From positions 1-64,000 of IMG/VR virus record IMGVR_UViG_3300025418_000694: a DNA stretch of 64,000 bases; one strand, 5' to 3'. Every line of letters starts with the position of its first letter. Position 1 is the first letter of the stretch. The DNA comes from a virus. The notes under the pieces were generated by a model, which made no database searches, was not told the origin of the DNA, and saw nothing but the letters and a program-made list of their open reading frames with translations. This document shows, piece after piece, positions 1 to 64,000 of the stretch. The position numbers were made by a program, and so were the translations under genes.

Positions 1-1091
1 CCCGCAAAGGAAGGGCTAGAGCCATTGTAATTTACTGTTTTACCAGCACCGCCATTACCAGTTGAACTGCCTGCAGTACCAGCACTAAAAGCACCACCAC
101 CACCGCCACCTCTACTCTGTACTCCACGAGCACCATCATTACCTTGTCCTGATGTACCTAAACCAGCAGAATTGCCTGGATTGCTACTACCACCGCCTGA
201 ACCACCATTGCCACCATTATCACTTACATAAGGACTTCCACCTCTACCACCATATATTGCTGTTAATCCAAACAAGGTTGAACTGCCACCTTGACCATTA
301 TTACCACCAGCGCCGCCAATTGTGATGTTGTATTGGATTCCAGGGGTAACAGATGTTGAAGAGTTAAGTAACCCACCCGCACCACCACCGCCACCTGTTG
401 CTCTAGATACACCATCAGTTTGTCCTCCACCGCCACCGCCAGCAACGAGAAGGTAATTAACTGTTGTAGGACCACTGTAAAATGAACTTGTAACAGAGTT
501 ACTTGACCCAGATGCGGCAGAGGTTCCATTAGCATTAATGGCTTGAACCGTGTAGGTGTAAGTTCCAGCAACAGTTTCATTAACTGTAATTGGGCTTGAA
601 GACCCTGTTGCAGTAACACCAGAAGAAGAAATTACTAAATAAGATGTAATAGACTTGCCACCTGTAGCACCCGCTGTAAATGGGACTGAAACTACTCCCG
701 ATGTTCCACCAGAGGCTGTACCAATAGTTGGCGCCTGTGGAACTGTAGTAGCAGTAATAGCACCAGTTGCTGTAGTAGCAGGAGAATTGCCCGAAGTGTT
801 TGTTGCTTGTGCGGTAAAAGTATAAGAGGTAGCAGATTGAAGACCAGTTACTGTTACTGGAGAAGTACCAGAGGCTGTAAATGAGCCAGGACTAGATGTT
901 ACTGTGTAACCCGTTGTTGGGCCGCCTGTTACTGCTGGGGCAGAAATTGTCACTGTAGCAGCGCCATTATTATAGGCCCTTGAAGTTCCTACATCTGTAG
1001 CAGTACCAATAGTAGGAGTATCAGGAATATCAAAGATTACCCGTGAAGGGTCACTAATAGAAGCACCACGTAGGTACTTGTAATTGGCCAT
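1..1091 (-). CDS. Glycine-rich tail fibre/receptor-binding protein, partial (left edge)
   Basis: The minus-strand frame is open from an ATG at 1091 to the window edge, so the C-terminus is missing (about 363 residues visible). It begins MANYKYLRGASISDPSRV. Two fibronectin-III-like segments follow, with proline-rich linkers (PDTPTIGTA, VPQAPTIGTA) and Thr/Ser/Gly-rich strands. A GPTTVNYLLVAGGGGGG stretch then opens a long Gly-Gly-Ser region. Glycine-rich domains of this kind are common in phage adhesins. It is last in the minus-strand tail operon seen here. Identity is by composition only. Confidence 0.7.
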   Translation of the reverse strand, partial: MANYKYLRGASISDPSRVIFDIPDTPTIGTATDVGTSRAYNNGAATVTISAPAVTGGPTTGYTVTSSPGSFTASGTSPVTVTGLQSATSYTFTAQATNTSGNSPATTATGAITATTVPQAPTIGTASGGTSGVVSVPFTAGATGGKSITSYLVISSSGVTATGSSSPITVNETVAGTYTYTVQAINANGTSAASGSSNSVTSSFYSGPTTVNYLLVAGGGGGGQTDGVSRATGGGGGAGGLLNSSTSVTPGIQYNITIGGAGGNNGQGGSSTLFGLTAIYGGRGGSPYVSDNGGNGGSGGGSSNPGNSAGLGTSGQGNDGARGVQSRGGGGGGAFSAGTAGSSTGNGGAGKTVNYNGSSPSFA

Positions 1092-1151
1092 TAGTTATCC
1101 TTTCTTAATAAGGAAATCTTTAGATGTATTGCTGACTAACTCTCAGTCAAG

Positions 1152-1289
1152 TTAGCCCTGTGGTTGAGCCTGAGCCGCTTGTTGCTCGTCATAAGCACTC
1201 TTCAAACCTGACCAACCCGAACCGTCTTCATATTCAATTGTAACAATTTCAATACCTTCAAAAGTTGTTGAATTAGTTATTTTTGGCAT
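1152..1289 (-). CDS. Small protein paired with tail fibre gene (45 aa)
   Basis: A short frame beginning MPKITNSTTFEGIEIV and ending QAQAQPQG. Its ATG overlaps the stop of the upstream fibre gene as TAATG, which implies translational coupling. It has the same position and similar shape as the 50-aa gene at 2326-2478 (acidic, with a short Gly-containing segment before a Tyr-Asp helix). It could be a fibre chaperone or a small tail component. No family recognised. Confidence 0.6.
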   Translation of the reverse strand: MPKITNSTTFEGIEIVTIEYEDGSGWSGLKSAYDEQQAAQAQPQG

Positions 1290-2326
1290 TACAACTCACA
1301 TCCTGTAAATAAAAGTGACGCAGCGGCGTTAACTGATGAAAATTGAACTGGCAAATTGGCTGAAATAGTTGGAGAACCAGCCGATATATCCACACCAATC
1401 GTACAACTGTTTACACCAGCAAAAACAAAACTTATAGCGGTTGGAGTGCCGCTTCCAAATGTTGGATTTGATAAACCAAAATGAGAAAGACTTGAATAAG
1501 TTGTGCCTGTTGGAGCAACTCTTGGAGTAACTGAAAAACCTATGTTTATTCTTGTATTTGCCGTGTTTGCTGACACACCTAACACTTGATTGCTAGTACC
1601 ATTCCACGCTGGCAAGTACCTCTGACACAAGGCTAACTCTCCTTGGAGTGTGCCTGATGCGGTGGTAAATGGTGTGGCGACTGAACCTGCTTCTAACTGC
1701 CAACCCCAAGTGCTAAAAGTAAATGTTGTATTGACTGGCATCCAAATACGCAAACCTACCCAATCGCCTGTACCGTTAGGTGATAAGCCTGAATAAGTTG
1801 GCATAGTAAAGGTATAAGAATACTTAGCCCATGAGGTTCCAACTGAAACTGATGAAGCAATTACACCGAAAAAGTAGTTGTTGCCAGCAATGTCATATTC
1901 CATATCAACTTGTGGCAAAGTCAAAGATGATGCTGCCTTAGCCCAAAATGAAAATGTAACCGTTTGTCCTGCAAGAATTGCGCCTTCGATTCTTTGCTCT
2001 ATAAGATTATAACTACCGCCTGAACCTGCAACCGATTGAGCAATTTGCATATAACGGTTGTAGCCACCGCTTATGGCGTTGGTTGGGTTACCAGCAGTGT
2101 TTGGTGTGAATGTTTGTTGAGTAACTGTTCTGGTTGCACCTGTTCCATCGTATCCATGTAGAAAACGGTCAGCACTATACTGGTTATTTGAAGTAATTGA
2201 AATAGATGTACCGCGCTGCCAGATACTAAAGTCACCGTTAATGATTTTGTTCTTACCAGCAAGAAACGGGCTGGCCGCACCTGCTGAGTTTTGTTCTACT
2301 GTTGAAGTTAATTGTGCGCGACTCAT
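1289..2326 (-). CDS. Tail fibre protein with carbohydrate-binding-like domain (345 aa)
   Basis: The N-terminus is short and polar, followed by GKNKIINGDFSIWQRGTS. This INGDFxIWQRG signature is common at the start of jelly-roll-like domains of phage tail fibres. Around residue 225 the TLQGELALCQRYLP motif closes the domain, and a beta-rich C-terminal part ends in TGCEL. The neighbouring 473-aa gene has the same two motifs, so the pair are paralogous adhesins. It probably acts at the virion tip in receptor binding. Confidence 0.75.
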   Translation of the reverse strand: MSRAQLTSTVEQNSAGAASPFLAGKNKIINGDFSIWQRGTSISITSNNQYSADRFLHGYDGTGATRTVTQQTFTPNTAGNPTNAISGGYNRYMQIAQSVAGSGGSYNLIEQRIEGAILAGQTVTFSFWAKAASSLTLPQVDMEYDIAGNNYFFGVIASSVSVGTSWAKYSYTFTMPTYSGLSPNGTGDWVGLRIWMPVNTTFTFSTWGWQLEAGSVATPFTTASGTLQGELALCQRYLPAWNGTSNQVLGVSANTANTRINIGFSVTPRVAPTGTTYSSLSHFGLSNPTFGSGTPTAISFVFAGVNSCTIGVDISAGSPTISANLPVQFSSVNAAASLLFTGCEL

Positions 2327-2478
2327 TAGTTACCTGCCTGTGGTGTAGAAGAGTTGGATACAAGTGTGTCGTAAATAGCCTTTGGCATAGAAGTAAACTC
2401 GCCATTGCCTCGGTCTATAATAATATGTTGTGTTACAACACCCATATATTCAGTTTCAATAATGTTTATGTTATCCAT
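2326..2478 (-). CDS. Small protein paired with tail fibre gene (50 aa)
   Basis: The frame begins MDNINIIETEYMGVV, contains FTSMPKAIYDTL and ends TPQAGN. Start and stop both overlap the neighbouring fibre genes as TAATG, so the three genes are tightly coupled. It appears distantly related to the 45-aa gene at 1152-1289. Function unknown; fibre assembly is a guess from position. Confidence 0.6.
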   Translation of the reverse strand: MDNINIIETEYMGVVTQHIIIDRGNGEFTSMPKAIYDTLVSNSSTPQAGN

Positions 2479-3899
2479 TAAAGTTCTGCTCCTAATCCTA
2501 AATATCCAGACAAACTGCCATTTGCTCCCATTGAATAAAATCTTTGAGAGGTTAAACCAGATGCAACTGTTGCAGCCAATACAGGTAAATCGGCAGAATA
2601 AAACGAAGTATTTATTGTGAGTGCGGTGATGGCATATCCTGCTGATTCGTCTGACAATCTCAAAGTTGAGTAGTCAATTGTGGTTGGATAAGTTCGCATA
2701 GTTGTAGGGCATTTGACTTGTATTTGAGCCGAAGTTGCCGAACCACTCTGACCAGCACCAAAGTTTGTGTATAGAGCCAAAGCAGTTTCTCTAAAGTAAT
2801 ACCTCTGACAAGCGGCTAACTCCCCCTGAAGTGTGCCACCGCTTCTGCGGAAGGCAGGAGCAGTTGCAGCGGTGTAAGTTCCAAGGTCAATCTGTACGCC
2901 TGTTATTTGATAATAGTCATTAGTGCCAGCAGTACCCGTTGGGGTAAATCCAAAAGTAGGAGCCATCTCGGTAGCGTTTGATGGAATAGTTCCTGTAAAA
3001 ACAAAACGCTGCCAAGTAGTTGTAAGTGTTGCCGTTCCGCTTATAGGGTTGCTTCCACCCGTATAACCTGCCCAAGAATTTTGGTCGGTTCCTGTGCCAG
3101 TAGAAATATAAGCAGACAAAGCGTTTGAAACGGCCGAGTAATTAGAACCAGAGCGAGCATAGAAACTAAAAGTTACGGCTTTTCCAGCAAAAGGAATTGC
3201 ATTAGCGGTTTCAACATTTTGCACCAAATAAAGCGCACTAGTTCCAGTTTGACCAGAGTTGCGTTGAAAACTCAAGCAATACTGAATATTTGGAAGGTTG
3301 GTTGTGTCACCTGTTGCCTGACGAGATATGGTTGTAGCCTGATTTGCATTTGTTTGAGTCTGCCAACGGTCTGCCGTAAATCCTGATGTGTAAGCGGTTG
3401 AAGCGGCAAGGCTGAAGTTTGTGCTTCTTTGCCAGATGTCAAACCCGCCGTTGATAACTGGATTAACAAGGCTGGCTACTGGGGTTGCCCAAGATACGCC
3501 CGTAGAGGCGGAAGAGTTTGCCACGAGTGTTGTACCGTCAGCTCCGACTGGGAGGTTAGTGACTGACGAAGGGTTATTAGCAACAATTAAATCACCTTTA
3601 GAGCTTACTACAGAAGAGGCAATTGCTGTAGGTATGGCAAATGAAGAAAATGTAACAATCTCTATTACATCTCCCGCAACTAGTGCATTAACAAGTACTA
3701 CAGATGTGCCGTTAGAGGCTGTGTAGTCTGCAGTTCTAACAAGGAGAACTCCGTTAACATAGACTTCTTCTTTACCTACTAGATATGAAATTGTTGCGCC
3801 ATTTGAATCTGTGCCAGATATAGTTGTTTCTCCACCTGTAGCGTTATACGTGTATCTGTTTACGGTTCCAGCGCCACCGTTTACACTTGAGATGGTCAT
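2478..3899 (-). CDS. Tail fibre protein (473 aa)
   Basis: Start chosen at the ATG at 3899 (MTISSVNGGAGTVNRYTYN), which has a GGAG upstream. A longer reading frame would run into the preceding gene. Residues 1-80 contain the segment KEEVYVNGVLLVRTADYT, typical of phage fibre shaft proteins. The middle has NPVINGGFDIWQRSTNFS and later GGTLQGELAACQRYYF, the two landmarks shared with the 345-aa fibre gene. The C-terminus is LGLGAEL. Predicted receptor-binding fibre with a carbohydrate-binding-like domain. Confidence 0.75.
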   Translation of the reverse strand: MTISSVNGGAGTVNRYTYNATGGETTISGTDSNGATISYLVGKEEVYVNGVLLVRTADYTASNGTSVVLVNALVAGDVIEIVTFSSFAIPTAIASSVVSSKGDLIVANNPSSVTNLPVGADGTTLVANSSASTGVSWATPVASLVNPVINGGFDIWQRSTNFSLAASTAYTSGFTADRWQTQTNANQATTISRQATGDTTNLPNIQYCLSFQRNSGQTGTSALYLVQNVETANAIPFAGKAVTFSFYARSGSNYSAVSNALSAYISTGTGTDQNSWAGYTGGSNPISGTATLTTTWQRFVFTGTIPSNATEMAPTFGFTPTGTAGTNDYYQITGVQIDLGTYTAATAPAFRRSGGTLQGELAACQRYYFRETALALYTNFGAGQSGSATSAQIQVKCPTTMRTYPTTIDYSTLRLSDESAGYAITALTINTSFYSADLPVLAATVASGLTSQRFYSMGANGSLSGYLGLGAEL

Positions 3900-3900
3900 G

Positions 3901-4233
3901 CTATGAAATCTCCGAACCAAAGGCGTTAAATGACAAGTTAGCTGAAGAGGCATAGACGCGAATAGTTGCGCCGTTTTCAAGAGTAAGTCCAAGAGTAAGG
4001 GCGGTTGTATCTGAAGCCGCTACTGTGGCTCCATAGACAATCCAGTTCTTAGCAACTGAAGATGATGTTCCACTTGGCCATACAGCGATGCGGTATGTGG
4101 CAGCAGAGGCTGTTTGATTGCAAATGGTGATAGTTGAGACCACAGCCGCAGCAGTGCCGCTAGGGGTGTATAGAGTTGTCTCTGTTGTTGCTGCTGGGTT
4201 AGATTGACCCAACACCTTGTATGCAGTAGCTAT
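3901..4233 (-). CDS. Small tail/virion protein, probable AUA start (110 aa)
   Basis: The nearest conventional start is a GTG at 4215, but that lies 26 nt from the only good Shine-Dalgarno. AAGGAG followed by an 8-nt spacer leads instead to ATA at 4233-4231, giving (M)ATAYKVLGQSNPAATTETTL. From memory, related phage proteins begin with a similar ATG-initiated sequence. The product is Ala/Thr/Ser-rich and beta-strand-rich, and fits a small tail or baseplate decoration protein. It is the promoter-proximal gene of the leftmost minus operon. Confidence 0.65.
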   Translation of the reverse strand: MATAYKVLGQSNPAATTETTLYTPSGTAAAVVSTITICNQTASAATYRIAVWPSGTSSSVAKNWIVYGATVAASDTTALTLGLTLENGATIRVYASSANLSFNAFGSEIS

Positions 4234-4285
4234 TTTGGGTTCTCCTTAAATACGCGTGGTTTAATTATCGCTATAAGGGGGGCGT

Positions 4286-4314
4286 TTGTAAGGGTAAAAC
4301 CCCTCTGTGATAAA
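4286..4314 (+). promoter_or_regulatory. Sigma-70-like promoter giving a leaderless transcript
   Basis: TTGTAA at 4286-4291, a 17-nt spacer, then GATAAA at 4309-4314. The GTG start codon at 4323 lies 8 nt after the -10 hexamer, so transcription should begin at or next to the start codon. No Shine-Dalgarno is present. Leaderless mRNAs are frequent in Actinobacteria. Confidence 0.5.
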
Positions 4315-4322
4315 CTCTCTCA

Positions 4323-5321
4323 GTGAACCTAGTTGAGCGCGCCGTCTCCAATGGTGGAAAATTAGCGCCCCTAGCAATACCTCAAGGGCTCACCTCAGGA
4401 ACAGGGTTAATGAACCCCTCTGTCTTTATAGATGATGATGGGGACATATTAGTTAATCTGCGCCATGTAAATTACACGCTATATCACTCTGAAAATCAGC
4501 AGAAATTTCCAAGTCGTTGGGGTCCACTTTCTTATCTACATCCAGAGAAAGACCAGCGCTTAATTACTGAAAATTATCTATGCCGTCTTAATACAGATTT
4601 AGAGATTACCGACTATGCAAGAGTAGAGATGCTTGACCTTCACACACCTATATGGGAGTTTGTAGGTCTAGAAGATGCTCGTCTTGTTCAATGGGAAGGT
4701 CAGTATTATCTAATTGGTGTTAGGCGCGATACCACTACAAATGGTGTTGGGCGCATGGAGTACACACGCATTGAAATTAATAAAGATGAGTGGTCTATTA
4801 AAGAAACTAATCGTGTACGCATACCTGCGCCAAATGATAACTCTTCATATTGTGAGAAGAACTGGTACCCAGTATTAGATATGCCATACCATTTTATTAA
4901 GTGGACTATGCCTACAGAGTTAGTTAAGGCAGACCCTAATGAGCCAAAAATAGAACAGATATTTGTTAAAGAAACTCCACCAGCTCCAGCAGACCAACGC
5001 GGTGGCTCTCAAGTAGTTAGATGGGGCAGTATGTATATTGCCATCACTCACGAGGTTAATCTATTTAAGAACTACCTTCAACAGAAAGATGGCATATACC
5101 GTCACCGACTTGTATTGTGGGATGAGCAATTTAACTTTGTAGGTCTATCCAAGGAGTTTGCATTTCTAGATGGGCGCATTGAATTTGCGGTAGGTGCTGC
5201 TGTGTTTGAAGGTGACTTGCTTATCTCTTGGGGGTTTCAAGATAACGCAGCCTTTGTTCTACGTACCCCAAAGATAGTGGTAGAAGAGTTAATTAAAGAG
5301 GCGCTTGCATATGAAAATTAA
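4323..5321 (+). CDS. Beta-propeller glycosidase-like protein (332 aa)
   Basis: The product begins MNLVERAVSNGGKLAPLA and has the repeating pattern of a five-bladed beta-propeller: MNPSVFIDDDGDILVNLR near residue 30, FVGLEDARLVQWEGQYYLIG near 115, and a late blade RIEFAVGAAVFEGDLLISWG. The NPS...DDG and EDAR...G.YYLIG signatures recall the GH43/GH130-type glycosidase and phosphorylase fold. With the TPR and FkbM genes it forms a plus-strand island among minus-strand tail genes, which suggests glycan processing. Substrate and activity are unknown. Confidence 0.55.
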   Translation: MNLVERAVSNGGKLAPLAIPQGLTSGTGLMNPSVFIDDDGDILVNLRHVNYTLYHSENQQKFPSRWGPLSYLHPEKDQRLITENYLCRLNTDLEITDYARVEMLDLHTPIWEFVGLEDARLVQWEGQYYLIGVRRDTTTNGVGRMEYTRIEINKDEWSIKETNRVRIPAPNDNSSYCEKNWYPVLDMPYHFIKWTMPTELVKADPNEPKIEQIFVKETPPAPADQRGGSQVVRWGSMYIAITHEVNLFKNYLQQKDGIYRHRLVLWDEQFNFVGLSKEFAFLDGRIEFAVGAAVFEGDLLISWGFQDNAAFVLRTPKIVVEELIKEALAYEN

Positions 5322-5877
5322 TGAGATTATTGAGCGCCTATCTAAAGACCCATTTAATCCAGAGCTTAACTTTGAGGCAGCTTTAGAGTATGAGAGCACT
5401 GGTCAGTCTGCTTCCGCAGTTTCTTTCTATTTAAGGGCTGCTGAGTATGGTTACGATACCCATCAAACTATTGCTTATACCTCGCTACTTAAAGTGGCTA
5501 ACTGCTTTGAAAACCAAAACGACAGAAAGCACACAGTAAGTAACTGCATACTTCAAGCTATTGCCTACCTACCAGAACGCCAAGAGGGTTACTTTCTATT
5601 ATCTAGATTTCACGAGCGCAACGGTGATTGGCAGGAGTGCTATACCTTTGCTCAGGTAGGATTATCAAAGAGGGCCTCTATACCCGCACATTTGCCAGCG
5701 GATGTTCAGTACCCAGGTAGATTTGGACTTTTATATGAAAAAGCAATTAGTGGTTGGTGGTTAGGCCGCGCTAAAGAGTCTGAGGACTTATTTAAAGACC
5801 TACTATGCCAAGTAATATCTGACGAGTACAGATTATCTATTGAAGACAACTTAAGGAGAATAGGTGCTCCTATTTGA
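5311..5877 (+). CDS. TPR-repeat protein (188 aa)
   Basis: Start taken at the ATG at 5311 (MKINEIIERLSKDPFNPEL), with an AGAGG upstream; it overlaps the end of the previous gene. The protein is helical, with tetratricopeptide-like units: NPELNFEAALEYESTGQSA, then YLPERQEGYFLLSRFHERNG, then WWLGRAKESEDLFKDLL. TPR proteins of this layout often accompany glycosyltransferases. It overlaps the FkbM gene by 14 nt, so the three genes are probably one transcript. Confidence 0.6.
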   Translation: MKINEIIERLSKDPFNPELNFEAALEYESTGQSASAVSFYLRAAEYGYDTHQTIAYTSLLKVANCFENQNDRKHTVSNCILQAIAYLPERQEGYFLLSRFHERNGDWQECYTFAQVGLSKRASIPAHLPADVQYPGRFGLLYEKAISGWWLGRAKESEDLFKDLLCQVISDEYRLSIEDNLRRIGAPI

Positions 5878-6535
5878 TATTGGTGCTAATCGTGGCGATG
5901 CAACATTAATTGGTTTACAAAAGGGATATAAAGTAATTGCTCTTGAACCAGCGCCTAAAATCTATAAAGAGCTTGTATCTAACTTTATATATAATCCAAA
6001 TGTAGTCCCACTTAAGCTAGCAGTCTCCAACACAAACAATGAGCGTGTTGAGTTTTATGAGGCTGATGAAGATGGGTTATCTACCCTTAATAAAGAGTGG
6101 TTGACCTCAGAGGCCATGCCTTACGCTAATAAGCCCTTTAGAACCGTTACTGCCACCACTATCACCCTTGACAGACTTGTGGGGCTCTACGGGCAACCTG
6201 AGCTCATTAAGATAGATGTAGAGGGTGCTGAATGGAATGTGTTTAAGGGTATGACCAAGAAGTATGGAACTATAGCCTTTGAATGGACTGAGGTGACTTT
6301 AGATGAGCATGCCAAGCAGTTAGAGTATTTGCAAAACTTCGGCTATGAAGAGTTCTCTATTAGGTTTATAGAAGAGCACTTAAAGGAACCTGCGTCAGAT
6401 GATTGGCTTCCATTAGACTTTGCCCACATACTTAAAGACCACGTAGATGCCCGTAAAGATAAATGGGAATCAGGTGGGTGGCAAGAGGCAAATCTAAGGC
6501 CTACAGGTGATGTAGGAATGCTTTGGGTTAGATAA
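5864..6535 (+). CDS. FkbM-family SAM-dependent methyltransferase (223 aa)
   Basis: It starts at GTG (MLLFDIGANRGDATLIGLQ). The FDIGANRGD motif near residue 4 is the glycine-rich SAM-binding loop. LEPAPKIY near 28 is the acidic end of strand beta-2, and LIKIDVEGAEWNVFKGM near 120 is the FkbM signature. FkbM enzymes O-methylate sugars and similar substrates. With the glycosidase-like and TPR genes it may modify glycans on the virion or host surface. The stop abuts the stop of the convergent tail gene with no gap. Confidence 0.8.
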   Translation: MLLFDIGANRGDATLIGLQKGYKVIALEPAPKIYKELVSNFIYNPNVVPLKLAVSNTNNERVEFYEADEDGLSTLNKEWLTSEAMPYANKPFRTVTATTITLDRLVGLYGQPELIKIDVEGAEWNVFKGMTKKYGTIAFEWTEVTLDEHAKQLEYLQNFGYEEFSIRFIEEHLKEPASDDWLPLDFAHILKDHVDARKDKWESGGWQEANLRPTGDVGMLWVR

Positions 6536-6826
6536 TTACATTCCGCCTAATAGAAAGCCAGTAGTGGTTGAGTCCACAGCAGCTGTACCAGAACCTGTTG
6601 CGCTTGCATAAGCAAGACTGTTCCAACTAGTAACTCCGTCACCAAACTTAAAGAAACGAGTATCTGTTTCAATACCAATTTGGCCAGCAGCTAGGACTGG
6701 GTTTCCCAAAGTCCATAAAACAGCAGGGTTTCTCTGCTGTTGCATAGTCGCATTAAGCGTTCCTAGTACGTTAAGTGACGATACTTCTAGCGGCTCCGTA
6801 TAGTTAAAGGTGTCTCTGTTTAGCAT
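6536..6826 (-). CDS. Tail protein with Mtd-N-like domain (96 aa)
   Basis: The segment AAGQIGIETDTRFFKFGDG followed by VTSWNSLAY matches the small N-terminal domain of the Bordetella phage major tropism determinant, found at the N-termini of many fibre proteins. Here it stands alone without a long fibre. It may be a baseplate or fibre attachment module. It lies downstream of the giant virion gene in the same direction. Confidence 0.6.
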   Translation of the reverse strand: MLNRDTFNYTEPLEVSSLNVLGTLNATMQQQRNPAVLWTLGNPVLAAGQIGIETDTRFFKFGDGVTSWNSLAYASATGSGTAAVDSTTTGFLLGGM

Positions 6827-6838
6827 GACCCTCCTTAA

Positions 6839-9800
6839 TTATGCTTGAGCTTCAGTCCAGGAAATACGTCCAAGTACAGATGCTGTACTTGTGCTTACGT
6901 TGGTTACAACGATTGTAAGAGTATCTGGTCCATCTGGATAAACACCTGTATTTGATACAGCGGTACCTCCGCCAAGTACGGCGTTACCCAAGTCGCGAAC
7001 CTGAGAGATATCTGAAGTACCTGTTGAAGATACAAAGAACCCACCTGTTACTTCACCGCCCTGTACTGAGTAGCTGTTACCAGCGTAGTCAGCAATCTGA
7101 GCAAGGGATGAGTTAGGGGTGTTAGCAGCGTTTCTTACAGAGTTTGTCCAAGAAGTTGAACCTGGCGCCAAGAATACAAGCGGTACAGAAGATAGCGTTA
7201 GAGAGTTGCTTACAGTAATAGATGATTGAGAAGCAACTGCAGTTACTGTAGTACCTGCTGTAACACCAGCTCCTTGAACCGACATACCAACAGCCACAGT
7301 TCCAGTGTTACCTGTAAGGGTTACTGTTGTAGAAGCAGAAGCCGAACCTGTTGCAGTAGCGTTGTTTCCTACATAGTTGTAAGGTGTACCGTTCAAGTAA
7401 GCCTGTACTAGCACGTTACCTGTAGTTGTATTCAATAGTGAGATATCAAGGGCTTTAGTCTGAAGCTGCATCTTGTTTAGAAGTTCACGCAAACCAAAGG
7501 CTGCTGAGAAACCGTTATCTACAGAAGGGGCGATACGAATTGAGAATAGCGCCTTAGATGTAGCACCGCTAAATGAGTAGTTACCAGTAAGAGTAGCCGT
7601 TGTAGCTTGAGACAAGGTTACAGTCGTTCCAGATATTGCTACTACATAAGTTCCGTTTGGAATACCTGTTCCTGTTACTTGTTGTCCAGGAACAATACCT
7701 GTTGCAGCACCAGCAGTTGCTACTACAGAACCAGTTGTTGCCTGTACTAGAGTAGTTGATACCGCTGTGGTTCCACCAAGTGATGTAGGTGTTGTCTGAC
7801 CATACGTAAACAAAAGGGACTTGTCATCATCAAAACGGCCATCCATGATGACCGAAGTTCCCCAGTGTGAGATAGATGGGCCAAATGTTGGGAAGGCCTG
7901 CTCTACTGCAGTTGGGTTAGTTGATGAGTATGTAAACGCTTGACCAGCAGTAACCGCAGTACCTGAAGTTGTTCCTAGGGTACCTGTTGTATAACCCATT
8001 GCTGGGAACCAGATTGTTGGGTTAGCCACTGTTGGTGAGCTTGAAAGTATAAGTGTTGTTGTTCCAGAGATGAACTCAATCTTTGTTCCATCTGCAAGAT
8101 ATGGGCTAATTGCGCGCATACCAACTTGTAAACCTGCTGTAGAGCCTACAGTGGCTACGTTAGAACCTACAGCCATTGTGGTTGTAACAGCAGAGGCACC
8201 AGCTTGACCACGAGTAACACCCGTAAGAGTGTTAGAGGTAAGACCTGTGTAGTTAATGTACTCCCATGTATTAGATGAACCAGTTCCACGAATAACTGCG
8301 GTTCCTGGATATGACTGGAATGTAATTGTTGCAGAAACGGCTCCACCATTGTTTACAGATAGTGTAACTGTAAGTGTAGATGCGTTAACCGCTGTTACTA
8401 CTGCTCCTGCACCAAGGTTAGTACCTGTTGCAAACATTCCTGAAACAATTCCAGTTGTTGAAGTTACTACAAGAGTGTTTGCTCCGCTTGAACCTGTTGC
8501 GCTTGTGCTAACAGATGTTGGTGCGTAGAAACCAGTTGTATTGGCTACGTTAATAGTTGTATCAGATGCGCCTACAGAGGCTGTTAACTGAGTTGATGCT
8601 GGCTGTGTAACAGATTCATAGCGGCCAGATAGGTTACCTGAGCGCATATATGCTGTAGCGTTCTGGTTATTGTTAGCTTGCTTGTGGACATATACAATGT
8701 TTCCCTTAGGTCCACGGAAGCCCCAACGAACTGCTCCAGCGCCATACCATGAGTAATCCATGTAGAACATCTGCATCTTTGTAAGGTCAATGTTGTAACC
8801 AGAAGGGCCTGTTCCATCGACTCGGTCAATGTTCCAAGCAGATTGTGGGATTTTTGTATCGATTGTCTTTGAGACAATTACGTTAGTAGCTGTTGTTCCA
8901 CGGTATGAAGGTTGAATAGTAAGCGAGGTATCGCTTGCAATATCGATAACGCGGTAAGACTGACCACGAAGAACAATATAATCTCCAGGTACCAACTGCT
9001 TGCTAAATGTTGTTGGATAGTTAGTTGTTGTCTGAGAGACTGTAGATGAACCGTTTGTTACCGTTACACGGCCTGCTGTTTGGAAGATAGATGAACGGCG
9101 AACCGCATAAAGGGTAGTTCCGTCATATTCAAAGAAAACACCGTTTTGTTGGTCAAATAGACCAAGGCGGTTTGATGCACCATTCCAGTTAGATACTGAG
9201 GCATAGTAGTTACCTGATGCTGTAGTTACTGTTGGTGCGGTTGTTGGCACATAAGTAAAGGAGGTAAGACCTGTTACAGAGGCTACTGGGAATGTTCCGT
9301 TATAACCGTTTTCATTAGCGCCATAAATAGCAATTGAGTAGCCTGGCTGTAGGCCATGAGGCTCTTTAGTCTGAACTGTTACATATGGGCTTGAGTACGA
9401 GATTGAGTCAATTCCATAGGTAGGCTTAAGAATTGTTCCAGAAGAAATTTGAATACCCTTACCAGATTGATAACGGAAATAACGGCGTGTCTGACGCACT
9501 TGAGCAGTGTTATTTGAGGTGCCGTTAGTTGAGAAGAACACTCCACCATCAAATGCACGGTGCTTAACCTGAGCCTGTGAGCGCACAAAGATAGACGCGT
9601 TAAAGGTAATAGAAGTTGTTGTAAGAGCGGTAGTAACAGCCTGGCTTAGACCAATAGCTGTTCCCTGTACATAGGTAACAAATGTTCCTGCTGCAATACC
9701 AGCTGCTGTTACTGTCATACCAGGAACAATGCTGGTAGCAGAGGCTACTGTAACAAAGGTACTTCCAACCGCGCCTGTAGCAGTAGTTGCTGTAGGGCTT

Positions 9801-11194
9801 ACTGCTGGTGTGGCAGAAGGTGCAGTTCCTGTGTAGTAAGAAAATACCAATGGTGATGTAACAGTTGCTACATATGCGTTACCATTTGGGGCAGTTCCTG
9901 AGGCTACTGTTGAACCAATAACAGCTATTTCATTACCAATATGTAAACCGTGTGGTTGGGTTGAAGGCATTGTTACTGTAACCATATTTGAAGAATAGGC
10001 AAAAGACGCAGGTGTTAAAGCAGCGTCTTTATAAACCGTTCCAAGAGCTACTAGAGTTTTGTTAGTATCAAAAATTGTTGTAGATGCCCAACCTGTTGGC
10101 GTAGAGCCTTTTGCTGAAAAGGTAAATGAGGATTCACTTGGTCGAGTTTCAATTGTATAGTTACCTGGAACTGATGGTGAGAAAGTATCAGCAATGTAGA
10201 TTGGCACACCGATTGCAGGGGCAACACCAGCTGTTACTGTTCCAGAACCAGATGATGCTGTATTTGCTGTAGTTGAGTTAGCAATAGTAAATGTAGTTGT
10301 TGTTGGGGTTGCAAGAATAATTGCAGGCTGTCCAGAAGTTGTATTGTAGTTAGTTGTAAAACCAGTAATTGTTACAAGTTGTCCAACTGTAAAGTTATGG
10401 GCTGCAGAAGTTGTATAGGTAGCAAGAGTTCCGTTACCAATTGCACTTGATGCAGTTGCTGTGGTGGTTGTAAGAGAAACAGTAATTGTCTTAGTTCCAG
10501 CAGCACCAGTTTGAATATCAGATACTGCTAGGGCGTTAAAGTTGAAGTTATATGCAAATGGGCGGTTATTAATAAGACTTAGATTTTCCCACTTAGATAC
10601 TTGTGGTCCATATTCAAAGTCTGTGTCAATAAGCGCCTGTGGGCTAGATGTACGGAACTTACCTACTGGGTCAGTTAGCTCTTCTGATGGTTCAAACTTT
10701 TCAGCAAATTGGTCGATAGTAATCTGCAACTTATCCGTTGCAGCCATGACTCCTGCAGTATTGTAGTTAAGAACAAGTGTTGTGTTTTCTGAAACAGACG
10801 CTAATCCACCTGATACCCATGTGCCAGTAACTGTGCTTGCTACTGTAAATGTGGTTGAGTTTGCAGATGTAATTGTTGCTGAAATGTTAAATGCTGTTGG
10901 AGTAGCACCTGTAATGGTTACAAATTGACCAGGAGAGAAAGTATTAGCTGCTGTGAATGTAACAGCAGAACCTGTTGTAGCAATAGCTGTGATTGGAGCT
11001 GTAAGGGCGTTTTCACCATACGCTGCATAAGAAGTTGCTAGAAGAGAAGCATCAGAAAAGTTATAGATAACCTTATTCTTGGTAACGTTGGTAATAAGTA
11101 CCAAGCGCTCTTGTGGGATGATGCGGGGAATGACAATAGTTTTTGAGGCTGGGGTAAAGACATATCCTGTCTCTAATAGAATCTTTCTTGCCAT
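6839..11194 (-). CDS. Giant Ig-like/tail structural protein (1451 aa)
   Basis: The product begins MARKILLETGYVFTPASKT. It is extremely rich in Thr, Ser, Val, Ala and Gly, with many repeats of the form SVTGTGIPxGTxVxxVSGTTVTLS and ITSANSTTFTVAS, typical of bacterial Ig-like adhesive modules. A central part around residues 540-830 is less repetitive (YFRYQSGKGIQISSG; YMDYSWYGAGAVRWGFRGP) and may be the baseplate-binding core. The C-terminal part has RDLGNAVLGGGTAVSN. It probably forms a tail fibre or baseplate wedge. No catalytic motif seen. Confidence 0.7.
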   Translation of the reverse strand: MARKILLETGYVFTPASKTIVIPRIIPQERLVLITNVTKNKVIYNFSDASLLATSYAAYGENALTAPITAIATTGSAVTFTAANTFSPGQFVTITGATPTAFNISATITSANSTTFTVASTVTGTWVSGGLASVSENTTLVLNYNTAGVMAATDKLQITIDQFAEKFEPSEELTDPVGKFRTSSPQALIDTDFEYGPQVSKWENLSLINNRPFAYNFNFNALAVSDIQTGAAGTKTITVSLTTTTATASSAIGNGTLATYTTSAAHNFTVGQLVTITGFTTNYNTTSGQPAIILATPTTTTFTIANSTTANTASSGSGTVTAGVAPAIGVPIYIADTFSPSVPGNYTIETRPSESSFTFSAKGSTPTGWASTTIFDTNKTLVALGTVYKDAALTPASFAYSSNMVTVTMPSTQPHGLHIGNEIAVIGSTVASGTAPNGNAYVATVTSPLVFSYYTGTAPSATPAVSPTATTATGAVGSTFVTVASATSIVPGMTVTAAGIAAGTFVTYVQGTAIGLSQAVTTALTTTSITFNASIFVRSQAQVKHRAFDGGVFFSTNGTSNNTAQVRQTRRYFRYQSGKGIQISSGTILKPTYGIDSISYSSPYVTVQTKEPHGLQPGYSIAIYGANENGYNGTFPVASVTGLTSFTYVPTTAPTVTTASGNYYASVSNWNGASNRLGLFDQQNGVFFEYDGTTLYAVRRSSIFQTAGRVTVTNGSSTVSQTTTNYPTTFSKQLVPGDYIVLRGQSYRVIDIASDTSLTIQPSYRGTTATNVIVSKTIDTKIPQSAWNIDRVDGTGPSGYNIDLTKMQMFYMDYSWYGAGAVRWGFRGPKGNIVYVHKQANNNQNATAYMRSGNLSGRYESVTQPASTQLTASVGASDTTINVANTTGFYAPTSVSTSATGSSGANTLVVTSTTGIVSGMFATGTNLGAGAVVTAVNASTLTVTLSVNNGGAVSATITFQSYPGTAVIRGTGSSNTWEYINYTGLTSNTLTGVTRGQAGASAVTTTMAVGSNVATVGSTAGLQVGMRAISPYLADGTKIEFISGTTTLILSSSPTVANPTIWFPAMGYTTGTLGTTSGTAVTAGQAFTYSSTNPTAVEQAFPTFGPSISHWGTSVIMDGRFDDDKSLLFTYGQTTPTSLGGTTAVSTTLVQATTGSVVATAGAATGIVPGQQVTGTGIPNGTYVVAISGTTVTLSQATTATLTGNYSFSGATSKALFSIRIAPSVDNGFSAAFGLRELLNKMQLQTKALDISLLNTTTGNVLVQAYLNGTPYNYVGNNATATGSASASTTVTLTGNTGTVAVGMSVQGAGVTAGTTVTAVASQSSITVSNSLTLSSVPLVFLAPGSTSWTNSVRNAANTPNSSLAQIADYAGNSYSVQGGEVTGGFFVSSTGTSDISQVRDLGNAVLGGGTAVSNTGVYPDGPDTLTIVVTNVSTSTASVLGRISWTEAQA

Positions 11195-11197
11195 GCT

Positions 11198-14100
11198 CTA
11201 AAACGCTCCTAACAATAAATCCGTTGGGGAGAACGGATAAGTTGTGGTTACTGTTGGTGTATCTGTTCCCGCCATAATTCTTCCGCTGAACTGTGAACCT
11301 GCTGGAACTGATTCAGAGAAAGCAATATAACCATCATCATCTACCCTAAAACCATCCCAAGGTAGTGGGGAGTCCCACACTACTGAGGAATAATTTACTG
11401 TTTGAACTATACCATTTATAGTGACTAAAAGTCTCAATGGATTGGTAATAGTTTGTTTGGCACCTTGATAGGTGGGTATAAATCGGTTTTCGACTCCATC
11501 AAAGCTATATTGAAGGTTGTCTAATGGGGTGACTTGTGTCGTGCTGGTATCTAATGAGCCATCGCCTTTAACAAATTGGGAAGACGTTCCTCCAGAAGTA
11601 ATATAAGAAGTAGCCGTTAAGTTACCCCTAGAGTCAATTTTTGCTAATGGCGTACCGCTTGAGTTTTGCCATTCAGTAAGGTTGGCAGTTTGGGAAGCAT
11701 TTGCTTGAACCACTATTGGGGTAATAGCGGCAGTTGGGGCAACGACAGAAACAACTGCTGATATTTGAGCGGTTCCGCCAGTACCAGCAACGTTGGTAAA
11801 TCCTGAACCTACTACGGTAAAGGTGGTAGATGTTGCGGCAGTCACTATCCAAGTACCATTGTAAGTACCGCCAGTAACACCAGCGATAGTTACTTTTTGC
11901 CCGACTTGAATTAACGATGTTCCGCCATAGGTAAAGACGGCAACTGTGGCAGAGGTATAAGCAGCGGATGAAATAGCAGTTGTAATAGAACCAACTACTG
12001 CTGTTGTGTTACCAGCAAATAATTGACCCGCTGCGTTAAATCCTGAAATGACTGTACCAGAACCGTTTTGGTTTTGAAGCATATCTCCGCTTTGGGCAGA
12101 ACTTGACCTAAGCGCCATAATTATACTTGTTGAACCGTTTGGACCAAAATTATTTCTTGCACCATAAGGCGCAGTAGTTCCGCCGTAAATTCCATAAAGA
12201 GTTTTTAAGATACCAAACTGGTCAACAGTTAATGCGTAAGAAGTTCCTGCTTGCGTAAAGGAAGCCATATTTGCATTAGAGCCATTTGGTATAGTTGCAG
12301 TTAATGGCACTACTCCAGTAGCGGTAGGGGCTATTGTGTTACCTGCTGTAAAGGTATTCGTTGTAGCCAATTCAGGCACAACGGTTGTATCTACAATCAG
12401 GTTACTTGCTGAAGTAGTAAGCCCTGTGCCAACATTGAGTGCAATTGTTGACACACCATCGTATGTAATTGGGGCTGTTGCTGTTGCTATACCAGTCGTA
12501 CCAATTGTGCCTTGGTTACCTTGTATTCCCTGTGTGCCTTGAAGCCCCTGAAGACCTTGTGTACCTTGGTTTCCTTGAGTACCTTGAATACCTTGTGTAC
12601 CTTGCGGCCCTTGAATACCCTGCGTACCTTGAGTACCTTGTACTTGTATTCCTTGCGTACCTTGAACGCCTTGCGTTCCTTGTAAACCTTGTAATCCCTG
12701 AGTACCTTGAGTACCAGTAGTTCCTTGTGAACCTGTAAATCCTTGTAAACCAATAAGTCCCTGTAGACCTACAAAACCTTGGGTACCAGTAGCGCCTTGA
12801 ATTCCTGTAAGTCCTTGAGAACCAGTTGTACCTTGAGCACCATTAGCTCCATTAGTACCTGCAGTTCCCTGTGTACCTGTAAAACCTTGTAGTCCAGTTG
12901 TTCCTTGGTTGCCTTGAAGACCTTGTAAACCAGTAAGGCCCTGTAAACCATTTGTTCCTTGAGTTCCTTGAATACCTGTAGAACCTGTAATTCCTTGCGC
13001 GCCTGTCGTTCCCTGCGCTCCTGTAGAACCTGTTGTTCCAATTGCGCCCTGAGTTCCAACTGCACCTTGAATTCCTGTAGTGCCTTGGATTCCTTGTGCG
13101 CCCGTAGCTCCTGTTGAGCCTTGTGTTCCTTGTGGACCGATACCACCAGTTTGAGCAAAGGTAATAGCATCTGTACCAATGATAATCCAGCCGTTAGATT
13201 GGCTACCTACTGAGTTTTCAATCCAGTTAGTACTTGATTGCGTTGTACCAGCAACTACATAAAGAAAATCGCCGTACTCGACTTCGCCATTAACAGAGTT
13301 GTTGTAATCTGATGCGCGAGTGAGGATATAGGGAGTTGGACCTGAACCTTGTTGAGTAATTACATAAATACCATTTTGTGTTGTAGTAGTTTGATTCTTA
13401 ACAAGTACGCGGTCATTAGTAGTAAATGAAACACCATCAACTGAACCACGACCATTGCTAGTAGCAGTAAGAGTTGCGCCTACGCCATAACCACCATCAG
13501 CACCTAAAGTACCTGCGGTGTAAGTAGCAGCAAGATTGGCAGTTGTAGCCATACGAGCAGAAGCGTGTGCGTTGTTAGAAGCTAATGGGCCGACTAATCC
13601 CTGAACGCCTTGTGTACCTTGAACGCCAAAAGAGCCTTGTATTCCTGTATTTCCTTGAATACCCTGAGTGCCTGTACCAGTAATTCCTTGAATACCAGTA
13701 GTTCCTTGGGTACCTTGGACGCCTTGCGTTCCCTGATTTCCCTGCAGACCTTGTAGACCTATTAATCCTTGTAAACCTGTTGTTCCTTGATTACCTTGAA
13801 TCCCTTGTAAACCTGTTGTTCCTTGATTACCTTGAATCCCTTGGTTACCTTGAACTCCTTGAGTACCTTGGATACCTTGCGTCCCCTGTAATCCAACAAG
13901 ACCTTGCGTACCAGTCGCACCCTGCATACCTGTAGTGCCTTGTGTACCAGTGCTTCCTTGTAAACCTAAGAATCCTTGAGTACCCTGCGCGCCCTGTATA
14001 CCAGTTGTTCCTTGAGGACCCTGAACTCCTTGTACTCCCTGCAGACCTTGAATACCCTGGGTACCTTGTGGACCTTGAATGCCCTGAGTTCCCTGAGGTC

Positions 14101-15586
14101 CTTGAACTCCTTGCGTACCTTGCAAACCACTTACGTTAAATGTCCAAGCAGCAAATGTTCCAGAACCACCAGTTCCAGTTACGTTTACAGTAATGCTTGA
14201 ATCAGTTGTTAAGGCGGTAATCTGACCAAACATAAAGTTAGTTGGCGTGCCTGTGTTAGTAACAACAACATATTGACCAACTGTATAAGCGCCAGAATTT
14301 GTAACAGTAAATGCTTTAGAGCCAGTACCAATTAAAAATGATGTAGCAGAAGTTACTCCAATAAATGAACGGCCTTGGATACCCTGAGTTCCTTGAACTC
14401 CTTGAATACCCTGCGTACCTTGTGGTCCTTGGATACCTTGTATACCTGTAGTGCCTTGAGGCCCTTGAATACCTTGTGTACCTTGCACTCCTTGAAGTCC
14501 TTGAATGCCTTGAATACCTTGAGTTCCTTGCGGTCCTTGAATTCCTTGAGTTCCCTGTGGACCTTGTAAGCCTTGAACACCAGCAGTTGAGAATGTCCAT
14601 TGTGAGTAAGTACCAGAACCACCAGTAAGAATAGAGTTAACAGTAATACTGGAATCTAATGTTATTGCGGTGATAATGCCTTCAACCCAGTTTGAAAGCC
14701 CTGGGGTGTTAGAGACACGTACTGTTTGACCTAAACCAAAAGCGCCTGAATTAGTTACGTTAAATGTTAGAGAGCCAGTTGTAACCGCGTTAGGTGTAGG
14801 TGAAGTTACTCCTAGATATGAACGGCCTTGAATGCCCTGTGTGCCTTGCACACCTTGTGTTCCCTGTGTTCCTTGAACACCTTGCAGCCCTTGAGTACCT
14901 TGGGTTCCCTGTGGTCCCTGAACGCCCTGTATACCCTGCGTACCTTGTGGTCCCTGTAAACCTTGCGTGCCCTGAGTTCCCTGTAAACCCTGAGTTCCTT
15001 GCACACCTTGTAGCCCTTGTGTGCCTTGCGTACCTTGTGGACCTTGGATAATTCCAACGTTAACCCAAGCTCCACCTTCCCATACATACAGGTATGGGTC
15101 AACAATATAACCATCACCATTATTACCTGTTGGATGCGCAGCAACTAAAGCGGCATACGTTGGGTATGAACCAAGGATTACTACAGATGTACCAGCGTTA
15201 CCTTGTATTGAAAGTCCCTGCGTACCTTGTGTACCAGTCTTTCCCTGCGCACCCGTATAACCCTGAACACCATTATGTCCAGAAGAACCTTGTAGGCCAT
15301 AAAAACCTTGGATACCTTGTAAGCCTTGAGTACCTTGTGCTTGGTTAAAACCGCCGCCCTGTAAACCTTGAGAACCTTGTACACCTTGACCTGCGTATTG
15401 TCCATGAATACCTTGGGTGCCTTGACCGCCCTGAACACCCTGTACTCCCTGTATTCCTTGCGTGCTAAATCCAGGAAGTCCGCCTGTTTGTGTTGAAGGG
15501 ATTACGTTAACAACTACTGGGGCAGGAGTGACTACTTGGATAGCGCATTGGCATGGCCAGTTATTACAAGAGTGACAGTAACTCAA
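11198..15586 (-). CDS. Giant collagen-like virion fibre protein (1462 aa)
   Basis: The N-terminus MSYCHSCNNWPCQCAIQ has four cysteines and could bind metal or cross-link. Long runs of Gly-X-Y triplets follow, mostly GTQ, GIQ, GVQ, GLQ and GPQ, so glutamine dominates the Y position. Two related beta domains interrupt the triplets near residues 255-330 and 400-475 (VTSPTPNAV.. and VTSATSFL.., both with TDSSITVN or LDSSITVN). A third beta domain lies near 680-800, and the C-terminal 380 residues form a globular, Ig-like head. Collagen-like triple helices form trimeric rods in phage fibres. The Gln-rich triplets and low-complexity DNA are unusual. Confidence 0.8.
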   Translation of the reverse strand: MSYCHSCNNWPCQCAIQVVTPAPVVVNVIPSTQTGGLPGFSTQGIQGVQGVQGGQGTQGIHGQYAGQGVQGSQGLQGGGFNQAQGTQGLQGIQGFYGLQGSSGHNGVQGYTGAQGKTGTQGTQGLSIQGNAGTSVVILGSYPTYAALVAAHPTGNNGDGYIVDPYLYVWEGGAWVNVGIIQGPQGTQGTQGLQGVQGTQGLQGTQGTQGLQGPQGTQGIQGVQGPQGTQGTQGLQGVQGTQGTQGVQGTQGIQGRSYLGVTSPTPNAVTTGSLTFNVTNSGAFGLGQTVRVSNTPGLSNWVEGIITAITLDSSITVNSILTGGSGTYSQWTFSTAGVQGLQGPQGTQGIQGPQGTQGIQGIQGLQGVQGTQGIQGPQGTTGIQGIQGPQGTQGIQGVQGTQGIQGRSFIGVTSATSFLIGTGSKAFTVTNSGAYTVGQYVVVTNTGTPTNFMFGQITALTTDSSITVNVTGTGGSGTFAAWTFNVSGLQGTQGVQGPQGTQGIQGPQGTQGIQGLQGVQGVQGPQGTTGIQGAQGTQGFLGLQGSTGTQGTTGMQGATGTQGLVGLQGTQGIQGTQGVQGNQGIQGNQGTTGLQGIQGNQGTTGLQGLIGLQGLQGNQGTQGVQGTQGTTGIQGITGTGTQGIQGNTGIQGSFGVQGTQGVQGLVGPLASNNAHASARMATTANLAATYTAGTLGADGGYGVGATLTATSNGRGSVDGVSFTTNDRVLVKNQTTTTQNGIYVITQQGSGPTPYILTRASDYNNSVNGEVEYGDFLYVVAGTTQSSTNWIENSVGSQSNGWIIIGTDAITFAQTGGIGPQGTQGSTGATGAQGIQGTTGIQGAVGTQGAIGTTGSTGAQGTTGAQGITGSTGIQGTQGTNGLQGLTGLQGLQGNQGTTGLQGFTGTQGTAGTNGANGAQGTTGSQGLTGIQGATGTQGFVGLQGLIGLQGFTGSQGTTGTQGTQGLQGLQGTQGVQGTQGIQVQGTQGTQGIQGPQGTQGIQGTQGNQGTQGLQGLQGTQGIQGNQGTIGTTGIATATAPITYDGVSTIALNVGTGLTTSASNLIVDTTVVPELATTNTFTAGNTIAPTATGVVPLTATIPNGSNANMASFTQAGTSYALTVDQFGILKTLYGIYGGTTAPYGARNNFGPNGSTSIIMALRSSSAQSGDMLQNQNGSGTVISGFNAAGQLFAGNTTAVVGSITTAISSAAYTSATVAVFTYGGTSLIQVGQKVTIAGVTGGTYNGTWIVTAATSTTFTVVGSGFTNVAGTGGTAQISAVVSVVAPTAAITPIVVQANASQTANLTEWQNSSGTPLAKIDSRGNLTATSYITSGGTSSQFVKGDGSLDTSTTQVTPLDNLQYSFDGVENRFIPTYQGAKQTITNPLRLLVTINGIVQTVNYSSVVWDSPLPWDGFRVDDDGYIAFSESVPAGSQFSGRIMAGTDTPTVTTTYPFSPTDLLLGAF
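12505..15480 (-). repeat. Degenerate 9-bp collagen-triplet repeat DNA
   Basis: Four blocks of near-tandem CCTTGNNTNCCTTG units on the plus strand encode Gly-X-Gln triplets in the collagen-like gene. They cover about 12505-13140, 13594-14130, 14372-14580 and 14830-15470, with non-repetitive beta domains between. Such DNA is prone to copy-number change by slippage or recombination. Confidence 0.8.
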
Positions 15587-15589
15587 TTG

Positions 15590-16678
15590 TTACCAGCTTC
15601 CGTTTAGCGCACCTGAAGAGTTAGTTACAGCTTGGGTAACAAAGGTTTGACCCTTAACGTAAGTAACGGCTACTTCGGTGTTTGCAATCTCTGTTGCTAG
15701 TAGGTCCCAGAATCCACGTACAGGCAGGTACTGAGTGCCATCAACATTAAGCGATAGCTGTACCTTACTGAGTGTTGAAGATGTAGATAGGAGGGTAACT
15801 GTAAAATTAGCGTATACGGAAGGTGCATTTGGATAGGTACGAATCTGCGCAGCCCAGGTAAACAAAGAAGCATCAAATGGGAAATCAAACTCTACAGAGA
15901 AGCTGTTTCCTTGGGTAATAACTAAATCGTAGTTTTGAGCTGTTGAAGGCAATGGGCTACGTCCAGTCAAGTTATTGGTTATGTAAACTCTTTCTGGCTT
16001 ACGGGCATCGTCAACCTCTTGAGTTACATAGACAGGTACGTACTTATTAGTTGTACGTGAAGTACGGATAAGCGTACCCATTTCAATCTTCCATAGACCA
16101 ACGTTAAGCTGGGCACAGAGGGTCTTATATTGCTCCCAACGCTGTTGAATAATAGATGTGAGCTGGCGGTAACGCTCAGAGCGAGGAATATTTACTCCAT
16201 CTGGCGCCTGAATATCGATATCAAAAGCAGAGTCTGTGGCAAGAGCCCATAGAGCCTCAATGGTTGCAAGGATAGCAACTGGATACTCTTCTACAGGAGG
16301 GATACTGGCAATAGTAACTAGAGACCCGTAAGAATCAACGCGGTTATAGGTATGCTGGTTTACAGCATCGTTAATAAAGTTACAGAGTTCAGAGTCTAGG
16401 AAATAACGGTCTTGAAGACCTGTTACTGCAATAGTAGAGCCGCTAACAGGGGCGGTTGCAAAGGTAATAATGCCTGTGTCTTCTTCAACTGTATAGCCGT
16501 AAGGGTACCCAATAGGATTGCTGTTAATTGTTACATAGAGGTTAGCGGTCTCGATAGGCTTAATCCCAGTGGGAAATACGGTGGTAGTTCCGTCACCAGC
16601 AGTAGTAAAACTAAAATTCTTTTGTAAATCGCCTAGTTCTAGACGGACTCTAGAGAGTATGTCAGACAGAACGGCCAC
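15590..16678 (-). CDS. Virion structural protein, connector/neck-like (362 aa)
   Basis: The N-terminal 55 residues (MAVLSDILSRVRLELGDLQ) form an amphipathic helix as in head-tail connector proteins. A beta segment (VFPTGIKPIETANLYVTINS) and a helical region follow (LCNFINDAVNQHTYNRVDS; ALWALATDSAFDIDIQ). The C-terminal 120 residues are beta-rich (LVITQGNSFSVEFDFPFD) and resemble small phage Ig-like domains. It lies between the capsid and fibre genes, which suits a head-tail junction protein. No exact family recognised. Confidence 0.5.
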   Translation of the reverse strand: MAVLSDILSRVRLELGDLQKNFSFTTAGDGTTTVFPTGIKPIETANLYVTINSNPIGYPYGYTVEEDTGIITFATAPVSGSTIAVTGLQDRYFLDSELCNFINDAVNQHTYNRVDSYGSLVTIASIPPVEEYPVAILATIEALWALATDSAFDIDIQAPDGVNIPRSERYRQLTSIIQQRWEQYKTLCAQLNVGLWKIEMGTLIRTSRTTNKYVPVYVTQEVDDARKPERVYITNNLTGRSPLPSTAQNYDLVITQGNSFSVEFDFPFDASLFTWAAQIRTYPNAPSVYANFTVTLLSTSSTLSKVQLSLNVDGTQYLPVRGFWDLLATEIANTEVAVTYVKGQTFVTQAVTNSSGALNGSW

Positions 16679-16743
16679 AGAAACTCCCTACACTTGATAA
16701 ATCTAATGATGGCGTATTACTTCTTAAAAATCTCTACAAACGA

Positions 16744-16770
16744 AGAAGGCGCCCCGAAAGGCGCCCACTT
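16744..16770 (-). terminator. Hairpin terminator, GGCGCC stem
   Basis: Inverted GGCGCC at 16748-16753 and 16760-16765 with a CCGAAA loop, extended by flanking GAAG/CTTC. It follows the 122-aa gene on the minus strand. The U-run is weak. Confidence 0.5.
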
Positions 16771-16785
16771 CTAACAGGTAATCTT

Positions 16786-17154
16786 TTAGATAACGCCTGC
16801 TAAGTAACCCTTTTCCTTAAGGTGTTCAGCTACATGCTTAGTAACTTTGTATTTAACTCCAGCTTTAAAGCTGTAGTTATTTCCCTTACCAAGAGTCATG
16901 TTGTCAATATCTTGAACTACACGGATCTCTACAGTAGAGTCATCAGTGCTTCCGACCGTTACAGGGTCATCTACAATAACTGTCTGACGACTAGGCTTAG
17001 TAGCGTCAATTACATTTGTCTCTAGGTCAACTCTTGCTTGAGCTGTTGCCATAGACATTTGATTAGCGGCATCCTGCTGAGCTTCAATAGCTTGTTCTTG
17101 TAGCTGCTCGCGGACACGACCTGTTACATCAGTGGGCTTTGACTTTGTTGCCAT
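16786..17154 (-). CDS. Hypothetical virion-associated protein (122 aa)
   Basis: Begins MATKSKPTDVTGRVREQLQ. The first half is a Gln/Ala-rich helix (EQAIEAQQDAANQMSMA). The second half is beta then helical (GVKYKVTKHVAEHLKEKGY), like small head-completion or capsid-vertex proteins in other phages. It lies just downstream of the major capsid gene. Function unknown. Confidence 0.55.
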   Translation of the reverse strand: MATKSKPTDVTGRVREQLQEQAIEAQQDAANQMSMATAQARVDLETNVIDATKPSRQTVIVDDPVTVGSTDDSTVEIRVVQDIDNMTLGKGNNYSFKAGVKYKVTKHVAEHLKEKGYLAGVI

Positions 17155-17188
17155 TAGTATTCTCCAATTTAATATCTCGTTAGAATAA

Positions 17189-17210
17189 GGCGGGAGCCGA
17201 AACTCCCGCC
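17189..17210 (-). terminator. Terminator after the major capsid gene
   Basis: GGCGGGAG at 17189-17196 pairs perfectly with CTCCCGCC at 17203-17210 around a 6-nt CCGAAA loop. It sits immediately downstream of the capsid gene stop on the minus strand. Confidence 0.6.
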
Positions 17211-17231
17211 CTTTAAGCTATTTAGTTTTTA

Positions 17232-18305
17232 TTAGTTGGTCTCGAGGATAACAACAGATTGGTCTGTGATTAGGCCAAGTCCGAAGATTGAGTACCAAGC
17301 AAGTGCATGCTCACGACCGAAGTCTAGAATACCGCCATCGCGGAGTTCGACTGGAAGAGAGATAGCGTGACCGAATGCGTTATCACCGATCATGATACCT
17401 GCATAACGATCTGAAGCACCGTTACCTGTGTAGGTAGCTGGTGTTGTGTATCCTCCACCAGGTACTACAACTGGTGAAGCTACTGCTGTGTCGGTTGTGT
17501 AACCTGAACCAGCACCACCAGTGACCTTAAGGACCTGTGTGGTTTCGATGAAGACTACATCGTACAAACGTCCGATTTCACCGAGCATGAAGTTTCCTGG
17601 AGCAGCATACTTTGTGACTTCAATGAATTCTGGGTTGTCACGTAGTGTACGGCTTTGGTGTGGGTGAACGAAGCAGACGTAGGTCTCGCCCAACCTTGGG
17701 ATGTTCTTGGTTGCGAGGGTCTCTACAGTGTCCTTGATAACGTGTGGTGTTAGGTATGAAGAACCTGTCATAGACGCACGTGATGTTGCGAAGGTTCCAT
17801 ATCCGTACCAGTTGTTAACTGCTGAAGAGACAGATGAGCGGTCTTCACCATAAAGAGTAGAAGAAGCTGCGTATAGTGTGTCGCGTGAAAGCTGATCTAG
17901 GTAGATAGCCATGTTACGACCGAGAAGACGTGAGGCTGAAGCCATTACGTCATCGAATGAAGCGTTCAATAGAAGCTCAGAAACAGCAAGAGCATAACCA
18001 TGCTCTGTTACTGTGATTGAGAACTGTTGAGCTGTAAGTGCGTTAGTTTGCATACGGACACCTTCAACAAGAGGTGAAGCGAATCCGAGGTTGTTGTAAC
18101 GCATGAAGTTGATTTGTAGTCCTGGTGCAACACCTAGTTCAGTCTTCTTGACTGCAAATTGCTCAAAGCGAAGGATAGGCATAGCCTGGAACAAGATTTC
18201 CTTGGACCAGATTGTCTGAATCGCTTGAGTCAATTGGGTGTTTGTACCAGAGTACGCTGTTGGGGCTGCGGCTAGATTGCCTGTACCTGTGATACCTGAT
18301 GCCAT
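17232..18305 (-). CDS. Major capsid protein, N4-gp56 family (357 aa)
   Basis: The sequence has features of N4-gp56-type HK97-fold capsid proteins: an N-terminal arm with TQAIQTIWSKEILFQAMP near residue 25, FEQFAVKKTELG near 47, FSITVTEHGYALAVSELL near 95, LLGRNMAIYLDQLSRDTLY near 125, and YVCFVHPHQSRTLRDNPEF near 203. It lies between scaffold and connector-like genes and has its own terminator. The codons look more regular than in neighbouring genes, as expected for a highly expressed protein. Confidence 0.85.
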   Translation of the reverse strand: MASGITGTGNLAAAPTAYSGTNTQLTQAIQTIWSKEILFQAMPILRFEQFAVKKTELGVAPGLQINFMRYNNLGFASPLVEGVRMQTNALTAQQFSITVTEHGYALAVSELLLNASFDDVMASASRLLGRNMAIYLDQLSRDTLYAASSTLYGEDRSSVSSAVNNWYGYGTFATSRASMTGSSYLTPHVIKDTVETLATKNIPRLGETYVCFVHPHQSRTLRDNPEFIEVTKYAAPGNFMLGEIGRLYDVVFIETTQVLKVTGGAGSGYTTDTAVASPVVVPGGGYTTPATYTGNGASDRYAGIMIGDNAFGHAISLPVELRDGGILDFGREHALAWYSIFGLGLITDQSVVILETN

Positions 18306-18346
18306 TTGGCTTTGACTCCTTGATAGTAGTTTTTAGTTATTAAGTT

Positions 18347-19135
18347 TTATCCCAGAATTCCGCTGGTCTTGCCCTGAGCTTTAGCGCTCAAGATTTGACT
18401 GCGGACTTTTGCGTATTCATTCATCGGCATTGCTGCAATATCTGCAGCAGTAAACTGACGTGATTCCGAATTGATCTCCATTGGTCCAACGCCTGGCAAG
18501 GTTGCCCTAACGCCTGGCATATCTCTGCGCTGTTGCTGTAAAGCAGACTGCGCATCTGACAAAATACTGTTAGATCGCTCAACCAAACTCGCAACACTTT
18601 CATTGATTTCTTCAGCAGTATTTCCCTGAACATAATCAATTAATTGCGGAATGATATTTTCGCGGTTCTGTTCAACAGCTTGTTGACGGTAAGCCTGCAA
18701 ATCTGCAAACTTTCTTTCTTGCTCCAGAAGAGCGAAGGCCGCTTCGCGTTCTTGACGCTCACGAGCCAACTGCTCTCGCAACTCTTCAGCTGTAGCTTTT
18801 GCGAAGTCCTTGGCGTCCAAGTTCTCCTCTTGCTTAGCTTTTTCTTCAGCTGCTCTGGCTTCCGCCTCGGCTGCTTCACGAGTTGCTTTTTCTTCTCGTT
18901 CCTTTTTGATAACAGATAGTTCTTCCTTCAATCTTTCGATTTCTGGATACAACTTATCCTTCTCTTGCGAACGAACTTTTGCTAGATCATCTTCAGTATA
19001 AAACTTAGATGACTTAGCTGAGTCATTCGCACCAGGAGTAACAGTAGGCGCGTCAACGCCCGACACATTTACAACTGGAGCTGTATTAGCTTCTGCTTCA
19101 AAAGCAGATGCCATTTGTTCTGCAGTATCTGACAT
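18347..19135 (-). CDS. Capsid scaffold protein (262 aa)
   Basis: An acidic, low-complexity N-terminus leads to a long charged coiled coil (residues about 45-150, rich in Glu, Lys, Arg and Ala, for example EREEKATREAAEAEARAAEE in part). A helical C-terminal tail ends in KAQGKTSGILG. This architecture and the position between portal and capsid genes are typical of scaffolding proteins. No protease motif seen. Confidence 0.75.
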   Translation of the reverse strand: MSDTAEQMASAFEAEANTAPVVNVSGVDAPTVTPGANDSAKSSKFYTEDDLAKVRSQEKDKLYPEIERLKEELSVIKKEREEKATREAAEAEARAAEEKAKQEENLDAKDFAKATAEELREQLARERQEREAAFALLEQERKFADLQAYRQQAVEQNRENIIPQLIDYVQGNTAEEINESVASLVERSNSILSDAQSALQQQRRDMPGVRATLPGVGPMEINSESRQFTAADIAAMPMNEYAKVRSQILSAKAQGKTSGILG

Positions 19136-19261
19136 GCTTATATCCTTTGATTCTAGGGGTCGTTTTCCAAATGAGCCGAAGCCCGTATCACATGTGACCT
19201 AACGGTTGTATTGCAGTATTTATTTTGACAATAGATTGCTCAATTGTCTGTATAAATCACT

Positions 19262-20974
19262 TTATTTTTGGTAGTCCTCTGGAACTCTGCGTTGAGGCAG
19301 TTGTGTTCCGTAGGCTTCCGTTACTAGACGAGTACGGACCTTTTGATCGCCAACTTGGGCGGCAACGGTTGCATCATCTAGCAATACTGGTTCTGTAGGT
19401 GCTGGAGCCATCTGATCTATAGGCTTTCCTGGAGTTGAAGTTCCTCCTGGGCCTTGCTCTACAGGGGTAGTTCCTGTAAGCGCCATGATGTCTTGCTCGA
19501 TTTGAGTTTGAATAAGTTTGAGGGCTCCATCTGCCATAGCTTCATCTTGAAGTTCTTGACGGATTTCTGTGAGCTTTTCCTGTGGGAATTCTTCGCCCAA
19601 TATACGCAAAGCTCCTTCTTTGGACTCAAGTCCAAGAGAAAGCATGGATTGAACTTCGTTGATGGCAATTAGCTTGTCAAGAGGAAGTGGCATTGGGAAG
19701 TGGATATATGAACGGAAAGTCAATGGGTCATTAAGGTCTAGTTCAGATACTTGTCCTGGCTTTAGCGGAACTGTGCTTGCGTTAGGGTCCCACTTAAATG
19801 TCTCTGGCTCTTTAAGGGCTAGGTTAAGAAGAACTAATTCATTAACGCGCTGTAGTCCATAAGCGTACTGAACAATCTTTTGGTGGTAACGGTTCATCAA
19901 AGGCTGGAATTGAATAGAGAGAGCAACGCCTGATGTGTTAGAGATAGGCTGTGCTTGTCCCAAAGCAGTTTCTGGAACACCGATCATTTCGTGCATTGAC
20001 TTCTTCATCATTGCAAGGAACTCCATAGCTCCTTTAAGACCTTGTGCTCCGCCTTCTAGATTCTCTACTCGTGCGTCTTTTGGAAGCCCACCCCAGACTT
20101 TGTTAGCGCCCTTTTCAAGCTGAGAAGCTTTTGCACCGATGATAACTGTGACTGGGGCGGCGTGATAGTTAACAATGTCAGCAATATCCGTAGCGGTTTC
20201 GTTGTAAGCGCGGTTAATATTGATAATGTCATTGCAATCAGAAAGACCCCAAGGGCTACCACTAATACGAACGTTTGGTATGTGTACCACAGGAATAGTG
20301 CCAAGCGGGTTTGGGCGCGAGTCAATGAGTTCGTCATTGATGTACTCCTCAATAATGTCGTCGGTAAGGATTTCTGTATAAGTAAATACCTGACGAGTAC
20401 CTTCTAGTGATGTGCCCCAGAAACGATACTTAAGCTTGAAACGGATAAGACGTTCGCGGTCATGTGGATGGAACTCAGGAAAAGCAAAAGAAGAATTGAG
20501 AGGAAGTATACGAACGCGTCCTGGATGTAAACGGCCTGCTGGATCTGTATAGGCCTCTTCGTAAGCAACTTTGATAAAGCAGTCACCAGATACAGTTCCT
20601 TGTTGACCTATTTCCCAAAGTACAGTTGCTTTGTTGTTATCTACTTCCCACACTCGCTCTAAGAGGTCTGGGACAATAGCCTCAGTCTCTTTAGGGCTAC
20701 GAAAGTTAACGCCTTTACCAAATGTAAAGTTAATAATAAAATCTGAGAAAGCACGGTAATAGTTAAGTACCATTTGGGTTTCGCCTGTTTGACGGCGATA
20801 AGACCAGTGATGGCCTAGATACATTGCCCAGTTAAGTGAGTAACGGTTTAGTCTTGGACCGTGTACTTCGAATTCTTCATCAGCTAGCTCAACAAGTCCC
20901 AGTGGGGAAATGGAGATGGTTAGGTCAGATGAGGCTGCACGATAACTCGGTGGGGAGAAATCCATACCGCTCAC
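19262..20974 (-). CDS. Portal protein (570 aa)
   Basis: The size and order (terminase, portal, scaffold, capsid) fit a portal. Sequence features include LNRYSLNWAMYLGHHWSYR near residue 40, MVLNYYRAFSDFIINFTFG near 65, and FIKVAYEEAYTDP near 145. The stem/wing region GVPETALGQAQPISNTSG near 340 has the usual small-residue loop. The C-terminus is helical and Pro-rich. It forms the dodecameric DNA channel at the capsid vertex. Confidence 0.8.
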   Translation of the reverse strand: MSGMDFSPPSYRAASSDLTISISPLGLVELADEEFEVHGPRLNRYSLNWAMYLGHHWSYRRQTGETQMVLNYYRAFSDFIINFTFGKGVNFRSPKETEAIVPDLLERVWEVDNNKATVLWEIGQQGTVSGDCFIKVAYEEAYTDPAGRLHPGRVRILPLNSSFAFPEFHPHDRERLIRFKLKYRFWGTSLEGTRQVFTYTEILTDDIIEEYINDELIDSRPNPLGTIPVVHIPNVRISGSPWGLSDCNDIININRAYNETATDIADIVNYHAAPVTVIIGAKASQLEKGANKVWGGLPKDARVENLEGGAQGLKGAMEFLAMMKKSMHEMIGVPETALGQAQPISNTSGVALSIQFQPLMNRYHQKIVQYAYGLQRVNELVLLNLALKEPETFKWDPNASTVPLKPGQVSELDLNDPLTFRSYIHFPMPLPLDKLIAINEVQSMLSLGLESKEGALRILGEEFPQEKLTEIRQELQDEAMADGALKLIQTQIEQDIMALTGTTPVEQGPGGTSTPGKPIDQMAPAPTEPVLLDDATVAAQVGDQKVRTRLVTEAYGTQLPQRRVPEDYQK

Positions 20975-21037
20975 AAATCACCTCTTTCAAATCTGGACAA
21001 TCTTAGCATAAATGTCAATAAAGGTATAAATCGACAA

Positions 21038-21346
21038 TTAGCGGAAACGTTCACCTCGGATGAGGTTAGGGCCTACTGACTTGGTAACTTTTTTCTTTTG
21101 AGCTTCTTCTTTTTTCTTTTGAGCTTCAGCGGCATAATCACGGAAACGTGGGTCTACTTCTTTTTCAGAAGTTACGAACTTTCCACCCAATTGAACGTAT
21201 CTAGAGTGGACCCAGTGGGCAGCAGCAGGGGAAGGATATGTGCGAAATTTTGAACGTGCTTGAGTTGTAAGCATGTTCCAAAGCTTTTGATTAGCAGGGA
21301 TTTGCTTAGGACCCTTTTTTACTTCTTTGCCTGTGATTAGCGCCAT
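21038..21346 (-). CDS. Hypothetical basic protein between terminase and portal (102 aa)
   Basis: Lys-rich protein, MALITGKEVKKGPKQIPANQ, with a folded-looking core (KLWNMLTTQARSKFRTYPSP; AAAHWVHSRYVQLGGKFV) and a KKKEEAQKKK linker. Position suggests a packaging or head protein. No family recognised. Confidence 0.6.
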   Translation of the reverse strand: MALITGKEVKKGPKQIPANQKLWNMLTTQARSKFRTYPSPAAAHWVHSRYVQLGGKFVTSEKEVDPRFRDYAAEAQKKKEEAQKKKVTKSVGPNLIRGERFR

Positions 21347-21369
21347 TGTAATTTCCTATAGGAAAGCGC

Positions 21370-21394
21370 CCCTGCTAGCACGTGGATAGCAGGG
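21370..21394 (-). terminator. Hairpin downstream of the 132-aa gene
   Basis: CCCTGCTA at 21370-21377 pairs with TAGCAGGG at 21387-21394 (8 bp, 9-nt loop). It lies between two minus-strand genes and lacks a strong U-run, so it may only attenuate. Confidence 0.4.
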
Positions 21395-21412
21395 ACGAAT
21401 TAACCTATTTAA

Positions 21413-21811
21413 TTAGTCGTGGACTACTGAAGGGTTAGCGGCTTTTTGTGGAGCACCGTTACGTGTAACTTCTTCGATACGGTTATCTCCATGATCAGCA
21501 AAACCACCTGCAGAGAATTCCTTTAGGTGATCTGGTGCTTCTACCCAAGCTGCAGAACCAACGTGTGCGCGTTCACGCATTGTCTCTTCTGGAAGCTTTT
21601 CAAATACGTTCACGTTACGGTTTGGACGACCTGCTGCAGGTGTGTAACCTTGCATAGCGCCCTTTGTGAACTCTTGTGGGACGTCTGTATCTGTAGCAAT
21701 ACCTTCTTCAAAACGAAGTGGGCCACGTTGGCCAGGAGTTGCTGGAGATACCTTACGATCATAAACAGTTCCTGATTTTTCTGGGAACTTTGGGTCTGGT
21801 GCAATTGCCAT
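21413..21811 (-). CDS. Hypothetical protein (132 aa)
   Basis: Begins MAIAPDPKFPEKSGTVYDRK. Rich in Pro, Gly and charged residues, likely poorly structured, with TPGQRGPLRFEEGIATDTDV and NVNVFEKLPEETMRERAHV segments. It lies directly after the terminase gene in transcription order. Possibly a minor head or packaging accessory protein. Confidence 0.6.
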   Translation of the reverse strand: MAIAPDPKFPEKSGTVYDRKVSPATPGQRGPLRFEEGIATDTDVPQEFTKGAMQGYTPAAGRPNRNVNVFEKLPEETMRERAHVGSAAWVEAPDHLKEFSAGGFADHGDNRIEEVTRNGAPQKAANPSVVHD

Positions 21812-21886
21812 TGTTTTACTCCTATATTAGGTTGAGGACCTCAGTAAAAGTGTGCTACAGAAAGGCGTTACAGTCAGCCTAAAGTC

Positions 21887-23473
21887 TTAACGGAAAAATG
21901 GAGAGGACGACACTTCTATCTGAGGCATGGTTAGTTCTAGCGTTAGAGAGCATGCTATGGCTAGAGAGTCTGCATAGTCATCGTGGGCATGAGCCTCATC
22001 AGGGGCTTTGGCTAAAAAGTTTGGCCCAGTAAACTTGGTTTCCAAATCTTCTAACTGTTGCCTAAAACGACGATAACTACGAAGCTTTCTAGTTTTAGCG
22101 TGGGCAGGCCAGCTAATTAACTCTCTGTCAATAAGAGCCTTTAAGTGCTTCCAACGTTTAGATTGTTCAGGCTGACTGCTTCCTACAGCAATAACTTCTG
22201 CTCTAGGGATAAGAAGCTTTAAGCGCTGGGCAACTGCGTCACCCACACCATTAGCGTCTACCCCAACATACATAACGTTATAGTTTTCAAGGAACTTAGT
22301 GATTTGGAAGTACTGGTCTTCCCAGTCATCTCCTTGAAGCTCCAACCAATTAAGAACTCTGTGGTCGTAGTAACCAAACTCATCTGGACGGTCCCAGTCT
22401 ACCCACACCACAGTTACTACAGTTGAGTCAATCTTACGTGCTGGGTCAATCCCTACAACTACAGGGGTTCTATGCCAAGCACGAACAATTTCCATAGAGG
22501 TATCGCCCAGCTTATCCATTGCAGTAGAGGTTACAAACATTCCTCTTTCTAGCAACCATTTGCAGTTATACGACATTTGGAACTCGTCTGAGTCTTCTCC
22601 AATGCGTAGCTTTTCACGCTTGATATGCTTCTCATAGTTAGCGTTAACTTTAATAACGTCACGCCAAGTCCACTCAAAGTGATTTTGTCGCCTGCTCTTA
22701 CTAGTCTGACGTCGTTTATTTAGTTGAATGCTGTTGTAAAAGTTATTTTTGTGTGTTGTTGGAGTCCCTGTTTTAACCATAGTTCCAGCGTAGTAAGCCA
22801 ACATAGGAGCAATAGATTTAGATACTACAAAGTCATCTGCCTCTTGGCACTCATCAATAACAATAAGATGGAAGGACTTAGATTCAATTTTAGCTCTAGG
22901 GTTAGCTGTCATCATCATTAGAGATGAGCCAGAATTCTTTAATTTAATTTGACGGGTTACTCCCGCAACTCTGCCTACGCTGTCATCAATCTCAGGGTCA
23001 CCAAGGATTTCAAGTGCTCGCTCGCTAGTAAGGCGGTTTACTGTACGACCAAATAGGGTTTCTACCTGACCTTCAACTGGAGCAAACATACCGATCATAA
23101 TGCCATCTTTAAATTTACCGAGAAGGTCTGGGTACATCTTTGCTAAACGTGGTAGTAGAACCATCAAAGTTGCAATGGTATTAGCAATAGTCTCTGACTT
23201 ACCCGACTGACGGGCTGCCAGAGCTGTTATCTCTTCACTATCGTTAATAATTATAGACTCAATAATGCGTCTAGCCAAAGGCATTTGATATGGGTGAAGT
23301 TCGTGACCTACAAGAGCGGTTTGAAATTCTACGCAACGGTCTACTAGATTTTTGACAAACTCCTTGGAGAGTTCATCCAGCCCGTCGTCGTCTTCGCCTT
23401 CTTCAATTTCAGGCTCTTCGTCCTCAAGTTCATCTGGATAGAACTCGTCTTCTTCGTCGATTAATTGTTCCAT
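21887..23473 (-). CDS. terL: Terminase large subunit (528 aa)
   Basis: The ATPase that packages DNA into the prohead and cuts it. An acidic N-terminal tail (about residues 5-35) precedes the ATPase domain. Walker A is the variant ARQSGKS at residues 87-93 and Walker B is LIVIDE at 203-208, followed by CQEAD. The coupling motif is KTGTPT. The nuclease domain has VGIDPARKIDSTVV and YVGVDANGVGDAVAQRL with the expected acidic residues, and a late DDYADSLAIA supplies the last metal ligand. No small terminase gene is recognisable next to it. Confidence 0.9.
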   Translation of the reverse strand: MEQLIDEEDEFYPDELEDEEPEIEEGEDDDGLDELSKEFVKNLVDRCVEFQTALVGHELHPYQMPLARRIIESIIINDSEEITALAARQSGKSETIANTIATLMVLLPRLAKMYPDLLGKFKDGIMIGMFAPVEGQVETLFGRTVNRLTSERALEILGDPEIDDSVGRVAGVTRQIKLKNSGSSLMMMTANPRAKIESKSFHLIVIDECQEADDFVVSKSIAPMLAYYAGTMVKTGTPTTHKNNFYNSIQLNKRRQTSKSRRQNHFEWTWRDVIKVNANYEKHIKREKLRIGEDSDEFQMSYNCKWLLERGMFVTSTAMDKLGDTSMEIVRAWHRTPVVVGIDPARKIDSTVVTVVWVDWDRPDEFGYYDHRVLNWLELQGDDWEDQYFQITKFLENYNVMYVGVDANGVGDAVAQRLKLLIPRAEVIAVGSSQPEQSKRWKHLKALIDRELISWPAHAKTRKLRSYRRFRQQLEDLETKFTGPNFLAKAPDEAHAHDDYADSLAIACSLTLELTMPQIEVSSSPFFR

Positions 23474-23490
23474 ATACGCCTAGTCTATTT

Positions 23491-23527
23491 TAAAAAAAAG
23501 AGCCTAAGTAGTTAAACCTAGGCTCTT
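23491..23527 (-). terminator. Strong rho-independent terminator just upstream of terL
   Basis: AAGAGCCTA at 23498-23506 pairs with TAGGCTCTT at 23519-23527. On the minus strand it is followed by a run of eight U residues. It ends the small-gene operon only about 18 nt before the terL start codon. Confidence 0.8.
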
Positions 23528-23596
23528 ATGCCATCTACGGGGAGAGGAAGAGAGGCGTAGACAATTCTAGCAGAAATGTCTATTTATCGACAAATC

Positions 23597-23860
23597 CTAA
23601 GAACGTCTTGGAGTTCTGTTTCTAAGAGAGTCGAGCATTGCATGGGCGGCCTCTGAGCCCAGTAAAGCTTCATCTAAATACATGTCGTCTCTAGTCCTTT
23701 GGTACATAGATAAACATCTACCAATTTCATAAAGTGATTGATCTACCCAGCTTTCAATCTCAGCTGTTTGCAGTCTAGATACTCGTTTAGCCACCTTTTC
23801 AGAGAAAGGTTTGTCCCACGGCTTTTTATTCTTGGAAAAAAGCTTCATCAAATAATCCAT
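23597..23860 (-). CDS. Hypothetical helical protein (87 aa)
   Basis: Begins MDYLMKLFSKNKKPWDKP. Mostly helical, with WVDQSLYEIGRCLSMYQRT and LDEALLGSEAAHAMLDSL. It overlaps the upstream gene by 35 nt. The last gene before the terL-proximal terminator. Function unknown. Confidence 0.6.
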   Translation of the reverse strand: MDYLMKLFSKNKKPWDKPFSEKVAKRVSRLQTAEIESWVDQSLYEIGRCLSMYQRTRDDMYLDEALLGSEAAHAMLDSLRNRTPRRS

Positions 23861-24125
23861 CTTGTGGTCTCCAGGCGTCTCTGCCTTTCATTGCTCGGTA
23901 TAGAAGTGCATCTATTGAGTCTTCATCATCTAAATCTATATTAGGCTTTTTAAACCATAAACCAAAGTAAAAGCCTGGGTGGGTAAAGGGAATGCGGAGT
24001 ACTAGGCACTTACCTAATCTGTAAGGAGACTCTGTCTCTTGGGTAGTGCCGATCTCTACAATAGGCAATAGGTCTCTATGCCAATACTGTAGTTTTCCGC
24101 CGTATAGTGGTCCGTATGATTTCAT
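23826..24125 (-). CDS. Hypothetical protein (99 aa)
   Basis: Begins MKSYGPLYGGKLQYWHRDLL. Contains a beta-rich core (CLVLRIPFTHPGFYFGLWF) and an acidic helix (NIDLDDEDSIDALLYRAM). The ATG overlaps the preceding stop by one base. Unknown function. Confidence 0.6.
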   Translation of the reverse strand: MKSYGPLYGGKLQYWHRDLLPIVEIGTTQETESPYRLGKCLVLRIPFTHPGFYFGLWFKKPNIDLDDEDSIDALLYRAMKGRDAWRPQDGLFDEAFFQE

Positions 24126-24568
24126 CAGTCAAATAGTACACTAATTTCCTGAGGGAACTGATTCTTGCCTACTTTCCTGTACCCAGCAGAGTCTAGCCCA
24201 GAGTCCTTCATATACTTACCAGTAGAGTCGGTAACCTTTAAGTCCTGCCAGATTTCAATAGGGATATTAGAGTATTCGCAAATGGTCTTATCTCTAAACT
24301 GGACTAGAAGAGTCTCAGTATCCTTCATGTAAGCCAGATTTAAAGCCCTAGGCCTTGCTGCGTTAGTGGTAGGTGCGGCTCTACGCTCAACAGGTTGGGC
24401 AAACTCAATTCCATATTTATCTTCAACGCTCTTATATTTATCCTCTAAATAGGTTGAATTAGTCTTGTCAGCCATGCCAAATACAAGGTTAGTTTTTATA
24501 TCACCTTCGCGCTCTACTTGCTTTTGGCGCTGTTGGTAGTAGTGAAACCCTCTTTGTCTGCCAGCCAT
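24125..24568 (-). CDS. KTSC-domain-like protein (147 aa)
   Basis: The N-terminal half is basic and Gln-rich (FHYYQQRQKQVEREGD). Residues about 85-145 (NLAYMKDTETLLVQFRDKT, then CEYSNIPIEIWQDLK and DSTGKYMKDSGLDSAGYRKV) follow the KTSC pattern: a strand, a short beta hairpin giving Y.Y..VP..VW..L, then a small-residue turn. KTSC domains occur in phage and bacterial small proteins of unclear, possibly nucleic-acid-related, role. Confidence 0.55.
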   Translation of the reverse strand: MAGRQRGFHYYQQRQKQVEREGDIKTNLVFGMADKTNSTYLEDKYKSVEDKYGIEFAQPVERRAAPTTNAARPRALNLAYMKDTETLLVQFRDKTICEYSNIPIEIWQDLKVTDSTGKYMKDSGLDSAGYRKVGKNQFPQEISVLFD

Positions 24569-24831
24569 TATTCCTCACAAACGTGAAGCTCAGTCTCTGT
24601 CTCTAATACTCTTGCCAAACAGACTTTGCATCTTAAATACTTAGGCGGTCTAAAATTATTCTGAGCAGTAGCGCCTGGCAAGAAGTCTGCGCCATCCTCT
24701 GATAAAGCAGGAGTGTAGTCATAGATAATTTCAGGGTCTTGAAGAACCTCTGGTGGGAAAGGCCCCAAGGTCATAACTTCGTGATCAGGAACTGGATGAG
24801 CTTGAATAGCTCTTTTATTTACTATCTTCAC
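24568..24831 (-). CDS. Hypothetical Cys-containing protein (87 aa)
   Basis: Begins MKIVNKRAIQAHPVPDHEV. The C-terminal end CKVCLARVLETETELHVCEE has a CxxC and a further H-x-C, a possible zinc knuckle. Overlaps its neighbours by one base and 17 bases. Unknown function. Confidence 0.55.
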   Translation of the reverse strand: MKIVNKRAIQAHPVPDHEVMTLGPFPPEVLQDPEIIYDYTPALSEDGADFLPGATAQNNFRPPKYLRCKVCLARVLETETELHVCEE

Positions 24832-25087
24832 TCTTAGTCGTCTCTGTTGTAGGTACAGCAGTCGACTTCACAGAAGTTTTCTTCTTTGCAAGTTTGTTTA
24901 CTTCTTCTTTAACCGCTTCAACAGTAGCCTCTGTCTCTTTAGCAATAGGTGCCATTAGAGGGAAGTGACCAGCGTTAGCTCTGTCATGTAACCAATGAGG
25001 GAGGCACTTTGTGCAATAGTTAGCAGGGTTAACTCCTGGGTCAGCATGTGTGTAAGACGCTTCGTTAGAACAATTATCGCACTTCAT
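24815..25087 (-). CDS. Zinc-ribbon-like protein with charged tail (90 aa)
   Basis: Start chosen at ATG 25087 because AGGAGG lies 4 nt upstream; the frame is open 15 codons further but has no site there. Residues 1-30 (MKCDNCSNEASYTHADPG, then YCTKC) form two CxxC pairs, a zinc ribbon. The tail is Lys/Glu/Thr-rich and probably disordered. Confidence 0.6.
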   Translation of the reverse strand: MKCDNCSNEASYTHADPGVNPANYCTKCLPHWLHDRANAGHFPLMAPIAKETEATVEAVKEEVNKLAKKKTSVKSTAVPTTETTKSEDSK

Positions 25088-25120
25088 AAGTCCTCCTAGA
25101 TAATGCCCTAGTATAGCAAA

Positions 25121-25144
25121 AAGGGCGCCCAATAGAGCGCCCTT
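25121..25144 (-). terminator. Terminator after the holin-like gene
   Basis: AAGGGCGC at 25121-25128 pairs with GCGCCCTT at 25137-25144. On the minus strand a U-rich stretch follows. It ends the lysis operon. Confidence 0.75.
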
Positions 25145-25157
25145 AGTGTTTTAATAC

Positions 25158-25337
25158 TTACTTAGCTGGCTTTGAAGCGTGGTCAATAGCGCCCTTAAGG
25201 ACTGGACCAAGGACACCAACAAGAGCAGCCCATGCAACCTTCTTAAGGTCGTGGTTTCCTGTTTGCCAGATTGCTACGCCTGCAGCAGCAGTTGCGTACA
25301 CATAGTGCTCGACAAGAGACTTTGTCTTTGCATTCAT
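25158..25337 (-). CDS. Small holin-like membrane protein (59 aa)
   Basis: Begins MNAKTKSLVEHYVYATAAAG. One or two short hydrophobic segments (YVYATAAAGVAIW and VAWAALVGVLGPVLKGAI) flank a charged loop, with a Lys-rich end. Size and position at the end of the lysis cassette suit a holin or antiholin. ATG has an AGGAG upstream. Not assigned to a known holin family. Confidence 0.55.
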   Translation of the reverse strand: MNAKTKSLVEHYVYATAAAGVAIWQTGNHDLKKVAWAALVGVLGPVLKGAIDHASKPAK

Positions 25338-25340
25338 TTA

Positions 25341-25568
25341 TTACTCCTCTATATTGTTAACATATGGGGTTACGATATGAGAATCTGCCTGAACGTTTGG
25401 TTTAGATGAATCCTCACTGTGAGATGCTACACCCGCTACGGCAGCAGCCGCAACTGCAGCAAGATGCTTAGGATCAGTAGAGTAACCCGTAGCAGCCCAG
25501 GTCCCCATAGCGGCTGTACCTGAAATAGCTACGTGTACTGGATTGGTGACGTTAAGCTTTATTCCCAC
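25341..25568 (-). CDS. Small Ala-rich membrane protein (75 aa)
   Basis: Begins MGIKLNVTNPVHVAISGTAA. Hydrophobic stretches about residues 10-30 and 35-48 (AAVAAAAVAGVAS) suggest membrane insertion. It overlaps the DUF1003-like gene by 17 nt. Possible holin partner; unproven. Confidence 0.5.
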   Translation of the reverse strand: MGIKLNVTNPVHVAISGTAAMGTWAATGYSTDPKHLAAVAAAAVAGVASHSEDSSKPNVQADSHIVTPYVNNIEE

Positions 25569-25878
25569 GTATATGCTCCAAAATCTCTTTTATATGGCGC
25601 CTAACCTCTTCAATGTGGTTATGGGTCTCTTGGTCCAATTTAAGGTCTTTAGTAATAATACGCCTGTCCTCATTGCCTGAACGGTTAGTTGCGTTTAAAA
25701 GTAGACCAGAAAGCAAGATGGACTCTAGTGAAACAGTAAGGGTTAGAAGATTAAATGGGTATGGGTCAAAGATAGCAAAAGCCATCCAAAGAGACCAGAA
25801 AATAATATGTATGATTAAGAACCAAGGGGAGCCAAAAGCAGTAGATGCCCAGTCAGACATCTTTTGAAAGTACTTCAC
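25552..25878 (-). CDS. DUF1003-like membrane protein (108 aa)
   Basis: FGSPWFLIIHIIFWSLWMAF near residue 16 is the first membrane helix and NLLTLTVSLESILLSGLLL near 43 the second. Both match the DUF1003 pattern (SxxFxxxHxxxWxxW, then LTxxxSxEAxxLSxxxL). The C-terminal third is a soluble charged helix (DQETHNHIEEVRRHIKEIL). It overlaps the endolysin gene by 4 nt, so it probably takes part in lysis or membrane modification. Confidence 0.7.
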   Translation of the reverse strand: MKYFQKMSDWASTAFGSPWFLIIHIIFWSLWMAFAIFDPYPFNLLTLTVSLESILLSGLLLNATNRSGNEDRRIITKDLKLDQETHNHIEEVRRHIKEILEHIRGNKA

Positions 25879-26732
25879 TTACCAGCCTCTTTAATCATAG
25901 AAGAGTAGGTTGCAGCATCTAAACCTTTTGCTCCCTTAATCTTAAACTTATTTTGGTAAACAGGAACTAGCGCCAAGTCTTCAGCGGTTAATGTGCCCGT
26001 AACTAGTTGGCTTGGTAGAAGTCCAGCTTTTTCTAGAGCCCTTTCTACAATCATGGCTGCTTGATTCTTATAGCCAGCTTTAAATGCAGATGTTCCAGGA
26101 AAAGGTGGAGCAACAATTACTGTAGGTGGCTTTGTTTGTGTTGGGCCTGAGTTATTGTGGAGAACAGCGGCTCCGCCACCTGTAAGGGCTGTAGCACCCG
26201 CAACACCTGTTGCAAGTGTTTTATTTGTTCCTACGGATTTAGCAGGAGTAGAACTGCCAGAGTAATTAGGACGGCATATAGCCATTACGTATAGATATGG
26301 TCTGTGCCTTAGGTAAACACCGTTACCGTTTGCTTGAGAGGCAGTTAGAGCATGGTCAGGGCTAGTATTACCGCCAATAGTTGTTATGCCGTCTTTAGAG
26401 GCACCAACAATAATCTCAACATGGTCAGGTTGACCATGGCCAGCAAAACTGTAAAAGACTATATCTCCTGGTAGACCGTCATATTTACCTACCACTTGTT
26501 TATTTTTTTGAAACCAAGCTAGACCATCTGGGCAGTAAGAAAAACCTTTTTGTGTTTGAGCTGCAACAAGGTGGGCAGCGTTAGCTTGGGCAAAACACCA
26601 GGAAACGAACATGGCGCAGTAAGGCTGGTTGTTTACCCCGTACCAAGCCCCGTATATGTTGTCGTTGTTAGGGCCTTCAACAAAACCTACTTGCTTTTGG
26701 GCAATGTTTACAATATCTAATCCTGCTGTCAC
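25875..26732 (-). CDS. CHAP-domain endolysin (285 aa)
   Basis: Cell-wall amidase/endopeptidase. The N-terminal domain (about residues 1-150) has the CHAP/NlpC-like catalytic Cys in QPYCAMFVSWCFAQA near residue 38 and His in QPDHVEIIVGA near 103. A linker with Ala/Gly/Thr follows. The C-terminal 70 residues (FKAGYKNQAAMIVERALEKA) look like a small wall-binding or peptidoglycan-binding-type helical domain. No signal peptide, so release needs a holin, consistent with the small membrane genes downstream. Confidence 0.8.
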   Translation of the reverse strand: MTAGLDIVNIAQKQVGFVEGPNNDNIYGAWYGVNNQPYCAMFVSWCFAQANAAHLVAAQTQKGFSYCPDGLAWFQKNKQVVGKYDGLPGDIVFYSFAGHGQPDHVEIIVGASKDGITTIGGNTSPDHALTASQANGNGVYLRHRPYLYVMAICRPNYSGSSTPAKSVGTNKTLATGVAGATALTGGGAAVLHNNSGPTQTKPPTVIVAPPFPGTSAFKAGYKNQAAMIVERALEKAGLLPSQLVTGTLTAEDLALVPVYQNKFKIKGAKGLDAATYSSMIKEAGK

Positions 26733-27229
26733 TGGTAAATAAGCCTCTCAGCTAAATCTCCTGGAACTACTAGGTAGTCGGGTTTATCTACCAAAGTCAC
26801 TCCTGCTTTAAGGTAACAGGCTTGAACTAGTTCAGAGCATATAAATCCATCTTTAGCTGCAATCCTCTTTAGCAGTGGCAGGTTAGCCAGTATCTTTAGC
26901 CCAAGTATACGAAAGGTTAGAAGGGCTATAGTAAAAAACCCGTAGTGCTCACCAATAGCGTCTACAGCAGAATTAACAATAGTTTCTCTTTGTTTTTCAG
27001 TTAGCCGCTCATGCTTGTTCCAAGCAATATCTTTATAGTTAGCTGTTGGGCTTGGTTTTACTCCAGTAGGATCGGCACCAATAATAAAGTCTTTATCTAT
27101 ATAAATAAAGCAGTGATTCCAACGAGAGAAGGTGCCTAAGCGTATTAGAAAGCCAAAGAAGCCATTGGTCTTAACTACCCCATAATCTCCTGGTCTAGGC
27201 TTATACATACTCTTATTGGCGCTCTTCAA
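26729..27229 (-). CDS. YiiX/permuted NlpC/P60-like cysteine hydrolase (166 aa)
   Basis: RPGDYGVVKTNGFFGFLIRL at the N-terminus is the usual DxxL/G..I strand-turn of the YiiX group. RWNHCFIYIDKDFIIGAD near residue 36 carries the His, and DGFICSELVQACYLKAGV near 130 carries the Cys of the permuted catalytic set. These enzymes act on peptidoglycan or lipid amide bonds. It overlaps the endolysin gene by ATGA. It gives the phage a second cysteine hydrolase in the lysis cassette. Confidence 0.7.
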   Translation of the reverse strand: MKSANKSMYKPRPGDYGVVKTNGFFGFLIRLGTFSRWNHCFIYIDKDFIIGADPTGVKPSPTANYKDIAWNKHERLTEKQRETIVNSAVDAIGEHYGFFTIALLTFRILGLKILANLPLLKRIAAKDGFICSELVQACYLKAGVTLVDKPDYLVVPGDLAERLIYQ

Positions 27230-27554
27230 TATGAGATTGAACTCTTCCCTCTAATCTAGAAAGGTCTTTAACAATCTCAATTTGATTGACGCGTAACTCC
27301 TTTACATCTGTCTTGACTTCGCTGACGTCCTCTTTTAACTCTTTGACAATAGGAAGAATCTGCAGTTTAATAGCGTCGTTAATTGAACTGCCGTGATTAG
27401 GGCGAAGCTCTTCTAAGCTTGGGCGAATCTCATCCAGGTATTCTTTAAGAGCTTCTGTTGAATGCTGCTTTACATACCATCTAGCGATACCTGTTAGGGC
27501 ACCTGCTATAAAAAGGGAGGAAGATATCGTTGCAGTGATTGTGGCTAAATCCAT
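27213..27554 (-). CDS. Membrane-anchored coiled-coil protein (113 aa)
   Basis: One N-terminal transmembrane segment (TISSSLFIAGALTGIARWYV) precedes a long coiled coil (LKEDVSEVKTDVKELRVNQ; IVKDLSRLEGRVQSHIEE). This resembles actinophage membrane proteins in lysis cassettes, which may act as holin-like or spanin-like factors. First gene of the lysis operon. Confidence 0.6.
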   Translation of the reverse strand: MDLATITATISSSLFIAGALTGIARWYVKQHSTEALKEYLDEIRPSLEELRPNHGSSINDAIKLQILPIVKELKEDVSEVKTDVKELRVNQIEIVKDLSRLEGRVQSHIEERQ

Positions 27555-27687
27555 TAGGAATCCAGTTCTTTATAGTAGATTAGACTAGATGCACGAATGT
27601 TGTCCAGAGAATTTGCACAAAAATGAACGATTTGTATAGTTTTACATATAAATACATAAATTTCTGCCTCAAACACACCCTCTTAAC

Positions 27688-27717
27688 TTGACATGGCCTG
27701 TATCTCTGGTGTTTTAT
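27688..27717 (+). promoter_or_regulatory. Sigma-70-like promoter for the lytic transglycosylase gene
   Basis: TTGACA at 27688-27693 is a perfect -35. An 18-nt spacer leads to TTTTAT at 27712-27717. The gene's GAGAGGAG ribosome binding site lies further down. The 27555-27770 gap is a divergent region that must also hold the promoter of the minus-strand lysis operon, which I could not place. Confidence 0.5.
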
Positions 27718-27770
27718 AGAGTATGAGAGAACCAGTAATGGTTCTTTTTTGTTTACTGAGAGGAGCAGCA

Positions 27771-28280
27771 ATGCTTAATATCAGAATCAATATGGCAATT
27801 GATTTGAAGAAAGTCGCAGTAGTAGTGACAAGCTGGTTCATCGTTTTTGGACAATTGTTCACCCCAGCTCAAGCGCTACCTGCAGCAAAAGAAAAGGTAG
27901 TAAAAGTTGCGCTTACGTACTTGACCGTGATTACTACTAAAACTGAAGCCAAGGAGGCTTTAAATAGCAAGTACGCAAAATACTTTGACCCAGAATCCTT
28001 AGCGTTCCTCACGTTGTACGCTAAAGGGGTTCCAATGGCCGAATGGAAGTGTTTAAGAGCTCTATGGCAGAGTGAGTCCCACTTTAACCCTAAAGCCCTT
28101 AATATGAGCTCCAAGGCCTTTGGAATAGCCCAATTCTTGCCTTCTACGTGGGATAACTATAAGGTCACAAAAACACCTAACGCCCTACTACAGATTAAGT
28201 ATGGGTTGCGTTATATTAAAGTTAGATACGGAACTGCTTGCCAAGCACAGGCCTTTCATATGGCTCACGGCTGGTATTAA
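27771..28280 (+). CDS. Secreted lytic transglycosylase-like protein (169 aa)
   Basis: Start taken at ATG 27771 after GAGAGGAG, rather than earlier in-frame codons. The N-terminus is a signal peptide (KKVAVVVTSWFIVFGQLFTP, then AQALPAA as a probable cleavage site). The C-terminal half is SLT-like: LWQSESHFNPKALNMSSKA carries the catalytic Glu, and FGIAQFLPSTWDNYK and YGLRYIKVRYG match the GxxQxxPxTW and Yxx.R signatures. A secreted wall hydrolase encoded on the opposite strand from the lysis cassette. It could help release, or block superinfection. Confidence 0.75.
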   Translation: MLNIRINMAIDLKKVAVVVTSWFIVFGQLFTPAQALPAAKEKVVKVALTYLTVITTKTEAKEALNSKYAKYFDPESLAFLTLYAKGVPMAEWKCLRALWQSESHFNPKALNMSSKAFGIAQFLPSTWDNYKVTKTPNALLQIKYGLRYIKVRYGTACQAQAFHMAHGWY

Positions 28281-28292
28281 AGAGTAATAAAA

Positions 28293-28316
28293 AAGCCCCC
28301 GAGTGATCGGGGGCTT
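28293..28316. terminator. Bidirectional terminator between convergent genes
   Basis: AAGCCCCCGA at 28293-28302 pairs with TCGGGGGCTT at 28307-28316 around a GTGA loop. T-rich and A-rich flanks lie on both sides, so it serves the plus-strand transglycosylase gene and the converging minus-strand structural gene. Confidence 0.85.
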
Positions 28317-28329
28317 CTTTATTTGGTAA

Positions 28330-29709
28330 TTAGTATACGTATGTGAATGTTCCGTCTTGAGTTCCTGGGTTTTCACCAGTTGGAAGCTTGTATAGAACCA
28401 AGTTAACTGAGGAACCTACTGTTTGAGTTCCAGTTAAGCTCTGGCTGTAAACTGTTCCTGCATTGTCTACAGTAGCTCCTGTTGTGCGGTATGTGGTTGT
28501 TCCTGTGTCAAAATCAGCATTTCCAAGTAGGCGATCGGCCTCACGGTAAGTCTTTCCAGTGACTGTTGGAACTGTTGCTGTTGAAGCGGATGCTGCAATT
28601 GTCACTACTGCGTTTCCTGCAACACCTGTAAGTGCTGAGTCTGTAGCAGCATTTGTAACTGTGAACTGAGTAGCAGTTGCAGAAGCAATTGTTACAGCAG
28701 ACAAGTTAAATGCTGAAGCAGTTGTGTAGGTCTTTGCGTAGTACTGAGTACCAATTGGTTGAGATGAACCAGCTGATACATAGTTGTAAAGACCTGTGAT
28801 TGTCACAGTCTGTCCTGATGTAAATGCGTTGTTAGCTGTGTATGTAACAGTTGTGCCGTCAGATGAAACAGCAGTTACTGTTGCATATAGCTTTGTTGCT
28901 GGGTTGAATCCACCGTTAGCTGTGTTTTGTGGGAAAGCGTCCCAGCCATTGATAGCACGAACGTGGTTATCAGAAGGAACTGTTAGGCTTACTTGGCCAA
29001 CTGCTTGTGTGATATCCGCAGTAGCGATTGTATAGCTAGAGTAGTCTGTAGTTGTTCCCCATGCGTAGTCCGCACCAATTCCTGGAATAACTTCTAGGTT
29101 AACAGATGCCTTACCTGTAGCGCTTGATACAGCACGATCTTGGGTAGAGCTTGTAACTGTGAAGTTTGAAGAAGTTGCAGATGCAATTGCAACAGAGCTC
29201 TTGTTGTATGCAGATGTGTAAGTACCTGTAGCAGTTGAGGTTGAACCTGTAGCTGCTGAAGTTACTGTGAAGTTGGTGTTAGTTGTAACTGCCAAGATTG
29301 TCTTGCTTCCGTTAAATCCAGCAGCAGATGCGCCACTGATAACGATTGTTTGGCCAGCTGAAAGGCCTGTTGTTGAAGCTGTTGCATAAGTTACTACGCC
29401 AGCGTTTGCTGTGATACCTGTGATAGTTACTGTGCTTGATAGACCAGTAACTGTTACTAGCTCACCAGCAAGAAAGTTATTAGCTGATGTGTAGGTAATA
29501 GTTGTTCCGTCACCAGAAGCTGCTGTTACTACAGCAGTATCGATGTCAGATCCCGCAGAACCTGTAGTTCCGCCTGTTGCATTGTAGGTAACTGGTGATG
29601 TACCAGAACGGTCGTCGTTTGTTTGAATAGGCATATTGCCCCAAACAAAGTCAACAGCTACGTTACCTGAAGGGGCTTGCTTATAGCCCGAGTCACGAAT
29701 GACTGCCAT
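28330..29709 (-). CDS. Ig-like virion protein with C-terminal PASTA-like domain (459 aa)
   Basis: Begins MAVIRDSGYKQAPSGNVAV. The bulk is Thr/Ser/Ala/Val-rich Ig-like repeats (ITANAGVVTYATASTTGLSA; TVTGLYNYVSAGSSQPIG), similar in style to the 1451-aa gene. Near the C-terminus VPTVTGKTYREADRLLGNAD and VGSSVNLVLYKLP match a PASTA module, which in bacteria binds peptidoglycan or beta-lactams. Predicted tail or head decoration fibre able to touch the cell wall. Confidence 0.65.
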   Translation of the reverse strand: MAVIRDSGYKQAPSGNVAVDFVWGNMPIQTNDDRSGTSPVTYNATGGTTGSAGSDIDTAVVTAASGDGTTITYTSANNFLAGELVTVTGLSSTVTITGITANAGVVTYATASTTGLSAGQTIVISGASAAGFNGSKTILAVTTNTNFTVTSAATGSTSTATGTYTSAYNKSSVAIASATSSNFTVTSSTQDRAVSSATGKASVNLEVIPGIGADYAWGTTTDYSSYTIATADITQAVGQVSLTVPSDNHVRAINGWDAFPQNTANGGFNPATKLYATVTAVSSDGTTVTYTANNAFTSGQTVTITGLYNYVSAGSSQPIGTQYYAKTYTTASAFNLSAVTIASATATQFTVTNAATDSALTGVAGNAVVTIAASASTATVPTVTGKTYREADRLLGNADFDTGTTTYRTTGATVDNAGTVYSQSLTGTQTVGSSVNLVLYKLPTGENPGTQDGTFTYVY

Positions 29710-29816
29710 TTGATTTCCTATCTATAGATGGGTTTAACGTCCCATGCGCCTGGGACCTTATAAGTCTATCTATCAAACCCAAACATGTCGGGCTTTAATC
29801 AGAGAGGATTTGGTCT

Positions 29817-30296
29817 TTAGGCGCCCATAAAAAGAAAAATGTCTTGAAGACCAGCTGAAGTAGAAGACACGTTAGAGCCGTTGAAGTTACCGTTGTTATC
29901 AACATAACTAACTGTAGTTCCTGCTGAGTTTTTCCACTCTTGAAGGTTTGCTGTCTGTCCGCTTGTTGCTTGAATAACAAGACCTTTTACAGAAGCAGAA
30001 GATGGCGTAATTACGTTTGCGCTATCCCCAGTTTTACGAAGGTATTGAGTATGAGAATCTGCAACAACGCCTTTTTCAATATTAGCAAGGCGAGAAGTTA
30101 CTGTTAGGTAGTCAGTTGCTGTGTTTGCCCAACCAGAAGCAGAAGCCGCTGTAGCAAGAGAGGGACTAACTCCTAAAGTGTTTTCAATAGCAACTACTTC
30201 ATCTTGAATGGCATTTGGATGCCCTGCATCTATGATTTCGGTTACGTTTACGTGGGTAGTAAAAGTCTTTACTGAACTTGGATATGTAGCTGCCAT
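29817..30296 (-). CDS. Tail fibre/virion protein (159 aa)
   Basis: Begins MAATYPSSVKTFTTHVNVTE. An N-terminal helical segment (AIQDEVVAIENTLGVSPSL) leads to ADSHTQYLRKTGDSANVITP and then VKGLVIQATSGQTANLQEWK with SYVDNNGNFNG. This fibre-knob pattern is also found in the C-terminal part of the collagen-like protein (QANASQTANLTEWQNSSG). Likely a short fibre or base protein. Confidence 0.65.
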   Translation of the reverse strand: MAATYPSSVKTFTTHVNVTEIIDAGHPNAIQDEVVAIENTLGVSPSLATAASASGWANTATDYLTVTSRLANIEKGVVADSHTQYLRKTGDSANVITPSSASVKGLVIQATSGQTANLQEWKNSAGTTVSYVDNNGNFNGSNVSSTSAGLQDIFLFMGA

Positions 30297-30341
30297 GTCA
30301 AGCCTTTCATTGGAAGTATAACTATGATACTTCCTGTTTGA

Positions 30342-30503
30342 TTAGTTTTGGTGCTCTCCGTTAGGTCCTTTTCCAGGAGTGGAATAGGTTGCAATACTTG
30401 GGCGTTCTTGTGGGTTTAGATATGTGCGTCGTAGTCCAAAACGAGAATCACGAATAGTAGCTAGTTGAGCTTTTGGTTGTTTAAATTCTTTTTTTCTGTT
30501 CAT
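30342..30503 (-). CDS. Small basic protein (53 aa)
   Basis: Begins MNRKKEFKQPKAQLATIRDS and ends GPNGEHQN. Its ATG overlaps the upstream stop (ATGA). The ATIRDSRFGLRRTYLNP segment is basic. Unknown function, first of many small coupled genes. Confidence 0.55.
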   Translation of the reverse strand: MNRKKEFKQPKAQLATIRDSRFGLRRTYLNPQERPSIATYSTPGKGPNGEHQN

Positions 30504-30685
30504 GGTGTCCAGCGATTTTGCTGTTTAGCCTGTGTGTCTTTTCCTTTAATAACTGGGTTAACTACCCCTACTCGAGTGATACCTTCTCTAAATTGACGTG
30601 AAGCCCCTACTTTAATAGCAGCTTTAATAGGAGAGGTTGTCTCTGATTTTATCTCAGACTTAATGACAGACTTGTTATTTTTCAT
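30500..30685 (-). CDS. Small Lys-rich protein (61 aa)
   Basis: Begins MKNNKSVIKSEIKSETTSPI. Basic and probably flexible, with IKAAIKVGASRQFREGITRV. Overlaps the next gene by ATGA and the previous by 11 nt. Unknown function. Confidence 0.5.
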   Translation of the reverse strand: MKNNKSVIKSEIKSETTSPIKAAIKVGASRQFREGITRVGVVNPVIKGKDTQAKQQNRWTP

Positions 30686-30962
30686 CTAACTTTTTAATCT
30701 TTCCAATTGACATTCCTGGAAGAGATGGCTGAGTATAGCGAGGCTTTCTTTCAGAAATAACTCCTGGCTTAGGAGCAGATTCTGTAACAGGCTTTGAAGT
30801 CTCTGTCTTATTTACTGAAGCCTTAGGCTTAGTTGTTTTAGTAGGTGCGCCAAACTGACGTCCCTTGTTTTTAGCAGGGGCTTTACCGCGCTTTAGAGAA
30901 CCTTTAACAATATTTCCAATAGCGGATGCCGCTTCAAGGTCAATAGAGCGTTTATTTATCAT
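30675..30962 (-). CDS. Basic disordered protein (95 aa)
   Basis: Begins MINKRSIDLEAASAIGNIVK. A short helix is followed by a Lys/Pro/Thr-rich tail (APTKTTKPKASVNKTETSKP). It may bind nucleic acid non-specifically. Unknown function. Confidence 0.5.
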   Translation of the reverse strand: MINKRSIDLEAASAIGNIVKGSLKRGKAPAKNKGRQFGAPTKTTKPKASVNKTETSKPVTESAPKPGVISERKPRYTQPSLPGMSIGKIKKLDEK

Positions 30963-31068
30963 GTTCTGATTCTAGGTGTTTTTCTTCGCACGAGCGTGCT
31001 AAAGACGGAACCACCCATTTTTTGCCACATATAGTGCACCGATAGTTAGTGTCTAGGGGTTTACCCAC
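30952..31068 (-). CDS. Mini zinc-finger-like protein, GTG start (38 aa)
   Basis: GTG at 31068 lies a short distance after AAGGAGATA. The product contains YRCTICGKKWVV, then SCEEKHLESEH. This gives CxxC followed by Cys and two His, a plausible zinc finger. Overlaps the next gene by 11 nt. Called from sequence pattern and coupling. Confidence 0.5.
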   Translation of the reverse strand: MGKPLDTNYRCTICGKKWVVPSLARSCEEKHLESEHDK

Positions 31069-31077
31069 ACTATCTCC

Positions 31078-31278
31078 TTAGTGCAGTAGGTTGAACTCGC
31101 CTTCAGGGTCATAAACCTCTACGGCTTTTTTAACTAAGTCAGATCCCGCTTTACGGGCATGGTGTCCACAGAATAGAAGTTCACCGTTAATAAATGTAGC
31201 AATAACTCTGGCGGCAGCTCCGCAAGAATCGCAGCGGTCTTGAAGCGTAAGTTCTCTACGAGCAACTGTAGTTGGCAC
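31078..31278 (-). CDS. DUF7455-type zinc protein (66 aa)
   Basis: LTLQDRCDSCGAAARVIATF followed by GELLFCGHHARKAGSDL matches a zinc-binding family (CxxC plus CxHH) widespread in Actinobacteria and their phages. This supports an actinobacterial host. The molecular role is not established. Confidence 0.75.
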   Translation of the reverse strand: MPTTVARRELTLQDRCDSCGAAARVIATFINGELLFCGHHARKAGSDLVKKAVEVYDPEGEFNLLH

Positions 31279-31287
31279 TATTACTCC

Positions 31288-31452
31288 TTAGAAAGGGGCT
31301 TTACCGTCAGTAGGAATGAAAGGTTTTTTCTCATTACCTGAAGCGGTTAATTTTTTATGCTCTTCCTCTGCATGCTTATCAAACTCAACCCAGTCTTCAT
31401 TTGTCATTGTTGTGAATGGGTCTGGAAAACCTTGGTCACTATCGCGTTTCAT
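31288..31452 (-). CDS. Small acidic protein (54 aa)
   Basis: Begins MKRDSDQGFPDPFTTMTNED and contains WVEFDKHAEEEHKKLT. Overlaps the preceding gene by ATGA. Unknown function. Confidence 0.5.
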   Translation of the reverse strand: MKRDSDQGFPDPFTTMTNEDWVEFDKHAEEEHKKLTASGNEKKPFIPTDGKAPF

Positions 31453-31730
31453 GCTACACCGCTTCCGCCTGCTGTTGGAGCTGCACCTGCAGCAGCACCG
31501 CTTCCTGAATTCATACTAGCACCTTCGGCGCTTTCTTGTGCAGCAGTCTCTCCAACTTCTGACATTGGAGATTCACCTTTTTCTGACATAGGTGATTCAG
31601 CGCCAAAATTACCAACAATACCGCTTCCACCAATAGTTAAATAAGAAGGATTAATAGTAGATGTGCTTGGATCCCAAAAACCTCTTGCAGGGTATTGTTC
31701 ATGGTAACGAGTGCGCTTAGAGTATTTCAT
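31449..31730 (-). CDS. Small Gly/Ser/Ala-rich protein (93 aa)
   Basis: Begins MKYSKRTRYHEQYPARGFWD. Contains a duplicated SPMSEKGESPMSEVGE segment and a Gly/Ala-rich tail. Probably unstructured. Coupled to neighbours by TAATG and ATGA overlaps. Confidence 0.5.
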   Translation of the reverse strand: MKYSKRTRYHEQYPARGFWDPSTSTINPSYLTIGGSGIVGNFGAESPMSEKGESPMSEVGETAAQESAEGASMNSGSGAAAGAAPTAGGSGVA

Positions 31731-31861
31731 TACTTATTCTCGTCTAAAATCTCTTTTAAATTCGGTACGCCTGTTCTTGTTTCTTTAGGCTTCTTATCTG
31801 CATTTAGAATGTCCACAAGGCTAGGAATAGCTTTAGGAAATTGTGTCTCATCAGTATTCAC
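31730..31861 (-). CDS. Small protein, GTG start (43 aa)
   Basis: GTG at 31861 follows AGGAGG with a 6-nt spacer. Product NTDETQFPKAIPSLVDILNA after the start Met, then KETRTGVPNLKEILDENK. Its stop overlaps the next ATG as TAATG. Unknown function. Confidence 0.5.
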   Translation of the reverse strand: MNTDETQFPKAIPSLVDILNADKKPKETRTGVPNLKEILDENK

Positions 31862-32037
31862 TACATACCTCCTAGGTATTTTTTACGTCGTTCAGAAAAA
31901 GCTGCTTGGTTCTTAACCGCTTCTACAATATCAGGCGCTGCAGTCTTTAACGCTTCTGGAGATTGCTTAGCAGTCTGCACTTGCCAGTCAAACTCTTCTT
32001 GGCGCTTAGATTGAGCATCTTGTTGGCGGTTAATCAC
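31861..32037 (-). CDS. Small helical protein, GTG start (58 aa)
   Basis: Starts GTG at 32037, overlapping the stop of the HNH-like gene as GTGA. Product begins INRQQDAQSKRQEEFDWQVQ after Met and ends SERRKKYLGGM. Gln/Lys/Glu-rich helix. Unknown function. Confidence 0.5.
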   Translation of the reverse strand: MINRQQDAQSKRQEEFDWQVQTAKQSPEALKTAAPDIVEAVKNQAAFSERRKKYLGGM

Positions 32038-32324
32038 TTCTCATTCTCTTTCTTACCTGCACGACGTTTATTTTCTTTAGCAGTATTCTTGCCGTGCTTT
32101 AGGGCTCTTAAGTTACCTTTGCTGTCATTGCTGTGATTGTTGTCTTTATGATCAACGTCTACATTGCGAGGTAGCTTACCGTTCTTTCCCTCATAGTCAG
32201 CGCGAGCTTTATTTTTAGAAGTAGTAACCCACTTATCGCCTACTTTTTTCTTGTAGACGTAAATAGGGCGTCCGCCATTAGCGGCAGAGCCTTTATAAGG
32301 CCCAAACTTCTTTGTCTCAGCCAT
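32034..32324 (-). CDS. HNH-like nuclease fragment or small HNH protein (96 aa)
   Basis: Start chosen at ATG 32324 (MAETKKFGPYKGSAANGGRP), because a longer frame begins inside the upstream gene. The C-terminal half NVDVDHKDNNHSNDSKGNLR and LKHGKNTAKENKRR follows the HNH_3 pattern (V.H.DxN..N....NL..L....NTA). Basic and small. It may be a homing-type or packaging-associated HNH nuclease, or a DNA-binding remnant. Confidence 0.55.
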   Translation of the reverse strand: MAETKKFGPYKGSAANGGRPIYVYKKKVGDKWVTTSKNKARADYEGKNGKLPRNVDVDHKDNNHSNDSKGNLRALKHGKNTAKENKRRAGKKENEK

Positions 32325-32481
32325 TTTTCTTTTTCTTCTTAGCCATAGCCATGTTGTCAATCAGGTTTGGATAAGGACGACCAGCAGCTTTAGCGCGTGC
32401 CTTTGCTGCAGCCTTCTTCTTTGGCGTTAAAGCCTTAGACTTCTTCTTTGGATCTGGGGTGTCCCATACTTCTTTAGCCAT
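32317..32481 (-). CDS. Lys/Ala-rich small protein (54 aa)
   Basis: Begins MAKEVWDTPDPKKKSKALTP, with KKKAAAKARAKAAGRPYPNL and a Lys-rich end. Highly basic and histone-tail-like. ATG overlaps the previous stop as TAATG. It may bind DNA, but nothing more can be said. Confidence 0.55.
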   Translation of the reverse strand: MAKEVWDTPDPKKKSKALTPKKKAAAKARAKAAGRPYPNLIDNMAMAKKKKKNG

Positions 32482-32741
32482 TAGCAATCCCACTTTCTTA
32501 ATGCAAGCGCTTTACGAGTTGGCTTGCCGTTGTCCCCAATCATAGGGCCTGGCATGCCTCCCATACGGGCGCAAAATGATTTACGGCGTGAAGCAGCCTT
32601 TGGAGACTTTCGTGCCTCCTTAGCCGATACAGGGGGCTTTAAATGATGTCCCTCACGGGCAGCAGAAGCTCTACCTTTAGCGTTTAGTCCGCCTTTTGGG
32701 TTTTGTCCTTCTTTACGAGTCCAAGCAGGTGATTTAGCCAT
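32481..32741 (-). CDS. DUF6321-like protein (86 aa)
   Basis: AWTRKEGQNPKGGLNAKGRA near residue 5, then HHLKPPVS and SRRKSFCARMGGMPG, match a small phage/bacterial family with this conserved order. Basic. Role unknown, although the family is common in phage structural neighbourhoods. Confidence 0.65.
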   Translation of the reverse strand: MAKSPAWTRKEGQNPKGGLNAKGRASAAREGHHLKPPVSAKEARKSPKAASRRKSFCARMGGMPGPMIGDNGKPTRKALALRKWDC

Positions 32742-32978
32742 TTACTTATCTCCATGTTTATGTGATGCTTTACGGTGCCAGTCTTTAACTGCCTGCTCAC
32801 CCTCTTCTACAGAGTGAACGCCAGCCTTCTTAGTAAGGTCAATTTTGTCCCACTTAGGGTCATTCTTACCAGCGTGGTCAACAATAACGTCTCCACCCTT
32901 TTCATATACAGTGTGCATTGTTCCGCCTGCAACTACTTTTGCAACACGGCGCTTATCGTGGGCTCTATCTTTAGCCAT
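32742..32978 (-). CDS. Hypothetical protein (78 aa)
   Basis: Begins MAKDRAHDKRRVAKVVAGGT. The same MAKDRA-D-RR opening occurs in the 73-aa gene at 54361-54582, suggesting a family or a shared N-terminal tag. Middle part is beta-like (TMHTVYEKGGDVIVDHAG). Unknown function. Confidence 0.55.
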   Translation of the reverse strand: MAKDRAHDKRRVAKVVAGGTMHTVYEKGGDVIVDHAGKNDPKWDKIDLTKKAGVHSVEEGEQAVKDWHRKASHKHGDK

Positions 32979-33235
32979 TAGTACTCCTTGTTCATTGTAC
33001 GTTTTGATCGATTAAGAATGTCTGCAGATTGCTCTGATACGTTATAGCGTCCATATGAGGCGCGTGGGCCGTCATATTGACCGACATGTACTACGCGAAA
33101 CTCATTTAGACGAGAGCGCTTTTGTTTCATCTCTTTATTCTTCTTATCGCCCTCTTTCTTAGGTCCAAATTCACCTAGAGCTCTTTGAGCGCGTGTACGA
33201 CCTAGTGCTGGGTCTTTCATGCGCGCTTTCTCCAT
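32978..33235 (-). CDS. Hypothetical basic protein (85 aa)
   Basis: Begins MEKARMKDPALGRTRAQRAL. Basic helix, then FRVVHVGQYDGPRASYGRYN. Overlaps the ParB-like gene by 19 nt. Unknown function. Confidence 0.55.
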   Translation of the reverse strand: MEKARMKDPALGRTRAQRALGEFGPKKEGDKKNKEMKQKRSRLNEFRVVHVGQYDGPRASYGRYNVSEQSADILNRSKRTMNKEY

Positions 33236-33603
33236 TCATCGTGTTCTACAGGAACAAGAATGTTAGGGTCAATATCAGCAGCGGCTGCAACACGATGGTG
33301 CCCTTCATTCAGCTGATACCCCTTTGGGTGAAATACGCTAGAATCAAAGTTACGAATAAGTTCTACTGGTTTTTTAACACCTTCTCGTTTAATAGAATCA
33401 TATAAAGAAGCTCCCTTACGTACGCGTGTAGGTTGGTAGCGTGCGTTACGAATTGCGCCTGTCTTTGCTTCTCGTAATTTGTAATTCCACAAATTCTCCA
33501 TGTCACCACCGCCTGGGTCTGCAGAGGTATTTACTTTAGACTTAATCTCACCAGCCCTCATAAACATAGGAAGCTGCTCCCACTGACCTTCAGAGCGGTT
33601 CAT
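33217..33603 (-). CDS. ParB-like domain protein (128 aa)
   Basis: The C-terminal half has REGVKKPVELIRNFDSSV and GYQLNEGHHRVAAAADID, which match the ParB/Sulfiredoxin N-terminal domain (GxxxPV.V....G.Y.L.EGHHRxxAA). Such domains bind nucleotides and may act as nucleases or CTPases. No HTH is fused. Phages carry such genes near DNA-metabolism or packaging regions. Confidence 0.7.
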   Translation of the reverse strand: MNRSEGQWEQLPMFMRAGEIKSKVNTSADPGGGDMENLWNYKLREAKTGAIRNARYQPTRVRKGASLYDSIKREGVKKPVELIRNFDSSVFHPKGYQLNEGHHRVAAAADIDPNILVPVEHDEWRKRA

Positions 33604-33824
33604 TTACCCATCTCCTCTAAGTACTCTAAATAAGCTAGCATAAGCATATTTATTAAGCGATCTTTCTTCTCTTTGTGCTTTTCATCAAAGTGGCGCACCC
33701 AGTCCTGGCCTGAGAATCGCACGCTTGCACATCCATTGTTGACATCTGCCCAGCAAAGTTTGGCAATTTCAGATATGTTACTAGGAACGTCCATCTGTTC
33801 CCATAACCAAGTTGAGAAGTGCAT
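33600..33824 (-). CDS. Hypothetical protein (74 aa)
   Basis: Begins MHFSTWLWEQMDVPSNISEI and has the folded-looking KLCWADVNNGCASVRFSGQD. Overlaps the ParB-like gene by ATGA. Unknown function. Confidence 0.55.
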   Translation of the reverse strand: MHFSTWLWEQMDVPSNISEIAKLCWADVNNGCASVRFSGQDWVRHFDEKHKEKKDRLINMLMLAYLEYLEEMGK

Positions 33825-33825
33825 A

Positions 33826-34335
33826 TTAACGCGGTGGAAGTCCGCGACGCTTTCTTACTGCTTCATTGCGCACATTTCTCATACTCTTCATATTCCAGAT
33901 TGCGTCTTCTCCGCGCTCAATCATCTTATCTTCTGCGCGTTTTTTCTGAGCGTAACCTGTAGATAGATCAATTTGTACGCCCTTAGCTTTGCTCTTCTTA
34001 CTGCTGCTATCAACCCAAGAGCCCATCATGGCTTTTTTATCTTTAGTCTCATGCTTAAGGCGATTAAAGTGCATAGAGAATTGACGAGGCGTAAGCGTAG
34101 TCTGTCCTGGGGCATACTCAGTGTTAACAGGCATACCAGTTCTTTGGGACTTCTCTTTACCAACAATGTGCATCTTCTCGCCTGGTTGGGCTAGCTTCAT
34201 TGAGTTAAGGTTGATGGAGGCGCCCCCAAAATCCCTTGTGCTATTAATAAAATCTTGCGCAGCCTGAGGTTGCTCAGCAAGGGTACGGACTTCGCGTTTA
34301 GAGCGCTCGTGGTCACTTAAGTCGCCATATAACAT
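33826..34335 (-). CDS. Hypothetical protein (169 aa)
   Basis: Begins MLYGDLSDHERSKREVRTLA. Basic, with MKLAQPGEKMHIVGKEKSQR and TLTPRQFSMHFNRLKHETKD. The C-terminal end is strongly basic. No family recognised. Possibly a virion or DNA-binding protein. Confidence 0.55.
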   Translation of the reverse strand: MLYGDLSDHERSKREVRTLAEQPQAAQDFINSTRDFGGASINLNSMKLAQPGEKMHIVGKEKSQRTGMPVNTEYAPGQTTLTPRQFSMHFNRLKHETKDKKAMMGSWVDSSSKKSKAKGVQIDLSTGYAQKKRAEDKMIERGEDAIWNMKSMRNVRNEAVRKRRGLPPR

Positions 34336-34342
34336 GCTAGTA

Positions 34343-34366
34343 TTCTCTCGTAAAAGGTCGAGAGAA
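34343..34366. terminator. 8-bp inverted repeat between opposed small genes
   Basis: TTCTCTCG at 34343-34350 pairs with CGAGAGAA at 34359-34366. It lies between the start codons of the minus 169-aa gene and the plus 58-aa gene. It could be an operator or a weak terminator; there is no U-run. Confidence 0.3.
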
Positions 34367-34377
34367 AAAGGTTAAAG

Positions 34378-34554
34378 ATGGCCGTAGATATTGTGGCAGT
34401 AGATGTCGATCCTACCGTTTGGCAAGCTTATTGCGAAGAGTGCGATAAGTATGTCAGCGATTCGACCGCGGATATTCAGTACGCCGAAAAGAAAGGGTTA
34501 GTACACCTGGCCAGCACTCATATAGACCACAGTAGTGTGGAGATACTCAAATAA
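34378..34554 (+). CDS. Small plus-strand protein in a minus operon (58 aa)
   Basis: Begins MAVDIVAVDVDPTVWQAYCE and continues ECDKYVSD, with later HLASTHIDHSSVEILK. The pattern CxxC...H...H is zinc-finger-like, which argues for a real gene. AAAAAGG lies upstream of the ATG. It is flanked on both sides by minus-strand genes and would be antisense to any read-through transcript. Moderate confidence. Confidence 0.5.
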   Translation: MAVDIVAVDVDPTVWQAYCEECDKYVSDSTADIQYAEKKGLVHLASTHIDHSSVEILK

Positions 34555-34746
34555 CTATCTGCAGTCCATGCAGTAGTTCATAACTCTTAATTCGCTCTCA
34601 GGAAGTTCTATCTTCCGCGAGCAGTGTGCACACCTAGTGTTATCTCTTAGAGCTCTGAGGTTGCGCTCTCTATTAAAGGTCATTTCATGGGTATAGAACA
34701 ATTTAGCTGCGTAGGCGCCTAATAGCGCGGTTATGATTGAGTTCAT
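34555..34746 (-). CDS. Membrane-anchored zinc-ribbon protein (63 aa)
   Basis: Hydrophobic N-terminus MNSIITALLGAYAAKLFYT is followed by a charged linker and RCAHCSRKIELPESE with NYCMDC. Two CxxC pairs suggest zinc. Overlaps the next gene by ATGA. Unknown function. Confidence 0.6.
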   Translation of the reverse strand: MNSIITALLGAYAAKLFYTHEMTFNRERNLRALRDNTRCAHCSRKIELPESELRVMNYCMDCR

Positions 34747-34991
34747 TTTCCACCTGTATCCATAAGGTAAGCATGACGTAGAGCTGATTGTGGGGTTAAT
34801 TCCTTCTCAATGGCTTTGATGGTATGGCAAGGGTATTCAACTGGTTCCCATTCAGAACTATCATAAATGCAGTATTCACCCTTTTCATCTGGCTTATGTA
34901 ATTCTACTACCGCACGAAGGGCTTTTCGTAAAGCGTATTCGTAGTCGTGTTTCCCTTCAATCAATCTTAACAGCAAGTTAACGTGTTTCAT
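34743..34991 (-). CDS. Hypothetical protein (82 aa)
   Basis: Begins MKHVNLLLRLIEGKHDYEYA and contains EKGEYCIYDSSEWEPVEYPC. Acidic, soluble. ATGA overlap with its neighbours. Unknown function. Confidence 0.55.
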   Translation of the reverse strand: MKHVNLLLRLIEGKHDYEYALRKALRAVVELHKPDEKGEYCIYDSSEWEPVEYPCHTIKAIEKELTPQSALRHAYLMDTGGK

Positions 34992-35176
34992 TTAATGCTC
35001 TCTTTCTCCCACTCTTCATATGCTAAAGCAAAGTCCACTATATCTAACCCATCTTGGGCGTTATAGTTCTCTTCTTCTAGGTACTCAAAGAAGTCTTCAT
35101 CTACAACTACTACTGGTAGATCCAACCCTTTTAGTCGATGGCCATCAAGTGAGGCCACCATCTCAAACTCTTTCAT
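34988..35176 (-). CDS. Hypothetical acidic protein (62 aa)
   Basis: Begins MKEFEMVASLDGHRLKGLDL. Acidic helix at the C-terminus (DGLDIVDFALAYEEWEKE). Coupled by TAATG to the upstream gene. Unknown function. Confidence 0.55.
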   Translation of the reverse strand: MKEFEMVASLDGHRLKGLDLPVVVVDEDFFEYLEEENYNAQDGLDIVDFALAYEEWEKESIK

Positions 35177-35292
35177 TAGTTGACCTTACAGTATCTGCAT
35201 TGGCAAAGTCCATTTACGCACGGACACTCTTCATCTGATTGCAATAAACCCGTACCGTAGCACCAGTAACAGGCAGATATCTCTCTATCCAT
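35176..35292 (-). CDS. Cysteine-rich mini-protein (38 aa)
   Basis: MDREISACYWCYGTGLLQSD, then ECPCVNGLCQCRYCKVN. Eight cysteines in 38 residues, including CxxC pairs, suggest a zinc-binding knuckle. Start and stop overlap neighbours as TAATG. Confidence 0.6.
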   Translation of the reverse strand: MDREISACYWCYGTGLLQSDEECPCVNGLCQCRYCKVN

Positions 35293-35375
35293 TACTCGTC
35301 CCCGTTCTGATAACCGCACTTAATGCAGACCCAGTTATCCTCATCCTCATCAAAGACAAAGTGATGCTCACACAT
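35292..35375 (-). CDS. Zinc-ribbon mini-protein (27 aa)
   Basis: MCEHHFVFDEDEDNWVCIKC followed by GYQNGDE. CxxH and CxxC spaced by an acidic loop form a minimal zinc ribbon. It is the first gene of this minus-strand operon and faces away from the sigma-factor promoter region. Confidence 0.55.
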   Translation of the reverse strand: MCEHHFVFDEDEDNWVCIKCGYQNGDE

Positions 35376-35499
35376 GGACCAATCCTATCATAAGCGCGAT
35401 GATCCTCACCTTGGGCTACTGCCTAACAAACTTAGGTCATACCTGTGGATTTCACCTGGCAGCCATGTCTATTTGTCGACAATTTAACCCTAGGGGGGT

Positions 35500-35543
35500 C
35501 TGAGAATAGTCTGAGAATAGTCTGAGAATAGGCTGTGAATAAT
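35500..35543 (+). repeat. 11-bp direct-repeat array A (4 units)
   Basis: CTGAGAATAGT at 35500, the same at 35511, CTGAGAATAGG at 35522 and CTGTGAATAAT at 35533, in exact 11-bp register. It lies directly upstream of the GGGAAT box. It is probably an operator array for a tandem-binding regulator. Confidence 0.85.
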
Positions 35544-35547
35544 GGGC

Positions 35548-35574
35548 GGGAATAAATAGGTGATAGGTTTGGTT
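35548..35574 (+). promoter_or_regulatory. ECF (SigR/SigH-type) promoter A, before the sigma gene
   Basis: GGGAAT at 35548-35553, 18 nt, GTT at 35572-35574. This equals the consensus known for SigR/SigH sigma factors. It precedes the phage ECF sigma gene, so the sigma factor probably activates its own transcription. Confidence 0.8.
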
Positions 35575-35616
35575 CACTAAGCAAGTGAGCAAGGGGCTCA
35601 CTGATAGGGGTACAAA

Positions 35617-36111
35617 ATGGACAAGGCACAACTAAGCAAGGACATACTAAACTATCAAGGGATGCTTTATGGTTACGCCATGAAACTAACTAATGGCAAT
35701 TCACATGACTCTCTCGATTTGGTACAGGATACTTTCGAGAAAGCGCTCGCTAATAGTGAGAAGTTTGACGGGGCTAATCTTCAAGCGTGGCTTCACACTA
35801 TCCTCCGCAATCAATTCATCAACGTTTACCGCAAGCAGTCTCGCATGGTAGTGGCTGATGAAACCGCGCTAGTGGAATTAGAAACAGAAACCGCGCCTAG
35901 CGCAGAGTACCGCGCAATTTTCAATCACTTTTCGCCTAAAGTCTCTCAAGCCTTACAGGCTCTAGGGGATGACTTTCTAAAGGTTGTCTACCTAGTAGAC
36001 ATAGAGGGTTTCACTTATGAGGAAACCGCTAATCAACTAGGCGTTAAAACCGCCACAGTAGGCACACGCCTAAACCGCGCACATAAGGTTCTAAGGGAGG
36101 CTCTAGCATGA
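35617..36111 (+). CDS. ECF sigma factor of the SigR/SigH type (164 aa)
   Basis: Region 2 is at about residues 15-75: GMLYGYAMKLTNGNSHDSLD, DLVQDTFEKALANSEKFDG and NLQAWLHTILRNQFINVYRK. Region 4 is at about 115-163: KVVYLVDIEGFTYEETANQL, then GVKTATVGTRLNRAHKVLRE. The AWLxxILxNxxINxYRK and VYxxDxEGFxYxE strings are hallmarks of the SigR/SigH subgroup. There is no anti-sigma RsrA-like zinc gene nearby; a 30-aa membrane peptide is coupled instead. ATG has AGGGG upstream. It probably directs host RNA polymerase to promoters A-E in this window. Confidence 0.85.
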   Translation: MDKAQLSKDILNYQGMLYGYAMKLTNGNSHDSLDLVQDTFEKALANSEKFDGANLQAWLHTILRNQFINVYRKQSRMVVADETALVELETETAPSAEYRAIFNHFSPKVSQALQALGDDFLKVVYLVDIEGFTYEETANQLGVKTATVGTRLNRAHKVLREALA

Positions 36112-36200
36112 ACCCACTCACAAGCGGACTCCCAATCACAATTCTGTGGTTGGGGGCGAGCATAAGTTTCTACCTACTGATTAGGGACTTAACGAAATAA
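36108..36200 (+). CDS. Mini membrane peptide coupled to the sigma gene (30 aa)
   Basis: Its ATG overlaps the sigma stop (ATGA) and has GGGAGG 8 nt upstream, inside the sigma gene. The sequence ILWLGASISFYLLI is a membrane segment between MNPLTSGLPIT and RDLTK. It could tether or inhibit the sigma factor, or be a small toxin-like peptide. Only the sequence and coupling support it. Confidence 0.5.
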   Translation: MNPLTSGLPITILWLGASISFYLLIRDLTK

Positions 36201-36203
36201 GAA

Positions 36204-36226
36204 GGGGCGCGGGAAACCGCGCCTCT
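36204..36226 (+). terminator. Terminator after the sigma operon
   Basis: GGCGCGG at 36206-36212 pairs with CCGCGCC at 36217-36223 around GAAA, extended by flanking pairs. A pyrimidine-rich tail (TCTCTCTCG) follows. Confidence 0.7.
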
Positions 36227-36263
36227 CTCTCGATTCCCCGTAGGGGTATGGGGAGGGTGGGCC

Positions 36264-36273
36264 AACACAAACA
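36264..36273 (+). repeat. AACACAAACA box 1
   Basis: First of six intergenic copies of AACACAAACA, set here in GGGTGGGCCAACACAAACA. The same box recurs at 37397 and 38675, at 39854, and on the opposite strand at 38602 and 39757. Function unknown. Confidence 0.6.
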
Positions 36274-36332
36274 ATTGGCATTGGGAGCAAGGCATTAGGG
36301 AAGTGTTTACAATTCCCTAAAAGTGTTTATTC

Positions 36333-36365
36333 CTGAGAGATTCCTGAGAATTATCTGGAAATTAC
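36333..36365 (+). repeat. 11-bp direct-repeat array B (3 units)
   Basis: CTGAGAGATTC (36333), CTGAGAATTAT (36344), CTGGAAATTAC (36355), in 11-bp register before promoter B. Confidence 0.85.
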
Positions 36366-36369
36366 CTTA

Positions 36370-36396
36370 GGGAATAATAACCAACCCTAACCCGTT
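36370..36396 (+). promoter_or_regulatory. ECF-type promoter B
   Basis: GGGAAT at 36370-36375, 18 nt, GTT at 36394-36396 (within CCCGTTATACAGG). It serves the three-gene operon from 36438. The last 11-bp unit starts 15 nt before the -35 box. Confidence 0.8.
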
Positions 36397-36437
36397 ATAC
36401 AGGTACAAGGTCGGAAACGCCGACAAAAGGGGAAAAA

Positions 36438-36728
36438 ATGAACCACTTATACAAAAGCAATTATTCAAGCCTTACTGATGTAGATGTACAGATGGATGTA
36501 CGCGACAGCACCAACGGGGATGTCATGTTCGAGATGAACATGTCTAGTTGGCATGATAATAATACCTATCATGTCATGGAGCAATTCATCCTTACAGAGG
36601 CGCAGGCGCGCTCACTAAAAGAAGCACTAGAGACTTATCTAGAGGCTAAGTATGATGAGCGTGAAGCAGTTGCCCTAGCGCAATTTGACGCAGTACGTGA
36701 CGACCTATTTGAAGTGGAGGCAGAATAG
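36438..36728 (+). CDS. Hypothetical protein (96 aa)
   Basis: Begins MNHLYKSNYSSLTDVDVQMD. Beta-rich first half (DSTNGDVMFEMNMSSWHDNN) and acidic helical second half (RSLKEALETYLEAKYDEREA). A short AAAAGGGGAAAA precedes the ATG. First gene behind promoter B. Unknown function. Confidence 0.65.
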   Translation: MNHLYKSNYSSLTDVDVQMDVRDSTNGDVMFEMNMSSWHDNNTYHVMEQFILTEAQARSLKEALETYLEAKYDEREAVALAQFDAVRDDLFEVEAE

Positions 36729-36952
36729 TGGAAACACTATCAGCACTAGCAATTAAGAAAGATTCGGTGACTAGAGAAATGCTAGCCAGCGAGTTAGATG
36801 AAATGAACGCAGATTCACGCGCCTATTGTCTAATGCAGGTAATCGGACACCTAGAGTTAGACAAGGCACAAGGTCAAGAGTTATTCCCACTCTGGACAGC
36901 GTGGGTTACTGCTCGCAGTATTAACAATGACGCTTACGGATTGAGGGACTAA
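36728..36952 (+). CDS. Hypothetical protein (74 aa)
   Basis: Starts GTG (METLSALAIKKDSVTREML) overlapping the previous stop. Helical and acidic, with DEMNADSRAYCLMQVIGHLE. Unknown function. Confidence 0.6.
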   Translation: METLSALAIKKDSVTREMLASELDEMNADSRAYCLMQVIGHLELDKAQGQELFPLWTAWVTARSINNDAYGLRD

Positions 36953-37227
36953 TGGGACATAATTTCGCACAAGAATTGGCTAGCGGGGAGTTAACACTCC
37001 CCCTAGAGGAGGCTATAGCGATTCACCTAAGAAGTAATCACTATCCACCCGTACCGCTTTCTATGGTAACCCCCTGTATAGAAGCCATAGATAAATGCAA
37101 CGAGGGTGATTCTGGCGCGCTAATAGACTTACCCGATCCAATTAAATGGAAAGGCGCAAGCCAAGCACCAGCGTATGCAGTAATAGAAGGTCATCACTTA
37201 GAACCATGGGTTCAATGGGATGACTAA
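36952..37227 (+). CDS. Hypothetical protein (91 aa)
   Basis: ATG overlaps the previous stop (TAATG). Product MGHNFAQELASGELTLPLEE, later DKCNEGDSGALIDLPDPIKW and GHHLEPWVQWDD. Acidic and probably globular. Last gene before two terminators. Confidence 0.6.
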   Translation: MGHNFAQELASGELTLPLEEAIAIHLRSNHYPPVPLSMVTPCIEAIDKCNEGDSGALIDLPDPIKWKGASQAPAYAVIEGHHLEPWVQWDD

Positions 37228-37234
37228 CCCCAGA

Positions 37235-37261
37235 TAGGGAGGCTACCCCCTAGCCTCCCTA
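37235..37261 (+). terminator. Terminator after operon B
   Basis: TAGGGAGGCTA at 37235-37245 pairs perfectly with TAGCCTCCCTA at 37251-37261 around a CCCCC loop, then ATTTG. Confidence 0.8.
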
Positions 37262-37333
37262 ATTTGAAATGCTTGCCAAAAGCAAGGCGTGTTATGCCGC
37301 AGCCATAACCGAGGACTCACTCGAACTGGGATT

Positions 37334-37356
37334 AAAGCCACCAAATCGGTGGCTTT
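37334..37356 (+). terminator. Second hairpin terminator
   Basis: AAAGCCACC at 37334-37342 pairs with GGTGGCTTT at 37348-37356 around AAATC, then ACTATTT. Terminates either read-through from operon B or a small RNA from 37262. Confidence 0.7.
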
Positions 37357-37396
37357 ACTATTTAACTCCCTGACGGCATTGGGTTAGGCATTGACC

Positions 37397-37406
37397 AACA
37401 CAAACA
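37397..37406 (+). repeat. AACACAAACA box 2
   Basis: Within GACCAACACAAACATTAGG, upstream of array C. Same orientation as boxes 1, 4 and 6. Confidence 0.6.
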
Positions 37407-37445
37407 TTAGGCTTTCGGGTATTGGCGCAAACTCCCCAAACAAAA

Positions 37446-37489
37446 CTGAGAGATTTCTGAGAATTGGCTGAGAATTGCCTGGAAATAGC
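37446..37489 (+). repeat. 11-bp direct-repeat array C (4 units)
   Basis: CTGAGAGATTT (37446), CTGAGAATTGG (37457), CTGAGAATTGC (37468), CTGGAAATAGC (37479), in exact 11-bp register. Confidence 0.85.
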
Positions 37490-37492
37490 GGC

Positions 37493-37519
37493 GGGAATAA
37501 ATTGGGGTTATGAGCCGTT
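37493..37519 (+). promoter_or_regulatory. ECF-type promoter C
   Basis: GGGAAT at 37493-37498, 18 nt, GTT at 37517-37519 in GCCGTTATACAGATG. The downstream CCGTTATACAG is nearly identical to promoter B. Confidence 0.8.
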
Positions 37520-37563
37520 ATACAGATGAATAGCCACACGGGTTATTCGGGAAAGGTAATCAA

Positions 37564-37758
37564 ATGCTAACTGATACACAATCTCGCGAGATTAACCATC
37601 TCGTATTGCAATTATCTGCTGATTTAACAGTAGCGCCCGACTTTATAGTTGAGGCTATCCGCGAGGATGAAAGCGTAAACGCGCTAGTCTATCGCTGGCT
37701 CACACGTGGGGGAGTGGAATACCGCTCAATCCTAGACCTACTCAATGGGATGTTCTAA
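37564..37758 (+). CDS. Hypothetical protein (64 aa)
   Basis: Begins MLTDTQSREINHLVLQLSAD. Helical, with FIVEAIREDESVNALVYRWL. GGGAAAGG lies upstream of the start. First gene behind promoter C. Unknown function. Confidence 0.6.
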   Translation: MLTDTQSREINHLVLQLSADLTVAPDFIVEAIREDESVNALVYRWLTRGGVEYRSILDLLNGMF

Positions 37759-37964
37759 TGATTAAATTCCCACACACAATTAAATTGGTTGCTGAATTAG
37801 ATGAAAATAATCCAAGCACCAAGGCGCTCCAAGCGCTACCAGAATACCTACAGCATAAATTGCTTGAAGAAGCGTTTATTGGAGCACTAAATAGATTAAG
37901 CGTGTTTGATACCATAAATGAGGGCTCAACATGGGGAATAGTTAAGGTGGATACCAATGGATGA
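37758..37964 (+). CDS. Hypothetical protein (68 aa)
   Basis: ATG overlaps the previous stop (TAATG). Product MIKFPHTIKLVAELDENNPS, then EEAFIGALNRLSVFDTINEG. Unknown function. Confidence 0.6.
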   Translation: MIKFPHTIKLVAELDENNPSTKALQALPEYLQHKLLEEAFIGALNRLSVFDTINEGSTWGIVKVDTNG

Positions 37965-38082
37965 ACAAGCCGAGCGTATCAAGGAGCGCATGTCCGAGGA
38001 GTTAGATGACATCCTAGCCAATGGAGACCTGCAAGCGTTCGAGGAATTATTCGAGGATCGAGACCCGTTCGAATTCCTATAA
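37957..38082 (+). CDS. Acidic mini-protein (41 aa)
   Basis: Starts at ATG 37957 inside the end of the preceding gene. Product MDEQAERIKERMSEELDDIL, then QAFEELFEDRDPFEFL. A strongly acidic helix, which could be a protein-interaction or DNA-mimic peptide. Unknown function. Confidence 0.55.
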   Translation: MDEQAERIKERMSEELDDILANGDLQAFEELFEDRDPFEFL

Positions 38083-38089
38083 CAAAAGT

Positions 38090-38114
38090 GGGGCGGGAAT
38101 AAAAAGCCCGCCCC
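38090..38114 (+). terminator. Terminator with GGGGCGGG stem
   Basis: GGGGCGGG at 38090-38097 pairs with CCCGCCCC at 38107-38114. A terminator with the same A-rich loop style recurs at 39703. It separates the 41-aa gene from the HTH gene, which has its own GGGAGG ribosome site and may depend on partial read-through. Confidence 0.65.
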
Positions 38115-38143
38115 AATCGTTACAGCAACAGAAGGGAGGAAAC

Positions 38144-38476
38144 ATGGAAAATGAAGTAGATGTGCTGCTTAAGCGCCTAAAAGAATTGGGCGTAGAGGCT
38201 AAGCCCGTTCGTGTCAATGAGCGCCAAAAGGCTACGCTACAAAAAATTGTAGAGGCTGATGTCGCTATTAAAGAAGCGCGGGAAACTATCAAGCAGGCTA
38301 CAGAAAATTGGCGCGTATCTAGGGAAACACTAGACCGCCTATTAGTAGAAGCCCGTAAGATGAAAGTAACCCAAGCAGAAATTGGCAAAGCCCTTGGTAT
38401 TAGCAATGGCTCTGTATCAAGTAGGACAATTACGGCACGCCGTAGAGTCCGTAAAAGAAACCGCACCAAGAAATAA
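38144..38476 (+). CDS. HTH-domain protein, putative regulator (110 aa)
   Basis: Start at ATG 38144 after GGGAGGAAAC. A coiled-coil N-terminal half (DVLLKRLKELGVEAKPVRVN; IKEARETIKQATENWRVS) leads to an HTH near residues 75-98 (MKVTQAEIGKALGISNGSVS), and a basic end (ARRRVRKRNRTKK). It is a candidate for the regulator that reads the 11-bp arrays, though nothing in the sequence proves this. Confidence 0.65.
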   Translation: MENEVDVLLKRLKELGVEAKPVRVNERQKATLQKIVEADVAIKEARETIKQATENWRVSRETLDRLLVEARKMKVTQAEIGKALGISNGSVSSRTITARRRVRKRNRTKK

Positions 38477-38601
38477 CCGATAAATTTCTGAGGCTATCCG
38501 TCGCCAATCGAAGCCGTAATTGCCTCAGTTCCCCAAAGTAGGTGGTTGGTTCCCACCTGCTAGAGCGCGGGTATACCTTCCCCCCGCGCTCACCCCTAAA
38601 A

Positions 38602-38611
38602 TGTTTGTGTT
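38602..38611 (-). repeat. AACACAAACA box 3 (inverted)
   Basis: TGTTTGTGTT on the plus strand, followed by GAACCCGCCCGCCCAC. Together with box 4 it brackets a 63-nt segment holding a palindrome. Box 5/6 repeats this arrangement. Confidence 0.65.
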
Positions 38612-38649
38612 GAACCCGCCCGCCCACATGCCTGAAGGGAATAAGCCAA

Positions 38650-38676
38650 TTGGACAATTGTTAAACAATTGTCCAA
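38650..38676. repeat. 27-bp perfect palindrome 1
   Basis: TTGGACAATTGTT at 38650-38662, one A, then AACAATTGTCCAA at 38664-38676. It overlaps the first bases of box 4. Could be an operator or a replication/recombination site, or form a cruciform; there is no U-run. Confidence 0.75.
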
Positions 38677-38684
38677 CACAAACA
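38675..38684 (+). repeat. AACACAAACA box 4
   Basis: Directly overlaps the right arm of palindrome 1 and is followed by TTCCTAGCCC. Box 6 has the same relation to palindrome 2. Confidence 0.65.
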
Positions 38685-38697
38685 TTCCTAGCCCAAA

Positions 38698-38741
38698 GTG
38701 AACATTAGGTGAACATTACCTGAGAGAAACCTGTGAATAGA
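38698..38741 (+). repeat. 11-bp direct-repeat array D (4 units)
   Basis: GTGAACATTAG (38698), GTGAACATTAC (38709), CTGAGAGAAAC (38720), CTGTGAATAGA (38731). It mixes two unit types in one 11-bp register, linking the GTGAAC type to the CTGAGA type. Confidence 0.85.
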
Positions 38742-38744
38742 GAT

Positions 38745-38771
38745 GGGAATAATGAGAGGGTAGTATCCGTT
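38745..38771 (+). promoter_or_regulatory. ECF-type promoter D
   Basis: GGGAAT at 38745-38750, 18 nt, GTT at 38769-38771 in ATCCGTTCTAC. It serves the genes from 38820. Confidence 0.8.
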
Positions 38772-38819
38772 CTACTATTGAAAGCGAAACCAACCAAGCG
38801 CTTTCAGAATAGGACAAAA

Positions 38820-39203
38820 ATGAACACAACTGACACTCTTACAGTATCAAACGAGTTTACTGTAGGCGAACTATGGGAAGCAGTCTGGGGCTGTGACGGA
38901 GCGGGCATGGTCTATTGGTGCTCTAAAATCCGCACTCCAGAAGGCAAGGACATCTATCTTTTCCTCAACAAAGGTGATGAATTTGTCCCCAACCCTCAAC
39001 CTGTCAAAATTTATGACACGACAGGCGTTACTCCTAAAACCTACGTGGTAACTGTCGAGGATTTGCGCCGAGGCTACGAACTAGCACTCAAAGCAGGTCA
39101 GACACATTGCGGAGGTTATCCTCTAGAAATTGACGACGCCGACTCCTGTTTCGGTGACATGGTTATACAGTACGCAATCTTTAACGAATTAGTCTACGGA
39201 TAG
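38820..39203 (+). CDS. Hypothetical protein (127 aa)
   Basis: Start taken at ATG 38820 (MNTTDTLTVSNEFTVGELWE), since the earlier in-frame GTG lies in the promoter. Contains GMVYWCSKIRTPEGKDIYLF and LRRGYELALKAGQTHCGGYP. Acidic and apparently globular, single domain. A similar YxLALxxGQxHCGG shape occurs in unnamed phage proteins. Unknown function. Confidence 0.65.
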   Translation: MNTTDTLTVSNEFTVGELWEAVWGCDGAGMVYWCSKIRTPEGKDIYLFLNKGDEFVPNPQPVKIYDTTGVTPKTYVVTVEDLRRGYELALKAGQTHCGGYPLEIDDADSCFGDMVIQYAIFNELVYG

Positions 39204-39214
39204 GAAGGGAAAAC

Positions 39215-39349
39215 ATGAGCGAAGTAGTATGGCAGAGCCAAATCACAGAGGACATGGTTCAAGATGTAAGCGCCCGTTCGTTCTTATTTGAGGAATTGGA
39301 CGACGCGGTAATGCGAATTTGTCAGGAATACGGGGTAAAATCCCTATGA
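39215..39349 (+). CDS. Mini-protein (44 aa)
   Basis: Begins MSEVVWQSQITEDMVQDVSA after GGAAGGGAAAAC and ends EYGVKSL. Acidic helix. Its stop overlaps the next ATG as ATGA. Confidence 0.55.
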   Translation: MSEVVWQSQITEDMVQDVSARSFLFEELDDAVMRICQEYGVKSL

Positions 39350-39492
39350 GCCGTAGACACTTTCGCGCCCTAGCCGAAGCCCTAAAGGACTCAGGCGCTA
39401 GTTATCAGACTGTGGCTGCTATTGCTAGAGTCTGTGCCAATGAAAACCCAAGATTTGACTCCTCTAAGTTCTTTGAGGCGTGTGGCGTATGA
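39346..39492 (+). CDS. Mini-protein (48 aa)
   Basis: Begins MSRRHFRALAEALKDSGASY, then VAAIARVCANENPRFDSSKF. Basic helix with a Cys-containing end. Such short proteins are common in actinophages, with no known role. ATGA overlaps on both sides. Confidence 0.6.
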   Translation: MSRRHFRALAEALKDSGASYQTVAAIARVCANENPRFDSSKFFEACGV

Positions 39493-39656
39493 CTACCTAT
39501 AACACAGTAGTGCGCTTATACGCCTCAATAGAGGCAGAAACAGAGGAACAAGCAGAGTCAAGACTCCATGACTACATGAATAGCGTGGGTCTAGTTCCTA
39601 GTAATTGCGTTGTAGTCGCCGATTATGACGTAACAGACTTCGACAAGGAGGATTGA
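39489..39656 (+). CDS. Small protein (55 aa)
   Basis: Begins MTTYNTVVRLYASIEAETEE, then AESRLHDYMNSVGLVPSNCV. A beta-alpha-beta pattern with an acidic end. Coupled by ATGA to the gene before. Unknown function. Confidence 0.6.
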   Translation: MTTYNTVVRLYASIEAETEEQAESRLHDYMNSVGLVPSNCVVVADYDVTDFDKED

Positions 39657-39702
39657 CGGAGACTAGCCGAGCCTGTCCTAGCCGTAATTGTATCCGTCAA
39701 GG

Positions 39703-39728
39703 GCGGTGGGAAGTAAAAAGCCCACCGC
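39703..39728 (+). terminator. Terminator with GCGGTGGG stem
   Basis: GCGGTGGG at 39703-39710 pairs with CCCACCGC at 39721-39728, with loop AAGTAAAAAG. It ends operon D. Confidence 0.7.
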
Positions 39729-39756
39729 TATACAAAAAGCGCGGAAATGTCTAAAT

Positions 39757-39766
39757 TGTTTGTGTT
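39757..39766 (-). repeat. AACACAAACA box 5 (inverted)
   Basis: TGTTTGTGTT on the plus strand followed by GACCCACCCACCCAC. Matches box 3, which has GAACCCGCCCGCCCAC next to it. Confidence 0.65.
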
Positions 39767-39798
39767 GACCCACCCACCCACGTACCTAAATACGACAT

Positions 39799-39823
39799 CT
39801 TATTCCGCAATAAGCGGAATAAG
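39799..39823. repeat. 10-bp inverted repeat
   Basis: CTTATTCCGC at 39799-39808 pairs with GCGGAATAAG at 39814-39823 around AATAA. It occupies the place between the inverted box and the palindrome. Confidence 0.65.
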
Positions 39824-39826
39824 CAT

Positions 39827-39855
39827 TTGGGCTAATTGTTTAACAATTAGCCCAA
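39827..39855. repeat. 29-bp perfect palindrome 2
   Basis: TTGGGCTAATTGTT at 39827-39840, one T, AACAATTAGCCCAA at 39842-39855. It shares the central AATTGTT(N)AACAATT with palindrome 1 and overlaps box 6 in the same way. Confidence 0.75.
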
Positions 39856-39863
39856 CACAAACA
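39854..39863 (+). repeat. AACACAAACA box 6
   Basis: Overlaps the right arm of palindrome 2, followed by TTCCCGCCCC. Confidence 0.65.
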
Positions 39864-39876
39864 TTCCCGCCCCAAG

Positions 39877-39942
39877 ATGAACATTAGATGAACATTAACT
39901 GAGAGATTGCTGAGAGATTACTGAGAGAAGGCTGAGAGCCAA
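39877..39942 (+). repeat. 11-bp direct-repeat array E2 (6 units, no ECF promoter)
   Basis: ATGAACATTAG (39877), ATGAACATTAA (39888), CTGAGAGATTG (39899), CTGAGAGATTA (39910), CTGAGAGAAGG (39921), CTGAGAGCCAA (39932). No GGGAAT follows. Instead a TATAGT at 39945-39950 and a long hairpin lie just after it. Confidence 0.8.
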
Positions 39943-39973
39943 TCTATAGTAGAGTGAGAGTCTGCTATAGATT
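39941..39973 (+). ncRNA. Possible structured RNA start: 12-bp hairpin
   Basis: AATCTATAGTAG at 39941-39952 pairs with CTGCTATAGATT at 39962-39973 (one G-U), loop AGTGAGAGT. It lies directly after a six-unit repeat array and before 100 nt without a gene. It may be the start of a small RNA, a terminator (an A-run follows, not a U-run), or an operator. Confidence 0.35.
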
Positions 39974-40089
39974 AAAAATGGACACGCCTTCGGCTACTGT
40001 CTAAAGAACGAAGTGAGAGTGTAGCGATACGTCCAGATTATTGCTATATGTCCGATTTGTCTTATATGATAACAATCTCTGCGATTACT

Positions 40090-40122
40090 GTTCACCTTCC
40101 GTTCACCTTCCGTTCATCTACT
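40090..40122 (+). repeat. PHO-box-like 11-bp array E (3 units)
   Basis: GTTCACCTTCC at 40090 and 40101, then GTTCATCTACT at 40112. GTTCACC in 11-nt direct repeats is the published PhoP-binding PHO box of Streptomyces. It lies in the same phase to the -35 box as arrays A-D. Confidence 0.75.
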
Positions 40123-40125
40123 TAG

Positions 40126-40152
40126 GGGAATATATATCTACTCTATTCCGTT
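40126..40152 (+). promoter_or_regulatory. ECF-type promoter E
   Basis: GGGAAT at 40126-40131, 18 nt, GTT at 40150-40152. The last PHO-box-like unit begins 14 nt before the -35, as in C and D. It drives the AAA/VWA operon. Confidence 0.8.
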
Positions 40153-40211
40153 CTATCCATGTACGACAAACACTAACCGCGCCAATGGCGCACTATTAGA
40201 AGGAAGGCAGT

Positions 40212-41591
40212 ATGACACTAGCAGTATTGGTGGAGACCTTAGAGGGCGAAGCGCGCTCACAGACTCTCCTATTCCCTCACAAGGGAGAAGTGCGGATTTA
40301 TCACCGCCTCTCAACAGGTCAGGCAGGACGTGGACAGACATGGTCTCACCTATCTGATATAGAGGATTTGCCCGACACTCTCCTATCCAAGAAACCCGTA
40401 GCCGTTGTCCTCACCGAGCGCGATACTGCTCTCGTTGATACAGGACTCGTTACCAATATCGGTGCTAAGGCTCTCTATGCCTATGAAAGTGCCGACCCTG
40501 TTACCGCGCCAATCTCACACAGAGATAGCGTTCTAGACCTTAAAACTCGATTCGAGTCAGGAGACAACTCTCTCTCTGATTTGATTACCGATAAACGTCG
40601 TAATCAGGGTGTAATTCTAACCCCGTTGAGCGCGACCCCGAACGTGACCTTTATTAAGCAAAGTGAGCCTATCAAGCAAGAAGTAACAATAGGCGCACAC
40701 GAAAGCACACGTCTCGCCTATGAAAATATGATTACTGTTCCCGACCAAAAGTGGTCACGTGATTATATAAACCGCTACTTTGAGGACGGCAAGTCCGACT
40801 TCGAGATTTATGACTACGCAGATTCTAACGATATAAACGTTCTAATCGAAGGTGGCGCTGGTTCAGGCAAGACCATGAGTGTAATCGCCTATGCCTCTGC
40901 TAGACAGAAGCGTTATTTCAACGTCTCCTCTAATGCTGGTATTGACCCTAGCCAACTATTCGGGCGCTGGATTCCTAGAGAGGACGGACATGGTTATCGC
41001 TGGCAGGACGGCGCAGTCACTCTCCTAGTTCGACATGGCGGAGTTCTACTCCTCAATGAAGTGAACTTCATGCCCGAACGTATTATGACAGTTCTCTATT
41101 CCTTACTAGATGACCGACGTGAGATTCAATTATTGGATAACGGCGGTGAGGTTATTAAGGCTCACAAAGACCTGCTAATCGTGGCAGACATGAACGCTGG
41201 TTATCGTGGCACTCACGAACTATCACAGGCTAACAATGACAGGTGGAAAATTAAACTAGAGTTTCCTTACGATAAGAAAATCGAAAGCAAACTAATCAAG
41301 TCTAAGGCTCTGCTGGAATTGGCTCAAAAGTTACGTGACCGATTCGACCTAGATGAACTCACAACTCCAATCTCGACACGTGGTCTAGTAGCACTACAAA
41401 ATAACGTGACGGGTCTAGGCTTGAACTTCGCAATTACTTCTTACGTCAATGGATTCGACAAAGATGAACGCGTGGCAGTTCGTCAGGTAATCGAAACAAT
41501 GAAGTGGAATATCGCAACCGACTTCGGTGTAAAGGTTGAAGTCGAACCTACAGATTCAATCGTAACCGAGACAGTAAAGGTGGATAACTAA
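40212..41591 (+). CDS. MoxR/CobS-like AAA+ ATPase (459 aa)
   Basis: The first 200 residues form a variable N-terminal part. Walker A is EGGAGSGKT near 213-221 and Walker B is GVLLLNEVNFMPE near 277-289. Sensor-1 is LIVADMNAGYRGTHELSQA, followed by an RWKIKLEFPYD segment. This is the MoxR/CobS type, which partners VWA proteins as chaperone, chelatase or maturation machines. The VWA gene starts 2 nt downstream, so the two are one unit. Cyanophage CobS homologues are a precedent for phage-encoded versions. Confidence 0.85.
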   Translation: MTLAVLVETLEGEARSQTLLFPHKGEVRIYHRLSTGQAGRGQTWSHLSDIEDLPDTLLSKKPVAVVLTERDTALVDTGLVTNIGAKALYAYESADPVTAPISHRDSVLDLKTRFESGDNSLSDLITDKRRNQGVILTPLSATPNVTFIKQSEPIKQEVTIGAHESTRLAYENMITVPDQKWSRDYINRYFEDGKSDFEIYDYADSNDINVLIEGGAGSGKTMSVIAYASARQKRYFNVSSNAGIDPSQLFGRWIPREDGHGYRWQDGAVTLLVRHGGVLLLNEVNFMPERIMTVLYSLLDDRREIQLLDNGGEVIKAHKDLLIVADMNAGYRGTHELSQANNDRWKIKLEFPYDKKIESKLIKSKALLELAQKLRDRFDLDELTTPISTRGLVALQNNVTGLGLNFAITSYVNGFDKDERVAVRQVIETMKWNIATDFGVKVEVEPTDSIVTETVKVDN

Positions 41592-41592
41592 T

Positions 41593-43551
41593 ATGGGTCG
41601 CCGTCGCCGTCGCAATAATGGACTAATCTCTGAATTGGATTCCCTATCCACAGGACGTGGACTCCATGAACGTATCAACGATAACAATGAGTGGGAACTC
41701 TATGATGAGGAAAGCGGTTTAGCAGTAACCCATGCCGAACTAGTCGCAAAATACACAGAGCGCGCTAACCGACTCAATGCGGTGGCACAGGTGTACGAAC
41801 GTGTAGATAGGATTCTCACCAATGAGGATATTACTGTTCGTGTAATCAACGATAAGAATATGGATACCAATGCCCGTTCCAATGGAAAGGATATTGAACT
41901 CAATGCCAATCTAATTGAGGATTTATCTGACGAAAGTATTATGAGCCTTCATGGTCTGAACTATCACGAACTAGCGCACGTGGAGTTCTCTCCCCGTCAG
42001 GGTTCAGACTTAGGAATATACGTTCGCGATAATAAACTGTTTAAGGCAATCGCAATTCTAGAGGAAGGTCGCGCTGAACAATTACTGCTCAAAAAGTATC
42101 CTTCAATTCGACCTTACCTAGAAGCAAGTGTTTATACCTACGTGTTAGCAGACCAGCCTAGTGATTGGGGAACTAAGTTTCATCTAATCACAGGTCGCAC
42201 CTACTTACCACTAGAAATTAGGCAATCTATTCTAGACAAAGCAATCGTTCAATACGGATATGAAATTGTCTCCAACGTTCACTCGATTATCCATGCCTAT
42301 CGTGACTTAGTGTTCCCTGCTGATTTCGATAAGGCTAAAGAACTCGCACACAGACTCGCCAATATACTCGGACATGATGAGGATTCTAATAATTCAGGTT
42401 CAAGTTCTAGTGAAGGTTCAGAGGAGTCTAAGGACTCAAAAGGTATCACAGGTGTAGGCGGTGGGTGCGGTCTGCCTAGTAAGGGCAGACCAGCAAGCGG
42501 AAAGGAGCAGGCTAAGTATCAAAGCCAGCCCTCTAATGATAAATTAGAAAGCCTCAACACAAACAGGTCGCAAAGCGATAGCGGTTCAGGTAGCGAAATT
42601 GAAACTCAATCGGTCAATGATTCAGATTCAGAAATTACTGCCAAAGATGTTGAAGTGGCTCATGCTCTCAATGAGCGCATGAACCAACTAAAGCAGGACT
42701 CTCGCGTTAAGCGCGAAGTCAAGGACACTCGAAATGCGATTCTCGGTTCAGGTGAGGCTAAGGCTGATATTCCAACAGGTGACACTATGGAAATCGCACC
42801 TTCTATGGGAGCAATCTCAATGGCAAAGCGATTCAGCACAGAGTTAGAACGCATAGTGCGAAACAATGACCCTGCTTGGGTAGGTCGCACTAGAAGTGGT
42901 CGCCTGAATATCTCTCGCACCATGAACCCTGATGTCAATGCTATCTCTGAAATGTTCGACCAATGGGATATTGGTAATGAAGCCACCGATATAGAAGCGG
43001 TTATCCTTACCGATAATTCAGGTTCAATGGGCGGTTCAATGAAAGCAGTATGCGAGAACACTTGGATTCTAAAGCGCGCTATCGAAAGCATAGAAGGTTC
43101 AGTAACCGCCTTCTCCTTCGATTCTGATACTGAACTGCTCTACTCTAAAGATGATAAGGCTAAGTCTAGAGTAATGAAGTTCGTGGGTTCACGTGGAAGC
43201 ACTAACCCACTACGCGGAATTATCGAAGCAGACCGCATATTGACCTCATCTAAAAAGTCAATCAAGATTCTATTTATAGTTACTGACGGGGATTGGGAGC
43301 GCCAAGAACAATGCGACGACCTAATCAAGTCTATGAACAATAAGGGATTCCTGACGTGCGTAGTGTTCTTAGGTGATTTCAAGTCCTATCAGAACCTAAT
43401 CGAGCAGTCTGCTAGAGGTGATGACCGCGCTACTAATTACTTAAAGGCAATACGTCACCACGCCAAAGTGTTCCACGCTGTTACCAACACCGCAGATATT
43501 CTCAAAGTGGCAAGTATGCTAGTCAAATCAACTCTAAAGAAGGTGGCTTAG
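41593..43551 (+). CDS. VWA-domain protein with HExxH motif (652 aa)
   Basis: The N-terminal domain has LNYHELAHVEF near residues 123-132, an HExxH signature typical of zinc peptidases. A Ser/Gly-rich acidic linker lies at about 265-370. The C-terminal VWA domain has VILTDNSGSMGGSMKAVC near 472-489, a MIDAS DxSxS, then LFIVTDGDWERQEQCDD. This arrangement matches DUF2201/CobT-like proteins that pair with MoxR ATPases. The pair could act as a protein- or metal-remodelling complex. Which substrate is unknown. Confidence 0.8.
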   Translation: MGRRRRRNNGLISELDSLSTGRGLHERINDNNEWELYDEESGLAVTHAELVAKYTERANRLNAVAQVYERVDRILTNEDITVRVINDKNMDTNARSNGKDIELNANLIEDLSDESIMSLHGLNYHELAHVEFSPRQGSDLGIYVRDNKLFKAIAILEEGRAEQLLLKKYPSIRPYLEASVYTYVLADQPSDWGTKFHLITGRTYLPLEIRQSILDKAIVQYGYEIVSNVHSIIHAYRDLVFPADFDKAKELAHRLANILGHDEDSNNSGSSSSEGSEESKDSKGITGVGGGCGLPSKGRPASGKEQAKYQSQPSNDKLESLNTNRSQSDSGSGSEIETQSVNDSDSEITAKDVEVAHALNERMNQLKQDSRVKREVKDTRNAILGSGEAKADIPTGDTMEIAPSMGAISMAKRFSTELERIVRNNDPAWVGRTRSGRLNISRTMNPDVNAISEMFDQWDIGNEATDIEAVILTDNSGSMGGSMKAVCENTWILKRAIESIEGSVTAFSFDSDTELLYSKDDKAKSRVMKFVGSRGSTNPLRGIIEADRILTSSKKSIKILFIVTDGDWERQEQCDDLIKSMNNKGFLTCVVFLGDFKSYQNLIEQSARGDDRATNYLKAIRHHAKVFHAVTNTADILKVASMLVKSTLKKVA

Positions 43552-43671
43552 GTGTTCTTTATAGTATCTATGGGGCTAATTCTAGTAATAGCGTTAGCCC
43601 TAATCATAACTGAAGTAGATGATTCACTGAAGGACGAGTGGGAAGCGTGGGAAAGGAAACAGAAATGGTAA
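43552..43671 (+). CDS. Mini membrane protein, GTG start (39 aa)
   Basis: GTG directly follows the VWA stop. Product FFIVSMGLILVIALALII after Met is a membrane helix, then an acidic/basic tail (DEWEAWERKQKW). It may anchor the VWA complex. Overlaps the next ATG (ATGGTAA). Confidence 0.55.
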   Translation: MFFIVSMGLILVIALALIITEVDDSLKDEWEAWERKQKW

Positions 43672-43844
43672 TTCAATTCGGAACTAGCGCGGATAATCTA
43701 GATTATGCCGTACTACAGAAGGAAACGCTGAACCAATTAAAGGGCGCACTACTAGCAGAGCAGACTCGCAACGAGTATCTAATCAACTTAGTGGACACCG
43801 CTATTGACTACTCGTTCTATTTAACAGATGAAAGGATTAAATAA
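43665..43844 (+). CDS. Small protein (59 aa)
   Basis: Start at ATG 43665 (MVIQFGTSADNLDYAVLQKE) with AAGGA upstream. Helical, with LAEQTRNEYLINLVDTAIDY. Unknown function. Confidence 0.55.
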   Translation: MVIQFGTSADNLDYAVLQKETLNQLKGALLAEQTRNEYLINLVDTAIDYSFYLTDERIK

Positions 43845-44084
43845 ATGAGCGAACACCACTTTGTAATCAAGTTCAACACAAACAATGGGCGGTTCGATTG
43901 GGATTCAGATACCGAGTCGGCTCGATTCCCCGAAGGCGCTATCTATCTTTCAGAGGTCAATAAATGGGTGGATTCCTCATATAACGATTCTCTGAACCAA
44001 ATAGACACACAAGCAGGTGAGGCGCTTAGTCAAACCCTAAACGTATTAAACCTGATGTACGAACAAGCAGGAAACAAGGAATAA
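43845..44084 (+). CDS. Hypothetical protein (79 aa)
   Basis: Begins MSEHHFVIKFNTNNGRFDWD and ends LNLMYEQAGNKE. Contains AACACAAACA in its DNA at 43875. Beta-rich first half, helical end. Unknown function. Confidence 0.6.
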   Translation: MSEHHFVIKFNTNNGRFDWDSDTESARFPEGAIYLSEVNKWVDSSYNDSLNQIDTQAGEALSQTLNVLNLMYEQAGNKE

Positions 44085-44132
44085 AAGTAAAGAGTCAAAT
44101 GTTATATAGAGATATAAAGAGAGGAATAAATA

Positions 44133-44438
44133 ATGCCACACCCACTAAGCGGTCTAACGCCCGACGAAAAGCGTAAGTTATTCAAGATGTTCGAGATTAT
44201 GTCTGAACCTAGTGATACTTCACATGAGGACATGATGTACGTCGTGAATAACGTTAGTCCTATGGTCGAGATACTAAAGAAAACTATCAGCAATCGCATG
44301 ATAGATAGCGGTATCAGCGCAGAGGAAACAGACGCTCTATTAAGTACGTTGATAGGAGTATCTAATATGGCTGGCGGTGTTAGTTTCGCCGACTTCGCCC
44401 ACACAGAAAGCATGGCAGAGGATTTATCAGATAACTAG
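44133..44438 (+). CDS. Hypothetical protein (101 aa)
   Basis: Begins MPHPLSGLTPDEKRKLFKMF and ends SMAEDLSDN. Helical, acidic, with VNNVSPMVEILKKTISNRMI. The structured RNA candidate begins within a few bases of its stop. Unknown function. Confidence 0.6.
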   Translation: MPHPLSGLTPDEKRKLFKMFEIMSEPSDTSHEDMMYVVNNVSPMVEILKKTISNRMIDSGISAEETDALLSTLIGVSNMAGGVSFADFAHTESMAEDLSDN

Positions 44439-44443
44439 AGTTG

Positions 44444-44617
44444 GATAGACACTTGGATAAGATAGACCTAATCTAACTACCAACAGACTTCAAGTTAGTC
44501 ACATGAACAGTTTAATTACTTAGTAATAAGACTCCGAGTAAGTTGAGGTATCAGGGTCGCAAAGACGAAAGGACTTGCGAAGGAGTTAGTTCCTAAACGT
44601 TGTACCTAGTGTCTATC
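44444..44617 (+). ncRNA. Candidate structured RNA closed by a 12-bp stem
   Basis: GATAGACACT at 44444-44453 pairs with AGTGTCTATC at 44608-44617, plus GG/CC at 44455-44456 and 44605-44606. Inside, CTAACTACC (44473-44481) pairs with GGAGTTAG (44582-44589) with one bulge, and TCGCAA (44557-44562) with TTGCGA (44575-44580). The ribosome site of the next gene follows at 44635. Could be a riboswitch, a leader RNA or a small RNA. Confidence 0.55.
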
Positions 44618-44647
44618 TACGCAATCTAATCGAAAGAAGGTAAGTAA

Positions 44648-44938
44648 ATGGGAATAGTAAGTCCCGAACTCGCTCACAGATACGAGCGTGAGTTAGTAGG
44701 CTCTACTCTAATTAACGAGTATGGCGACACTATCGTTAAGGCTAAACACCTTAAAGATAATACGTTTCTAGTCATAGCGGTAAGACCCGTAAAGACTAAT
44801 CCGTACCAAGTATCAAAGGTAATCTATATTTCAGAGGACTTCTTAAACCCCTACAACGAAACAGGGGCAGAGACTTTGGAAGAAGCAGAAATTATATTTA
44901 ATGAAAGGATTGAAAGTGGCAAAATACTCAATAGTTAA
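44648..44938 (+). CDS. Hypothetical protein, paralogue of 45095 gene (96 aa)
   Basis: Begins MGIVSPELAHRYERELVGST. The run YERELVG, then VKAKHLKDN, VIAVRPVKTNP and LEEAEIIFNER matches the 105-aa gene two genes on (YEKEMVG, IKSKHLEGS, LAVRKVPAEP, LEEAEEVYEI). First gene after the structured RNA, with AAGAAGG upstream. Unknown function. Confidence 0.65.
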   Translation: MGIVSPELAHRYERELVGSTLINEYGDTIVKAKHLKDNTFLVIAVRPVKTNPYQVSKVIYISEDFLNPYNETGAETLEEAEIIFNERIESGKILNS

Positions 44939-45095
44939 AACTGTTACTTACGATTTGGAAGCCGTAATCTATTCTGATTTATCAGAGGACGAACTAAAGC
45001 AGAGTCTAAAGCATGATGATTCAGATGTTGAGTACGAACAAATAGAGGGTAATGATGTTCAGTTCTATCTAGATTTATTAGAGGACGACGAGTAA
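44916..45095 (+). CDS. Small acidic protein, GTG start (59 aa)
   Basis: Start taken at GTG 44916 because AAAGGA lies 6 nt before it; the earlier in-frame ATG at 44901 forms part of that site. Product AKYSIVKTVTYDLEAVIYSD after Met, then acidic tail. Unknown function. Confidence 0.55.
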   Translation: MAKYSIVKTVTYDLEAVIYSDLSEDELKQSLKHDDSDVEYEQIEGNDVQFYLDLLEDDE

Positions 45096-45412
45096 TGTCT
45101 AATAAACTTACAGACCTGTACGAAAAAGAAATGGTAGGCGCTGAACTTACGAATAAAGCGGTGGTAATCAAATCTAAACACCTAGAGGGCAGTAAGTATA
45201 TTGTCCTTGCCGTTCGTAAAGTTCCAGCAGAACCTCTCTATGATGAGCGAGATGTTGAGAAAACAACTCCTATTTATCACCGCCCATATATTGTATGGCA
45301 GGTGGATAAAAAGACTATGCGACCTATGAGTGGAGAGTATGCTCTGACACTAGAGGAAGCAGAGGAAGTCTATGAAATATATGGGAATAAAAAGAAGTTC
45401 TTAATCGTTTAA
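45095..45412 (+). CDS. Hypothetical protein, paralogue of 44648 gene (105 aa)
   Basis: Begins MSNKLTDLYEKEMVGAELTN. Related to the 96-aa gene by tandem duplication. ATG overlaps the previous stop (TAATG). Its mid-section (EKTTPIYHRPYIVWQVDKKT) is longer. Unknown function. Confidence 0.65.
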   Translation: MSNKLTDLYEKEMVGAELTNKAVVIKSKHLEGSKYIVLAVRKVPAEPLYDERDVEKTTPIYHRPYIVWQVDKKTMRPMSGEYALTLEEAEEVYEIYGNKKKFLIV

Positions 45413-45438
45413 TAACTAATCGAAGGGAGTTGCCTACA

Positions 45439-45921
45439 ATGGGCATGGACGTATATGGAAAGAACGCTACGGACGAACGTGGCGAGTACTTTAGAAACAA
45501 TGTATGGTGGTGGAGACCACTATGGGACTACTGCGAGCAGGTCTATCCACCTTGTCGTGAGATAGACGGACACTCAAATAGCGGTGCTGGCTTTGATGTA
45601 GAAGGCGCACACGCACTACGCGACGCACTTATTAAAGAGATTAGTAGTGGTCGCACCTATGAATATGAGAAAGAACGCCAAGAGTTCTTAGATTCTATTC
45701 CTGATGAGACTTGTACCTTATGTGAAGGCATGGGAATAGTTCAAGTTAAAGAGGGCTGGTTCGATTACGTAGAGGGAGAAGTTACCTTCCGCGACCCATG
45801 TAATGCCTGTAATGGAACTAAGGTCAAGAGACCTTTCGAGTGTAATTATGGATTCAGCGTAGAGAACGTAAAAGAGTTCTGCCAATTCCTAACTACCTGC
45901 GGTGGATTCGAGATTTGCTAA
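45439..45921 (+). CDS. DnaJ-like zinc-finger protein (160 aa)
   Basis: Start at ATG 45439 with AAGGGAG upstream. Product MGMDVYGKNATDERGEYFRN. A WWWRPLWDYCEQVYPPCREI segment precedes a helical middle. ETCTLCEGMGIVQVKEGW and DPCNACNGTKVKRPFEC form two CxxCxGxG-like knuckles, as in the DnaJ cysteine-rich domain, but with only two full repeats. May bind protein or DNA substrates. Confidence 0.6.
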   Translation: MGMDVYGKNATDERGEYFRNNVWWWRPLWDYCEQVYPPCREIDGHSNSGAGFDVEGAHALRDALIKEISSGRTYEYEKERQEFLDSIPDETCTLCEGMGIVQVKEGWFDYVEGEVTFRDPCNACNGTKVKRPFECNYGFSVENVKEFCQFLTTCGGFEIC

Positions 45922-46151
45922 TGAATAACGAGACCTTATCAGAGAGCGTTTCTACGCATGGCAATCTTTCAAGGGGATTAGCCGACACACTTTCAGAAAT
46001 TATGGGCAGACCTGTCACACACTTAGCAGTTATCTCTGCCTTATCTATTGAAGGAATAAAGTTAGATATAGATACAGAAGGAATATCCTCTATTGCTATG
46101 GAATACGGAACTCATCTCCTTCACAAAAGTAGAAGTGAGGAAGATGAATAA
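45921..46151 (+). CDS. Hypothetical protein (76 aa)
   Basis: Start at ATG 45921 overlapping the previous stop (TAATG). Product MNNETLSESVSTHGNLSRGL, later THLAVISALSIEGIKLDIDT. Unknown function. Confidence 0.55.
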   Translation: MNNETLSESVSTHGNLSRGLADTLSEIMGRPVTHLAVISALSIEGIKLDIDTEGISSIAMEYGTHLLHKSRSEEDE

Positions 46152-46240
46152 TGAGCCTGTGTAATTGGTGCGGAGATGAAATGAAAGAAGGATTATGGGA
46201 ATCCCATATCTGTATAGACTCTGAAAGTGAAAGTAAATAA
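46151..46240 (+). CDS. Mini zinc-knuckle protein (29 aa)
   Basis: MSLCNWCGDEMKEGLWESHI then CIDSESESK. CxxC with a later H-x-C gives a small zinc-binding site. TAATG overlaps on both sides make a real gene plausible despite its size. Confidence 0.5.
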   Translation: MSLCNWCGDEMKEGLWESHICIDSESESK

Positions 46241-46368
46241 TGGATAGATGTATAAATTGTGGTTATGAAATAGATGAAGCAGTAAGCGACCCAACAGGTA
46301 TGTGTCAGACCTGTTGGTGGGCTTATGACAAGGGCTATCAAAAAGCAAAACAGGAAGCGAGCGAATAA
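46240..46368 (+). CDS. Mini zinc-ribbon protein (42 aa)
   Basis: MDRCINCGYEIDEAVSDPTG then MCQTCWWAYDKGYQKAKQEA. Two CxxC pairs, a classical zinc ribbon. Coupled by TAATG overlaps. Confidence 0.6.
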   Translation: MDRCINCGYEIDEAVSDPTGMCQTCWWAYDKGYQKAKQEASE

Positions 46369-46730
46369 TGATTAAAGAATTAGATACAGACGAAGTTCTG
46401 TTGGCTATGAAGCACTACAAGCCTGTGAACTATATGGAAGCCCTTAGAAAACAAGCGCCCAATGGCACTAGCCTATTAACGGGAGAGAACAACGCTATAT
46501 TCGTTCAGTTCCCTGCCTTCATGGAGTTGCCTGACCTAATGATTAGTTTATTAGAACAAGACACTCACACTTGGAAATGGATTAGTTTGGGCAATAATCA
46601 AGAGTATGAAGGCGTAATAAAGTTTAAGGGCGGTAGTGAGAAGCCTAGTGATGAGGAGTTCTACGAGATGTCCGAGTATCTAGCCCTAAACTTTTGGAAG
46701 CAAGCAAGGAAGCAAATGAGGTTCAAGTAA
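46368..46730 (+). CDS. Hypothetical protein (120 aa)
   Basis: Begins MIKELDTDEVLLAMKHYKPV, later FVQFPAFMELPDLMISLLEQ and WKWISLGNNQEYEGVIKFKG. Globular. Overlaps the next gene by TAATG. Unknown function. Confidence 0.6.
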   Translation: MIKELDTDEVLLAMKHYKPVNYMEALRKQAPNGTSLLTGENNAIFVQFPAFMELPDLMISLLEQDTHTWKWISLGNNQEYEGVIKFKGGSEKPSDEEFYEMSEYLALNFWKQARKQMRFK

Positions 46731-46930
46731 TGTCTAATATAAAGAGAGCAATCGAATCTATTATAGAGTGCGAGTCCTGTAGTGGTCAGGGCTGGCATTT
46801 CTACGGAGACGACGAAATGTGGGACGTGGAGTCCTGTGATTGTAACCCTCACTCTATTGACATAGAGGAGATTGAGGACTATAAATTACGTATGGGCATG
46901 GACGCGTACCGCAATTTAATGGAAGAATAA
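46730..46930 (+). CDS. Small zinc-finger-like protein (66 aa)
   Basis: Start at ATG 46730 overlapping the previous stop. Product MSNIKRAIESIIECESCSGQ, with ECESCSGQGWHFYG and VESCDCNP. DnaJ-like CxxCxGxG knuckle plus CxC. Perhaps a reduced relative of the 160-aa zinc protein. Confidence 0.6.
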   Translation: MSNIKRAIESIIECESCSGQGWHFYGDDEMWDVESCDCNPHSIDIEEIEDYKLRMGMDAYRNLMEE

Positions 46931-46933
46931 ACC

Positions 46934-46986
46934 TTCGCTATGGGTTGATGAAACCTTAGGGATTAAGTAGTCAGCACCATAGCGAA
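46934..46986 (+). promoter_or_regulatory. 10-bp long-range stem in the leader of the AUU gene
   Basis: TTCGCTATGG at 46934-46943 pairs perfectly with CCATAGCGAA at 46977-46986, closing a 33-nt loop. The ribosome site AAGGAG at 46994 follows 7 nt later. May control the next gene's translation, like the larger stem before 44648. Confidence 0.5.
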
Positions 46987-47006
46987 ATCTATTAAGGAGT
47001 AATTTA

Positions 47007-47414
47007 ATTCAGACTTTCTTGCCCGCTCCTGATTTCAAGGAGTGCGCCCGTATTCTTGATTACCGCAGGTTAGGTAAGCAGAGAGTTGAGGCATATCAAA
47101 TACTAAATACCCTACGTGGGGAGAGTCTTGGCTGGCGCAATCATCCTGCCGTAAAGATGTGGGCTGGTTACGAGCCAGCACTTAAACAATACGGGAGAGA
47201 GATGTGCCTAGAGTGGAGAGCGCGTGGGTACAAGGACAATATGCTCGAAAGGTTTGTGTTGGACGCGCCCGTCGTGTTGCCAACATGGTTAGGGGATAGT
47301 AGGCTTCATATATCCCACCAATCAAATCTAATAAGGAAAGACCCCGAATACTACAAAGACAAGTTTCCAAATGTACCCGCAGACCTGCCGTACTTTTGGA
47401 TTACGAAAGGATAA
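47007..47414 (+). CDS. Pyrimidine-dimer DNA glycosylase-like protein, probable AUU start (135 aa)
   Basis: Homologues I recall begin MQTFLP.PDF. Here ATT at 47007 begins (M)QTFLPAPDFKECARILDYRR, 7 nt after AAGGAG, whereas the nearest ordinary start (TTG 47019) is 19 nt from it. Matching features are RRLGKQRVEAYQIL near 18, WRNHPAVKMWAGYEPALKQY near 40 and CLEWRARGYKDNMLE. These proteins repair UV-type lesions or belong to a related small enzyme family. Confidence 0.65.
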   Translation: MQTFLPAPDFKECARILDYRRLGKQRVEAYQILNTLRGESLGWRNHPAVKMWAGYEPALKQYGREMCLEWRARGYKDNMLERFVLDAPVVLPTWLGDSRLHISHQSNLIRKDPEYYKDKFPNVPADLPYFWITKG

Positions 47415-47417
47415 TAA

Positions 47418-47693
47418 ATGGCTAAACCAATGGAAACAATGAAAGCAACTCTAATCAAGAATACGAGTAAAGGTGGAGCATGGCTTCTCAATTACCAGTT
47501 TATTCTTGATGGAACTGTGCGCCACGATACTACGCAGGCTTGGGCTAACCCTTCCGCAGCAAAGCGCGCTCTAAAAGAAATCGTATTGAGAGAAACACCT
47601 CGCAAGTCGATTAAAATGATTGCTAACAGGCAAGATGAGAACGACAAGCCAATCTCCTTTATTGGAGAGATTAACTATCGACCACTAAATTAG
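47418..47693 (+). CDS. Hypothetical protein (91 aa)
   Basis: Begins MAKPMETMKATLIKNTSKGG. Beta-rich (AWLLNYQFILDGTVRHDTTQ), then a basic helix (AAKRALKEIVLRETPRKSIK). Unknown function. Confidence 0.6.
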   Translation: MAKPMETMKATLIKNTSKGGAWLLNYQFILDGTVRHDTTQAWANPSAAKRALKEIVLRETPRKSIKMIANRQDENDKPISFIGEINYRPLN

Positions 47694-47713
47694 GGAGAGA
47701 GAGAAAGAGAGAA

Positions 47714-47836
47714 ATGGTTGATGACGACCCTTTTGATGAAGATATAGATATTGAAGAAGATTGGATTGAGGAAGATGACGAAGAAGAAGTCGAGTGGGAA
47801 GATGAAGAAGATTTCGGAGAGTATATTGGAGAGTAA
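47714..47836 (+). CDS. Extremely acidic mini-protein (40 aa)
   Basis: Begins MVDDDPFDEDIDIEEDWIEE, then DDEEEVEWEDEEDFGEYIGE. Over half Asp/Glu. Highly acidic phage peptides can act as DNA mimics or anti-restriction factors. Another frame overlaps its end. Called with caution. Confidence 0.5.
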   Translation: MVDDDPFDEDIDIEEDWIEEDDEEEVEWEDEEDFGEYIGE

Positions 47837-48002
47837 TCCCAATTACGTTACAGTAGAGGAGTTTACTCAAAGATACGCCAATGCTCTTGGCGGTTATCTA
47901 GCAGGGTCTTTTCCTAATGGAGAGACTCACGTAGTAGATTTAATGGTAAGCGCTTCCTGTTTTGCTGAAGCGTCGTTCTATTTGTTTGATAACTTCTTTT
48001 AG
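47826..48002 (+). CDS. Small protein, TTG start (58 aa)
   Basis: TTG at 47826 has GGAG 6 nt upstream. Product ESNPNYVTVEEFTQRYANAL after Met, later HVVDLMVSASCFAEASFYLF. Earlier in-frame ATGs lie inside the acidic gene. Last gene of the plus block. Start uncertain. Confidence 0.5.
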   Translation: MESNPNYVTVEEFTQRYANALGGYLAGSFPNGETHVVDLMVSASCFAEASFYLFDNFF

Positions 48003-48129
48003 TAGAAACCACAGAAGGGCGTTAAAGCGCTTTCCTGCCTTTCCACGCTAAGGGCGGTCATGACCTTGTAATTGTTTTTTATCATATTTTGGGCAATTAC
48101 AGGCGAGCCGTACCTGCGCCTTATGTGAG

Positions 48130-48158
48130 AAACCCCCCGATTCGTTCACGGGGGGTTT
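48130..48158. terminator. Bidirectional terminator between plus block and nrdJ
   Basis: AAACCCCCCG at 48130-48139 pairs with CGGGGGGTTT at 48149-48158. T-rich on the plus side and A/T-rich on the other. It serves the converging transcripts. Confidence 0.85.
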
Positions 48159-48164
48159 TACTAT

Positions 48165-50201
48165 TTACTGATTGTCTTTAATCAGTTTAACTTCACACGC
48201 GTCTGTCGTACAGTAAGCCTCTCCAACTGCGTCATAAGCCATGCCAGCGTACACGCCAGCAAAGTCTATTGGAAAGAGAGTCATACGATAATTCTCATAA
48301 TCATCTTCAGTAATTTGAGTGTAAGGCATTTGGTTATAGACCATGTTTCCTGAAGGTAAGAAAGAGATAGTCTTTAATTGACCGTCATACAAATGTAGAA
48401 CAGTTCCAACATCTTTAGATTCCGACTCTGGATTAAAAGAGACAGTTACAGAGACAGAATTGTCACTCCAATAACGTTGAGCTGTGGCAGCTAGAGCTAC
48501 CTTTTCATAGATAGAGACATCTTTCTCAGAGCGTTTAGCATTAGATTTGACTGGAAAGTAGACTACAGAGGTAGTATCAGGAGATTCCATAGCAGGTTCT
48601 ACTTTATATTGAGCCATCTTAAAGAGAGGAAGCATTGGATCATTGTTTCCAAAGCGGATGGCACGTAGGAAGTATTCTCCACCAACAGACCAATGAACTC
48701 CTGGACTCTCACCTGCCAAGATAGAGACAGTTCCCGAAGGCTTTACAGTTGTAGTCTTAATTGACTCACGGATACCAAGCCACTCTGAATAGCCCTTGTC
48801 ATAACTTTGGATAGTGCCGTAGCCCTCATCCATCCATTGACGCAAGGCTGGTAGCCCTTTGTTATCTGCGAAGTTAGCCACACCTGACATGGAAGTTCCA
48901 ATACGGCGATTGCGTTGCATGATTGCGTTAGTCTCTTCCCAGTGAGTAGGCAGGAGAGTGACTGTCTTGGCATAGAGATAGGCAAACTTAAGAGTTCGCT
49001 TAAAGTCATCTAAAGAGTCATGGCGGTTGAGATAAGTCTCAACGAGCGTACAACACTCATAGGATTCAAGAGACTGTTCGGCACATGGGTTATATCCAGA
49101 AGCGCGCCAGTCTTTATTGTTGATTGGGTCAGCCAAGCGACCATACTTACGAGTGACATCCATCCAGATAACCCCAGGCTCACCATTGAGGGCAATGCCA
49201 TCAATAATAGAATCCAAGTTATCGCCAACATTTACCTCTACGGAGTTGTTAGACATCCAAGCCCAGCCAGGCTTATCAGCATCGTAGGAGTTTCTTTTTG
49301 GGAATACTTTAGGGTTCTTTAGATTTAAGAAGGTTTGATCATCCAGTCTACCCATTAGAAGCTCAGCTGAGCGGCGGACGTTACCAGAGACCACGCATAC
49401 TCCGATTAGGTTACCCAAATCAGCAATGTCTACTCTAGAAAGCTTCTCTCCAGCCTTATTCTTGAATATAGAACGGATGTGCTTGTGTAATCTTTCAAGA
49501 GGCTCTGGGCCTGCAGCTGTGCCGCCAAATGTTTTGATTGGAACGCCTGCTGGACGTACTAAACTGTAATCAAACTTATACTTAGGCTGGTCTGGCTTTA
49601 GATACGAGTTGATTAGCAAAGCAACAGACTCAACCCATCCCTCACGGGTATCAGCTACCTGGTATACCGCCTCCTCATCAGTTGGCTGGTAAATAGTAAA
49701 GTCTTTATCAGCACCCTTGTCATCAAAGCCAACACCCACACCTAGCATTGAGGCTTCCATTAGGAAGGCAAATGGCTTGGCTGGATCGTTCTTTGTCATA
49801 GACGCAGTTGATACAAAAGAACAGTTTTGGAGAGCTGCTGAATTGCGCTGCTCATTTACAAGGGGAGTTCCCATTACCCATAGACCGCGTCCTGGTGGAG
49901 TCCACTTTAGAGTAAACAAGCGGTCAAAGGCTTCTTTAGCAGAAGCTTGAGCTTTAGAATCATTCCAAGGAAGACGGTTGGTTTTGCAATGGTCTTTCTG
50001 TAGAGAATACATACCGTTGATGACTCTCTCACAGACATCTACCCAAGTCTCTTTTGTGCCGTCCTCTTTAAGTCTAGAGTAGGTTCTAAGGAAGGTAATC
50101 TCACCGACTGAGTTTCCAGCGGCATCTTGATAGCCCCAAGGGACTTTCTTAGACCGATAACCTGAGACGAATTCCTCTGCTAGACGAAAGGACAATGCCA
50201 T
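48165..50201 (-). CDS. nrdJ: Class II (B12-dependent) ribonucleoside-triphosphate reductase (678 aa)
   Basis: Converts ribonucleotides to deoxyribonucleotides using adenosylcobalamin. ALQNCSFVSTASM near residue 126 carries the first redox Cys. GYNPCAEQSLESYECCTLVE near 360 carries the second redox Cys, catalytic NPCxE and the radical Cys. TVKPSGTVSILAGESPGVHW near 486 is the nucleotide-binding loop. The C-terminal YCTTDACEVK has the CxxxxC that receives reducing electrons. The single-chain Lactobacillus leichmannii-like form is common in actinophages. It needs oxygen-independent B12 supply from the host. Confidence 0.9.
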   Translation of the reverse strand: MALSFRLAEEFVSGYRSKKVPWGYQDAAGNSVGEITFLRTYSRLKEDGTKETWVDVCERVINGMYSLQKDHCKTNRLPWNDSKAQASAKEAFDRLFTLKWTPPGRGLWVMGTPLVNEQRNSAALQNCSFVSTASMTKNDPAKPFAFLMEASMLGVGVGFDDKGADKDFTIYQPTDEEAVYQVADTREGWVESVALLINSYLKPDQPKYKFDYSLVRPAGVPIKTFGGTAAGPEPLERLHKHIRSIFKNKAGEKLSRVDIADLGNLIGVCVVSGNVRRSAELLMGRLDDQTFLNLKNPKVFPKRNSYDADKPGWAWMSNNSVEVNVGDNLDSIIDGIALNGEPGVIWMDVTRKYGRLADPINNKDWRASGYNPCAEQSLESYECCTLVETYLNRHDSLDDFKRTLKFAYLYAKTVTLLPTHWEETNAIMQRNRRIGTSMSGVANFADNKGLPALRQWMDEGYGTIQSYDKGYSEWLGIRESIKTTTVKPSGTVSILAGESPGVHWSVGGEYFLRAIRFGNNDPMLPLFKMAQYKVEPAMESPDTTSVVYFPVKSNAKRSEKDVSIYEKVALAATAQRYWSDNSVSVTVSFNPESESKDVGTVLHLYDGQLKTISFLPSGNMVYNQMPYTQITEDDYENYRMTLFPIDFAGVYAGMAYDAVGEAYCTTDACEVKLIKDNQ

Positions 50202-50307
50202 CGAAACACCCCGTATTCTGTAGTAAGTTTTATAGTTTAAGTGGAAAATTTCTGTAGTTCAGCGGGAAGGTACTTTCCAACTCTGGTAGTACCAAGTTAT
50301 ATGATAA

Positions 50308-51762
50308 CTAGCCGTCCGTCAGACCTTTGATTACTTCGTCAGTTTCGGCCTGATTGAGACCCTGATTAGGTAATTCTTTAAGGACATTTGCCCTATCTCC
50401 GAAGATAGAACTGAGCACTCCTGCCCCGCCTTGGCGCTCTACTGTCATGCGGATAAACTCTCTTGAGTCATCTAATTCTTTAGTCGTTTTAATCAATTTG
50501 AATAGGCGGTCAATCTCTTTAGAAACATTGGGATCGGCGTATCCACCGTTCATTTCTTCAGAAAAACGCATAAAAGCAACCCTTTGCCCCTGCATTTCAA
50601 TGATTGCATTGATGAGTGATTTGAGTTGTTCTTTGGTCTTTACCTCTACTGGAAGCTTGAAAGCACATACTGATTGAGGCTTAAAAGCAGGGCAGTTAGA
50701 GGCTACAAAGCAGGTATCACATACACGTAAACTCGATTGTTGTGAGTGTACGGTGGACACTTCTTTAATAGTTCCATCTGGGTCAATTACCTGTTCTGAA
50801 GCGTATCCAAAGACGGGTAAATTGCCCATTTCTTCTGGATTACGTGGCAAAAGTTTTCCTACTTCTAAGGGCTTCTTATCAATAGTTGAGGGGGTAGTTT
50901 CTCCATTTTCTGGAGTCGCTGGTATGTCCTTATTATCATATAACTTCTCTGGTTCTTCTGGTGACATACCGTTTAACCTCGCTTCAAATTGAAGGTAAGA
51001 CCATACCGCTAAACGGCAGACTTCCTTATCGTCGTCTTCTAAAATCTTCTCTACGTCCAACCCAGCCTTGTTATAGGCGTTCCTATACCTAGGGCGAGCT
51101 TGGTCTTTCATACGGGCTGGGTAGCGGTTTAACTTAGTTCCGTCCCAGACAATGGTCTCTCCATTACGCATAGGGCTGAGCCATGACATAGTGCTGGCAG
51201 TCTCACAGGTGATCTGGCGCAGTATCTCGGGCTTGGCTGAGCCTAGCACATGAAACCTTGTACCTTGAGTACGAACAAGTGTTCTGGTCACTGTTAACAG
51301 CTGTGAGCTGTTCTCTAGGGATTCTCCAGGAATTGCTATGTCTAAGTACCTATCTCCGAGTAGATTAAGCTCAGCAAATCCAGAATCGAAGTGCCAAGTA
51401 GGCAGGAACTTACCTGGTGGCACCTGAGCCCACACAGTGCGGCGCTGTTCCTCTACAAAGTCGGGGTTATCTACAGTTATCTCGCTGAACATATTGATAC
51501 GGTCAATGTTGTTAGCAATAAAATCCTCATACTCAGCTGCAAAGATCTCTAGCTCAAGCTGGTCTAACTCCGTATCCTTGGGTACTCCTGGGTATACATA
51601 AATGTAGAAATGGTCTTTGAAGTAATTCTTCAATAGATATGTTTTTTGAGGCAGCCCCCGCTTCTGAAGGCCCCAGAAGCTAACGCCAACGTGGGTAGCT
51701 GAGGTACTTTCTAGTAAAGTGCGGTTGCTAGGAATCTCTGCTCCTAAGTAAACGAACTTCAT
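50308..51762 (-). CDS. Possible tRNA-guanine transglycosylase/DpdA-like protein (484 aa)
   Basis: Begins MKFVYLGAEIPSNRTLLEST. Near residue 190 FHVLGSAKPEILRQITCETA and TMSWLSPMRNGETI resemble the LG...S.SW...RxG region of TGT and DpdA enzymes, which swap guanine for deazaguanines in tRNA or DNA. The C-terminal 200 residues hold CDTCFVASNCPAFKPQSVCA, a Cys cluster that may bind zinc. No queuosine-precursor genes lie nearby. Low-moderate confidence. Confidence 0.4.
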   Translation of the reverse strand: MKFVYLGAEIPSNRTLLESTSATHVGVSFWGLQKRGLPQKTYLLKNYFKDHFYIYVYPGVPKDTELDQLELEIFAAEYEDFIANNIDRINMFSEITVDNPDFVEEQRRTVWAQVPPGKFLPTWHFDSGFAELNLLGDRYLDIAIPGESLENSSQLLTVTRTLVRTQGTRFHVLGSAKPEILRQITCETASTMSWLSPMRNGETIVWDGTKLNRYPARMKDQARPRYRNAYNKAGLDVEKILEDDDKEVCRLAVWSYLQFEARLNGMSPEEPEKLYDNKDIPATPENGETTPSTIDKKPLEVGKLLPRNPEEMGNLPVFGYASEQVIDPDGTIKEVSTVHSQQSSLRVCDTCFVASNCPAFKPQSVCAFKLPVEVKTKEQLKSLINAIIEMQGQRVAFMRFSEEMNGGYADPNVSKEIDRLFKLIKTTKELDDSREFIRMTVERQGGAGVLSSIFGDRANVLKELPNQGLNQAETDEVIKGLTDG

Positions 51763-52220
51763 TGGACTCTAGTGTCTTCTAGGAAAGCTTCCTGTTGTTT
51801 AACAATCTCGCCTTTAATTTTGTCCCAAGACTTAACGCCCTGACGGCCATCTGGACGGAACTTCTCTGTTAAATAGACTGGGTGTAGAAACATTAAAGTG
51901 GTGACCCCAATCTCTAGAAGTCGTGCTGCTAACTCAGGGTCCGATGTTATTACAAGATCGACCTGCCCTTGACCGCGGCAGTATTCCACTTGGCGTAACT
52001 CTAAGAAGTCAGCACCTATGGCTACATCTGGCCCAACAATGTCATCAATAAAATTGGCTTTGTTCTCTCTTAACCAACGGTCTCCTAGCGCTTTATTAGG
52101 GCATAGAAGAAGCACACGGCCTTTGTCTTTTAAGGTACGGAACAAGGACATGCCTTGAGGGATTGGGGCGTTAGTTACTGTGTTACGCAATACGCCGTCG
52201 ATAAAAATAAGTGTTGCCAC
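51759..52220 (-). CDS. HAD-like phosphatase (153 aa)
   Basis: ATLIFIDGVLRNTVTNAPIP at the N-terminus has the motif-I shape (hydrophobic, xDGVL), but the first Asp of DxD is Ile-Asp-Gly here, so catalysis is uncertain. VLLLCPNKALGDRWLRE matches motif II and VDLVITSDPELAARLLEIG motif IV. Overlaps the previous gene by ATGA. May be a degenerate HAD. Confidence 0.55.
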   Translation of the reverse strand: MATLIFIDGVLRNTVTNAPIPQGMSLFRTLKDKGRVLLLCPNKALGDRWLRENKANFIDDIVGPDVAIGADFLELRQVEYCRGQGQVDLVITSDPELAARLLEIGVTTLMFLHPVYLTEKFRPDGRQGVKSWDKIKGEIVKQQEAFLEDTRVQ

Positions 52221-52263
52221 GAGTTGTACCCTACTACTAATTACAGATTGTTGTTAAATTGTT

Positions 52264-53193
52264 TTATCTTCCACCGATTGCTCGGCGGATTAAGGTATCA
52301 ACATTAGGCAGTTCCATGCCGTATGTTTGCTCCTCAAATACTTTCTTTCCTTTTGCGGATATATCCTTAAGCTTCTTAAGTGCTTGAATCGTACCCGTTT
52401 CTTTACCTGCTTGCCAGCGATAGTTAGCTGGATCCATATATCCTAGCCCAGATTCACTGAAAGCATATCTGCGACCTTTGTGGATATCTTCAAAAAGGGC
52501 TACTCCCTGATCTATAGCTAACTTCAATGCGGCTTCAGCATTACGGCGAGCTGTATCTGTAGGGGCGCTTCCTATAGATGTTAAGGCTGCTGAGTACCGT
52601 GAAAGGATATCACTTGTTAATGATGTATCTTTCTGCACTTTCTGCTCTAGCATCTTATTTTTAGGAGCTGCTTTAGTTTCTGGCTGAACAGTCCAATCGT
52701 CATTAGTAAGTGAATAAGCGGCATAGGGCTTAATCTGTCTAATATCAGACTTTACATTTACATAGAAGGTAAGTTCAAATGCGCCCAAGAAATTAGAAGT
52801 TAATGGATGCAGGTCATTTCTGAAGTCTTCATTGAACATAGCTGCAATTTGCTTATCGCTCAAAGCTTTGTACTCTGGATTAGATTGGCGGAACATTAGG
52901 TAATTTATACCAATTAAACAGTCTAAATCTGCTGGTGTTCTTGAAGCTGTCCATTGATAGCTTACTCCAGAGCCAGCTAACCAAACAGTTGTGTAAGCCT
53001 CTGGGTTGTAATAGTGCATGCTTAGATGCTCAAATAGGACTCTAATAATGGCAGAGCGTACAGAGGGAACAATCTTCCCATCTCTGAATAAACGTGGATC
53101 TAGACCTGCGCCTGGAGCGCTGAAATATGAGGTCTCAGATGGCTGTAACGAAACAGGCTCTGCTTGTTGCGCTAATGTCTCGTACAAATCCAT
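52264..53193 (-). CDS. Nucleotidyltransferase-like protein (309 aa)
   Basis: VWLAGSGVSYQWTASRTPAD followed by LDCLIGIN near residue 70 matches the GSx...DxDxxI core of minimal nucleotidyltransferases (DLD at 90-92). FELTFYVNVKSDI may be the third strand. The C-terminal half is helical. Could modify nucleotides, RNA or antibiotics; no partner is visible. Confidence 0.6.
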   Translation of the reverse strand: MDLYETLAQQAEPVSLQPSETSYFSAPGAGLDPRLFRDGKIVPSVRSAIIRVLFEHLSMHYYNPEAYTTVWLAGSGVSYQWTASRTPADLDCLIGINYLMFRQSNPEYKALSDKQIAAMFNEDFRNDLHPLTSNFLGAFELTFYVNVKSDIRQIKPYAAYSLTNDDWTVQPETKAAPKNKMLEQKVQKDTSLTSDILSRYSAALTSIGSAPTDTARRNAEAALKLAIDQGVALFEDIHKGRRYAFSESGLGYMDPANYRWQAGKETGTIQALKKLKDISAKGKKVFEEQTYGMELPNVDTLIRRAIGGR

Positions 53194-53200
53194 TTAGATA

Positions 53201-53410
53201 TTATAGTTCGTTTTTACGTTGTTCTTTGTGGGTAATGTCGTAGCGCTTGGTTTTTTCTTCAACCTCTTCTTTAACTTTAGACACAAAACCGCAATCTTGG
53301 TGGGCATTGACAAATCGCTGACCCCAGACTAGGCCTATGGTTTCGTTTTCTAGCGAGTCTACTTGAAGCGTAGCTCCACAGTTACAAGACATTTCTACGA
53401 ACATAGCCAA
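53201..53410 (-). CDS. Small zinc-ribbon-like protein (69 aa)
   Basis: Begins MAMFVEMSCNCGATLQVDSL, then FVNAHQDCGFVSKVKEEVEE. CxC and a later H..DC give a possible metal site. Unknown function. Confidence 0.6.
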   Translation of the reverse strand: MAMFVEMSCNCGATLQVDSLENETIGLVWGQRFVNAHQDCGFVSKVKEEVEEKTKRYDITHKEQRKNEL

Positions 53411-53475
53411 CCACCTTTATCTATTAGTGTAAATACAGTATACCTGTTTTATACATCAGTAAAAAGGGTTAAAGG

Positions 53476-54021
53476 TTACTTGTACAAACCCTTTTCTTTG
53501 TAGGCTTTTTGTTGAACCATCATCTTGTAAGGGCAGAAATCACAAAGAAATACTTTAATTGTAGACTTTCCTAAACCTTCTGCTTTACGCTCTTTATCGG
53601 TACCAGCGTTTAGTAGTTTTTTATCGGTTTTGTAATCAGAACAGTCTGTAGTTTTATTGTGCGCTTGCCAACATGCCATGGCGTCTTGGCTGTATGTATC
53701 TTTAGTCTCGTAAAAGTTAGTTCCAAATGCGTCTAAACCAGCAGTTAAAGGACTTCCTTTACCTGTGAATTGCTCTTTAATTTGGGAAATGATTGAGGCT
53801 TTTATCTTTGGAGTCATCCAATAGACAAAATTAACATCAGTAAGCATGCCCATGTGACCGCCACGCTCATGTGGGGAAACGGCTGCTTCTAAAAAGGGAT
53901 TTTCTGATTGATCGTATTTGCCATCACCTAGATACTTACCATTCTTAGCGTAAGGTAGCTCTTCAATGGTTTTACAGGTCTTGCATACGAGTAGGTTGAC
54001 GCGCTCTTCATCTAGTTCCAT
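53476..54021 (-). CDS. Cys-rich hypothetical protein (181 aa)
   Basis: LLVCKTCKTIEELPYAKNG near residue 10 has CxxC. HERGGHMGMLTDVNFVYWMT is a central core. CWQAHNKTTDCSDYKTDKK and VFLCDFCPYKMMVQQKAYK supply three more Cys groups. It may bind iron-sulfur or zinc. Unknown function. Confidence 0.6.
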   Translation of the reverse strand: MELDEERVNLLVCKTCKTIEELPYAKNGKYLGDGKYDQSENPFLEAAVSPHERGGHMGMLTDVNFVYWMTPKIKASIISQIKEQFTGKGSPLTAGLDAFGTNFYETKDTYSQDAMACWQAHNKTTDCSDYKTDKKLLNAGTDKERKAEGLGKSTIKVFLCDFCPYKMMVQQKAYKEKGLYK

Positions 54022-54067
54022 GTGGTGATCCTATCATATGTTCCGATTAGCGCCTAAAGGCGCAGTA

Positions 54068-54361
54068 TTACTTCTTTCTAGCGGCTAATTTGGCTCTTGC
54101 TGCAGCCATAGCTTTTTCTTTAGCATACTTATTTGTAGCAGTATTGGCTGCTTGAACTTTTAACTTCTCTTTATGCTCTGCTTCTTCTGTGGTTACAGCT
54201 ACTGCCCGAGCAACAGGCTCTTCACTCTTAATTTTTTGAGGGGCAGTTTCTTGTTGAACTGCTTGAATCTGACGTGTAGGTTCAATAGGTTTAGAGACAG
54301 GGGTAGTGCCGCCAAAACGATCTATTACAGAAGGCCTAGTTCCTGTTGAAGGACGACCCAT
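54068..54361 (-). CDS. Ala/Glu-rich protein (97 aa)
   Basis: Begins MGRPSTGTRPSVIDRFGGTT, then Glu/Ala/Lys-rich helices (AVTTEEAEHKEKLKVQAANT; MAAARAKLAARKK). Probably an elongated helix. Unknown function. Confidence 0.5.
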   Translation of the reverse strand: MGRPSTGTRPSVIDRFGGTTPVSKPIEPTRQIQAVQQETAPQKIKSEEPVARAVAVTTEEAEHKEKLKVQAANTATNKYAKEKAMAAARAKLAARKK

Positions 54362-54582
54362 TAGTATTTATCATACTCGTTAGGTACGTGACGTACGTGG
54401 CCTTCTCCAGGAAGAAAACTTTCTTGTTTACCTGTTAGGTCGTGGGAAACAGAATAATGTGGCATCCCATGTGAATCTTTTACGTTATTGCGTTCCCAAC
54501 CAGAAGCTTTACCAAGTGCGCCCATCATTTTTTCATGTGAGCCTACAGAACGACGAGTATCTCTTGCACGGTCTTTAGCCAT
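54361..54582 (-). CDS. MAKDRA-family small protein (73 aa)
   Basis: Begins MAKDRARDTRRSVGSHEKMM, sharing the MAKDRA-D-RR opening with the 78-aa gene at 32742-32978. Later DSHGMPHYSVSHDLTGKQES. Overlaps neighbours by TAATG. Unknown function. Confidence 0.55.
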   Translation of the reverse strand: MAKDRARDTRRSVGSHEKMMGALGKASGWERNNVKDSHGMPHYSVSHDLTGKQESFLPGEGHVRHVPNEYDKY

Positions 54583-54758
54583 TAGTTACCCCAATTTTTT
54601 GAACGCATATTAGGCGTTGTTACAGATTTAAGATGGGAAGCTGCGGAATTAAATTTTTCAGTTGAATCTTCTCCAGGCAGTCTTTCTATACGCGTCATAG
54701 CTTTTAGCACATTGCTATGTGCTTTTGCATATTTTTGCTGTTTAGCCATCTTTCCCAT
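54582..54758 (-). CDS. Small basic protein (58 aa)
   Basis: Begins MGKMAKQQKYAKAHSNVLKA, later ERLPGEDSTEKFNSAASHLK. TAATG overlap with the next gene. Unknown function. Confidence 0.5.
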   Translation of the reverse strand: MGKMAKQQKYAKAHSNVLKAMTRIERLPGEDSTEKFNSAASHLKSVTTPNMRSKNWGN

Positions 54759-54760
54759 AA

Positions 54761-54970
54761 TTAGTTACCTGCTGGGTTTACTTTGTTGGTCTCTTCTGAG
54801 TTTACAAAACCGTAGTTAAAATATGGATGTAGCCCTGAACGGTTTTTGACTACTAATTCATCGCCCATAGCAGGTGCGACCTCTGTGTTTGGACGGCGCT
54901 TACGATACTTGCCGTCAGTAGCACCCTCAGATAGGGATGCGTTCTCGGAACGTAGTTTACGTACGGTCAT
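54761..54970 (-). CDS. Small basic protein (69 aa)
   Basis: Begins MTVRKLRSENASLSEGATDG, later ELVVKNRSGLHPYFNYGFVN. ATGA overlap with the upstream gene. Unknown function. Confidence 0.5.
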   Translation of the reverse strand: MTVRKLRSENASLSEGATDGKYRKRRPNTEVAPAMGDELVVKNRSGLHPYFNYGFVNSEETNKVNPAGN

Positions 54971-55200
54971 GCCATGCGGCCTTTCACTAATGAGCTCTGC
55001 TTCCGTCTATTGCAAGATGGGCATAGCTCTTGGTTCATCAACGATTGTACAGGGTCAATACGCATGCCACAGGCTTTGCAGGGTCTATCGCCTACGTAAT
55101 TGGTCTTGCTTAAATCTTTTTGGGTCTGAAGGCTAACATCTTCTGCCCCAGCCATGCCATCGCCAGTTGAATCCGTAAATAGTCCTGGGTCATTGCTCAT
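54967..55200 (-). CDS. Zinc-ribbon protein (77 aa)
   Basis: GDRPCKACGMRIDPVQSLMN followed by QELCPSCNRRKQSSLVKG. Two CxxC pairs form a zinc ribbon with a basic tail, consistent with nucleic acid binding. Unknown function. Confidence 0.6.
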   Translation of the reverse strand: MSNDPGLFTDSTGDGMAGAEDVSLQTQKDLSKTNYVGDRPCKACGMRIDPVQSLMNQELCPSCNRRKQSSLVKGRMA

Positions 55201-55388
55201 TAGTAATCGCCTATTTCTGCATCAGCAGCTTGTGTATGTGCATGGTCTGCTGCTAAATCTCTACTATAAACACCGTGTGGGTCGTAATCATTGTTAGATT
55301 CGGTTTCTTTTTTCATATTAGCTTTTGCCCCTGTAATTTTTTTATACCCATGAGCTTCTGCTATAAAATCTGCAATATTGCGTCCCAT
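55200..55388 (-). CDS. Hypothetical protein (62 aa)
   Basis: Begins MGRNIADFIAEAHGYKKITG. Charged middle and His/Asp-rich end (HGVYSRDLAADHAHTQAADA). Coupled by TAATG. Unknown function. Confidence 0.5.
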   Translation of the reverse strand: MGRNIADFIAEAHGYKKITGAKANMKKETESNNDYDPHGVYSRDLAADHAHTQAADAEIGDY

Positions 55389-55747
55389 TAGATTGTTCCT
55401 CCTAGTGAGTTAGTGCTTGTGGATTCTTGAGTATTAGGGGTCTGGCTGAAGTCAGATTCTACACGCTGAGTTGTGGCAACTTTACGAGGCATTTGTGCAA
55501 TATCTTCAATAGTAATTTCATCTTCAGTATAGCCAAAGCGAGGGGGGAATAATTTAATTTGTGGCATTGGGGGGCGTACGTATGTTTGCAATTCGTCACG
55601 TCCCATTGTCCATGAGGCTAATGATTGACTCAATAGACGCTCTTGATTGGATTGGAACGGCCCGACGTATTCTTGCGGAGGATATGCAGCCTCGGGTGGT
55701 GCTACCCACGGTCTACGTCCGTAGACTCCATCAGCAAATTTTGTCAT
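55388..55747 (-). CDS. Hypothetical protein (119 aa)
   Basis: Begins MTKFADGVYGRRPWVAPPEA. Aromatic and Pro-rich (VRPPMPQIKLFPPRFGYTED), disordered end. Could be structural. Unknown function. Confidence 0.5.
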   Translation of the reverse strand: MTKFADGVYGRRPWVAPPEAAYPPQEYVGPFQSNQERLLSQSLASWTMGRDELQTYVRPPMPQIKLFPPRFGYTEDEITIEDIAQMPRKVATTQRVESDFSQTPNTQESTSTNSLGGTI

Positions 55748-55968
55748 TGGTTTCCCATATTTTTAATGTCGCTAAAAATGCCGACCATTGATCCAGCCTT
55801 ACCTTTACCTGAAAGACGATTTGCTCCAGGTAGGGTTACATGCTCTCCATCATGGTGCATAACATTTGTTTCTTTAGAGGCGCTTACTGTTGCATCTGGG
55901 CGAGTAAATTTAAGTACATCAGTCTTTTTAATTATTTGACTAGGCATTTGTGGCTTATCTATATTCAT
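55744..55968 (-). CDS. Hypothetical protein (74 aa)
   Basis: Begins MNIDKPQMPSQIIKKTDVLK, later HHDGEHVTLPGANRLSGKGK. ATGA overlap with the downstream gene. Unknown function. Confidence 0.5.
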   Translation of the reverse strand: MNIDKPQMPSQIIKKTDVLKFTRPDATVSASKETNVMHHDGEHVTLPGANRLSGKGKAGSMVGIFSDIKNMGNQ

Positions 55969-55969
55969 G

Positions 55970-56503
55970 CTATCTCCATGCTGGGCGCATACGCGCTACT
56001 TGGTCAACACGACGCTTGTCTAATGCCATAGGCGATGTGCTTCTGATATTAGCTTTACCATCATTTGGTAAGTGAGGTGCTGGAGCTGCATACGCATCTT
56101 CTACTCCACGCTTTACACGAATAACATTACCGTCCCTAACGCCTTTCATTTGGCGCCGAATTCCTCGCATAGCATCGAGTCCTTCTGGGTAGTAATAATC
56201 TTGTACATCAATGCGTTCACCTCTGTGAACACCACGTTGGTATGAACGCTGTCCTACACGTACCTTAAGTGCGTTAAGAACATTGTCTGAGGTGTCACGG
56301 CCACGGTCATCTCTGCGTGTACGAATAGTTCCTAGATAACCATCTGGATATTCTGCTTGAGGGGCGCGACCAACACCGATACGAAGGTAATCCAACTCAT
56401 TGCGAGCAACAGGAACACCGCCACCACCATAGACAGTGTTAGTTCCATACATGCCACCTGCGCCCAGATTCTGGACGTTTTGATGCGGGGATGGATTAGC
56501 CAT
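55970..56503 (-). CDS. Hypothetical Arg/Gly-rich protein (177 aa)
   Basis: Begins MANPSPHQNVQNLGAGGMYG. Arg- and Asp-rich (TRRDDRGRDTSDNVLNALKV; RGVHRGERIDVQDYYYPEGL). May bind nucleic acid or a virion surface. No family recognised. Confidence 0.5.
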   Translation of the reverse strand: MANPSPHQNVQNLGAGGMYGTNTVYGGGGVPVARNELDYLRIGVGRAPQAEYPDGYLGTIRTRRDDRGRDTSDNVLNALKVRVGQRSYQRGVHRGERIDVQDYYYPEGLDAMRGIRRQMKGVRDGNVIRVKRGVEDAYAAPAPHLPNDGKANIRSTSPMALDKRRVDQVARMRPAWR

Positions 56504-56526
56504 GTATTAAGAATACGCCTAATTAA

Positions 56527-57546
56527 CTACAGACTGGACTTAAACTCTTTACCCTCGTAAACAGCCCATTTGTCCATGATATGAATAGGTTGCAAGGTGA
56601 AATGACCATCGTCATGTACCCAACCAATCATGATTCCCTGTTGCCAATCTTCCCAATGCTTAACAGGGCGCCCGTTATCATTAAGACCAGAACCATAAGA
56701 TGGAACAGCTCCGTCTACACGGCATAGGCATCCAGGACTAGCAGAAACAGACCTGATAGGACCATCACCATTAGCAACGGTTTTATATTGTAGTTCTTGT
56801 CTGTGTGCGTGCCCAAATACTGTTGATACATGAGGGTTCTTATTTACGTATGCGCTGGCGGTAGAACCATTGCTACGTACAGTAGTTCCGTGAATAGCGC
56901 GAAGGTGTGGAGTAATCCAGTACTCACCAGCAGGATAGGCGCCTACATAATTAACACCTAGTTCTTCTAATCTTAATAGATATTGAACAGACATTACTGG
57001 CCACTCATCAGGGGTAGCGTTAGCGCGCTTAATTCCCTTAGATGCCATGGCATTCATGACTACATACTTTTGCATACGGCAGTCATGATTACCTTCTAAT
57101 AGGGTGATCTTTGCACTAGGGCAGGTAGCACGTTGCTTAGCCAATAGTGCATGGCCGTAATCAAGAGCAGGTTGAACTGTGTGTGCAAACATTTCTTCTT
57201 GTGCATATTTACCCATGGTTGGTAGGTCTAGATAATCACCTAGGTGAACAATCTCATCTACGCCATAGCGCTCTTCTAGATAGGCTAACAATTGGAAATG
57301 AACATCAATTGCTGCTTCATCGTGGAAAGGGTCTAAGGTTCCGTCTTCATACTTGCGGTAACCAATTTGAGGATCAGGAACAAATACAAATAGTTTGAAT
57401 CCATTTTTACTAGCTTGGCGTTCTTTATATTCTGCTGGCTTAATTACTGTTGGTTTAGCTTGTTGGATTGGAGGCCATGACCAATCTGTAGGACGGCTTT
57501 CAATAAGGTCTTCTAGTGTTTCTAGCAGTGTTTCTTTTACCGACAT
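56527..57546 (-). CDS. Calcineurin-like metallophosphoesterase (339 aa)
   Basis: Start taken at ATG 57546 with AGGGGA upstream. FVFVPDPQIGYRKYEDG carries the first D.x motif (variant DPQ). EIVHLGDYLDLPTM gives GDxxD, LLEGNHDCRMQKY gives GNHD, and VFGHAHRQEL gives GHxH. These are the four metal-binding motifs. The D-P-Q at motif I differs from the usual D-x-H, so the metal site is modified. May act in nucleic acid or cofactor turnover. Confidence 0.75.
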   Translation of the reverse strand: MSVKETLLETLEDLIESRPTDWSWPPIQQAKPTVIKPAEYKERQASKNGFKLFVFVPDPQIGYRKYEDGTLDPFHDEAAIDVHFQLLAYLEERYGVDEIVHLGDYLDLPTMGKYAQEEMFAHTVQPALDYGHALLAKQRATCPSAKITLLEGNHDCRMQKYVVMNAMASKGIKRANATPDEWPVMSVQYLLRLEELGVNYVGAYPAGEYWITPHLRAIHGTTVRSNGSTASAYVNKNPHVSTVFGHAHRQELQYKTVANGDGPIRSVSASPGCLCRVDGAVPSYGSGLNDNGRPVKHWEDWQQGIMIGWVHDDGHFTLQPIHIMDKWAVYEGKEFKSSL

Positions 57547-57767
57547 GTGCAATATCCCCTTAGGTGTGAGCGGAAGGCAGTTAGTTTAAATGGAAGGTCT
57601 AGATTTTTACTCAGATCTGCATATAGCTGGGCTACTTTTATAGTTGAGCTTTTTTCTTTGATTAGTTCGAATACTTTTTGTTCATCTTTACTTAGAGTAT
57701 TTATCCAGCGGGCTGCGGCGCATCCTGTTGGGGCGTTTTCTAAGTGCTTGTTTAACACATCTAGCAT
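57537..57767 (-). CDS. Hypothetical protein (76 aa)
   Basis: Begins MLDVLNKHLENAPTGCAAAR, later KVFELIKEKSSTIKVAQLYA. Helical, with a possible HTH-like end (LTAFRSHLRGYCTCR). Overlaps the phosphoesterase start. Could be a small DNA-binding protein. Confidence 0.5.
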   Translation of the reverse strand: MLDVLNKHLENAPTGCAAARWINTLSKDEQKVFELIKEKSSTIKVAQLYADLSKNLDLPFKLTAFRSHLRGYCTCR

Positions 57768-57837
57768 GACTCTCCCTCGTGTTCGTCAAGTTACGACGTG
57801 ATAAGACTAGCACATTGTTACCCTAAAAAAAGCAAAA

Positions 57838-57855
57838 CCCCGCCTAACGGCGGGG
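57838..57855 (-). terminator. Terminator downstream of hsp20
   Basis: CCCCGCC at 57838-57844 pairs with GGCGGGG at 57849-57855 around TAAC. A U-rich run follows on the minus strand. Confidence 0.8.
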
Positions 57856-57876
57856 CTTTGGACGGTAGCGAACCTG

Positions 57877-58320
57877 TCACTTAATTTTAATGGTTCGCGG
57901 CTTCATTTCCTCGGGCAACTCACGGTCTAATTTAATGGTAAGTATTCCGTCTTCCATCTCAGCCGAAGTCACATTAACGTAGTCAGCTAATGGGAAGGTT
58001 TGAGTGAAGTTACGAGTGGCGATACCTTTGTGGAAGTAGGCATCGGTAGACTCTTCTTCTTTGTCTCCTGTAACAGTTAGTACTCCGTTTGAGTAGGTCA
58101 CACGAATGTCGGATTTCTTAAACCCAGCTACCGCAAATCTAATCTCATACTTGTTTTCTTCAATAGAAAGTATGTCATAGGGTGGGTATTTAGCGGGGGA
58201 ACCAGCGTTTAGAATTTCTTCAAAGAACTTGAACTGGTTATGAAACCCAACTCCCCGATTAATAAGGGAATTTGTTAGGGTTGAGTGATCGAATGTTGCA
58301 ATATAGGCGTTAGCCATCAT
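57877..58320 (-). CDS. Hsp20/alpha-crystallin small heat-shock protein (147 aa)
   Basis: Residues about 30-147 form an alpha-crystallin domain: YDILSIEENKYEIRFAVAGF, KKSDIRVTYSNGVLTVTGDK and a late LADYVNVTSAEMEDGILTIK with PEEMKPRTIKIK. The N-terminal arm is short. AAGGAG lies upstream of the first ATG. It probably protects phage or host proteins from aggregation; T4-like cyanophages carry comparable genes. Confidence 0.85.
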   Translation of the reverse strand: MMANAYIATFDHSTLTNSLINRGVGFHNQFKFFEEILNAGSPAKYPPYDILSIEENKYEIRFAVAGFKKSDIRVTYSNGVLTVTGDKEEESTDAYFHKGIATRNFTQTFPLADYVNVTSAEMEDGILTIKLDRELPEEMKPRTIKIK

Positions 58321-58393
58321 TTTATATCTCCTTAGACGATATATGTTTAGTAGGTCCCGTTTGGCGACCTGTATTAATTATAGCAATAAAAAA

Positions 58394-58420
58394 CCCCCCA
58401 GGGAAGGGGATCCTGGGGGG
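58394..58420 (-). terminator. Terminator downstream of the 110-aa gene
   Basis: CCCCCCAGG at 58394-58402 pairs with CCTGGGGGG at 58412-58420. A U-run follows on the minus strand. Confidence 0.85.
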
Positions 58421-58447
58421 CCGTATTCCTTTGGTGGAAAGGAATCT

Positions 58448-58780
58448 TTATGCGTGATCTTCCATGCCTGCACCAAAGTTCTGAGACTGGCGCTTGATTG
58501 CTGAAGGAAGTAGACGTCCGTTAGCTAGTGTAGAACCAGCTTCTGGAGCCTCTGACTTTTGAAACTTAACGCGAACACCATAACGTGCTCCGCCTGTTGC
58601 TTTTACATGTGAGCGTGATGGCTTAGCCATCTTGGTTGGGTCGCCAGCTTGTGCACCCTTCTTCTTCATTAACTTAGTGTTAGCTGAAGGTGCTGCAGAA
58701 GCATTTTCTACTTTCATGCTTGAAACTGCTGCACTTGTTGGTGCAAGTGGTGCTGGGTTCTTCTTAGATGATTCTTTCAT
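58448..58780 (-). CDS. Hypothetical Ala/Lys-rich protein (110 aa)
   Basis: Begins MKESSKKNPAPLAPTSAAVS. N-terminal half likely disordered. Second half ARYGVRVKFQKSEAPEAGST and LLPSAIKRQSQNFGAGMEDH may be folded. Flanked by terminators, so it is a single-gene unit. Unknown function. Confidence 0.55.
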   Translation of the reverse strand: MKESSKKNPAPLAPTSAAVSSMKVENASAAPSANTKLMKKKGAQAGDPTKMAKPSRSHVKATGGARYGVRVKFQKSEAPEAGSTLANGRLLPSAIKRQSQNFGAGMEDHA

Positions 58781-58839
58781 GTTTATCCTTTGGCCGAAGG
58801 TTTTAATAACTGTACGGTATTTACCATTTAAATACAGGC

Positions 58840-59115
58840 TTAATTAGCAATTACTTGAAATACGATGGCGCTGATATCCCCGTCATGGCTCTTGATGCTG
58901 GCAAAGCCTGGGATACAGACTAGGTTCAAGCCTCTTGGAGCCGTGTATCCACGGGCAATAGCGATGGCTTTAACGGCTTGATTGACTGCCCCTGCGCCTA
59001 CAGCGCGAATATGTACCTGACGCTTCTCGTAGATAGCGTGGGCTACAGCCGAGGCTACAGACTGTGGGTTAGACCCTGCAGAAACGCGCAGGATGTTCTC
59101 TTCTTGTTCTGACAA
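58840..59115 (-). CDS. spoVS: SpoVS-family protein (91 aa)
   Basis: The segment ILRVSAGSNPQSVASAVAHA, then RQVHIRAVGAGAVNQAVKAI and later GLNLVCIPGFASIKSHDGDI covers the full SpoVS fold at normal length. In Bacillus SpoVS affects sporulation and septation; the family is also found in Actinobacteria and phages. Its phage role is not known. It may alter cell division. Confidence 0.85.
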   Translation of the reverse strand: MSEQEENILRVSAGSNPQSVASAVAHAIYEKRQVHIRAVGAGAVNQAVKAIAIARGYTAPRGLNLVCIPGFASIKSHDGDISAIVFQVIAN

Positions 59116-59188
59116 TTTATGCTCCTTGGGTTACGAATTATTTTTCCCCGTGGCATAAAGTATGAGGCCTAACTTAGACAAAATAAGG

Positions 59189-59398
59189 TTAAAAGTCTCG
59201 TTTCCAATGCAGATAAGAACGAACATAGGTGGCTGCGTAGGCTAAAGATGCAAATATAAAACCGTATTGGTGGGTTGTTATTGCATAGGTCATCCAGAGG
59301 CACTCATTAAAACCAAGTACAAACCAGCCCCACATTGATTTTTGACCTACAAAGTAAATACCAGTAACGCCAATTATGGCTAGCACCCATGACCACAT
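59189..59398 (-). CDS. Small integral membrane protein (69 aa)
   Basis: Three hydrophobic stretches: MWSWVLAIIGVTGIYFVGQ, WFVLGFNECLWMTYAITTH and FIFASLAYAATYVRSYLHW. Resembles small predicted three-helix membrane proteins common in actinophages. Unknown function. Confidence 0.65.
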   Translation of the reverse strand: MWSWVLAIIGVTGIYFVGQKSMWGWFVLGFNECLWMTYAITTHQYGFIFASLAYAATYVRSYLHWKRDF

Positions 59399-59610
59399 TA
59401 GGGTCTATCCAATGGTGTAGGAGCCTTTGCATAAGTCCCACAGGAGGCGCACTCCATGTCTAAGAAATATGTTGACATTTCATAATCATCAAAGCAGGCT
59501 TTTATATTCCATACAAATGATTTACAAACTGGGCAAATGTGGTGGACCTCATTGGCATGGTCCATCGTGCCTGTGTAATCAGGCTTTAGCTGTCGGATAG
59601 GCCTGCTCAT
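59398..59610 (-). CDS. Zinc-ribbon protein (70 aa)
   Basis: NEVHHICPVCKSFVWNIKAC and MECASCGTYAKAPTPLDRP give CxxC pairs for a zinc ribbon. TAG and ATG overlap at its end with the membrane gene. Unknown function. Confidence 0.65.
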   Translation of the reverse strand: MSRPIRQLKPDYTGTMDHANEVHHICPVCKSFVWNIKACFDDYEMSTYFLDMECASCGTYAKAPTPLDRP

Positions 59611-59821
59611 GAAGCTTGTCCAATGCTGCTCGTTGTTCGGCCATCATCTTTTCAATTTGTTCTATTTCATCTGGAGCCAGAGTATCTTTTTGATCTTGAT
59701 ACATCTTTACGCCGATCTCAAAGTTCTGCTCTAAAATTTGTAGCTGAACTCTACGGCGCTCTGCTACAAAGTTTTCTGCTTCTGCTAAACGTTCAGCTCT
59801 TTTATCCTGTGTCTTACTCAT
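59579..59821 (-). CDS. Coiled-coil protein (80 aa)
   Basis: MSKTQDKRAERLAEAENFVA, then QLQILEQNFEIGVKMYQDQK and DEIEQIEKMMAEQRAALDKL. A long charged coil. Overlaps the zinc-ribbon gene by 32 nt. Unknown function. Confidence 0.6.
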   Translation of the reverse strand: MSKTQDKRAERLAEAENFVAERRRVQLQILEQNFEIGVKMYQDQKDTLAPDEIEQIEKMMAEQRAALDKLHEQAYPTAKA

Positions 59822-59822
59822 G

Positions 59823-59903
59823 TTAACCCCAAATACTTAGTACAGCAGATAATAAATCAGCAAGACTTCCGTATAACAGTGCTAAGAATTTTAACGCATT
59901 CAT
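59823..59903 (-). CDS. Mini membrane peptide (26 aa)
   Basis: MNALKFLALLYGSLADLLSA then VLSIWG. One amphipathic-hydrophobic helix. ATG overlaps the end of the FmdB-like gene. Plausible by coupling only. Confidence 0.4.
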   Translation of the reverse strand: MNALKFLALLYGSLADLLSAVLSIWG

Positions 59904-60067
59904 TGTCCACCCCATCCACCGCCCTTAAAATGAGCTGGTATGGCAGACCATACACGAGACATAGTAGATTGGCAAGGCGAGCATGTAGGACTGCTTTCTT
60001 CATCAAAGGATCTTGTTACCTCTATAGTAGAACCGCACTTGTCGCATTTATAATCGTAAGTAGGCAT
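59900..60067 (-). CDS. FmdB-type zinc ribbon protein (55 aa)
   Basis: MPTYDYKCDKCGSTIEVTRS followed by PTCSPCQ and PAHFKGGGWGG. This is the full FmdB-family pattern (CxxCx(n)CxxC and a HFKGxGW end). In bacteria these are small putative regulators. It lies just downstream of the proteasome-like gene. Confidence 0.8.
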   Translation of the reverse strand: MPTYDYKCDKCGSTIEVTRSFDEESSPTCSPCQSTMSRVWSAIPAHFKGGGWGGQ

Positions 60068-60616
60068 TTAGTATTTGTGCTGCTCTATCTCAATAAACGG
60101 GCCTGAGGTATAAACGTCTAGTGAAGCTGCAATCTCTAGGGCTTCTCCAATAGAAGCGCCAGCGTGAAGGGCGCCTAGCGCATAGGATGAACCATTCCCT
60201 ACCCCATAAAAACCTGTGTCTGTTCTACATACAGATAGGTCGTCTGCAACATCAAATACTTCTCCGTTGACTGCTATAAGGAAATGAAACCTAGGACCGT
60301 CATCTCCTTCTTTGCGCTCTTCGTCAAAGTTGTAGCCGTTAGACTTCAAGCATTCTCTAAGTGAGGGCATGGCTTTTGCAATCATAAAGTGGTAAATGTC
60401 TTTTTTGTCCGATGCTGTAAGTGAGGGTGGCTTCCAAAGGTGCTGGGCAATGTCACATGGCTGCACCTCACCACTACCACCAATTAAGAAAGATCCTCGC
60501 TCACTAATCTTTTCCATGTTGGGGTGCCTAAAGATACGGCCTGAGCCGTCTGTGACTTGGTTATCTGCCCCTAAGACGCATCGATCGGGGTACTGAACAG
60601 CTACTATGGTTGTCAA
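60068..60616 (-). CDS. Proteasome/HslV-like Ntn hydrolase (182 aa)
   Basis: After Met removal the N-terminal Thr begins TTIVAVQYPDRCVLGADNQV, like HslV (TTIV...G) and proteasome beta subunits. The basic Lys counterpart lies in PNMEKISERGSFLIGGSG, and the loop FYGVGNGSSYALGALHAGAS is the typical glycine-rich helix start. Length is near HslV (about 174). Partner ATPase and ubiquitin-like tag genes are absent. Possibly a self-compartmentalised protease that acts with host or phage ATPases. Confidence 0.75.
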   Translation of the reverse strand: MTTIVAVQYPDRCVLGADNQVTDGSGRIFRHPNMEKISERGSFLIGGSGEVQPCDIAQHLWKPPSLTASDKKDIYHFMIAKAMPSLRECLKSNGYNFDEERKEGDDGPRFHFLIAVNGEVFDVADDLSVCRTDTGFYGVGNGSSYALGALHAGASIGEALEIAASLDVYTSGPFIEIEQHKY

Positions 60617-60624
60617 AGGGTGCC

Positions 60625-61164
60625 CTATCGCTCTCTGAACTTCGGATCTTGAAGTTTAACATAGACATCCCTCTCGTATGTACGTGAATGCGACCCTGAG
60701 ACAAGGTGAGCTAGTACGTAGGAGTCAGCAGCGTTGTCATCTGAGAATTCCGCCCCAAAGTTTTTGTACACACTGAGCATTATCTGGCTCTTAGAGACCC
60801 CTGAGGCCTTGCCACAGGCATATTTCTTGAGATTGGTAGGGGGGACAATAAGGGGATAGATTCCAAAGTCGTATAGGGTCAATTTAACCATGCCCCCAAG
60901 CTCCCCTAGCATGTTAGCCATCTGGGAACCAAAGGCGTAGCCCTCCATAGCCACGTCCTCAATCTTGTCAAACTTGTGCAGCCAGTTCATTACGTGGGCT
61001 TGGATGTCAGACAGCCTGGCTATACCTCTTTGGTCAGACTTGTAGACCTCCGTATAATAACTGCCCTGTTGATAGGCTGTTACGGCAAACCCGCTGTAAG
61101 ACTGGTCTATACCTAGATACACGGGGTTCTCTGGGATTACCAGACCTCCGTGGAATACTTTCAT
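60625..61164 (-). CDS. RuvC-like Holliday junction resolvase (179 aa)
   Basis: YLGIDQSYSGFAVTAYQQG near residue 16 carries the first catalytic Asp. DVAMEGYAFGSQMANMLGEL near 91 carries the Glu. DDNAADSYVLAHLVSGS near 146 has the final acidic pair. RNase H-like fold, as in RuvC. Cuts four-way junctions during replication or recombination. Overlaps the next gene by ATG. Confidence 0.8.
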   Translation of the reverse strand: MKVFHGGLVIPENPVYLGIDQSYSGFAVTAYQQGSYYTEVYKSDQRGIARLSDIQAHVMNWLHKFDKIEDVAMEGYAFGSQMANMLGELGGMVKLTLYDFGIYPLIVPPTNLKKYACGKASGVSKSQIMLSVYKNFGAEFSDDNAADSYVLAHLVSGSHSRTYERDVYVKLQDPKFRER

Positions 61165-61640
61165 TAGTAACCGCGTGCCTTTAGAACAGATGTTCGACGG
61201 GTAAGTTCACGGCTAGTTAGTTGATAGTACCGCTCTAGGTTGTCCATAGTGGTCTTCAGTAACTTGTGATAAGCCTGTGCCCTGAGCAAATTGTTAGCTA
61301 GGTCTTTCATAATTGGATCAGTAATAATCATGGCTTTTACTGTGGTGGCTTTGACCTTTGGGTCAGAAGACTTGGATAAAAGCATCTCTGCCTCAGTAGT
61401 GTCGTAAAGGTTATCGGCTTCTGTCACAGCCAGTTCGGCGCAAGCAACCTGAGTTAACATGAAGTTATAGTTTTCCATATAACAACGGGCTAGCTCCATT
61501 AGCTCTTGGTCATCTACCGACGTGATGTCATTAGGGAAAGGAATGATATCAAGGTTGAGATTGCGCCTTACTGGAAGGCCTTGTGCTTCTAAAACACCGA
61601 TAATGTCTTCACTGATACCAGTGGTAACTATGCTAATCAT
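61164..61640 (-). CDS. Hypothetical helical protein (158 aa)
   Basis: Start taken at ATG 61640 (MISIVTTGISEDIIGVLEAQ), since the longer reading frame overlaps the exonuclease. Mostly helical (ELMELARCYMENYNFMLTQV; NNLLRAQAYHKLLKTTMDNL). Lies within the recombination operon. Possibly a binding partner of the nuclease or resolvase. Unknown function. Confidence 0.6.
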   Translation of the reverse strand: MISIVTTGISEDIIGVLEAQGLPVRRNLNLDIIPFPNDITSVDDQELMELARCYMENYNFMLTQVACAELAVTEADNLYDTTEAEMLLSKSSDPKVKATTVKAMIITDPIMKDLANNLLRAQAYHKLLKTTMDNLERYYQLTSRELTRRTSVLKARGY

Positions 61641-62469
61641 TGTACCCCTTACATTTAGCGCACCCGTCTGACGATATATTACAGGCAGGTGGAGTATTGT
61701 TTTTAACCGACTCAACAATCATAGCAGCAGCTTCAAAGATATGGGTAATCCCGAAGTCACTCTTAGGAACTACAAACTCTTTAGCCTCTTGATTAGACTT
61801 GTTCTCATAAATAATGACTGCCTCTTTTGGATAGTCTTCGTAGTTAAGAAGTTCAGCCAACTTCATGTAAATCTGCACTTGCATTATGTGCTTCATAAAG
61901 GGCGCGCTAATAGCCTTCCAAGTTTTATCAAAGTCATTGTTATTCTCAGCCAGTAACTCTGGGCACTCAAAGCGCAGTGTTCCCATGCCAACAGATTTAA
62001 TCTCTAGCATTAGGGCATCTCCCAAGCCGACTAACCAACCATCTGCATGACCAGAAATGCGCAATGGTTCGTAAAATAGAGGGACTTCACAGTATTCAAG
62101 AGGACCGTTATGGCAGTCTGCACCGCCCCAAAAGAACTCTTCACATTCTATGCAATACCACTTGCCGTATAGAACACCCATCTGATGTAACCAACTTTGC
62201 CACTTGGCGTGGATAGCGTGTCCTTCAGCAAAAACTGAAGCGAGGCGTAAAGTGTTAGTACGATTACTTATAGGCTCTTCGCCTTGTAATTGAAAGTAAG
62301 AAGCTCTGTGGCACCAGTCTGCGGCAACCATCTCAGAGGGATGTAGAACATCTGTTCGACGTGATTTATCTTTAGGTTTGGACATTAGATAACGTTCTAA
62401 TGAACCGAGTACGCGGGTCTCTTTTTTACCCACGTCTACAAATTTCTTTAACTGACTTCCCATTTTCAT
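61633..62469 (-). CDS. Cas4/RecB-like PD-(D/E)XK nuclease (278 aa)
   Basis: LHPSEMVAADWCHRASYFQL near residue 42 carries the first motif and Cys. ISGHADGWLVGLGDALMLEI with KSVGMGT near 140 is the GxxD...ExK core. HIMQVQIYMKLAELLNYE is the usual QxxxY helix. Late Cys residues (CNISSDGCAKCKGYND), together with the N-terminal Cys, may bind an iron-sulfur cluster as in Cas4. An exonuclease for recombination or replication-fork processing. Confidence 0.8.
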   Translation of the reverse strand: MKMGSQLKKFVDVGKKETRVLGSLERYLMSKPKDKSRRTDVLHPSEMVAADWCHRASYFQLQGEEPISNRTNTLRLASVFAEGHAIHAKWQSWLHQMGVLYGKWYCIECEEFFWGGADCHNGPLEYCEVPLFYEPLRISGHADGWLVGLGDALMLEIKSVGMGTLRFECPELLAENNNDFDKTWKAISAPFMKHIMQVQIYMKLAELLNYEDYPKEAVIIYENKSNQEAKEFVVPKSDFGITHIFEAAAMIVESVKNNTPPACNISSDGCAKCKGYND

Positions 62470-62481
62470 GGGAGTAACCTA

Positions 62482-62799
62482 TCACGACTCTTTGGTTAAT
62501 ACCCACTCCTTTAGTGTCATACCTGCGCGTGTCGCCTTACGCTTAAGGGCATTACGCTCACGGTGACTCATGCCACCCCAAATTCCGTGCGTGTCTTCCA
62601 TCTCCTCCGCATACAGTAAGCACTGCTTACGTACGGGGCATTCAGGAAGACCGTCTTTACCGTAGCAAATAGCTTTTGCTCGGTCAGCAATATCTTTATA
62701 TTGGTCTTTATCTCTTGGCGGGTACCAAGTATTAGTGTCTATTCCTCGACACTTGGCTTTGTATCTCCAAGGTTCTGGTCCGAGATCTTCGTCGTACAA
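62482..62799 (-). CDS. WhiB-family regulator (105 aa)
   Basis: TTG start 8 nt after AGGAG. Cys17, Cys45, Cys54 and Cys60 are the four cluster ligands, and HGIWGGMSHRERNALKRK is the conserved G-W-G turn with the basic C-terminal part. WhiB proteins bind a [4Fe-4S] cluster and act with sigma factors, only in Actinobacteria and their phages. The usual C-x2-C is C-x8-C here because of an insertion (YGKDGLPE). Confidence 0.85.
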   Translation of the reverse strand: MYDEDLGPEPWRYKAKCRGIDTNTWYPPRDKDQYKDIADRAKAICYGKDGLPECPVRKQCLLYAEEMEDTHGIWGGMSHRERNALKRKATRAGMTLKEWVLTKES

Positions 62800-63119
62800 G
62801 TTTTATGCTCCTGGAAGCTCAGGCGCAATTCTAGATAATCATCTTCTGTTAACAATACGTAGTTCTCATCGTTAAGACTTATGCCTAATGCAGGCATCCG
62901 ACTTTCAAGTATTGCTTCTTTAATGATCTTCTCCAGAACCGCGGCTTTAACGGTAAAGGAGGCTTTGCCCGTCCACTTATGTTCTATTAGAACATCCTTA
63001 GCGCGAACATCACCTTTACGACTCCAGAAAGCTCCGCTTCCAGCGTTACGTTTCCCGTTAAGAGCTTTTGCAAGTCGTGCCTCGTGCTTCTGAGATTCTC
63101 TTTGACCCTTACTCTTCAT
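62739..63119 (-). CDS. Putative PD-(D/E)XK endonuclease (126 aa)
   Basis: NGKRNAGSGAFWSRKGDVRA followed by KDVLIEHKWTGKASFTVKA gives GD...D..IE.K, the nuclease core seen in small Holliday-junction-type and MutH-like proteins. The C-terminal part has LLTEDDYLELRLSFQE. Overlaps WhiB by 61 nt and RecA by 11 nt. Partner specificity is unknown. Confidence 0.6.
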   Translation of the reverse strand: MKSKGQRESQKHEARLAKALNGKRNAGSGAFWSRKGDVRAKDVLIEHKWTGKASFTVKAAVLEKIIKEAILESRMPALGISLNDENYVLLTEDDYLELRLSFQEHKTCTTKISDQNLGDTKPSVEE

Positions 63120-64000
63120 GAGCGTGTTTAGAGCCTGCTTTAATAGAATCTAACACGTCACGTTCAAGGGTCTCTTGAAGATCAATTTCTTCCCGTATGG
63201 ACGCTAGCATAGCATCACTACCTTGCCATTGTCTATCCGCGTATCTGTAATAGGCACCTGCACGTGTGATGACTTTATTCAGCATTCCAATAGACAAAAT
63301 CTCTTTAGCAAAGTCAAACTGACCTGCAGGGATATCACCACCATCTGCAAAGTAGAAATCAACTATTGCTACTTGTCCAGGGGCAGCTGACTTGTTCTTT
63401 ATGATTCTAATCTTGATTGACTGGCCTACCTTGCGCTTTTCCTGCCCTGTGCCAGCCTCAATCCACTCATCACGACGGACTTCCATGCGAGTAAAGAAGG
63501 CGTAATCCTTGCCCAACCCTCCTGGGGTAGTGCGTGGGTCTCCGTACATAACACCAATCTTTGATCTCCACTGGTTAATGATTAGTCCAATGAATGGACG
63601 CTCTGGGCGGATAAGTGAGCGCTTAGACGCCTTACCAACCTTGCGGAAGAACTTATTTGTTAGAAGAGCTCCTCGTCCAACTGTTGATTCTTCCATTTCT
63701 TTGTCGTCTTCTGCGCTAGGAACCAGAGCAGGAAGACTGTCAATAACAATGCAATCGATAGCTTTGCTTTCGACAATTTGAATGACGGCTTCATATGCCT
63801 CCTCCATTATATTAGTTGCTACTACATATACGCGTGAAGTATCCACGCCACACATCTCTGCATAACCTGCTACCCACTCTTCAGCAGCTACCCACACAGT
63901 TGTAAACTCTGGGTCACGCTTTTGATTTGCAGCGATAGTTTTAAGGGCTAGTGCAGTTTTTCCATTGCTGGCTTCACCAACGAGTTCATGCCATTGATTA
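63109..64000 (-). CDS. RecA-like recombinase/ATPase, partial (right edge)
   Basis: Continues past the edge in the same frame. GEASNGKTALALKTIA at the right edge is a Walker A (GExSNGKT, where bacterial RecA has GPESSGKT). CIVIDSLPALVPSAEDDKE is the Walker B region, and PFIGLIINQWRSKIGVMYG with TPGGLGKDYAFFTRM matches the RecA core loop. The C-terminal helical part (DIPAGQFDFAKEILSIGMLN) fits RecA. Drives recombination with the nucleases and resolvase nearby. Confidence 0.8.
   Translation of the reverse strand, partial: NQWHELVGEASNGKTALALKTIAANQKRDPEFTTVWVAAEEWVAGYAEMCGVDTSRVYVVATNIMEEAYEAVIQIVESKAIDCIVIDSLPALVPSAEDDKEMEESTVGRGALLTNKFFRKVGKASKRSLIRPERPFIGLIINQWRSKIGVMYGDPRTTPGGLGKDYAFFTRMEVRRDEWIEAGTGQEKRKVGQSIKIRIIKNKSAAPGQVAIVDFYFADGGDIPAGQFDFAKEILSIGMLNKVITRAGAYYRYADRQWQGSDAMLASIREEIDLQETLERDVLDSIKAGSKHAHEE

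Follow-up and report, generated by a model that had tools for sequence, protein, structure and literature searches.

A phage-encoded ECF-type sigma factor and its predicted array-bearing promoters in a likely actinobacterial phage

Gp28 and gp34 of phage SPO1 and gp55 of phage T4 are phage sigma factors with a promoter class of their own. In the PeSL cassettes of the T4 type, an early promoter and a stem-loop are placed between early genes. Sporulation-like sigma factors have been described in Bacillota phages (PMC9429907). The promoter consensus of the SigR/SigH sigma factors is GGAAT-N18-GTT (PMC3489674). PHO boxes consist of tandem 11-nt direct repeats in a 7+4 layout, with GTTCACC as the core of Streptomyces PhoP, as reviewed in PMC4415409.

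The locus described here lies in IMG/VR record IMGVR_UViG_3300025418_000694 (95,817 bp), the first 64,000 nucleotides of which form the window. It is likely that an ECF sigma factor encoded by this phage directs the host polymerase to its own promoter set, which includes the sigma gene itself and at least four following operons.

The promoter block

According to the original prediction, the known SigR/SigH consensus recurs as GGGAAT-N18-GTT at 35548, 36370, 37493, 38745 and 40126, each time in front of a plus-strand operon. All five boxes are present at these positions on the plus strand, and their 3′ ends lie 41-59 nt upstream of plus-strand ORF starts. A set of several promoters with one box type is thus borne out. 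The features of the block are listed below; all are on the plus strand.

35499..35543, +: 11-bp array, TCTGAGAATAG three times followed by GCTGTGAATAA, ending beside the -35 box (period-11 score 31/33, highest of the record)
35548..35574, +: box GGGAATA-N17-GTT upstream of the sigma gene, where the rightward block starts (same box at the homologous block start in G006, G007 and G044)
35584..35602, +: leader hairpin of the sigma transcript (folding versus shuffles)
35617..36111, +: gene of the 164-aa ECF sigma factor, which has only regions 2 and 4 (Pfam Sigma70_r2/r4; M. tuberculosis SigH; PHROG 1740)
36206..36223, +: terminator-like hairpin at the end of the sigma unit (sequence)
36331..36364, +: 11-bp array CCTGAGAGATT CCTGAGAATTA TCTGGAAATTA (period-11 score, phase)
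36370..36396, +: box before the operon 36438-36728-36952 (motif scan)
37237..37259, +: terminator-like hairpin at the end of the 36438-37227 operon (sequence)
37445..37489, +: 11-bp array of four units (period-11 score, phase)
37493..37519, +: box before the operon 37564-37758 (motif scan)
38090..38114, +: terminator-like hairpin in which the extra box match 38095 begins (sequence)
38144..38476, +: gene of a small protein whose helix-turn-helix (HTH) is like that of sigma region 4 (Pfam Sigma70_r4 5.5e-7; PHROG HTH DNA-binding)
38697..38741, +: 11-bp array, GTGAACATTAG twice, CTGAGAGAAAC and CTGTGAATAGA; with a minus-strand PHO-box core at 38699-38714
38745..38771, +: box before the operon 38820-39653 (motif scan)
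39876..39940, +: sixth array of 11-bp units, lacking a GGGAAT box and followed by an extended -10-like TGCTATAGATT
40090..40122, +: 11-bp array GTTCACCTTCC GTTCACCTTCC GTTCATCTACT in the opposite orientation; Streptomyces PHO-box core (GTTCACC in PMC4415409)
40126..40152, +: box before the operon 40212 (AAA_5 ATPase)-41593 and onwards (motif scan, Pfam)
45383..45409, +: possible further promoter, no array (motif scan)

The 41593 protein has no Pfam match; a VWA reading of it was made by eye only.

Both strands of the window hold eight exact GGGAAT-N18-GTT matches, against a mean of 0.48 (sd 0.63) in shuffled sequence, and none of 100 shuffles reaches eight. The expectation of about one chance match was therefore slightly high, and three matches (38095+, 45383+ and 39842(-)) had been overlooked. 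When spacings from 12 to 23 were scanned, enrichment was found at 18 bases only, all others giving 0-1 matches each. The full record adds no match to the eight, which fall within about 10 kb of it, and the reversed pattern, used as a control, has no match across its 95,817 bp.

The five predicted sites are convincing. The three additional matches are without an 11-bp array. Those at 38095+ and 45383+ are ambiguous as promoters; the former lies inside the terminator-like hairpin GGGGCGGG-aataaaaa-CCCGCCCC, ahead of the HTH ORF 38144, and the latter at the 3′ end of ORF 45095, shortly upstream of ORF 45430. The match at 39842-39868(-) has no ORF behind it and is probably due to chance. The nine-promoter consensus was drawn from the five array-bearing boxes and four boxes in relatives. 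In sequence these nine fit the SigR/SigH consensus of PMC3489674, and recognition is predicted.

The leaders downstream of the boxes fold well. Their summed folding energy is -46.6 kcal/mol, compared with -24.6 +/- 4.4 for shuffles, none of 500 being as low. Individually, four of the five leaders (35548, 36370, 37493 and 38745) are low, with shuffle fractions of 0.000-0.032; the leader at 40126 is no better than shuffles (fraction 0.50). These hairpins, the terminators and the 11-bp arrays, which appear to make each promoter a repeated cassette, had escaped the first reading.

The sigma protein, its relatives and the host

The gene at 35617-36111 does encode a sigma factor, with matches to Pfam Sigma70_r2 (1.5e-15, residues 12-76) and Sigma70_r4_2 (5.6e-8, residues 111-155) and to the PHROG 1740 sigma factor (1.4e-25), and one of the five boxes (35548) precedes it, as had been proposed. 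The 164-aa protein has regions 2 and 4 without region 3, the ECF arrangement. Its best solved relative is SigH of M. tuberculosis (2e-22).

The assignment to the SigR/SigH type holds in part. The closest cellular matches in 397 actinobacterial genomes are SigH/SigR proteins, with 45-46% identity, and 179 of these genomes match the phage sigma at E<=1e-12. The top curated model is TIGR02947 (SigH), yet the score of 108.7 bits lies below the cut-off of 251.55; the sole cellular match checked (L227) lies above it, at 283.2 bits. The zinc anti-sigma (ZAS) motif HxxxCxxC is absent from the plus strand between 34 and 48 kb. It is found just downstream of the sigma gene in 30 of 30 fetched cellular matches, including L235, a SigE-like paralogue of Klenkia.

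The region 2 and region 4 strings had also been read as SigR/SigH-like. This stands for region 2, which is 47-52% identical to SigH versus 33-35% to SigE-like proteins, and the region 2.4 motif NxxINxYRK is shared with SigH. Region 4 is slightly closer to the SigE-like proteins (53-54%) than to SigH (44-47%). In the trees the phage sigma, on a very long branch, groups with SigH and Bacteroidota/Chlorobi sigmas, apart from the SigE-like proteins (support 92/91), and the AU test returns p 0.24 for the SigH clade and likewise 0.24 for the SigE-like clade, so that neither is rejected.

A terminase query retrieves hundreds of IMG/VR contigs. By terminase, the closest cultured relatives are the BRock group of Streptomyces phages (Borockvirus), at about 53%. 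The host is likely an actinobacterium because the terminase relates to this group; a WhiB gene in the phage agrees. The phage ribonucleotide reductase has no match in the 397 actinobacterial genomes, and no host candidate was found among small low-GC actinobacterial genomes.

The search of 43 other records, many of which are fragments, found a sigma gene in one, G007. Identity to this sigma is about 30% (29-32% with different aligners), and GGGAATA-N17-GTT lies directly upstream of its gene, at 654(-); a second such box lies at 1784(-). In G006 a box lies at the homologous block start, at 1155(-), and the contig ends before the sigma position. A box at the homologous block start of G044 was found by a composite-pattern scan of all IMG/VR, which returned G007 and G044 only. 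The first box comes after the conserved stretch TTAACC..GGGGGGTCT in G000, G006, G007 and G044, and the ORF beside the first promoter of G006, G007 and G044 has matches in those three contigs only. The sequence CAACACAAAC, considered as a promoter part, was dismissed because it is found repeatedly in the group, in some cases within genes.

Near-complete relatives without a detectable sigma, G008 (100 kb) and G013 (98 kb), have no box. G013 has the same block edge and carries GGCGTGTCG/TG four times on the plus strand of the block. The other 40 records hold two boxes without a detected sigma, one in G006, truncated as above, and one in G030. The pairing of sigma and box is supported because the diverged G007 sigma carries the same box upstream and because the sigma-less G008 and G013 have none. 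As the G007 sigma lacks the motif NxxINxYRK and has the same promoter, the specificity of the phage sigma is not legible from its sequence. A single-protein search of IMG/VR yielded no close sigma relatives. A two-sequence alignment search yielded 12 sigma loci, G007 alone being from this group; the exact GGGAAT-N18-GTT motif is absent from the others.

Repeat arrays at the promoters

Next to the -35 box, all five promoters have an array of helically phased 11-bp repeats. The six highest period-11 scores of the 95.8-kb record, from 31 to 21 of 33, all fall in the 4.6-kb block at 35.5-40.1 kb, the next in the record being 18, and five of the six arrays precede a box. Measured from the box, repeats of the forward arrays start at -13/14, -24/25, -35/36 and -46/47; in the array at 35499..35543 the TG phase is at -47, -36, -25 and -14 from the box at 35548. 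The array before 40126 is oriented opposite to the others, and the units differ in sequence between promoters. In G007, G006 and G044, array units lie at about -15/16 and -26/27 from the box. Elsewhere, 1.09 Mb of related loci hold a single array of at least 22/33, which is A-rich and lies in L080; this threshold leaves out the shorter arrays of these three relatives.

All six arrays are tandem 11-nt repeats, as PHO boxes are. The core GTTCACC occurs in two of the six, the others having TGAGAAT/TGAGAGA. The record has four sites of the extended form GTTCACC-N4-GTTCA, of which three lie in arrays, against about 0.01 expected by a simple equal-base calculation. The layout shared with the PHO boxes of the OmpR/PhoB family suggests a host-activator input, and the arrays are probably activator sites.

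Which protein would bind them may be read in several ways. Host PhoP, the phosphate response regulator, could activate the sigma-dependent promoters, the arrays being PHO boxes by which the phage reads phosphate limitation. This concerns the array part alone and is compatible with the sigma part. The repeat layout and GTTCACC core (PMC4415409) and the excess of the extended core speak for it, and phosphate-dependent transcription in cyanophages, with involvement of host PhoB and pho boxes, has been described (PMC10976474). The majority of units, however, have only TGA in common with the PhoP core, and a PhoH domain is absent from the record. Repeats of 11 bp also serve other OmpR-family regulators and SARPs. 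Because most units carry another core, PhoP input is rather doubtful and is to be taken as a lead. Somewhat better placed, although still tentative, is binding of a regulator encoded by the phage, such as the HTH protein 38144, or use of the arrays by the alpha subunit as an upstream element. The 38144 protein is a small DNA-binding protein within the very block that holds the strongest period-11 arrays, but no homologue of it occurs in the fetched loci of the array-bearing G007, G006 and G044, contigs that end early, and the arrays are not A-tracts.

Proposed mechanism and comparison with known systems

The phage ECF-type sigma would bind the host core RNA polymerase and send it to the phage-specific promoters GGGAATA-N17-GTT[C/A][T/A]A. 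These promoters would drive the sigma gene and at least four later operons of the block, which runs rightward and is probably early. With a box before the sigma gene and no zinc anti-sigma gene in the block, self-amplification is probable. The circuit could be set going by basal transcription, an activator or a holoenzyme of the host SigH/SigR type; a host sigma could use the boxes since they match the host SigH/SigR consensus. A DNA-binding activator of the OmpR/PhoB kind most likely docks on the array beside the -35 box, touching sigma region 4 or alpha, and the leader hairpins and terminators may turn each unit into a self-contained cassette. The phage can thus probably switch on its operons by a self-amplifying promoter code of its own.

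Taken alone, the motif is short, with nine fixed bases. An origin of the boxes in chance or base composition is nevertheless exceedingly improbable, as chance is already refuted by the counts (eight against 0.48); spacing and array phase are fixed, and homologous sites occur in three other contigs. It is also unlikely that the boxes serve host SigH/SigR, whereby the phage would tap the thiol/heat-stress response and its own sigma would serve other promoters or host genes. The fit to the published consensus agrees with such use, as does the frequency of SigH/SigR-like sigmas in the phylum (the 179 genomes above). Yet the box tracks the phage sigma, standing upstream of it in both sigma-bearing phages and missing from G008 and G013, and the sigma-less relatives of the group should profit too if host SigH were the main user. 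Counting against the proposed mechanism as a whole are the detection of the sigma in just one of 43 other records, the variation of the array units and the reversal of one array. A two-input switch, in which the phage sigma picks the promoters and a host phosphate-type regulator on the in-phase arrays sets the timing, is improbable. If it were true, the early programme would be gated by the nutrient state of the host and amplified by the phage sigma, and the module would be exchangeable because G013 has GGCGTGTCG in the homologous block.

In a phage group with cultured relatives that infect Streptomyces, the locus offers a directly testable phage sigma regulon, with one protein and five to seven templates. 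Such a regulon would mean that a phage has adopted an ECF stress-sigma code for its transcription programme. Through the phased arrays it could be asked whether the host nutrient state is sensed by phages of this kind, and since the sigma-less G013 has a different motif, the exchange of promoter codes can be studied in this block as in a natural experiment. The openly accessible literature covered yielded no account of an actinophage with an ECF sigma regulon, which is weak evidence of novelty. New here are the in-phase 11-bp arrays at all five promoters and the unusually stable hairpin in four of the five leaders.

The phage sigma resembles the SigR/SigH proteins of TIGR02947 in its two domains, its closest cellular matches, the NxxINxYRK motif and an equal -35/-10 consensus and spacing. 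It differs in its score below the cut-off, its length of 164 aa, the lack of an adjacent ZAS anti-sigma, its very long branch and a region 4 that is no closer to SigH than to SigE-like proteins. The BRock group, unlike this phage, has neither an ECF sigma match nor any GGGAAT-N18-GTT box. As in PeSL cassettes of the T4 type, intergenic terminators and promoters are repeated along a probably early block, but with an ECF promoter and repeat arrays in place of a host sigma-70 promoter. As with SPO1 gp28/gp34 and T4 gp55, a phage sigma would redirect the host polymerase to phage genes. The same likeness extends to the sigmas of Bacillota phages (PMC9429907); unlike all of these, the present sigma is of the ECF type, belongs to an actinophage, has a promoter of the set before its own gene and is accompanied by arrays at the promoters. 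These arrays share with PhoB-PhoP repeats (PMC4415409) the head-to-tail 11-bp units beside the -35 box and, in two cases, GTTCACC, but they belong to ECF promoters of a phage, their core is a different one in most units and binding is putative.

The repeated 10-mer and the block edge

The 10-mer CAACACAAAC occurs in 13 copies in this record, as against approximately 0.2 expected, and its excess is seen throughout the phage group, including the near-complete relative G013 and further relatives. It is placed at the borders of the cassettes, but also within genes. Copies include:
36263, 37396, 38674 and 39853, plus strand: CAACACAAAC
38612 and 39767, minus strand: CAACACAAAC

At 16.6-22.6 kb of G013 (L090-L091), the block edge is as here in a sigma-less setting, with GGCGTGT[C/T]G repeats replacing the GGGAAT boxes.

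Promoter-like elements and the sigma gene surroundings

39876-39975 region: the sixth of the 11-bp arrays, which has no GGGAAT box, then an inverted repeat and TGCTATAGATT
44078: AGGAATA-N17-GTTATA, immediately upstream of ORF 44133
36108-36200: ORF for a 30-aa single-pass membrane peptide, sharing an ATGA overlap with the sigma stop codon

The 39876-39975 arrangement is perhaps a host sigma promoter dependent on an activator, and the 44078 element is possibly a weaker promoter of the GGGAAT class. No counterpart of the peptide ORF was seen downstream of the sigma gene of the related contig G007. The DnaA-box-like TTATCCACA is clustered upstream of the G007 sigma unit and at the equivalent position in the relative G006 (L084 790-850, L085 80-140).

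Other genes in the window

57877-58320, minus strand: candidate Hsp20-like protein, judged by eye
60068-60616, minus strand: candidate Ntn-hydrolase/proteasome-beta-like protein, judged by eye
62482-62799, minus strand: WhiB-like regulator gene (Pfam Whib, 6.2e-17)

The WhiB-like gene has 72% identity to its counterparts in G013 and G008, another near-complete relative.

Follow-up and report, generated by a model that had tools for sequence, protein, structure and literature searches.

In Streptomyces, two 11-nt direct repeat units suffice for, and are required by, binding of PhoP to the PHO box, in which the seven bases GTTCACC are conserved (PMC6988585). Control of phage genes by the host Pho system is already known in cyanophages; phages controlled in this way frequently carry a phosphate auxiliary gene, yet such a gene is dispensable, as seen in S-PM2d, which is without PstS. 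Predicted Pho boxes were unreliable in S-PM2d, where some are unbound by PhoB (PMC10976474), and by analogy these unbound boxes are the main caution for the PHO box discussed below. The box of C. glutamicum PhoR reads CCTGTGAAaatCCTGTGAA (PMC3353115), and promoters of the SigH/SigR type follow the consensus GGAAt-N17-18-cGTT (PMC10012870). The literature searched did not describe a PHO box for any actinophage.

The PHO array and the AAA/VWA operon

The window, i.e., the whole stretch of 64,000 nt analyzed in this work, belongs to a virus record of 95,817 nt with a GC content of about 44% (41–47%). The phage terminase is 53% identical to that of Streptomyces phage BRock, and the window encodes a WhiB protein. 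Together with an ECF sigma factor, these features identify the virus as an actinophage. From GC content, WhiB and the relatives found in aquatic metagenomes, its hosts likely belong to the Nanopelagicales (acI). The 95.8-kb record, which is possibly incomplete, contains no PhoB-type DNA-binding domain (PF00486, Trans_reg_C). A phage-encoded PhoB-type regulator was hence rejected, and the regulator would be that of the host. Neither PstS nor PhoH was detected in the phage record.

The PHO array occupies positions 40090–40122 on the plus strand and consists of three 11-nt units, GTTCACCTTCC at 40090–40100, GTTCACCTTCC again at 40101–40111 and GTTCATCTACT at 40112–40122. The first-pass annotation had described three tandem units in 11-nt register resembling the Streptomyces PHO box, and both statements were borne out. 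All three GTTCAYC units keep the exact register, and the 22-mer of the array did not occur in any of 100 dinucleotide shuffles, even with three mismatches allowed. GTTCAYC-N4-GTTCAYC occurs three times in the 95,817-nt record, each time in the intergenic region of the AAA operon, with two overlapping pairs within the array (plus strand) and one pair at 39876–39893 (minus strand); the backwards-read control pattern was absent from the record. By itself, the heptamer GTTCACC shows no enrichment in the phage (9 observed, 6.1 expected), so the signal lies in the tandem register. A matrix derived from the pstC promoters of Nanopelagicales gives its best match in the record at the array, with 38.3 bits over all 33 positions, spacers included, compared with a native leave-one-out median of 36.6 bits; 10 of 22 native sites equal or exceed the score of the array. 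Elsewhere in the phage no independent site scores above 9.1 bits, and the maximum in shuffled genomes is 9.5 bits. The array thus shows the at least two 11-nt direct repeats with GTTCACC core of an actinobacterial PHO box and scores as native boxes do in the presumed host order. By its sequence, it is a native-quality box of a host-type phosphate regulator. The evidence at the DNA level is strong, and regulator binding, the direction of the effect and the host are inferences.

Three nucleotides downstream of the array begins a SigH/SigR-type ECF promoter (40126–40154, plus strand), composed of GGGAAT at 40126–40131, a 17-nt spacer and CGTTCT at 40149–40154. Its earlier assignment as an ECF promoter ahead of a MoxR-like/VWA operon was upheld, as the record contains six promoters of this kind, this one included, compared with a mean of about 0.3 in shuffles. 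The operon starts with a MoxR/CobS-like AAA+ ATPase of 459 aa (40212–41591, plus strand; PF07728, 1e-18; phrog_249, 4e-42, a family labeled "porphyrin biosynthesis", i.e., CobS-like). It is followed on the same strand by a VWA-type partner of 652 aa (41593–43551), which gave no Pfam match and in which a DNSGS motif was read from the sequence. An adenosylcobalamin-dependent ribonucleotide reductase is encoded near this CobS-like AAA/VWA pair, at 48165–50201.

Further upstream, the reverse-oriented pair GTTCATC-TAAT-GTTCATC (39876–39893, minus strand) stands in 11-nt register with an adjoining CTGAGAG array of four 11-nt units, the distal array of module 5 (39899–39942, plus strand). A second, weaker reverse-oriented PHO-like pair, GTTCACC-TAAT-GTTCACT (13/14 positions), lies at 38697–38714 on the minus strand. 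The 39876–39893 pair, the CTGAGAG arrays and the sister promoters described below had not been part of the first-pass annotation. Downstream of the distal array and ahead of the AAA promoter lies a conserved block (GGCTACTGYC ... CCAGA ..., 39985–40075) without Rfam match, which occupies the same place in the otherwise diverged phages L004, L013, L074 and L245; an Rfam search of 39100–40400 returned only a chance snoRNA-like match (E 0.75). An imperfect hairpin, TGTTTGTGTTG...CAACACAAACA, is found upstream of promoter modules at 39757–39863 and 38602–38684, and its half-arm CAACACAAACA recurs at 36263 and 37396. TGTTTGTGTTGACCCACCC is present in 28 other IMG/VR contigs, in some of which no AAA gene follows; terminator, structured RNA or insulator are candidate roles for the hairpin.

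The SigH-type promoter family and its tandem arrays

All six matches to GGGAAT-N17-[CG]GTT[AC] in the 95.8-kb record are on the plus strand, between 35548 and 40154, and they agree with the SigH/SigR consensus. In addition to the AAA/VWA promoter these are module 1 (GGGAAT-N17-GGTTCA, 35548–35576), module 2 (GGGAAT-N17-CGTTAT, 36370–36398), module 3 (GGGAAT-N17-CGTTAT, 37493–37521), module 4 (GGGAAT-N17-CGTTCT, 38745–38773) and a promoter that lacks an upstream array (GGGAAT-N17-CGTTAC, 38095–38123). Module 1 precedes the gene of the phage ECF sigma factor (35617–36111, plus strand, 164 aa), which is closest to SigH. Among all NCBIfam models, TIGR02947 (SigH_actino) matched the phage sigma best with 108.7 bits, below the family cut-off of 251.6 bits, which makes it an ECF sigma but not a member of that family. 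Its nearest solved relatives are M. tuberculosis SigH (5zx2, 6e-22) and a SigH/SigE chain (6jcy, 2e-22).

Tandem 11-nt arrays lie upstream of five of the six promoters, and in each case the last unit starts 14–15 nt before GGGAAT. At four of the five promoters other than that of the AAA/VWA operon, the units are CTG(A/T)GAAT-like, and the AAA/VWA promoter has the PHO array in the same register. All four arrays are on the plus strand: four CTGAGAAT units in module 1 (35500–35543, upstream of the ECF sigma gene), three CTGAGAAT-type units in module 2 (36333–36365), four in module 3 (37446–37489) and two CTGAGAG/CTGTGAAT units in module 4 (38720–38741), the latter in register with the 38697–38714 pair.

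These sister arrays lead to a second host regulator. CTGWGAATNNNCTGWGAAT is scarce in host genomes (4 of 151 genomes, none for the control), and three of the four matches lie directly upstream of a two-component operon whose regulator is orthologous to M. tuberculosis PhoP (2e-88; PrrA next, 4e-52). When 30 genes of such PhoP-type response regulators were picked by protein similarity, a CTGWGAAT array (at least 13/16 positions) was present upstream of 24, as compared with 1 of 30 pstC genes. A matrix derived from these host sites and run on the phage record returned nothing but phage arrays among its top 12 matches. Modules 1–4 thus contain CTG(A/T)GAA-type 11-nt tandem repeats like those of the host sites, as expected for boxes of M. 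tuberculosis PhoP or C. glutamicum PhoR. Judged by sequence, the phage promoters would thus be fitted with boxes for two response regulators of the host, the phosphate-type box being that of the AAA/VWA operon.

The PHO code in the presumed host order and in related phages

Nanopelagicales genomes, among them those of IMCC19121 and Ca. Planktophila, were reached via an acI 16S probe. In 151 genomes, about 48 matches to the GTTCAYC pair were spread over 43, compared with about a dozen matches for the reversed pattern, and the genes downstream, with names read from translations, were pstC, pstS, phoU and a few other transporters. For 30 pstC genes chosen by gene family and independently of any box pattern, a three-unit GTTCACC array (at least 16/21 positions, within 200 nt upstream) was found at 23 and the reversed control at none; none of the 30 unrelated M. 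tuberculosis PhoP-type response-regulator genes had GTTCACC arrays. This supports the Streptomyces PHO code that had been proposed for the phage array. "Streptomyces-type" holds for the code of the box but not for the phage, an aquatic actinophage of about 44% GC. One genome, L359, has the exact core GTTCACCTTCCGTTCACC flanked by phoU-pstCABS on one side and by a divergent pair of sensor kinase and response regulator on the other, and this response regulator is RegX3 (PDB 2oqr, 2e-95; next best MtrA, 9e-61). RegX3 is the orthologue of Streptomyces PhoP. From the boxes at pst and phoU together with this RegX3 adjacency, it follows that the presumed host order uses the PHO code at its phosphate genes and possesses the regulator. 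In four genomes (L096, L100, L103, L105), PHO boxes are found not only before pst genes but also before the gene of a branched-chain-amino-acid-type binding protein, and the phosphate regulon of acI bacteria is possibly wider.

Relatives of the AAA gene, with 45–57% identity, are found in freshwater and other viral contigs. The first-pass annotation had suggested looking for the same box in related phages; among about 50 relatives the perfect array is present only here, and two relatives (L263, L272) have weaker distal PHO pairs. A PHO box as a general trait of AAA-operon phages was thus rejected. In the closest AAA relative, L245, and several others, CGTTATCNAAN tandem units take the position of the PHO array, and a related reverse-oriented pair lies further upstream of the AAA gene. 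Altogether, tandem arrays of CGTTATCNAAN were seen in L245, L007, L010, L013, L055, L057 and L072, either ahead of the AAA gene or within the same element. Distal and proximal sites are both GTTCAYC in this phage and both CGTTAT-like in L245, L007, L010 and L013, and this parallel change suggests that in each phage one regulator would serve both. Intergenic CGTTATC arrays of the host genomes, which those of the phages resemble, mostly precede genes of sugar-binding proteins and permeases (sugar ABC transporters) and also a ROK-type regulator. As a general host motif CGTTATC was rejected, being not enriched genome-wide over its reversed control, so that a link to carbon may serve as a lead only. 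Furthermore, a DnaA-box-like TTGTGGATAA is found near tandem arrays upstream of the AAA gene in L004, L016, L067 and L072 and was not seen at the corresponding position in the window.

Other actinophage-like contigs (L022, L037, L040, L052, L028, L048, L050, L039) also have PHO arrays of at least three GTTCAYC units. In L022 and L040 these are near an operon encoding a protein 47–51% identical to that of the phage gene at 70656–71186, together with a glutamine-amidotransferase-like gene. Across viral contigs, 34 have three-unit GTTCAYC arrays, as compared with 10 for the reversed pattern, a modest excess to which minisatellites contribute. Two scans of other IMG/VR contigs gave no match to the combined array and GGGAAT architecture. 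Neither PHO pairs nor CTGAGAA arrays were present in BRock (100 of 112.5 kb) or in the AAA loci of Gordonia phage Hanem and Brevibacterium phage Cantare.

Possible roles of the array and comparison with known systems

We consider it probable, from the sequence, that the array is a host-type PHO box through which the SigH/SigR-type phage promoter behind it is activated, and that phosphate shortage raises expression of the AAA/VWA operon. To judge from motif and homology, the phage ECF sigma would direct the host RNA polymerase to GGGAAT-N17-CGTT promoters. Four of the SigH-type promoters would carry tandem boxes of the host orthologue of M. tuberculosis PhoP and C. glutamicum PhoR; the host-derived matrix identifies the sites of modules 1–4, and the regulator is expected to bind there. 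The AAA/VWA promoter would be bound in the same register by the host phosphate regulator RegX3. Bound as tandem dimers immediately 5' of the -35 element, RegX3/PhoP~P may then contact polymerase or sigma, and AAA/VWA transcription would rise in the phosphate-short host. In agreement with this reading are the register beyond chance, the native-like matrix score, the common promoter architecture and the specificity for host genes (23/30 versus 0/30 for the PHO array, 1/30 versus 24/30 for the CTGWGAAT array). On the other hand, the PHO box is mostly missing in AAA-operon relatives, the architecture was not found in the other IMG/VR contigs scanned, and the phage record yielded no PstS or PhoH gene. 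Native pst arrays apparently lie nearer to the -10 element than the phage array, which is upstream of the ECF -35, a comparison made by eye.

RegX3/PhoP~P might also be a brake. A sigma-A-like promoter (TTGCTA-N18-TATGAT, 40041–40070) ends 20 nt upstream of the PHO array, and a regulator bound either downstream of this promoter, ahead of the gene, or next to the ECF -35 would repress the AAA operon during phosphate starvation, in analogy to some Streptomyces promoters that are repressed by PhoP (PMC6988585). However, the array is directly upstream of the ECF promoter and not over it, it shares its register with the four sister arrays, and sigma-70-like sites are not enriched around the AAA promoter (3 found, 1.7 expected); we regard repression as unlikely. 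Likewise, the 11-nt register is common to OmpR-type regulators, and in Streptomyces AfsR and PhoP bind overlapping GTTCA-type sequences (PMC6988585). AfsR/SARP, MtrA or another OmpR-type protein as the true user of the array is nevertheless quite improbable, given that the match to the pst-operon matrix from the presumed host order extends over units and spacers alike and that the same core lies beside the RegX3 two-component system in one genome. Finally, the 550-nt non-coding region before the AAA gene contains hairpins and several repeats, and in some viral contigs (L051, L049) GTTCACC minisatellites reach about ten units, as would suit replication iterons or a slipped minisatellite that takes no part in transcription. 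We find such an origin very hard to believe, in view of the fixed promoter spacing, the arrays of different sequence that occupy the equivalent position at the sister promoters and the likeness to native pst boxes across units and spacers.

Returning to activation by RegX3/PhoP~P, it appears that switches of two host environment-sensing systems sit before phage promoters, and the nutritional state of the host could set their expression. We may further speculate, with more doubt than confidence, that the whole ECF-sigma regulon is tied to two host two-component systems (five of six promoters, fixed distance to the -35), and that related phages exchange the operator type of the AAA/VWA operon (PHO here, CGTTATC in L245, L007 and L010), linking the same operon to different host nutrients. 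Nanopelagicales rank with the most abundant bacteria of fresh waters, and lake bacteria are often limited by phosphorus. If the promoters of a Nanopelagicales phage do respond to the phosphate sensor and to another two-component system of the host, lake phosphate would directly shape the infection programs of such phages, host-Pho control of phages would extend from cyanobacteria to Actinobacteria, and phage sigma and exchangeable host operators would form a modular scheme. Nanopelagicales hosts and their phages have now been isolated (PMC10202952), and the AAA/VWA promoter is thus testable in culture.

In comparison with the Streptomyces PhoP regulon, the phage array shares the GTTCACC core, the 11-nt register, three units and a position upstream of a promoter, and the same code is found at pst and phoU of Nanopelagicales. 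In contrast, the phage array precedes an ECF (SigH-type) -35 and the AAA/VWA operon instead of a phosphate gene. Modules 1–4, with CTG(A/T)GAATNNN in 11-nt register, resemble the C. glutamicum PhoR/M. tuberculosis PhoP box, and the host PhoP orthologue carries CTG(A/T)GAAT-type arrays before its own gene; the direction differs, as CTGAGAAT units run towards the gene in the phage and the opposite way at the host regulator gene. Like the SigH/SigR (TIGR02947) regulon, five of the six phage promoters have GGGAAT-N17-CGTT and the phage sigma is closest to SigH, whereas it scores under the family cut-off and its promoters carry response-regulator arrays. The PhoBR control of cyanophages (P-SSM2 pstS; S-PM2d, PMC10976474) likewise places a host phosphate-regulator box on phage genes, and in S-PM2d host PhoBR also governs genes without an obvious phosphate role. 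Cyanophages differ in host phylum and box sequence, and EMSA and transcriptome results are available for them. As far as our search reached, a PHO box joined with a family of SigH-type phage promoters and with another two-component system of the host is new, and this apparent coupling of an ECF promoter family to two host two-component systems sets the actinophage apart from the cyanophages.

Follow-up and report, generated by a model that had tools for sequence, protein, structure and literature searches.

The 178-nt segment at positions 44442..44619 (+ strand) of the window, by which we mean the whole 64,000-nt stretch of viral DNA analyzed here (part of a virus record of 95,817 bases), is very probably a genuine conserved RNA. 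It belongs to an RNA family that is absent from Rfam, hereafter F2, of which we identified six copies in three phages: one in the window, two in locus L172, and three in locus L214. Neither the window element nor those of L172 and L214 reached the gathering score of any Rfam 15 family, in agreement with the preliminary description of this DNA, which had matched the element to no known RNA family. What was initially a fold proposed for a single sequence has thus become a small, covariation-supported RNA family of uncultured phages, standing outside Rfam. As a whole statement, a conserved RNA of a new family that acts as a stand-alone molecule and whose constant motif is the site of a partner is our best explanation, and one that we consider narrowly probable.

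The F2 element and its operon

The F2 element occupies the coding strand of a co-directional operon, with moxR/vwa genes on one side and the ribonucleotide reductase on the other. A putative AAA/MoxR-like gene (40212-41591) precedes a vWA gene (41593-43551), followed by small genes and, immediately before the gap, by a 101-aa gene (44133-44438, +) with no assigned function. Downstream of the gap are a 96-aa gene (44648-44938, +; no family match), a 64-aa gene, a 105-aa gene (45095-45412, +), a 163-aa gene (g163, starting at 45430), a 131-aa gene (g131, starting at 47019), and, in the opposite orientation, a putative ribonucleotide reductase-like gene (48165-50201); the names of the MoxR-like and reductase-like genes are our own reading of the sequence. 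The closest annotated relatives of the vWA-domain protein are found in Gordonia and Brevibacterium phages, at 24-34% identity. As the preliminary description had proposed, the 96-aa and 105-aa proteins are paralogous (32% identical, BLASTP E-value 2e-11). No relatives of this pair were found in 40 related records or in scans of IMG/VR, phage, and GTDB genomes; an AlphaFold model (pLDDT 75.6) predicts a helix-sheet-helix fold, for which a fold search returned no telling match, only weak ones to uncharacterised small phage proteins. The gap itself (44439-44647) is crossed by no ORF of at least 20 aa and contains no predicted terminator. The ribosome site announced near 44635 is indeed present, as AAGAAGG at 44634-44640, ahead of the gene start at 44648. 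ARAGORN detected no tRNA or tmRNA gene in the window, and a tRNA or tmRNA identity of the element was rejected accordingly.

The structure was found to be close to the one first proposed. The claimed 12-bp closing stem with one mismatch corresponds to arms 44444-44456 and 44605-44617, in which 12 of the 13 positions pair. Extended outward, this helix (P1) is formed by the 5' arm UGGAUAGACACU (44442..44453, +) and the 3' arm AGUGUCUAUCUA (44608..44619, +), with a mean pair probability of 0.96 and with covariation in six copies; in the window, one T-T mismatch lies beside a motif at its inner end. The 5' side of this motif, GGAUAA (44455..44460, +), holds a core GAU (44456-44458), and its 3' side, UUGUACC (44600..44606, +), a core GUAC (44602-44605), both cores being invariant in the six copies; the bulged A of the motif is 44604 and its U-G wobble 44458/44602. 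Further inside, folding predicts a helix ACUUCAA/UUGAGGU with an apical hairpin AUUAC/GUAAU (44487..44549, +; arms 44487-44497/44539-44549, 7 bp, a mismatch, and 3 bp, p 0.98) and a hairpin UCGCAA/UUGCGA (44557..44580, +; 6 bp, arms 44557-44562/44575-44580, p 0.72), much like the second helix and 6-bp hairpin of the preliminary description. Because the interior cannot be aligned across copies, these inner helices are single-sequence predictions.

Folding energy by itself is weak evidence for F2. Within the 174-nt boundaries first proposed, the fold has a z-score of -2.6, equalled in 11 of 1000 shuffles; the opposite strand gives -1.3, and the whole 209-nt gap -1.8, equalled in 49 of 1000 shuffles. 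Perfect 10-bp inverted repeats with arms 60-300 nt apart number 11 in the window, against 13.5 expected from shuffles, and 8 of 2000 shuffles of the F2 gap produce a 12-pair arm with one mismatch and a loop of at least 100 nt. The commonness of such repeats and the modest whole-gap z-score show that the pairings had been overstated as too long to expect by chance, and they count in favour of chance complementarity in a non-functional gap. The decisive evidence against chance is comparative.

Six copies in three phages

Direct searches were uniformly negative: blastn with the F2 element found no homologue in phages and none that we accepted in the 40 related records (the best match, in L085, was rejected as it appears to be coding), an exact-stem pattern found no match in IMG/VR, and a one-sequence covariance model (R1) found none in the relatives. 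In hindsight, these searches failed because only the P1 pairing and a short motif are kept. We therefore rely on relatives gathered via neighbour genes, using g163, the ribonucleotide reductase, and a vWA profile. L172 and L214 carry the same operon, with vwa genes whose products are 48-49% identical to that of the window, and in both a non-coding gap follows a 204-aa gene (MGLDMYLYAEK...), between the vWA gene and g131 or the neighbours of g131. This matching gap contains tandem closed-stem elements, two in L172 (10138-10270 and 10286-10398) and three in L214 (about 9882-10040, about 10050-10204, and, shorter than these, about 10210-10290). No F2 elements were found in the other relatives examined.

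All six copies share, in register, a 5'-GAU directly inside P1 and a GUAC-3' directly before the P1 3' arm. The two strands pair as G-C, a bulged, extrahelical A, A-U, and a U-G wobble, the last being U-G in 6/6 copies; two further pairs inside the motif covary (UG/CA, UA/UA, and AG/CU, with AA/UU in the window). P1 spans about 8-14 bp and differs in sequence in each copy while its pairing is kept, the interior from GAU to GUAC measures 53-150 nt and varies in both length and sequence, and the elements as a whole range from about 80 to 178 nt. Since U-G would read as an A-C mismatch on the complement, it is the RNA of the + strand that forms these pairs.

P1 of the window had been set in the preliminary description, before the motif was known. 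The word pattern of the motif was widened after the window had been viewed, for which reason the shuffle and descriptor tests use only the core common to the other copies. With this core, shuffling the window interior 200,000 times placed the motif in register on 3 occasions, and on none when the two extra pairs were included. A generalised descriptor, run on both strands of 3.58 Mb of fetched sequence, found at least 10 pairs in exactly the six F2 copies, all in the same operon gap; its chance rate is about 1 match per Mb of shuffled sequence, so that position carries much of the weight of the argument. A scan of IMG/VR for the literal motif words returned 44 stretches, among which an unbroken in-register run of at least 8 pairs occurred only in the L214 contig, the other matches reaching at most 6 pairs. 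The combination of P1 and GAU/GUAC can be used as a descriptor to seek further members.

Covariation was assessed on the element ends. MAFFT, applied to whole elements, left these ends unaligned, and they were therefore joined by hand with a spacer, so that the alignment consists of the two joined ends only, in a register set by hand. In this six-copy alignment, 96.9% of the cells pair. For 13 of the 16 pairs, one or more copies show changes on both sides, and the three remaining, invariant pairs make up the motif core. Shuffles gave a covariation score of 0.29, and 0/500 of them reached the 0.86 of the actual alignment, a control that ignores the kinship of the copies; sliding the partner by 1-3 columns, which allows for kinship, lowers pairing to 32-48%. 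Omitting the third L214 copy gave the same outcome (11/16 pairs). Free minimum-energy folding of both L172 copies and of the first two L214 copies (L172a, L172b, L214a, and L214b) yields P1 and the motif pairs unprompted; for the window element, imposing this structure costs 0.3 kcal/mol relative to the free fold. Compensatory changes in P1, whose absence had been named, together with that of a transcript, as what would speak against a structured RNA, are thus present across six copies from three phages, and the structured RNA is supported. Together with the rarity of the in-register motif, this covariation makes chance complementarity a highly improbable account of the gap.

The same data bear on the possibility that the repeat acts as DNA, as a MITE, an integron attC-like site, or another inverted repeat. 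Its inverted-repeat ends do flank a non-coding module, and this module is missing from L003, in which a relative of the 101-aa gene (25% identical) adjoins a g163-like gene with a 2-nt gap, so that the entire block formed by the RNA and the 96-, 64-, and 105-aa genes is absent there. However, the arms of MITEs and attC sites keep their sequence for a recombinase, whereas F2 arms differ in all copies and only their pairing is kept, on which ground MITE and attC were rejected. In addition, the U-G wobbles can pair only in the + strand, the element is single-copy in its own genome, and no target-site duplication was seen at its ends. A DNA-level element of any of these kinds is therefore extremely improbable.

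The locus nearest to the window by its ribonucleotide reductase gene (L092, 85% identical) also has a closed-stem RNA at the matching operon gap (12611-12757, -), 147 nt long, with a 14-bp closing helix and a fold z-score of -3.2 to -3.5. Its leader, AACTAAATAGA, is identical to that of L172, and the GAU/GUAC motif is absent from it. This calls for caution: loss of the motif may be possible, or else different RNAs are drawn to this position.

Mode of action of F2

The preliminary description had suggested a riboswitch or leader RNA for the paralogous gene pair, or else a stand-alone RNA. The first part is not supported, as F2 elements of the relatives occur in two or three tandem copies and precede genes unrelated to each other and to the one in the window: in L172 a zinc-ribbon-like gene of 48 aa, in L214 a basic one of 41 aa; the upstream gene likewise differs between phages. 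A riboswitch of the gene pair was rejected because its neighbours change in this way, and the second part, a stand-alone RNA, fits unrelated neighbours and tandem copies better. A more general cis-acting intercistronic element (riboswitch, attenuator, or protein-bound leader) setting the translation of whichever gene comes next would still account for the position of the last copy, which ends just ahead of the next Shine-Dalgarno in the window, L172, and L214, and for the tandem copies themselves, which would be comparable to tandem riboswitches. We nevertheless regard it as unlikely, given that the downstream genes are unrelated, that in the predicted window structure the ribosome site is largely free and the gap lacks a terminator, and that there is no conserved core of the size of a ligand pocket, the interior not being alignable.

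An element for mRNA processing or stability, in which a long helix is cut by RNase III or shields the mRNA and so divides the operon into segments, would explain a long intergenic P1 that is indifferent to the identity of its neighbours and to the sequence of its interior. For such a role, however, the helix alone would suffice, whereas the invariant bulged A and U-G, set in a helix that covaries, suggest specific recognition; the 53-150-nt interior and the tandem copies would also be left unexplained. This explanation seems to us improbable, more so than cis-acting control.

We tentatively prefer a stand-alone mode for the F2 RNA, to which we assign a little less than an even chance. In such a mode, F2 would be transcribed with the operon, P1 would close the module and allow it to fold independently, and the module would either survive within the operon transcript or be released from it by cleavage as a stand-alone RNA. 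One common partner, a protein or nuclease, may then have its site at the constant GAU/GUAC motif, and each copy may carry its own content in the variable interior. On a more speculative note, F2 could be a modular RNA class, made of a constant motif (bulged A and U-G), a helix of free sequence, and a hypervariable interior, repeated in tandem as an array of cassettes, each an RNA serving as decoy or antisense against changing targets of the host or of rival phages, for example in counter-defence; we give this scenario a low probability.

Several phage RNAs invite comparison. The packaging RNA of phi29 is about 174 nt long, has paired ends, carries a bulge in its end helix, and belongs to small phi29-like podoviruses, whereas the F2 element comes from a record of 95.8 kb and has no Rfam match. 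RNAs C and D of T4 are small stable phage RNAs whose function is not known, located within a tRNA cluster, and F2 can be likened to them by this general description alone. GOLLD and ROOL are, like F2, phage-encoded structured non-coding RNAs without known function (PMC12286853). GOLLD is often >800 nt, and both often lie near tRNA islands (PMC12286853); both are in Rfam, whereas F2 is smaller and without an Rfam match, in a window without a tRNA gene. F2 also resembles candidate RNAs of bacteria and metagenomes obtained by comparative genomics (e.g., PMC2864571; PMC8040213) in being intergenic and in showing helix covariation alongside conserved internal nucleotides; in contrast to these, F2 elements fall below every Rfam family threshold.

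A second RNA family and other elements

The window contains a second RNA family, F1, which is better supported than F2. Its covariance model (R2) was built from the closed-stem RNAs of L122 (14126-14283, -), L152 (15241-15398, -), L140 (13149-13302, -), L159 (14738-14891, -), L136 (11056-11211, -), and L116 (15023-15159, -), and also matches L138 (14005-14153, -), L214 (as L298, 981-1099, -), L166 (1768-1933, -), L183 (3256-3363, +), and the window at 48002-48130 (+; E-value 4e-4). F1 was rejected as the family of the 44442-44619 element, which the model does not match. Members are about 110-165 nt long and have in common the words GGCGUUAA, GGCGGUCAnGAC, and CGAGCCGUAnCUGCGCC; two-sided changes were found in 25 of 38 pairs (0/500 shuffles), in a model-fitted alignment that leans to its own structure. 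No Rfam family matched F1 near threshold. In the window, a strong terminator hairpin directly follows F1, at the operon end. The presence of F2 and F1 in one window suggests that the operons of this phage lineage hold several unrecognised structured RNAs.

Other elements were observed along the way. In L138, F1 is directly followed by a closed-stem element (13867-14009, -) with a 16-pair arm containing one mismatch and a fold z-score of -4.8. L148 has a closed-stem RNA of about 166 nt (15900-16065, -) upstream of a moxR-like gene, and similar conserved 5' and/or 3' ends occur in L222, L224, L225, L226, L227, L229, L233, and L242, so that a third RNA family is possible. A dispersed motif, GTTTGTGTTG, has 12 exact copies in the window, as the pairs 38603-38612/38674-38683 and 39758-39767/39853-39862 plus single copies, and 2-12 copies per locus in many relatives (e.g., L003, L004, L020, L065, L073, and L081). 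Single copies in L003, L007, and L027 stand just after a hairpin-like sequence and are followed by a CCCACCCACC-like sequence; in inverted pairs of other loci the outer 10 bp are constant, and the inner stem changes yet stays paired. These elements, which fold at z-scores of -6 to -8 in the window, are perhaps phage promoters/terminators or RNA elements. Finally, in the half of the window that was scanned, the fold signal ranking second in strength lies at 37222-37395 (+; z-score -7.7, 25 shuffles) and probably corresponds to terminator hairpins.
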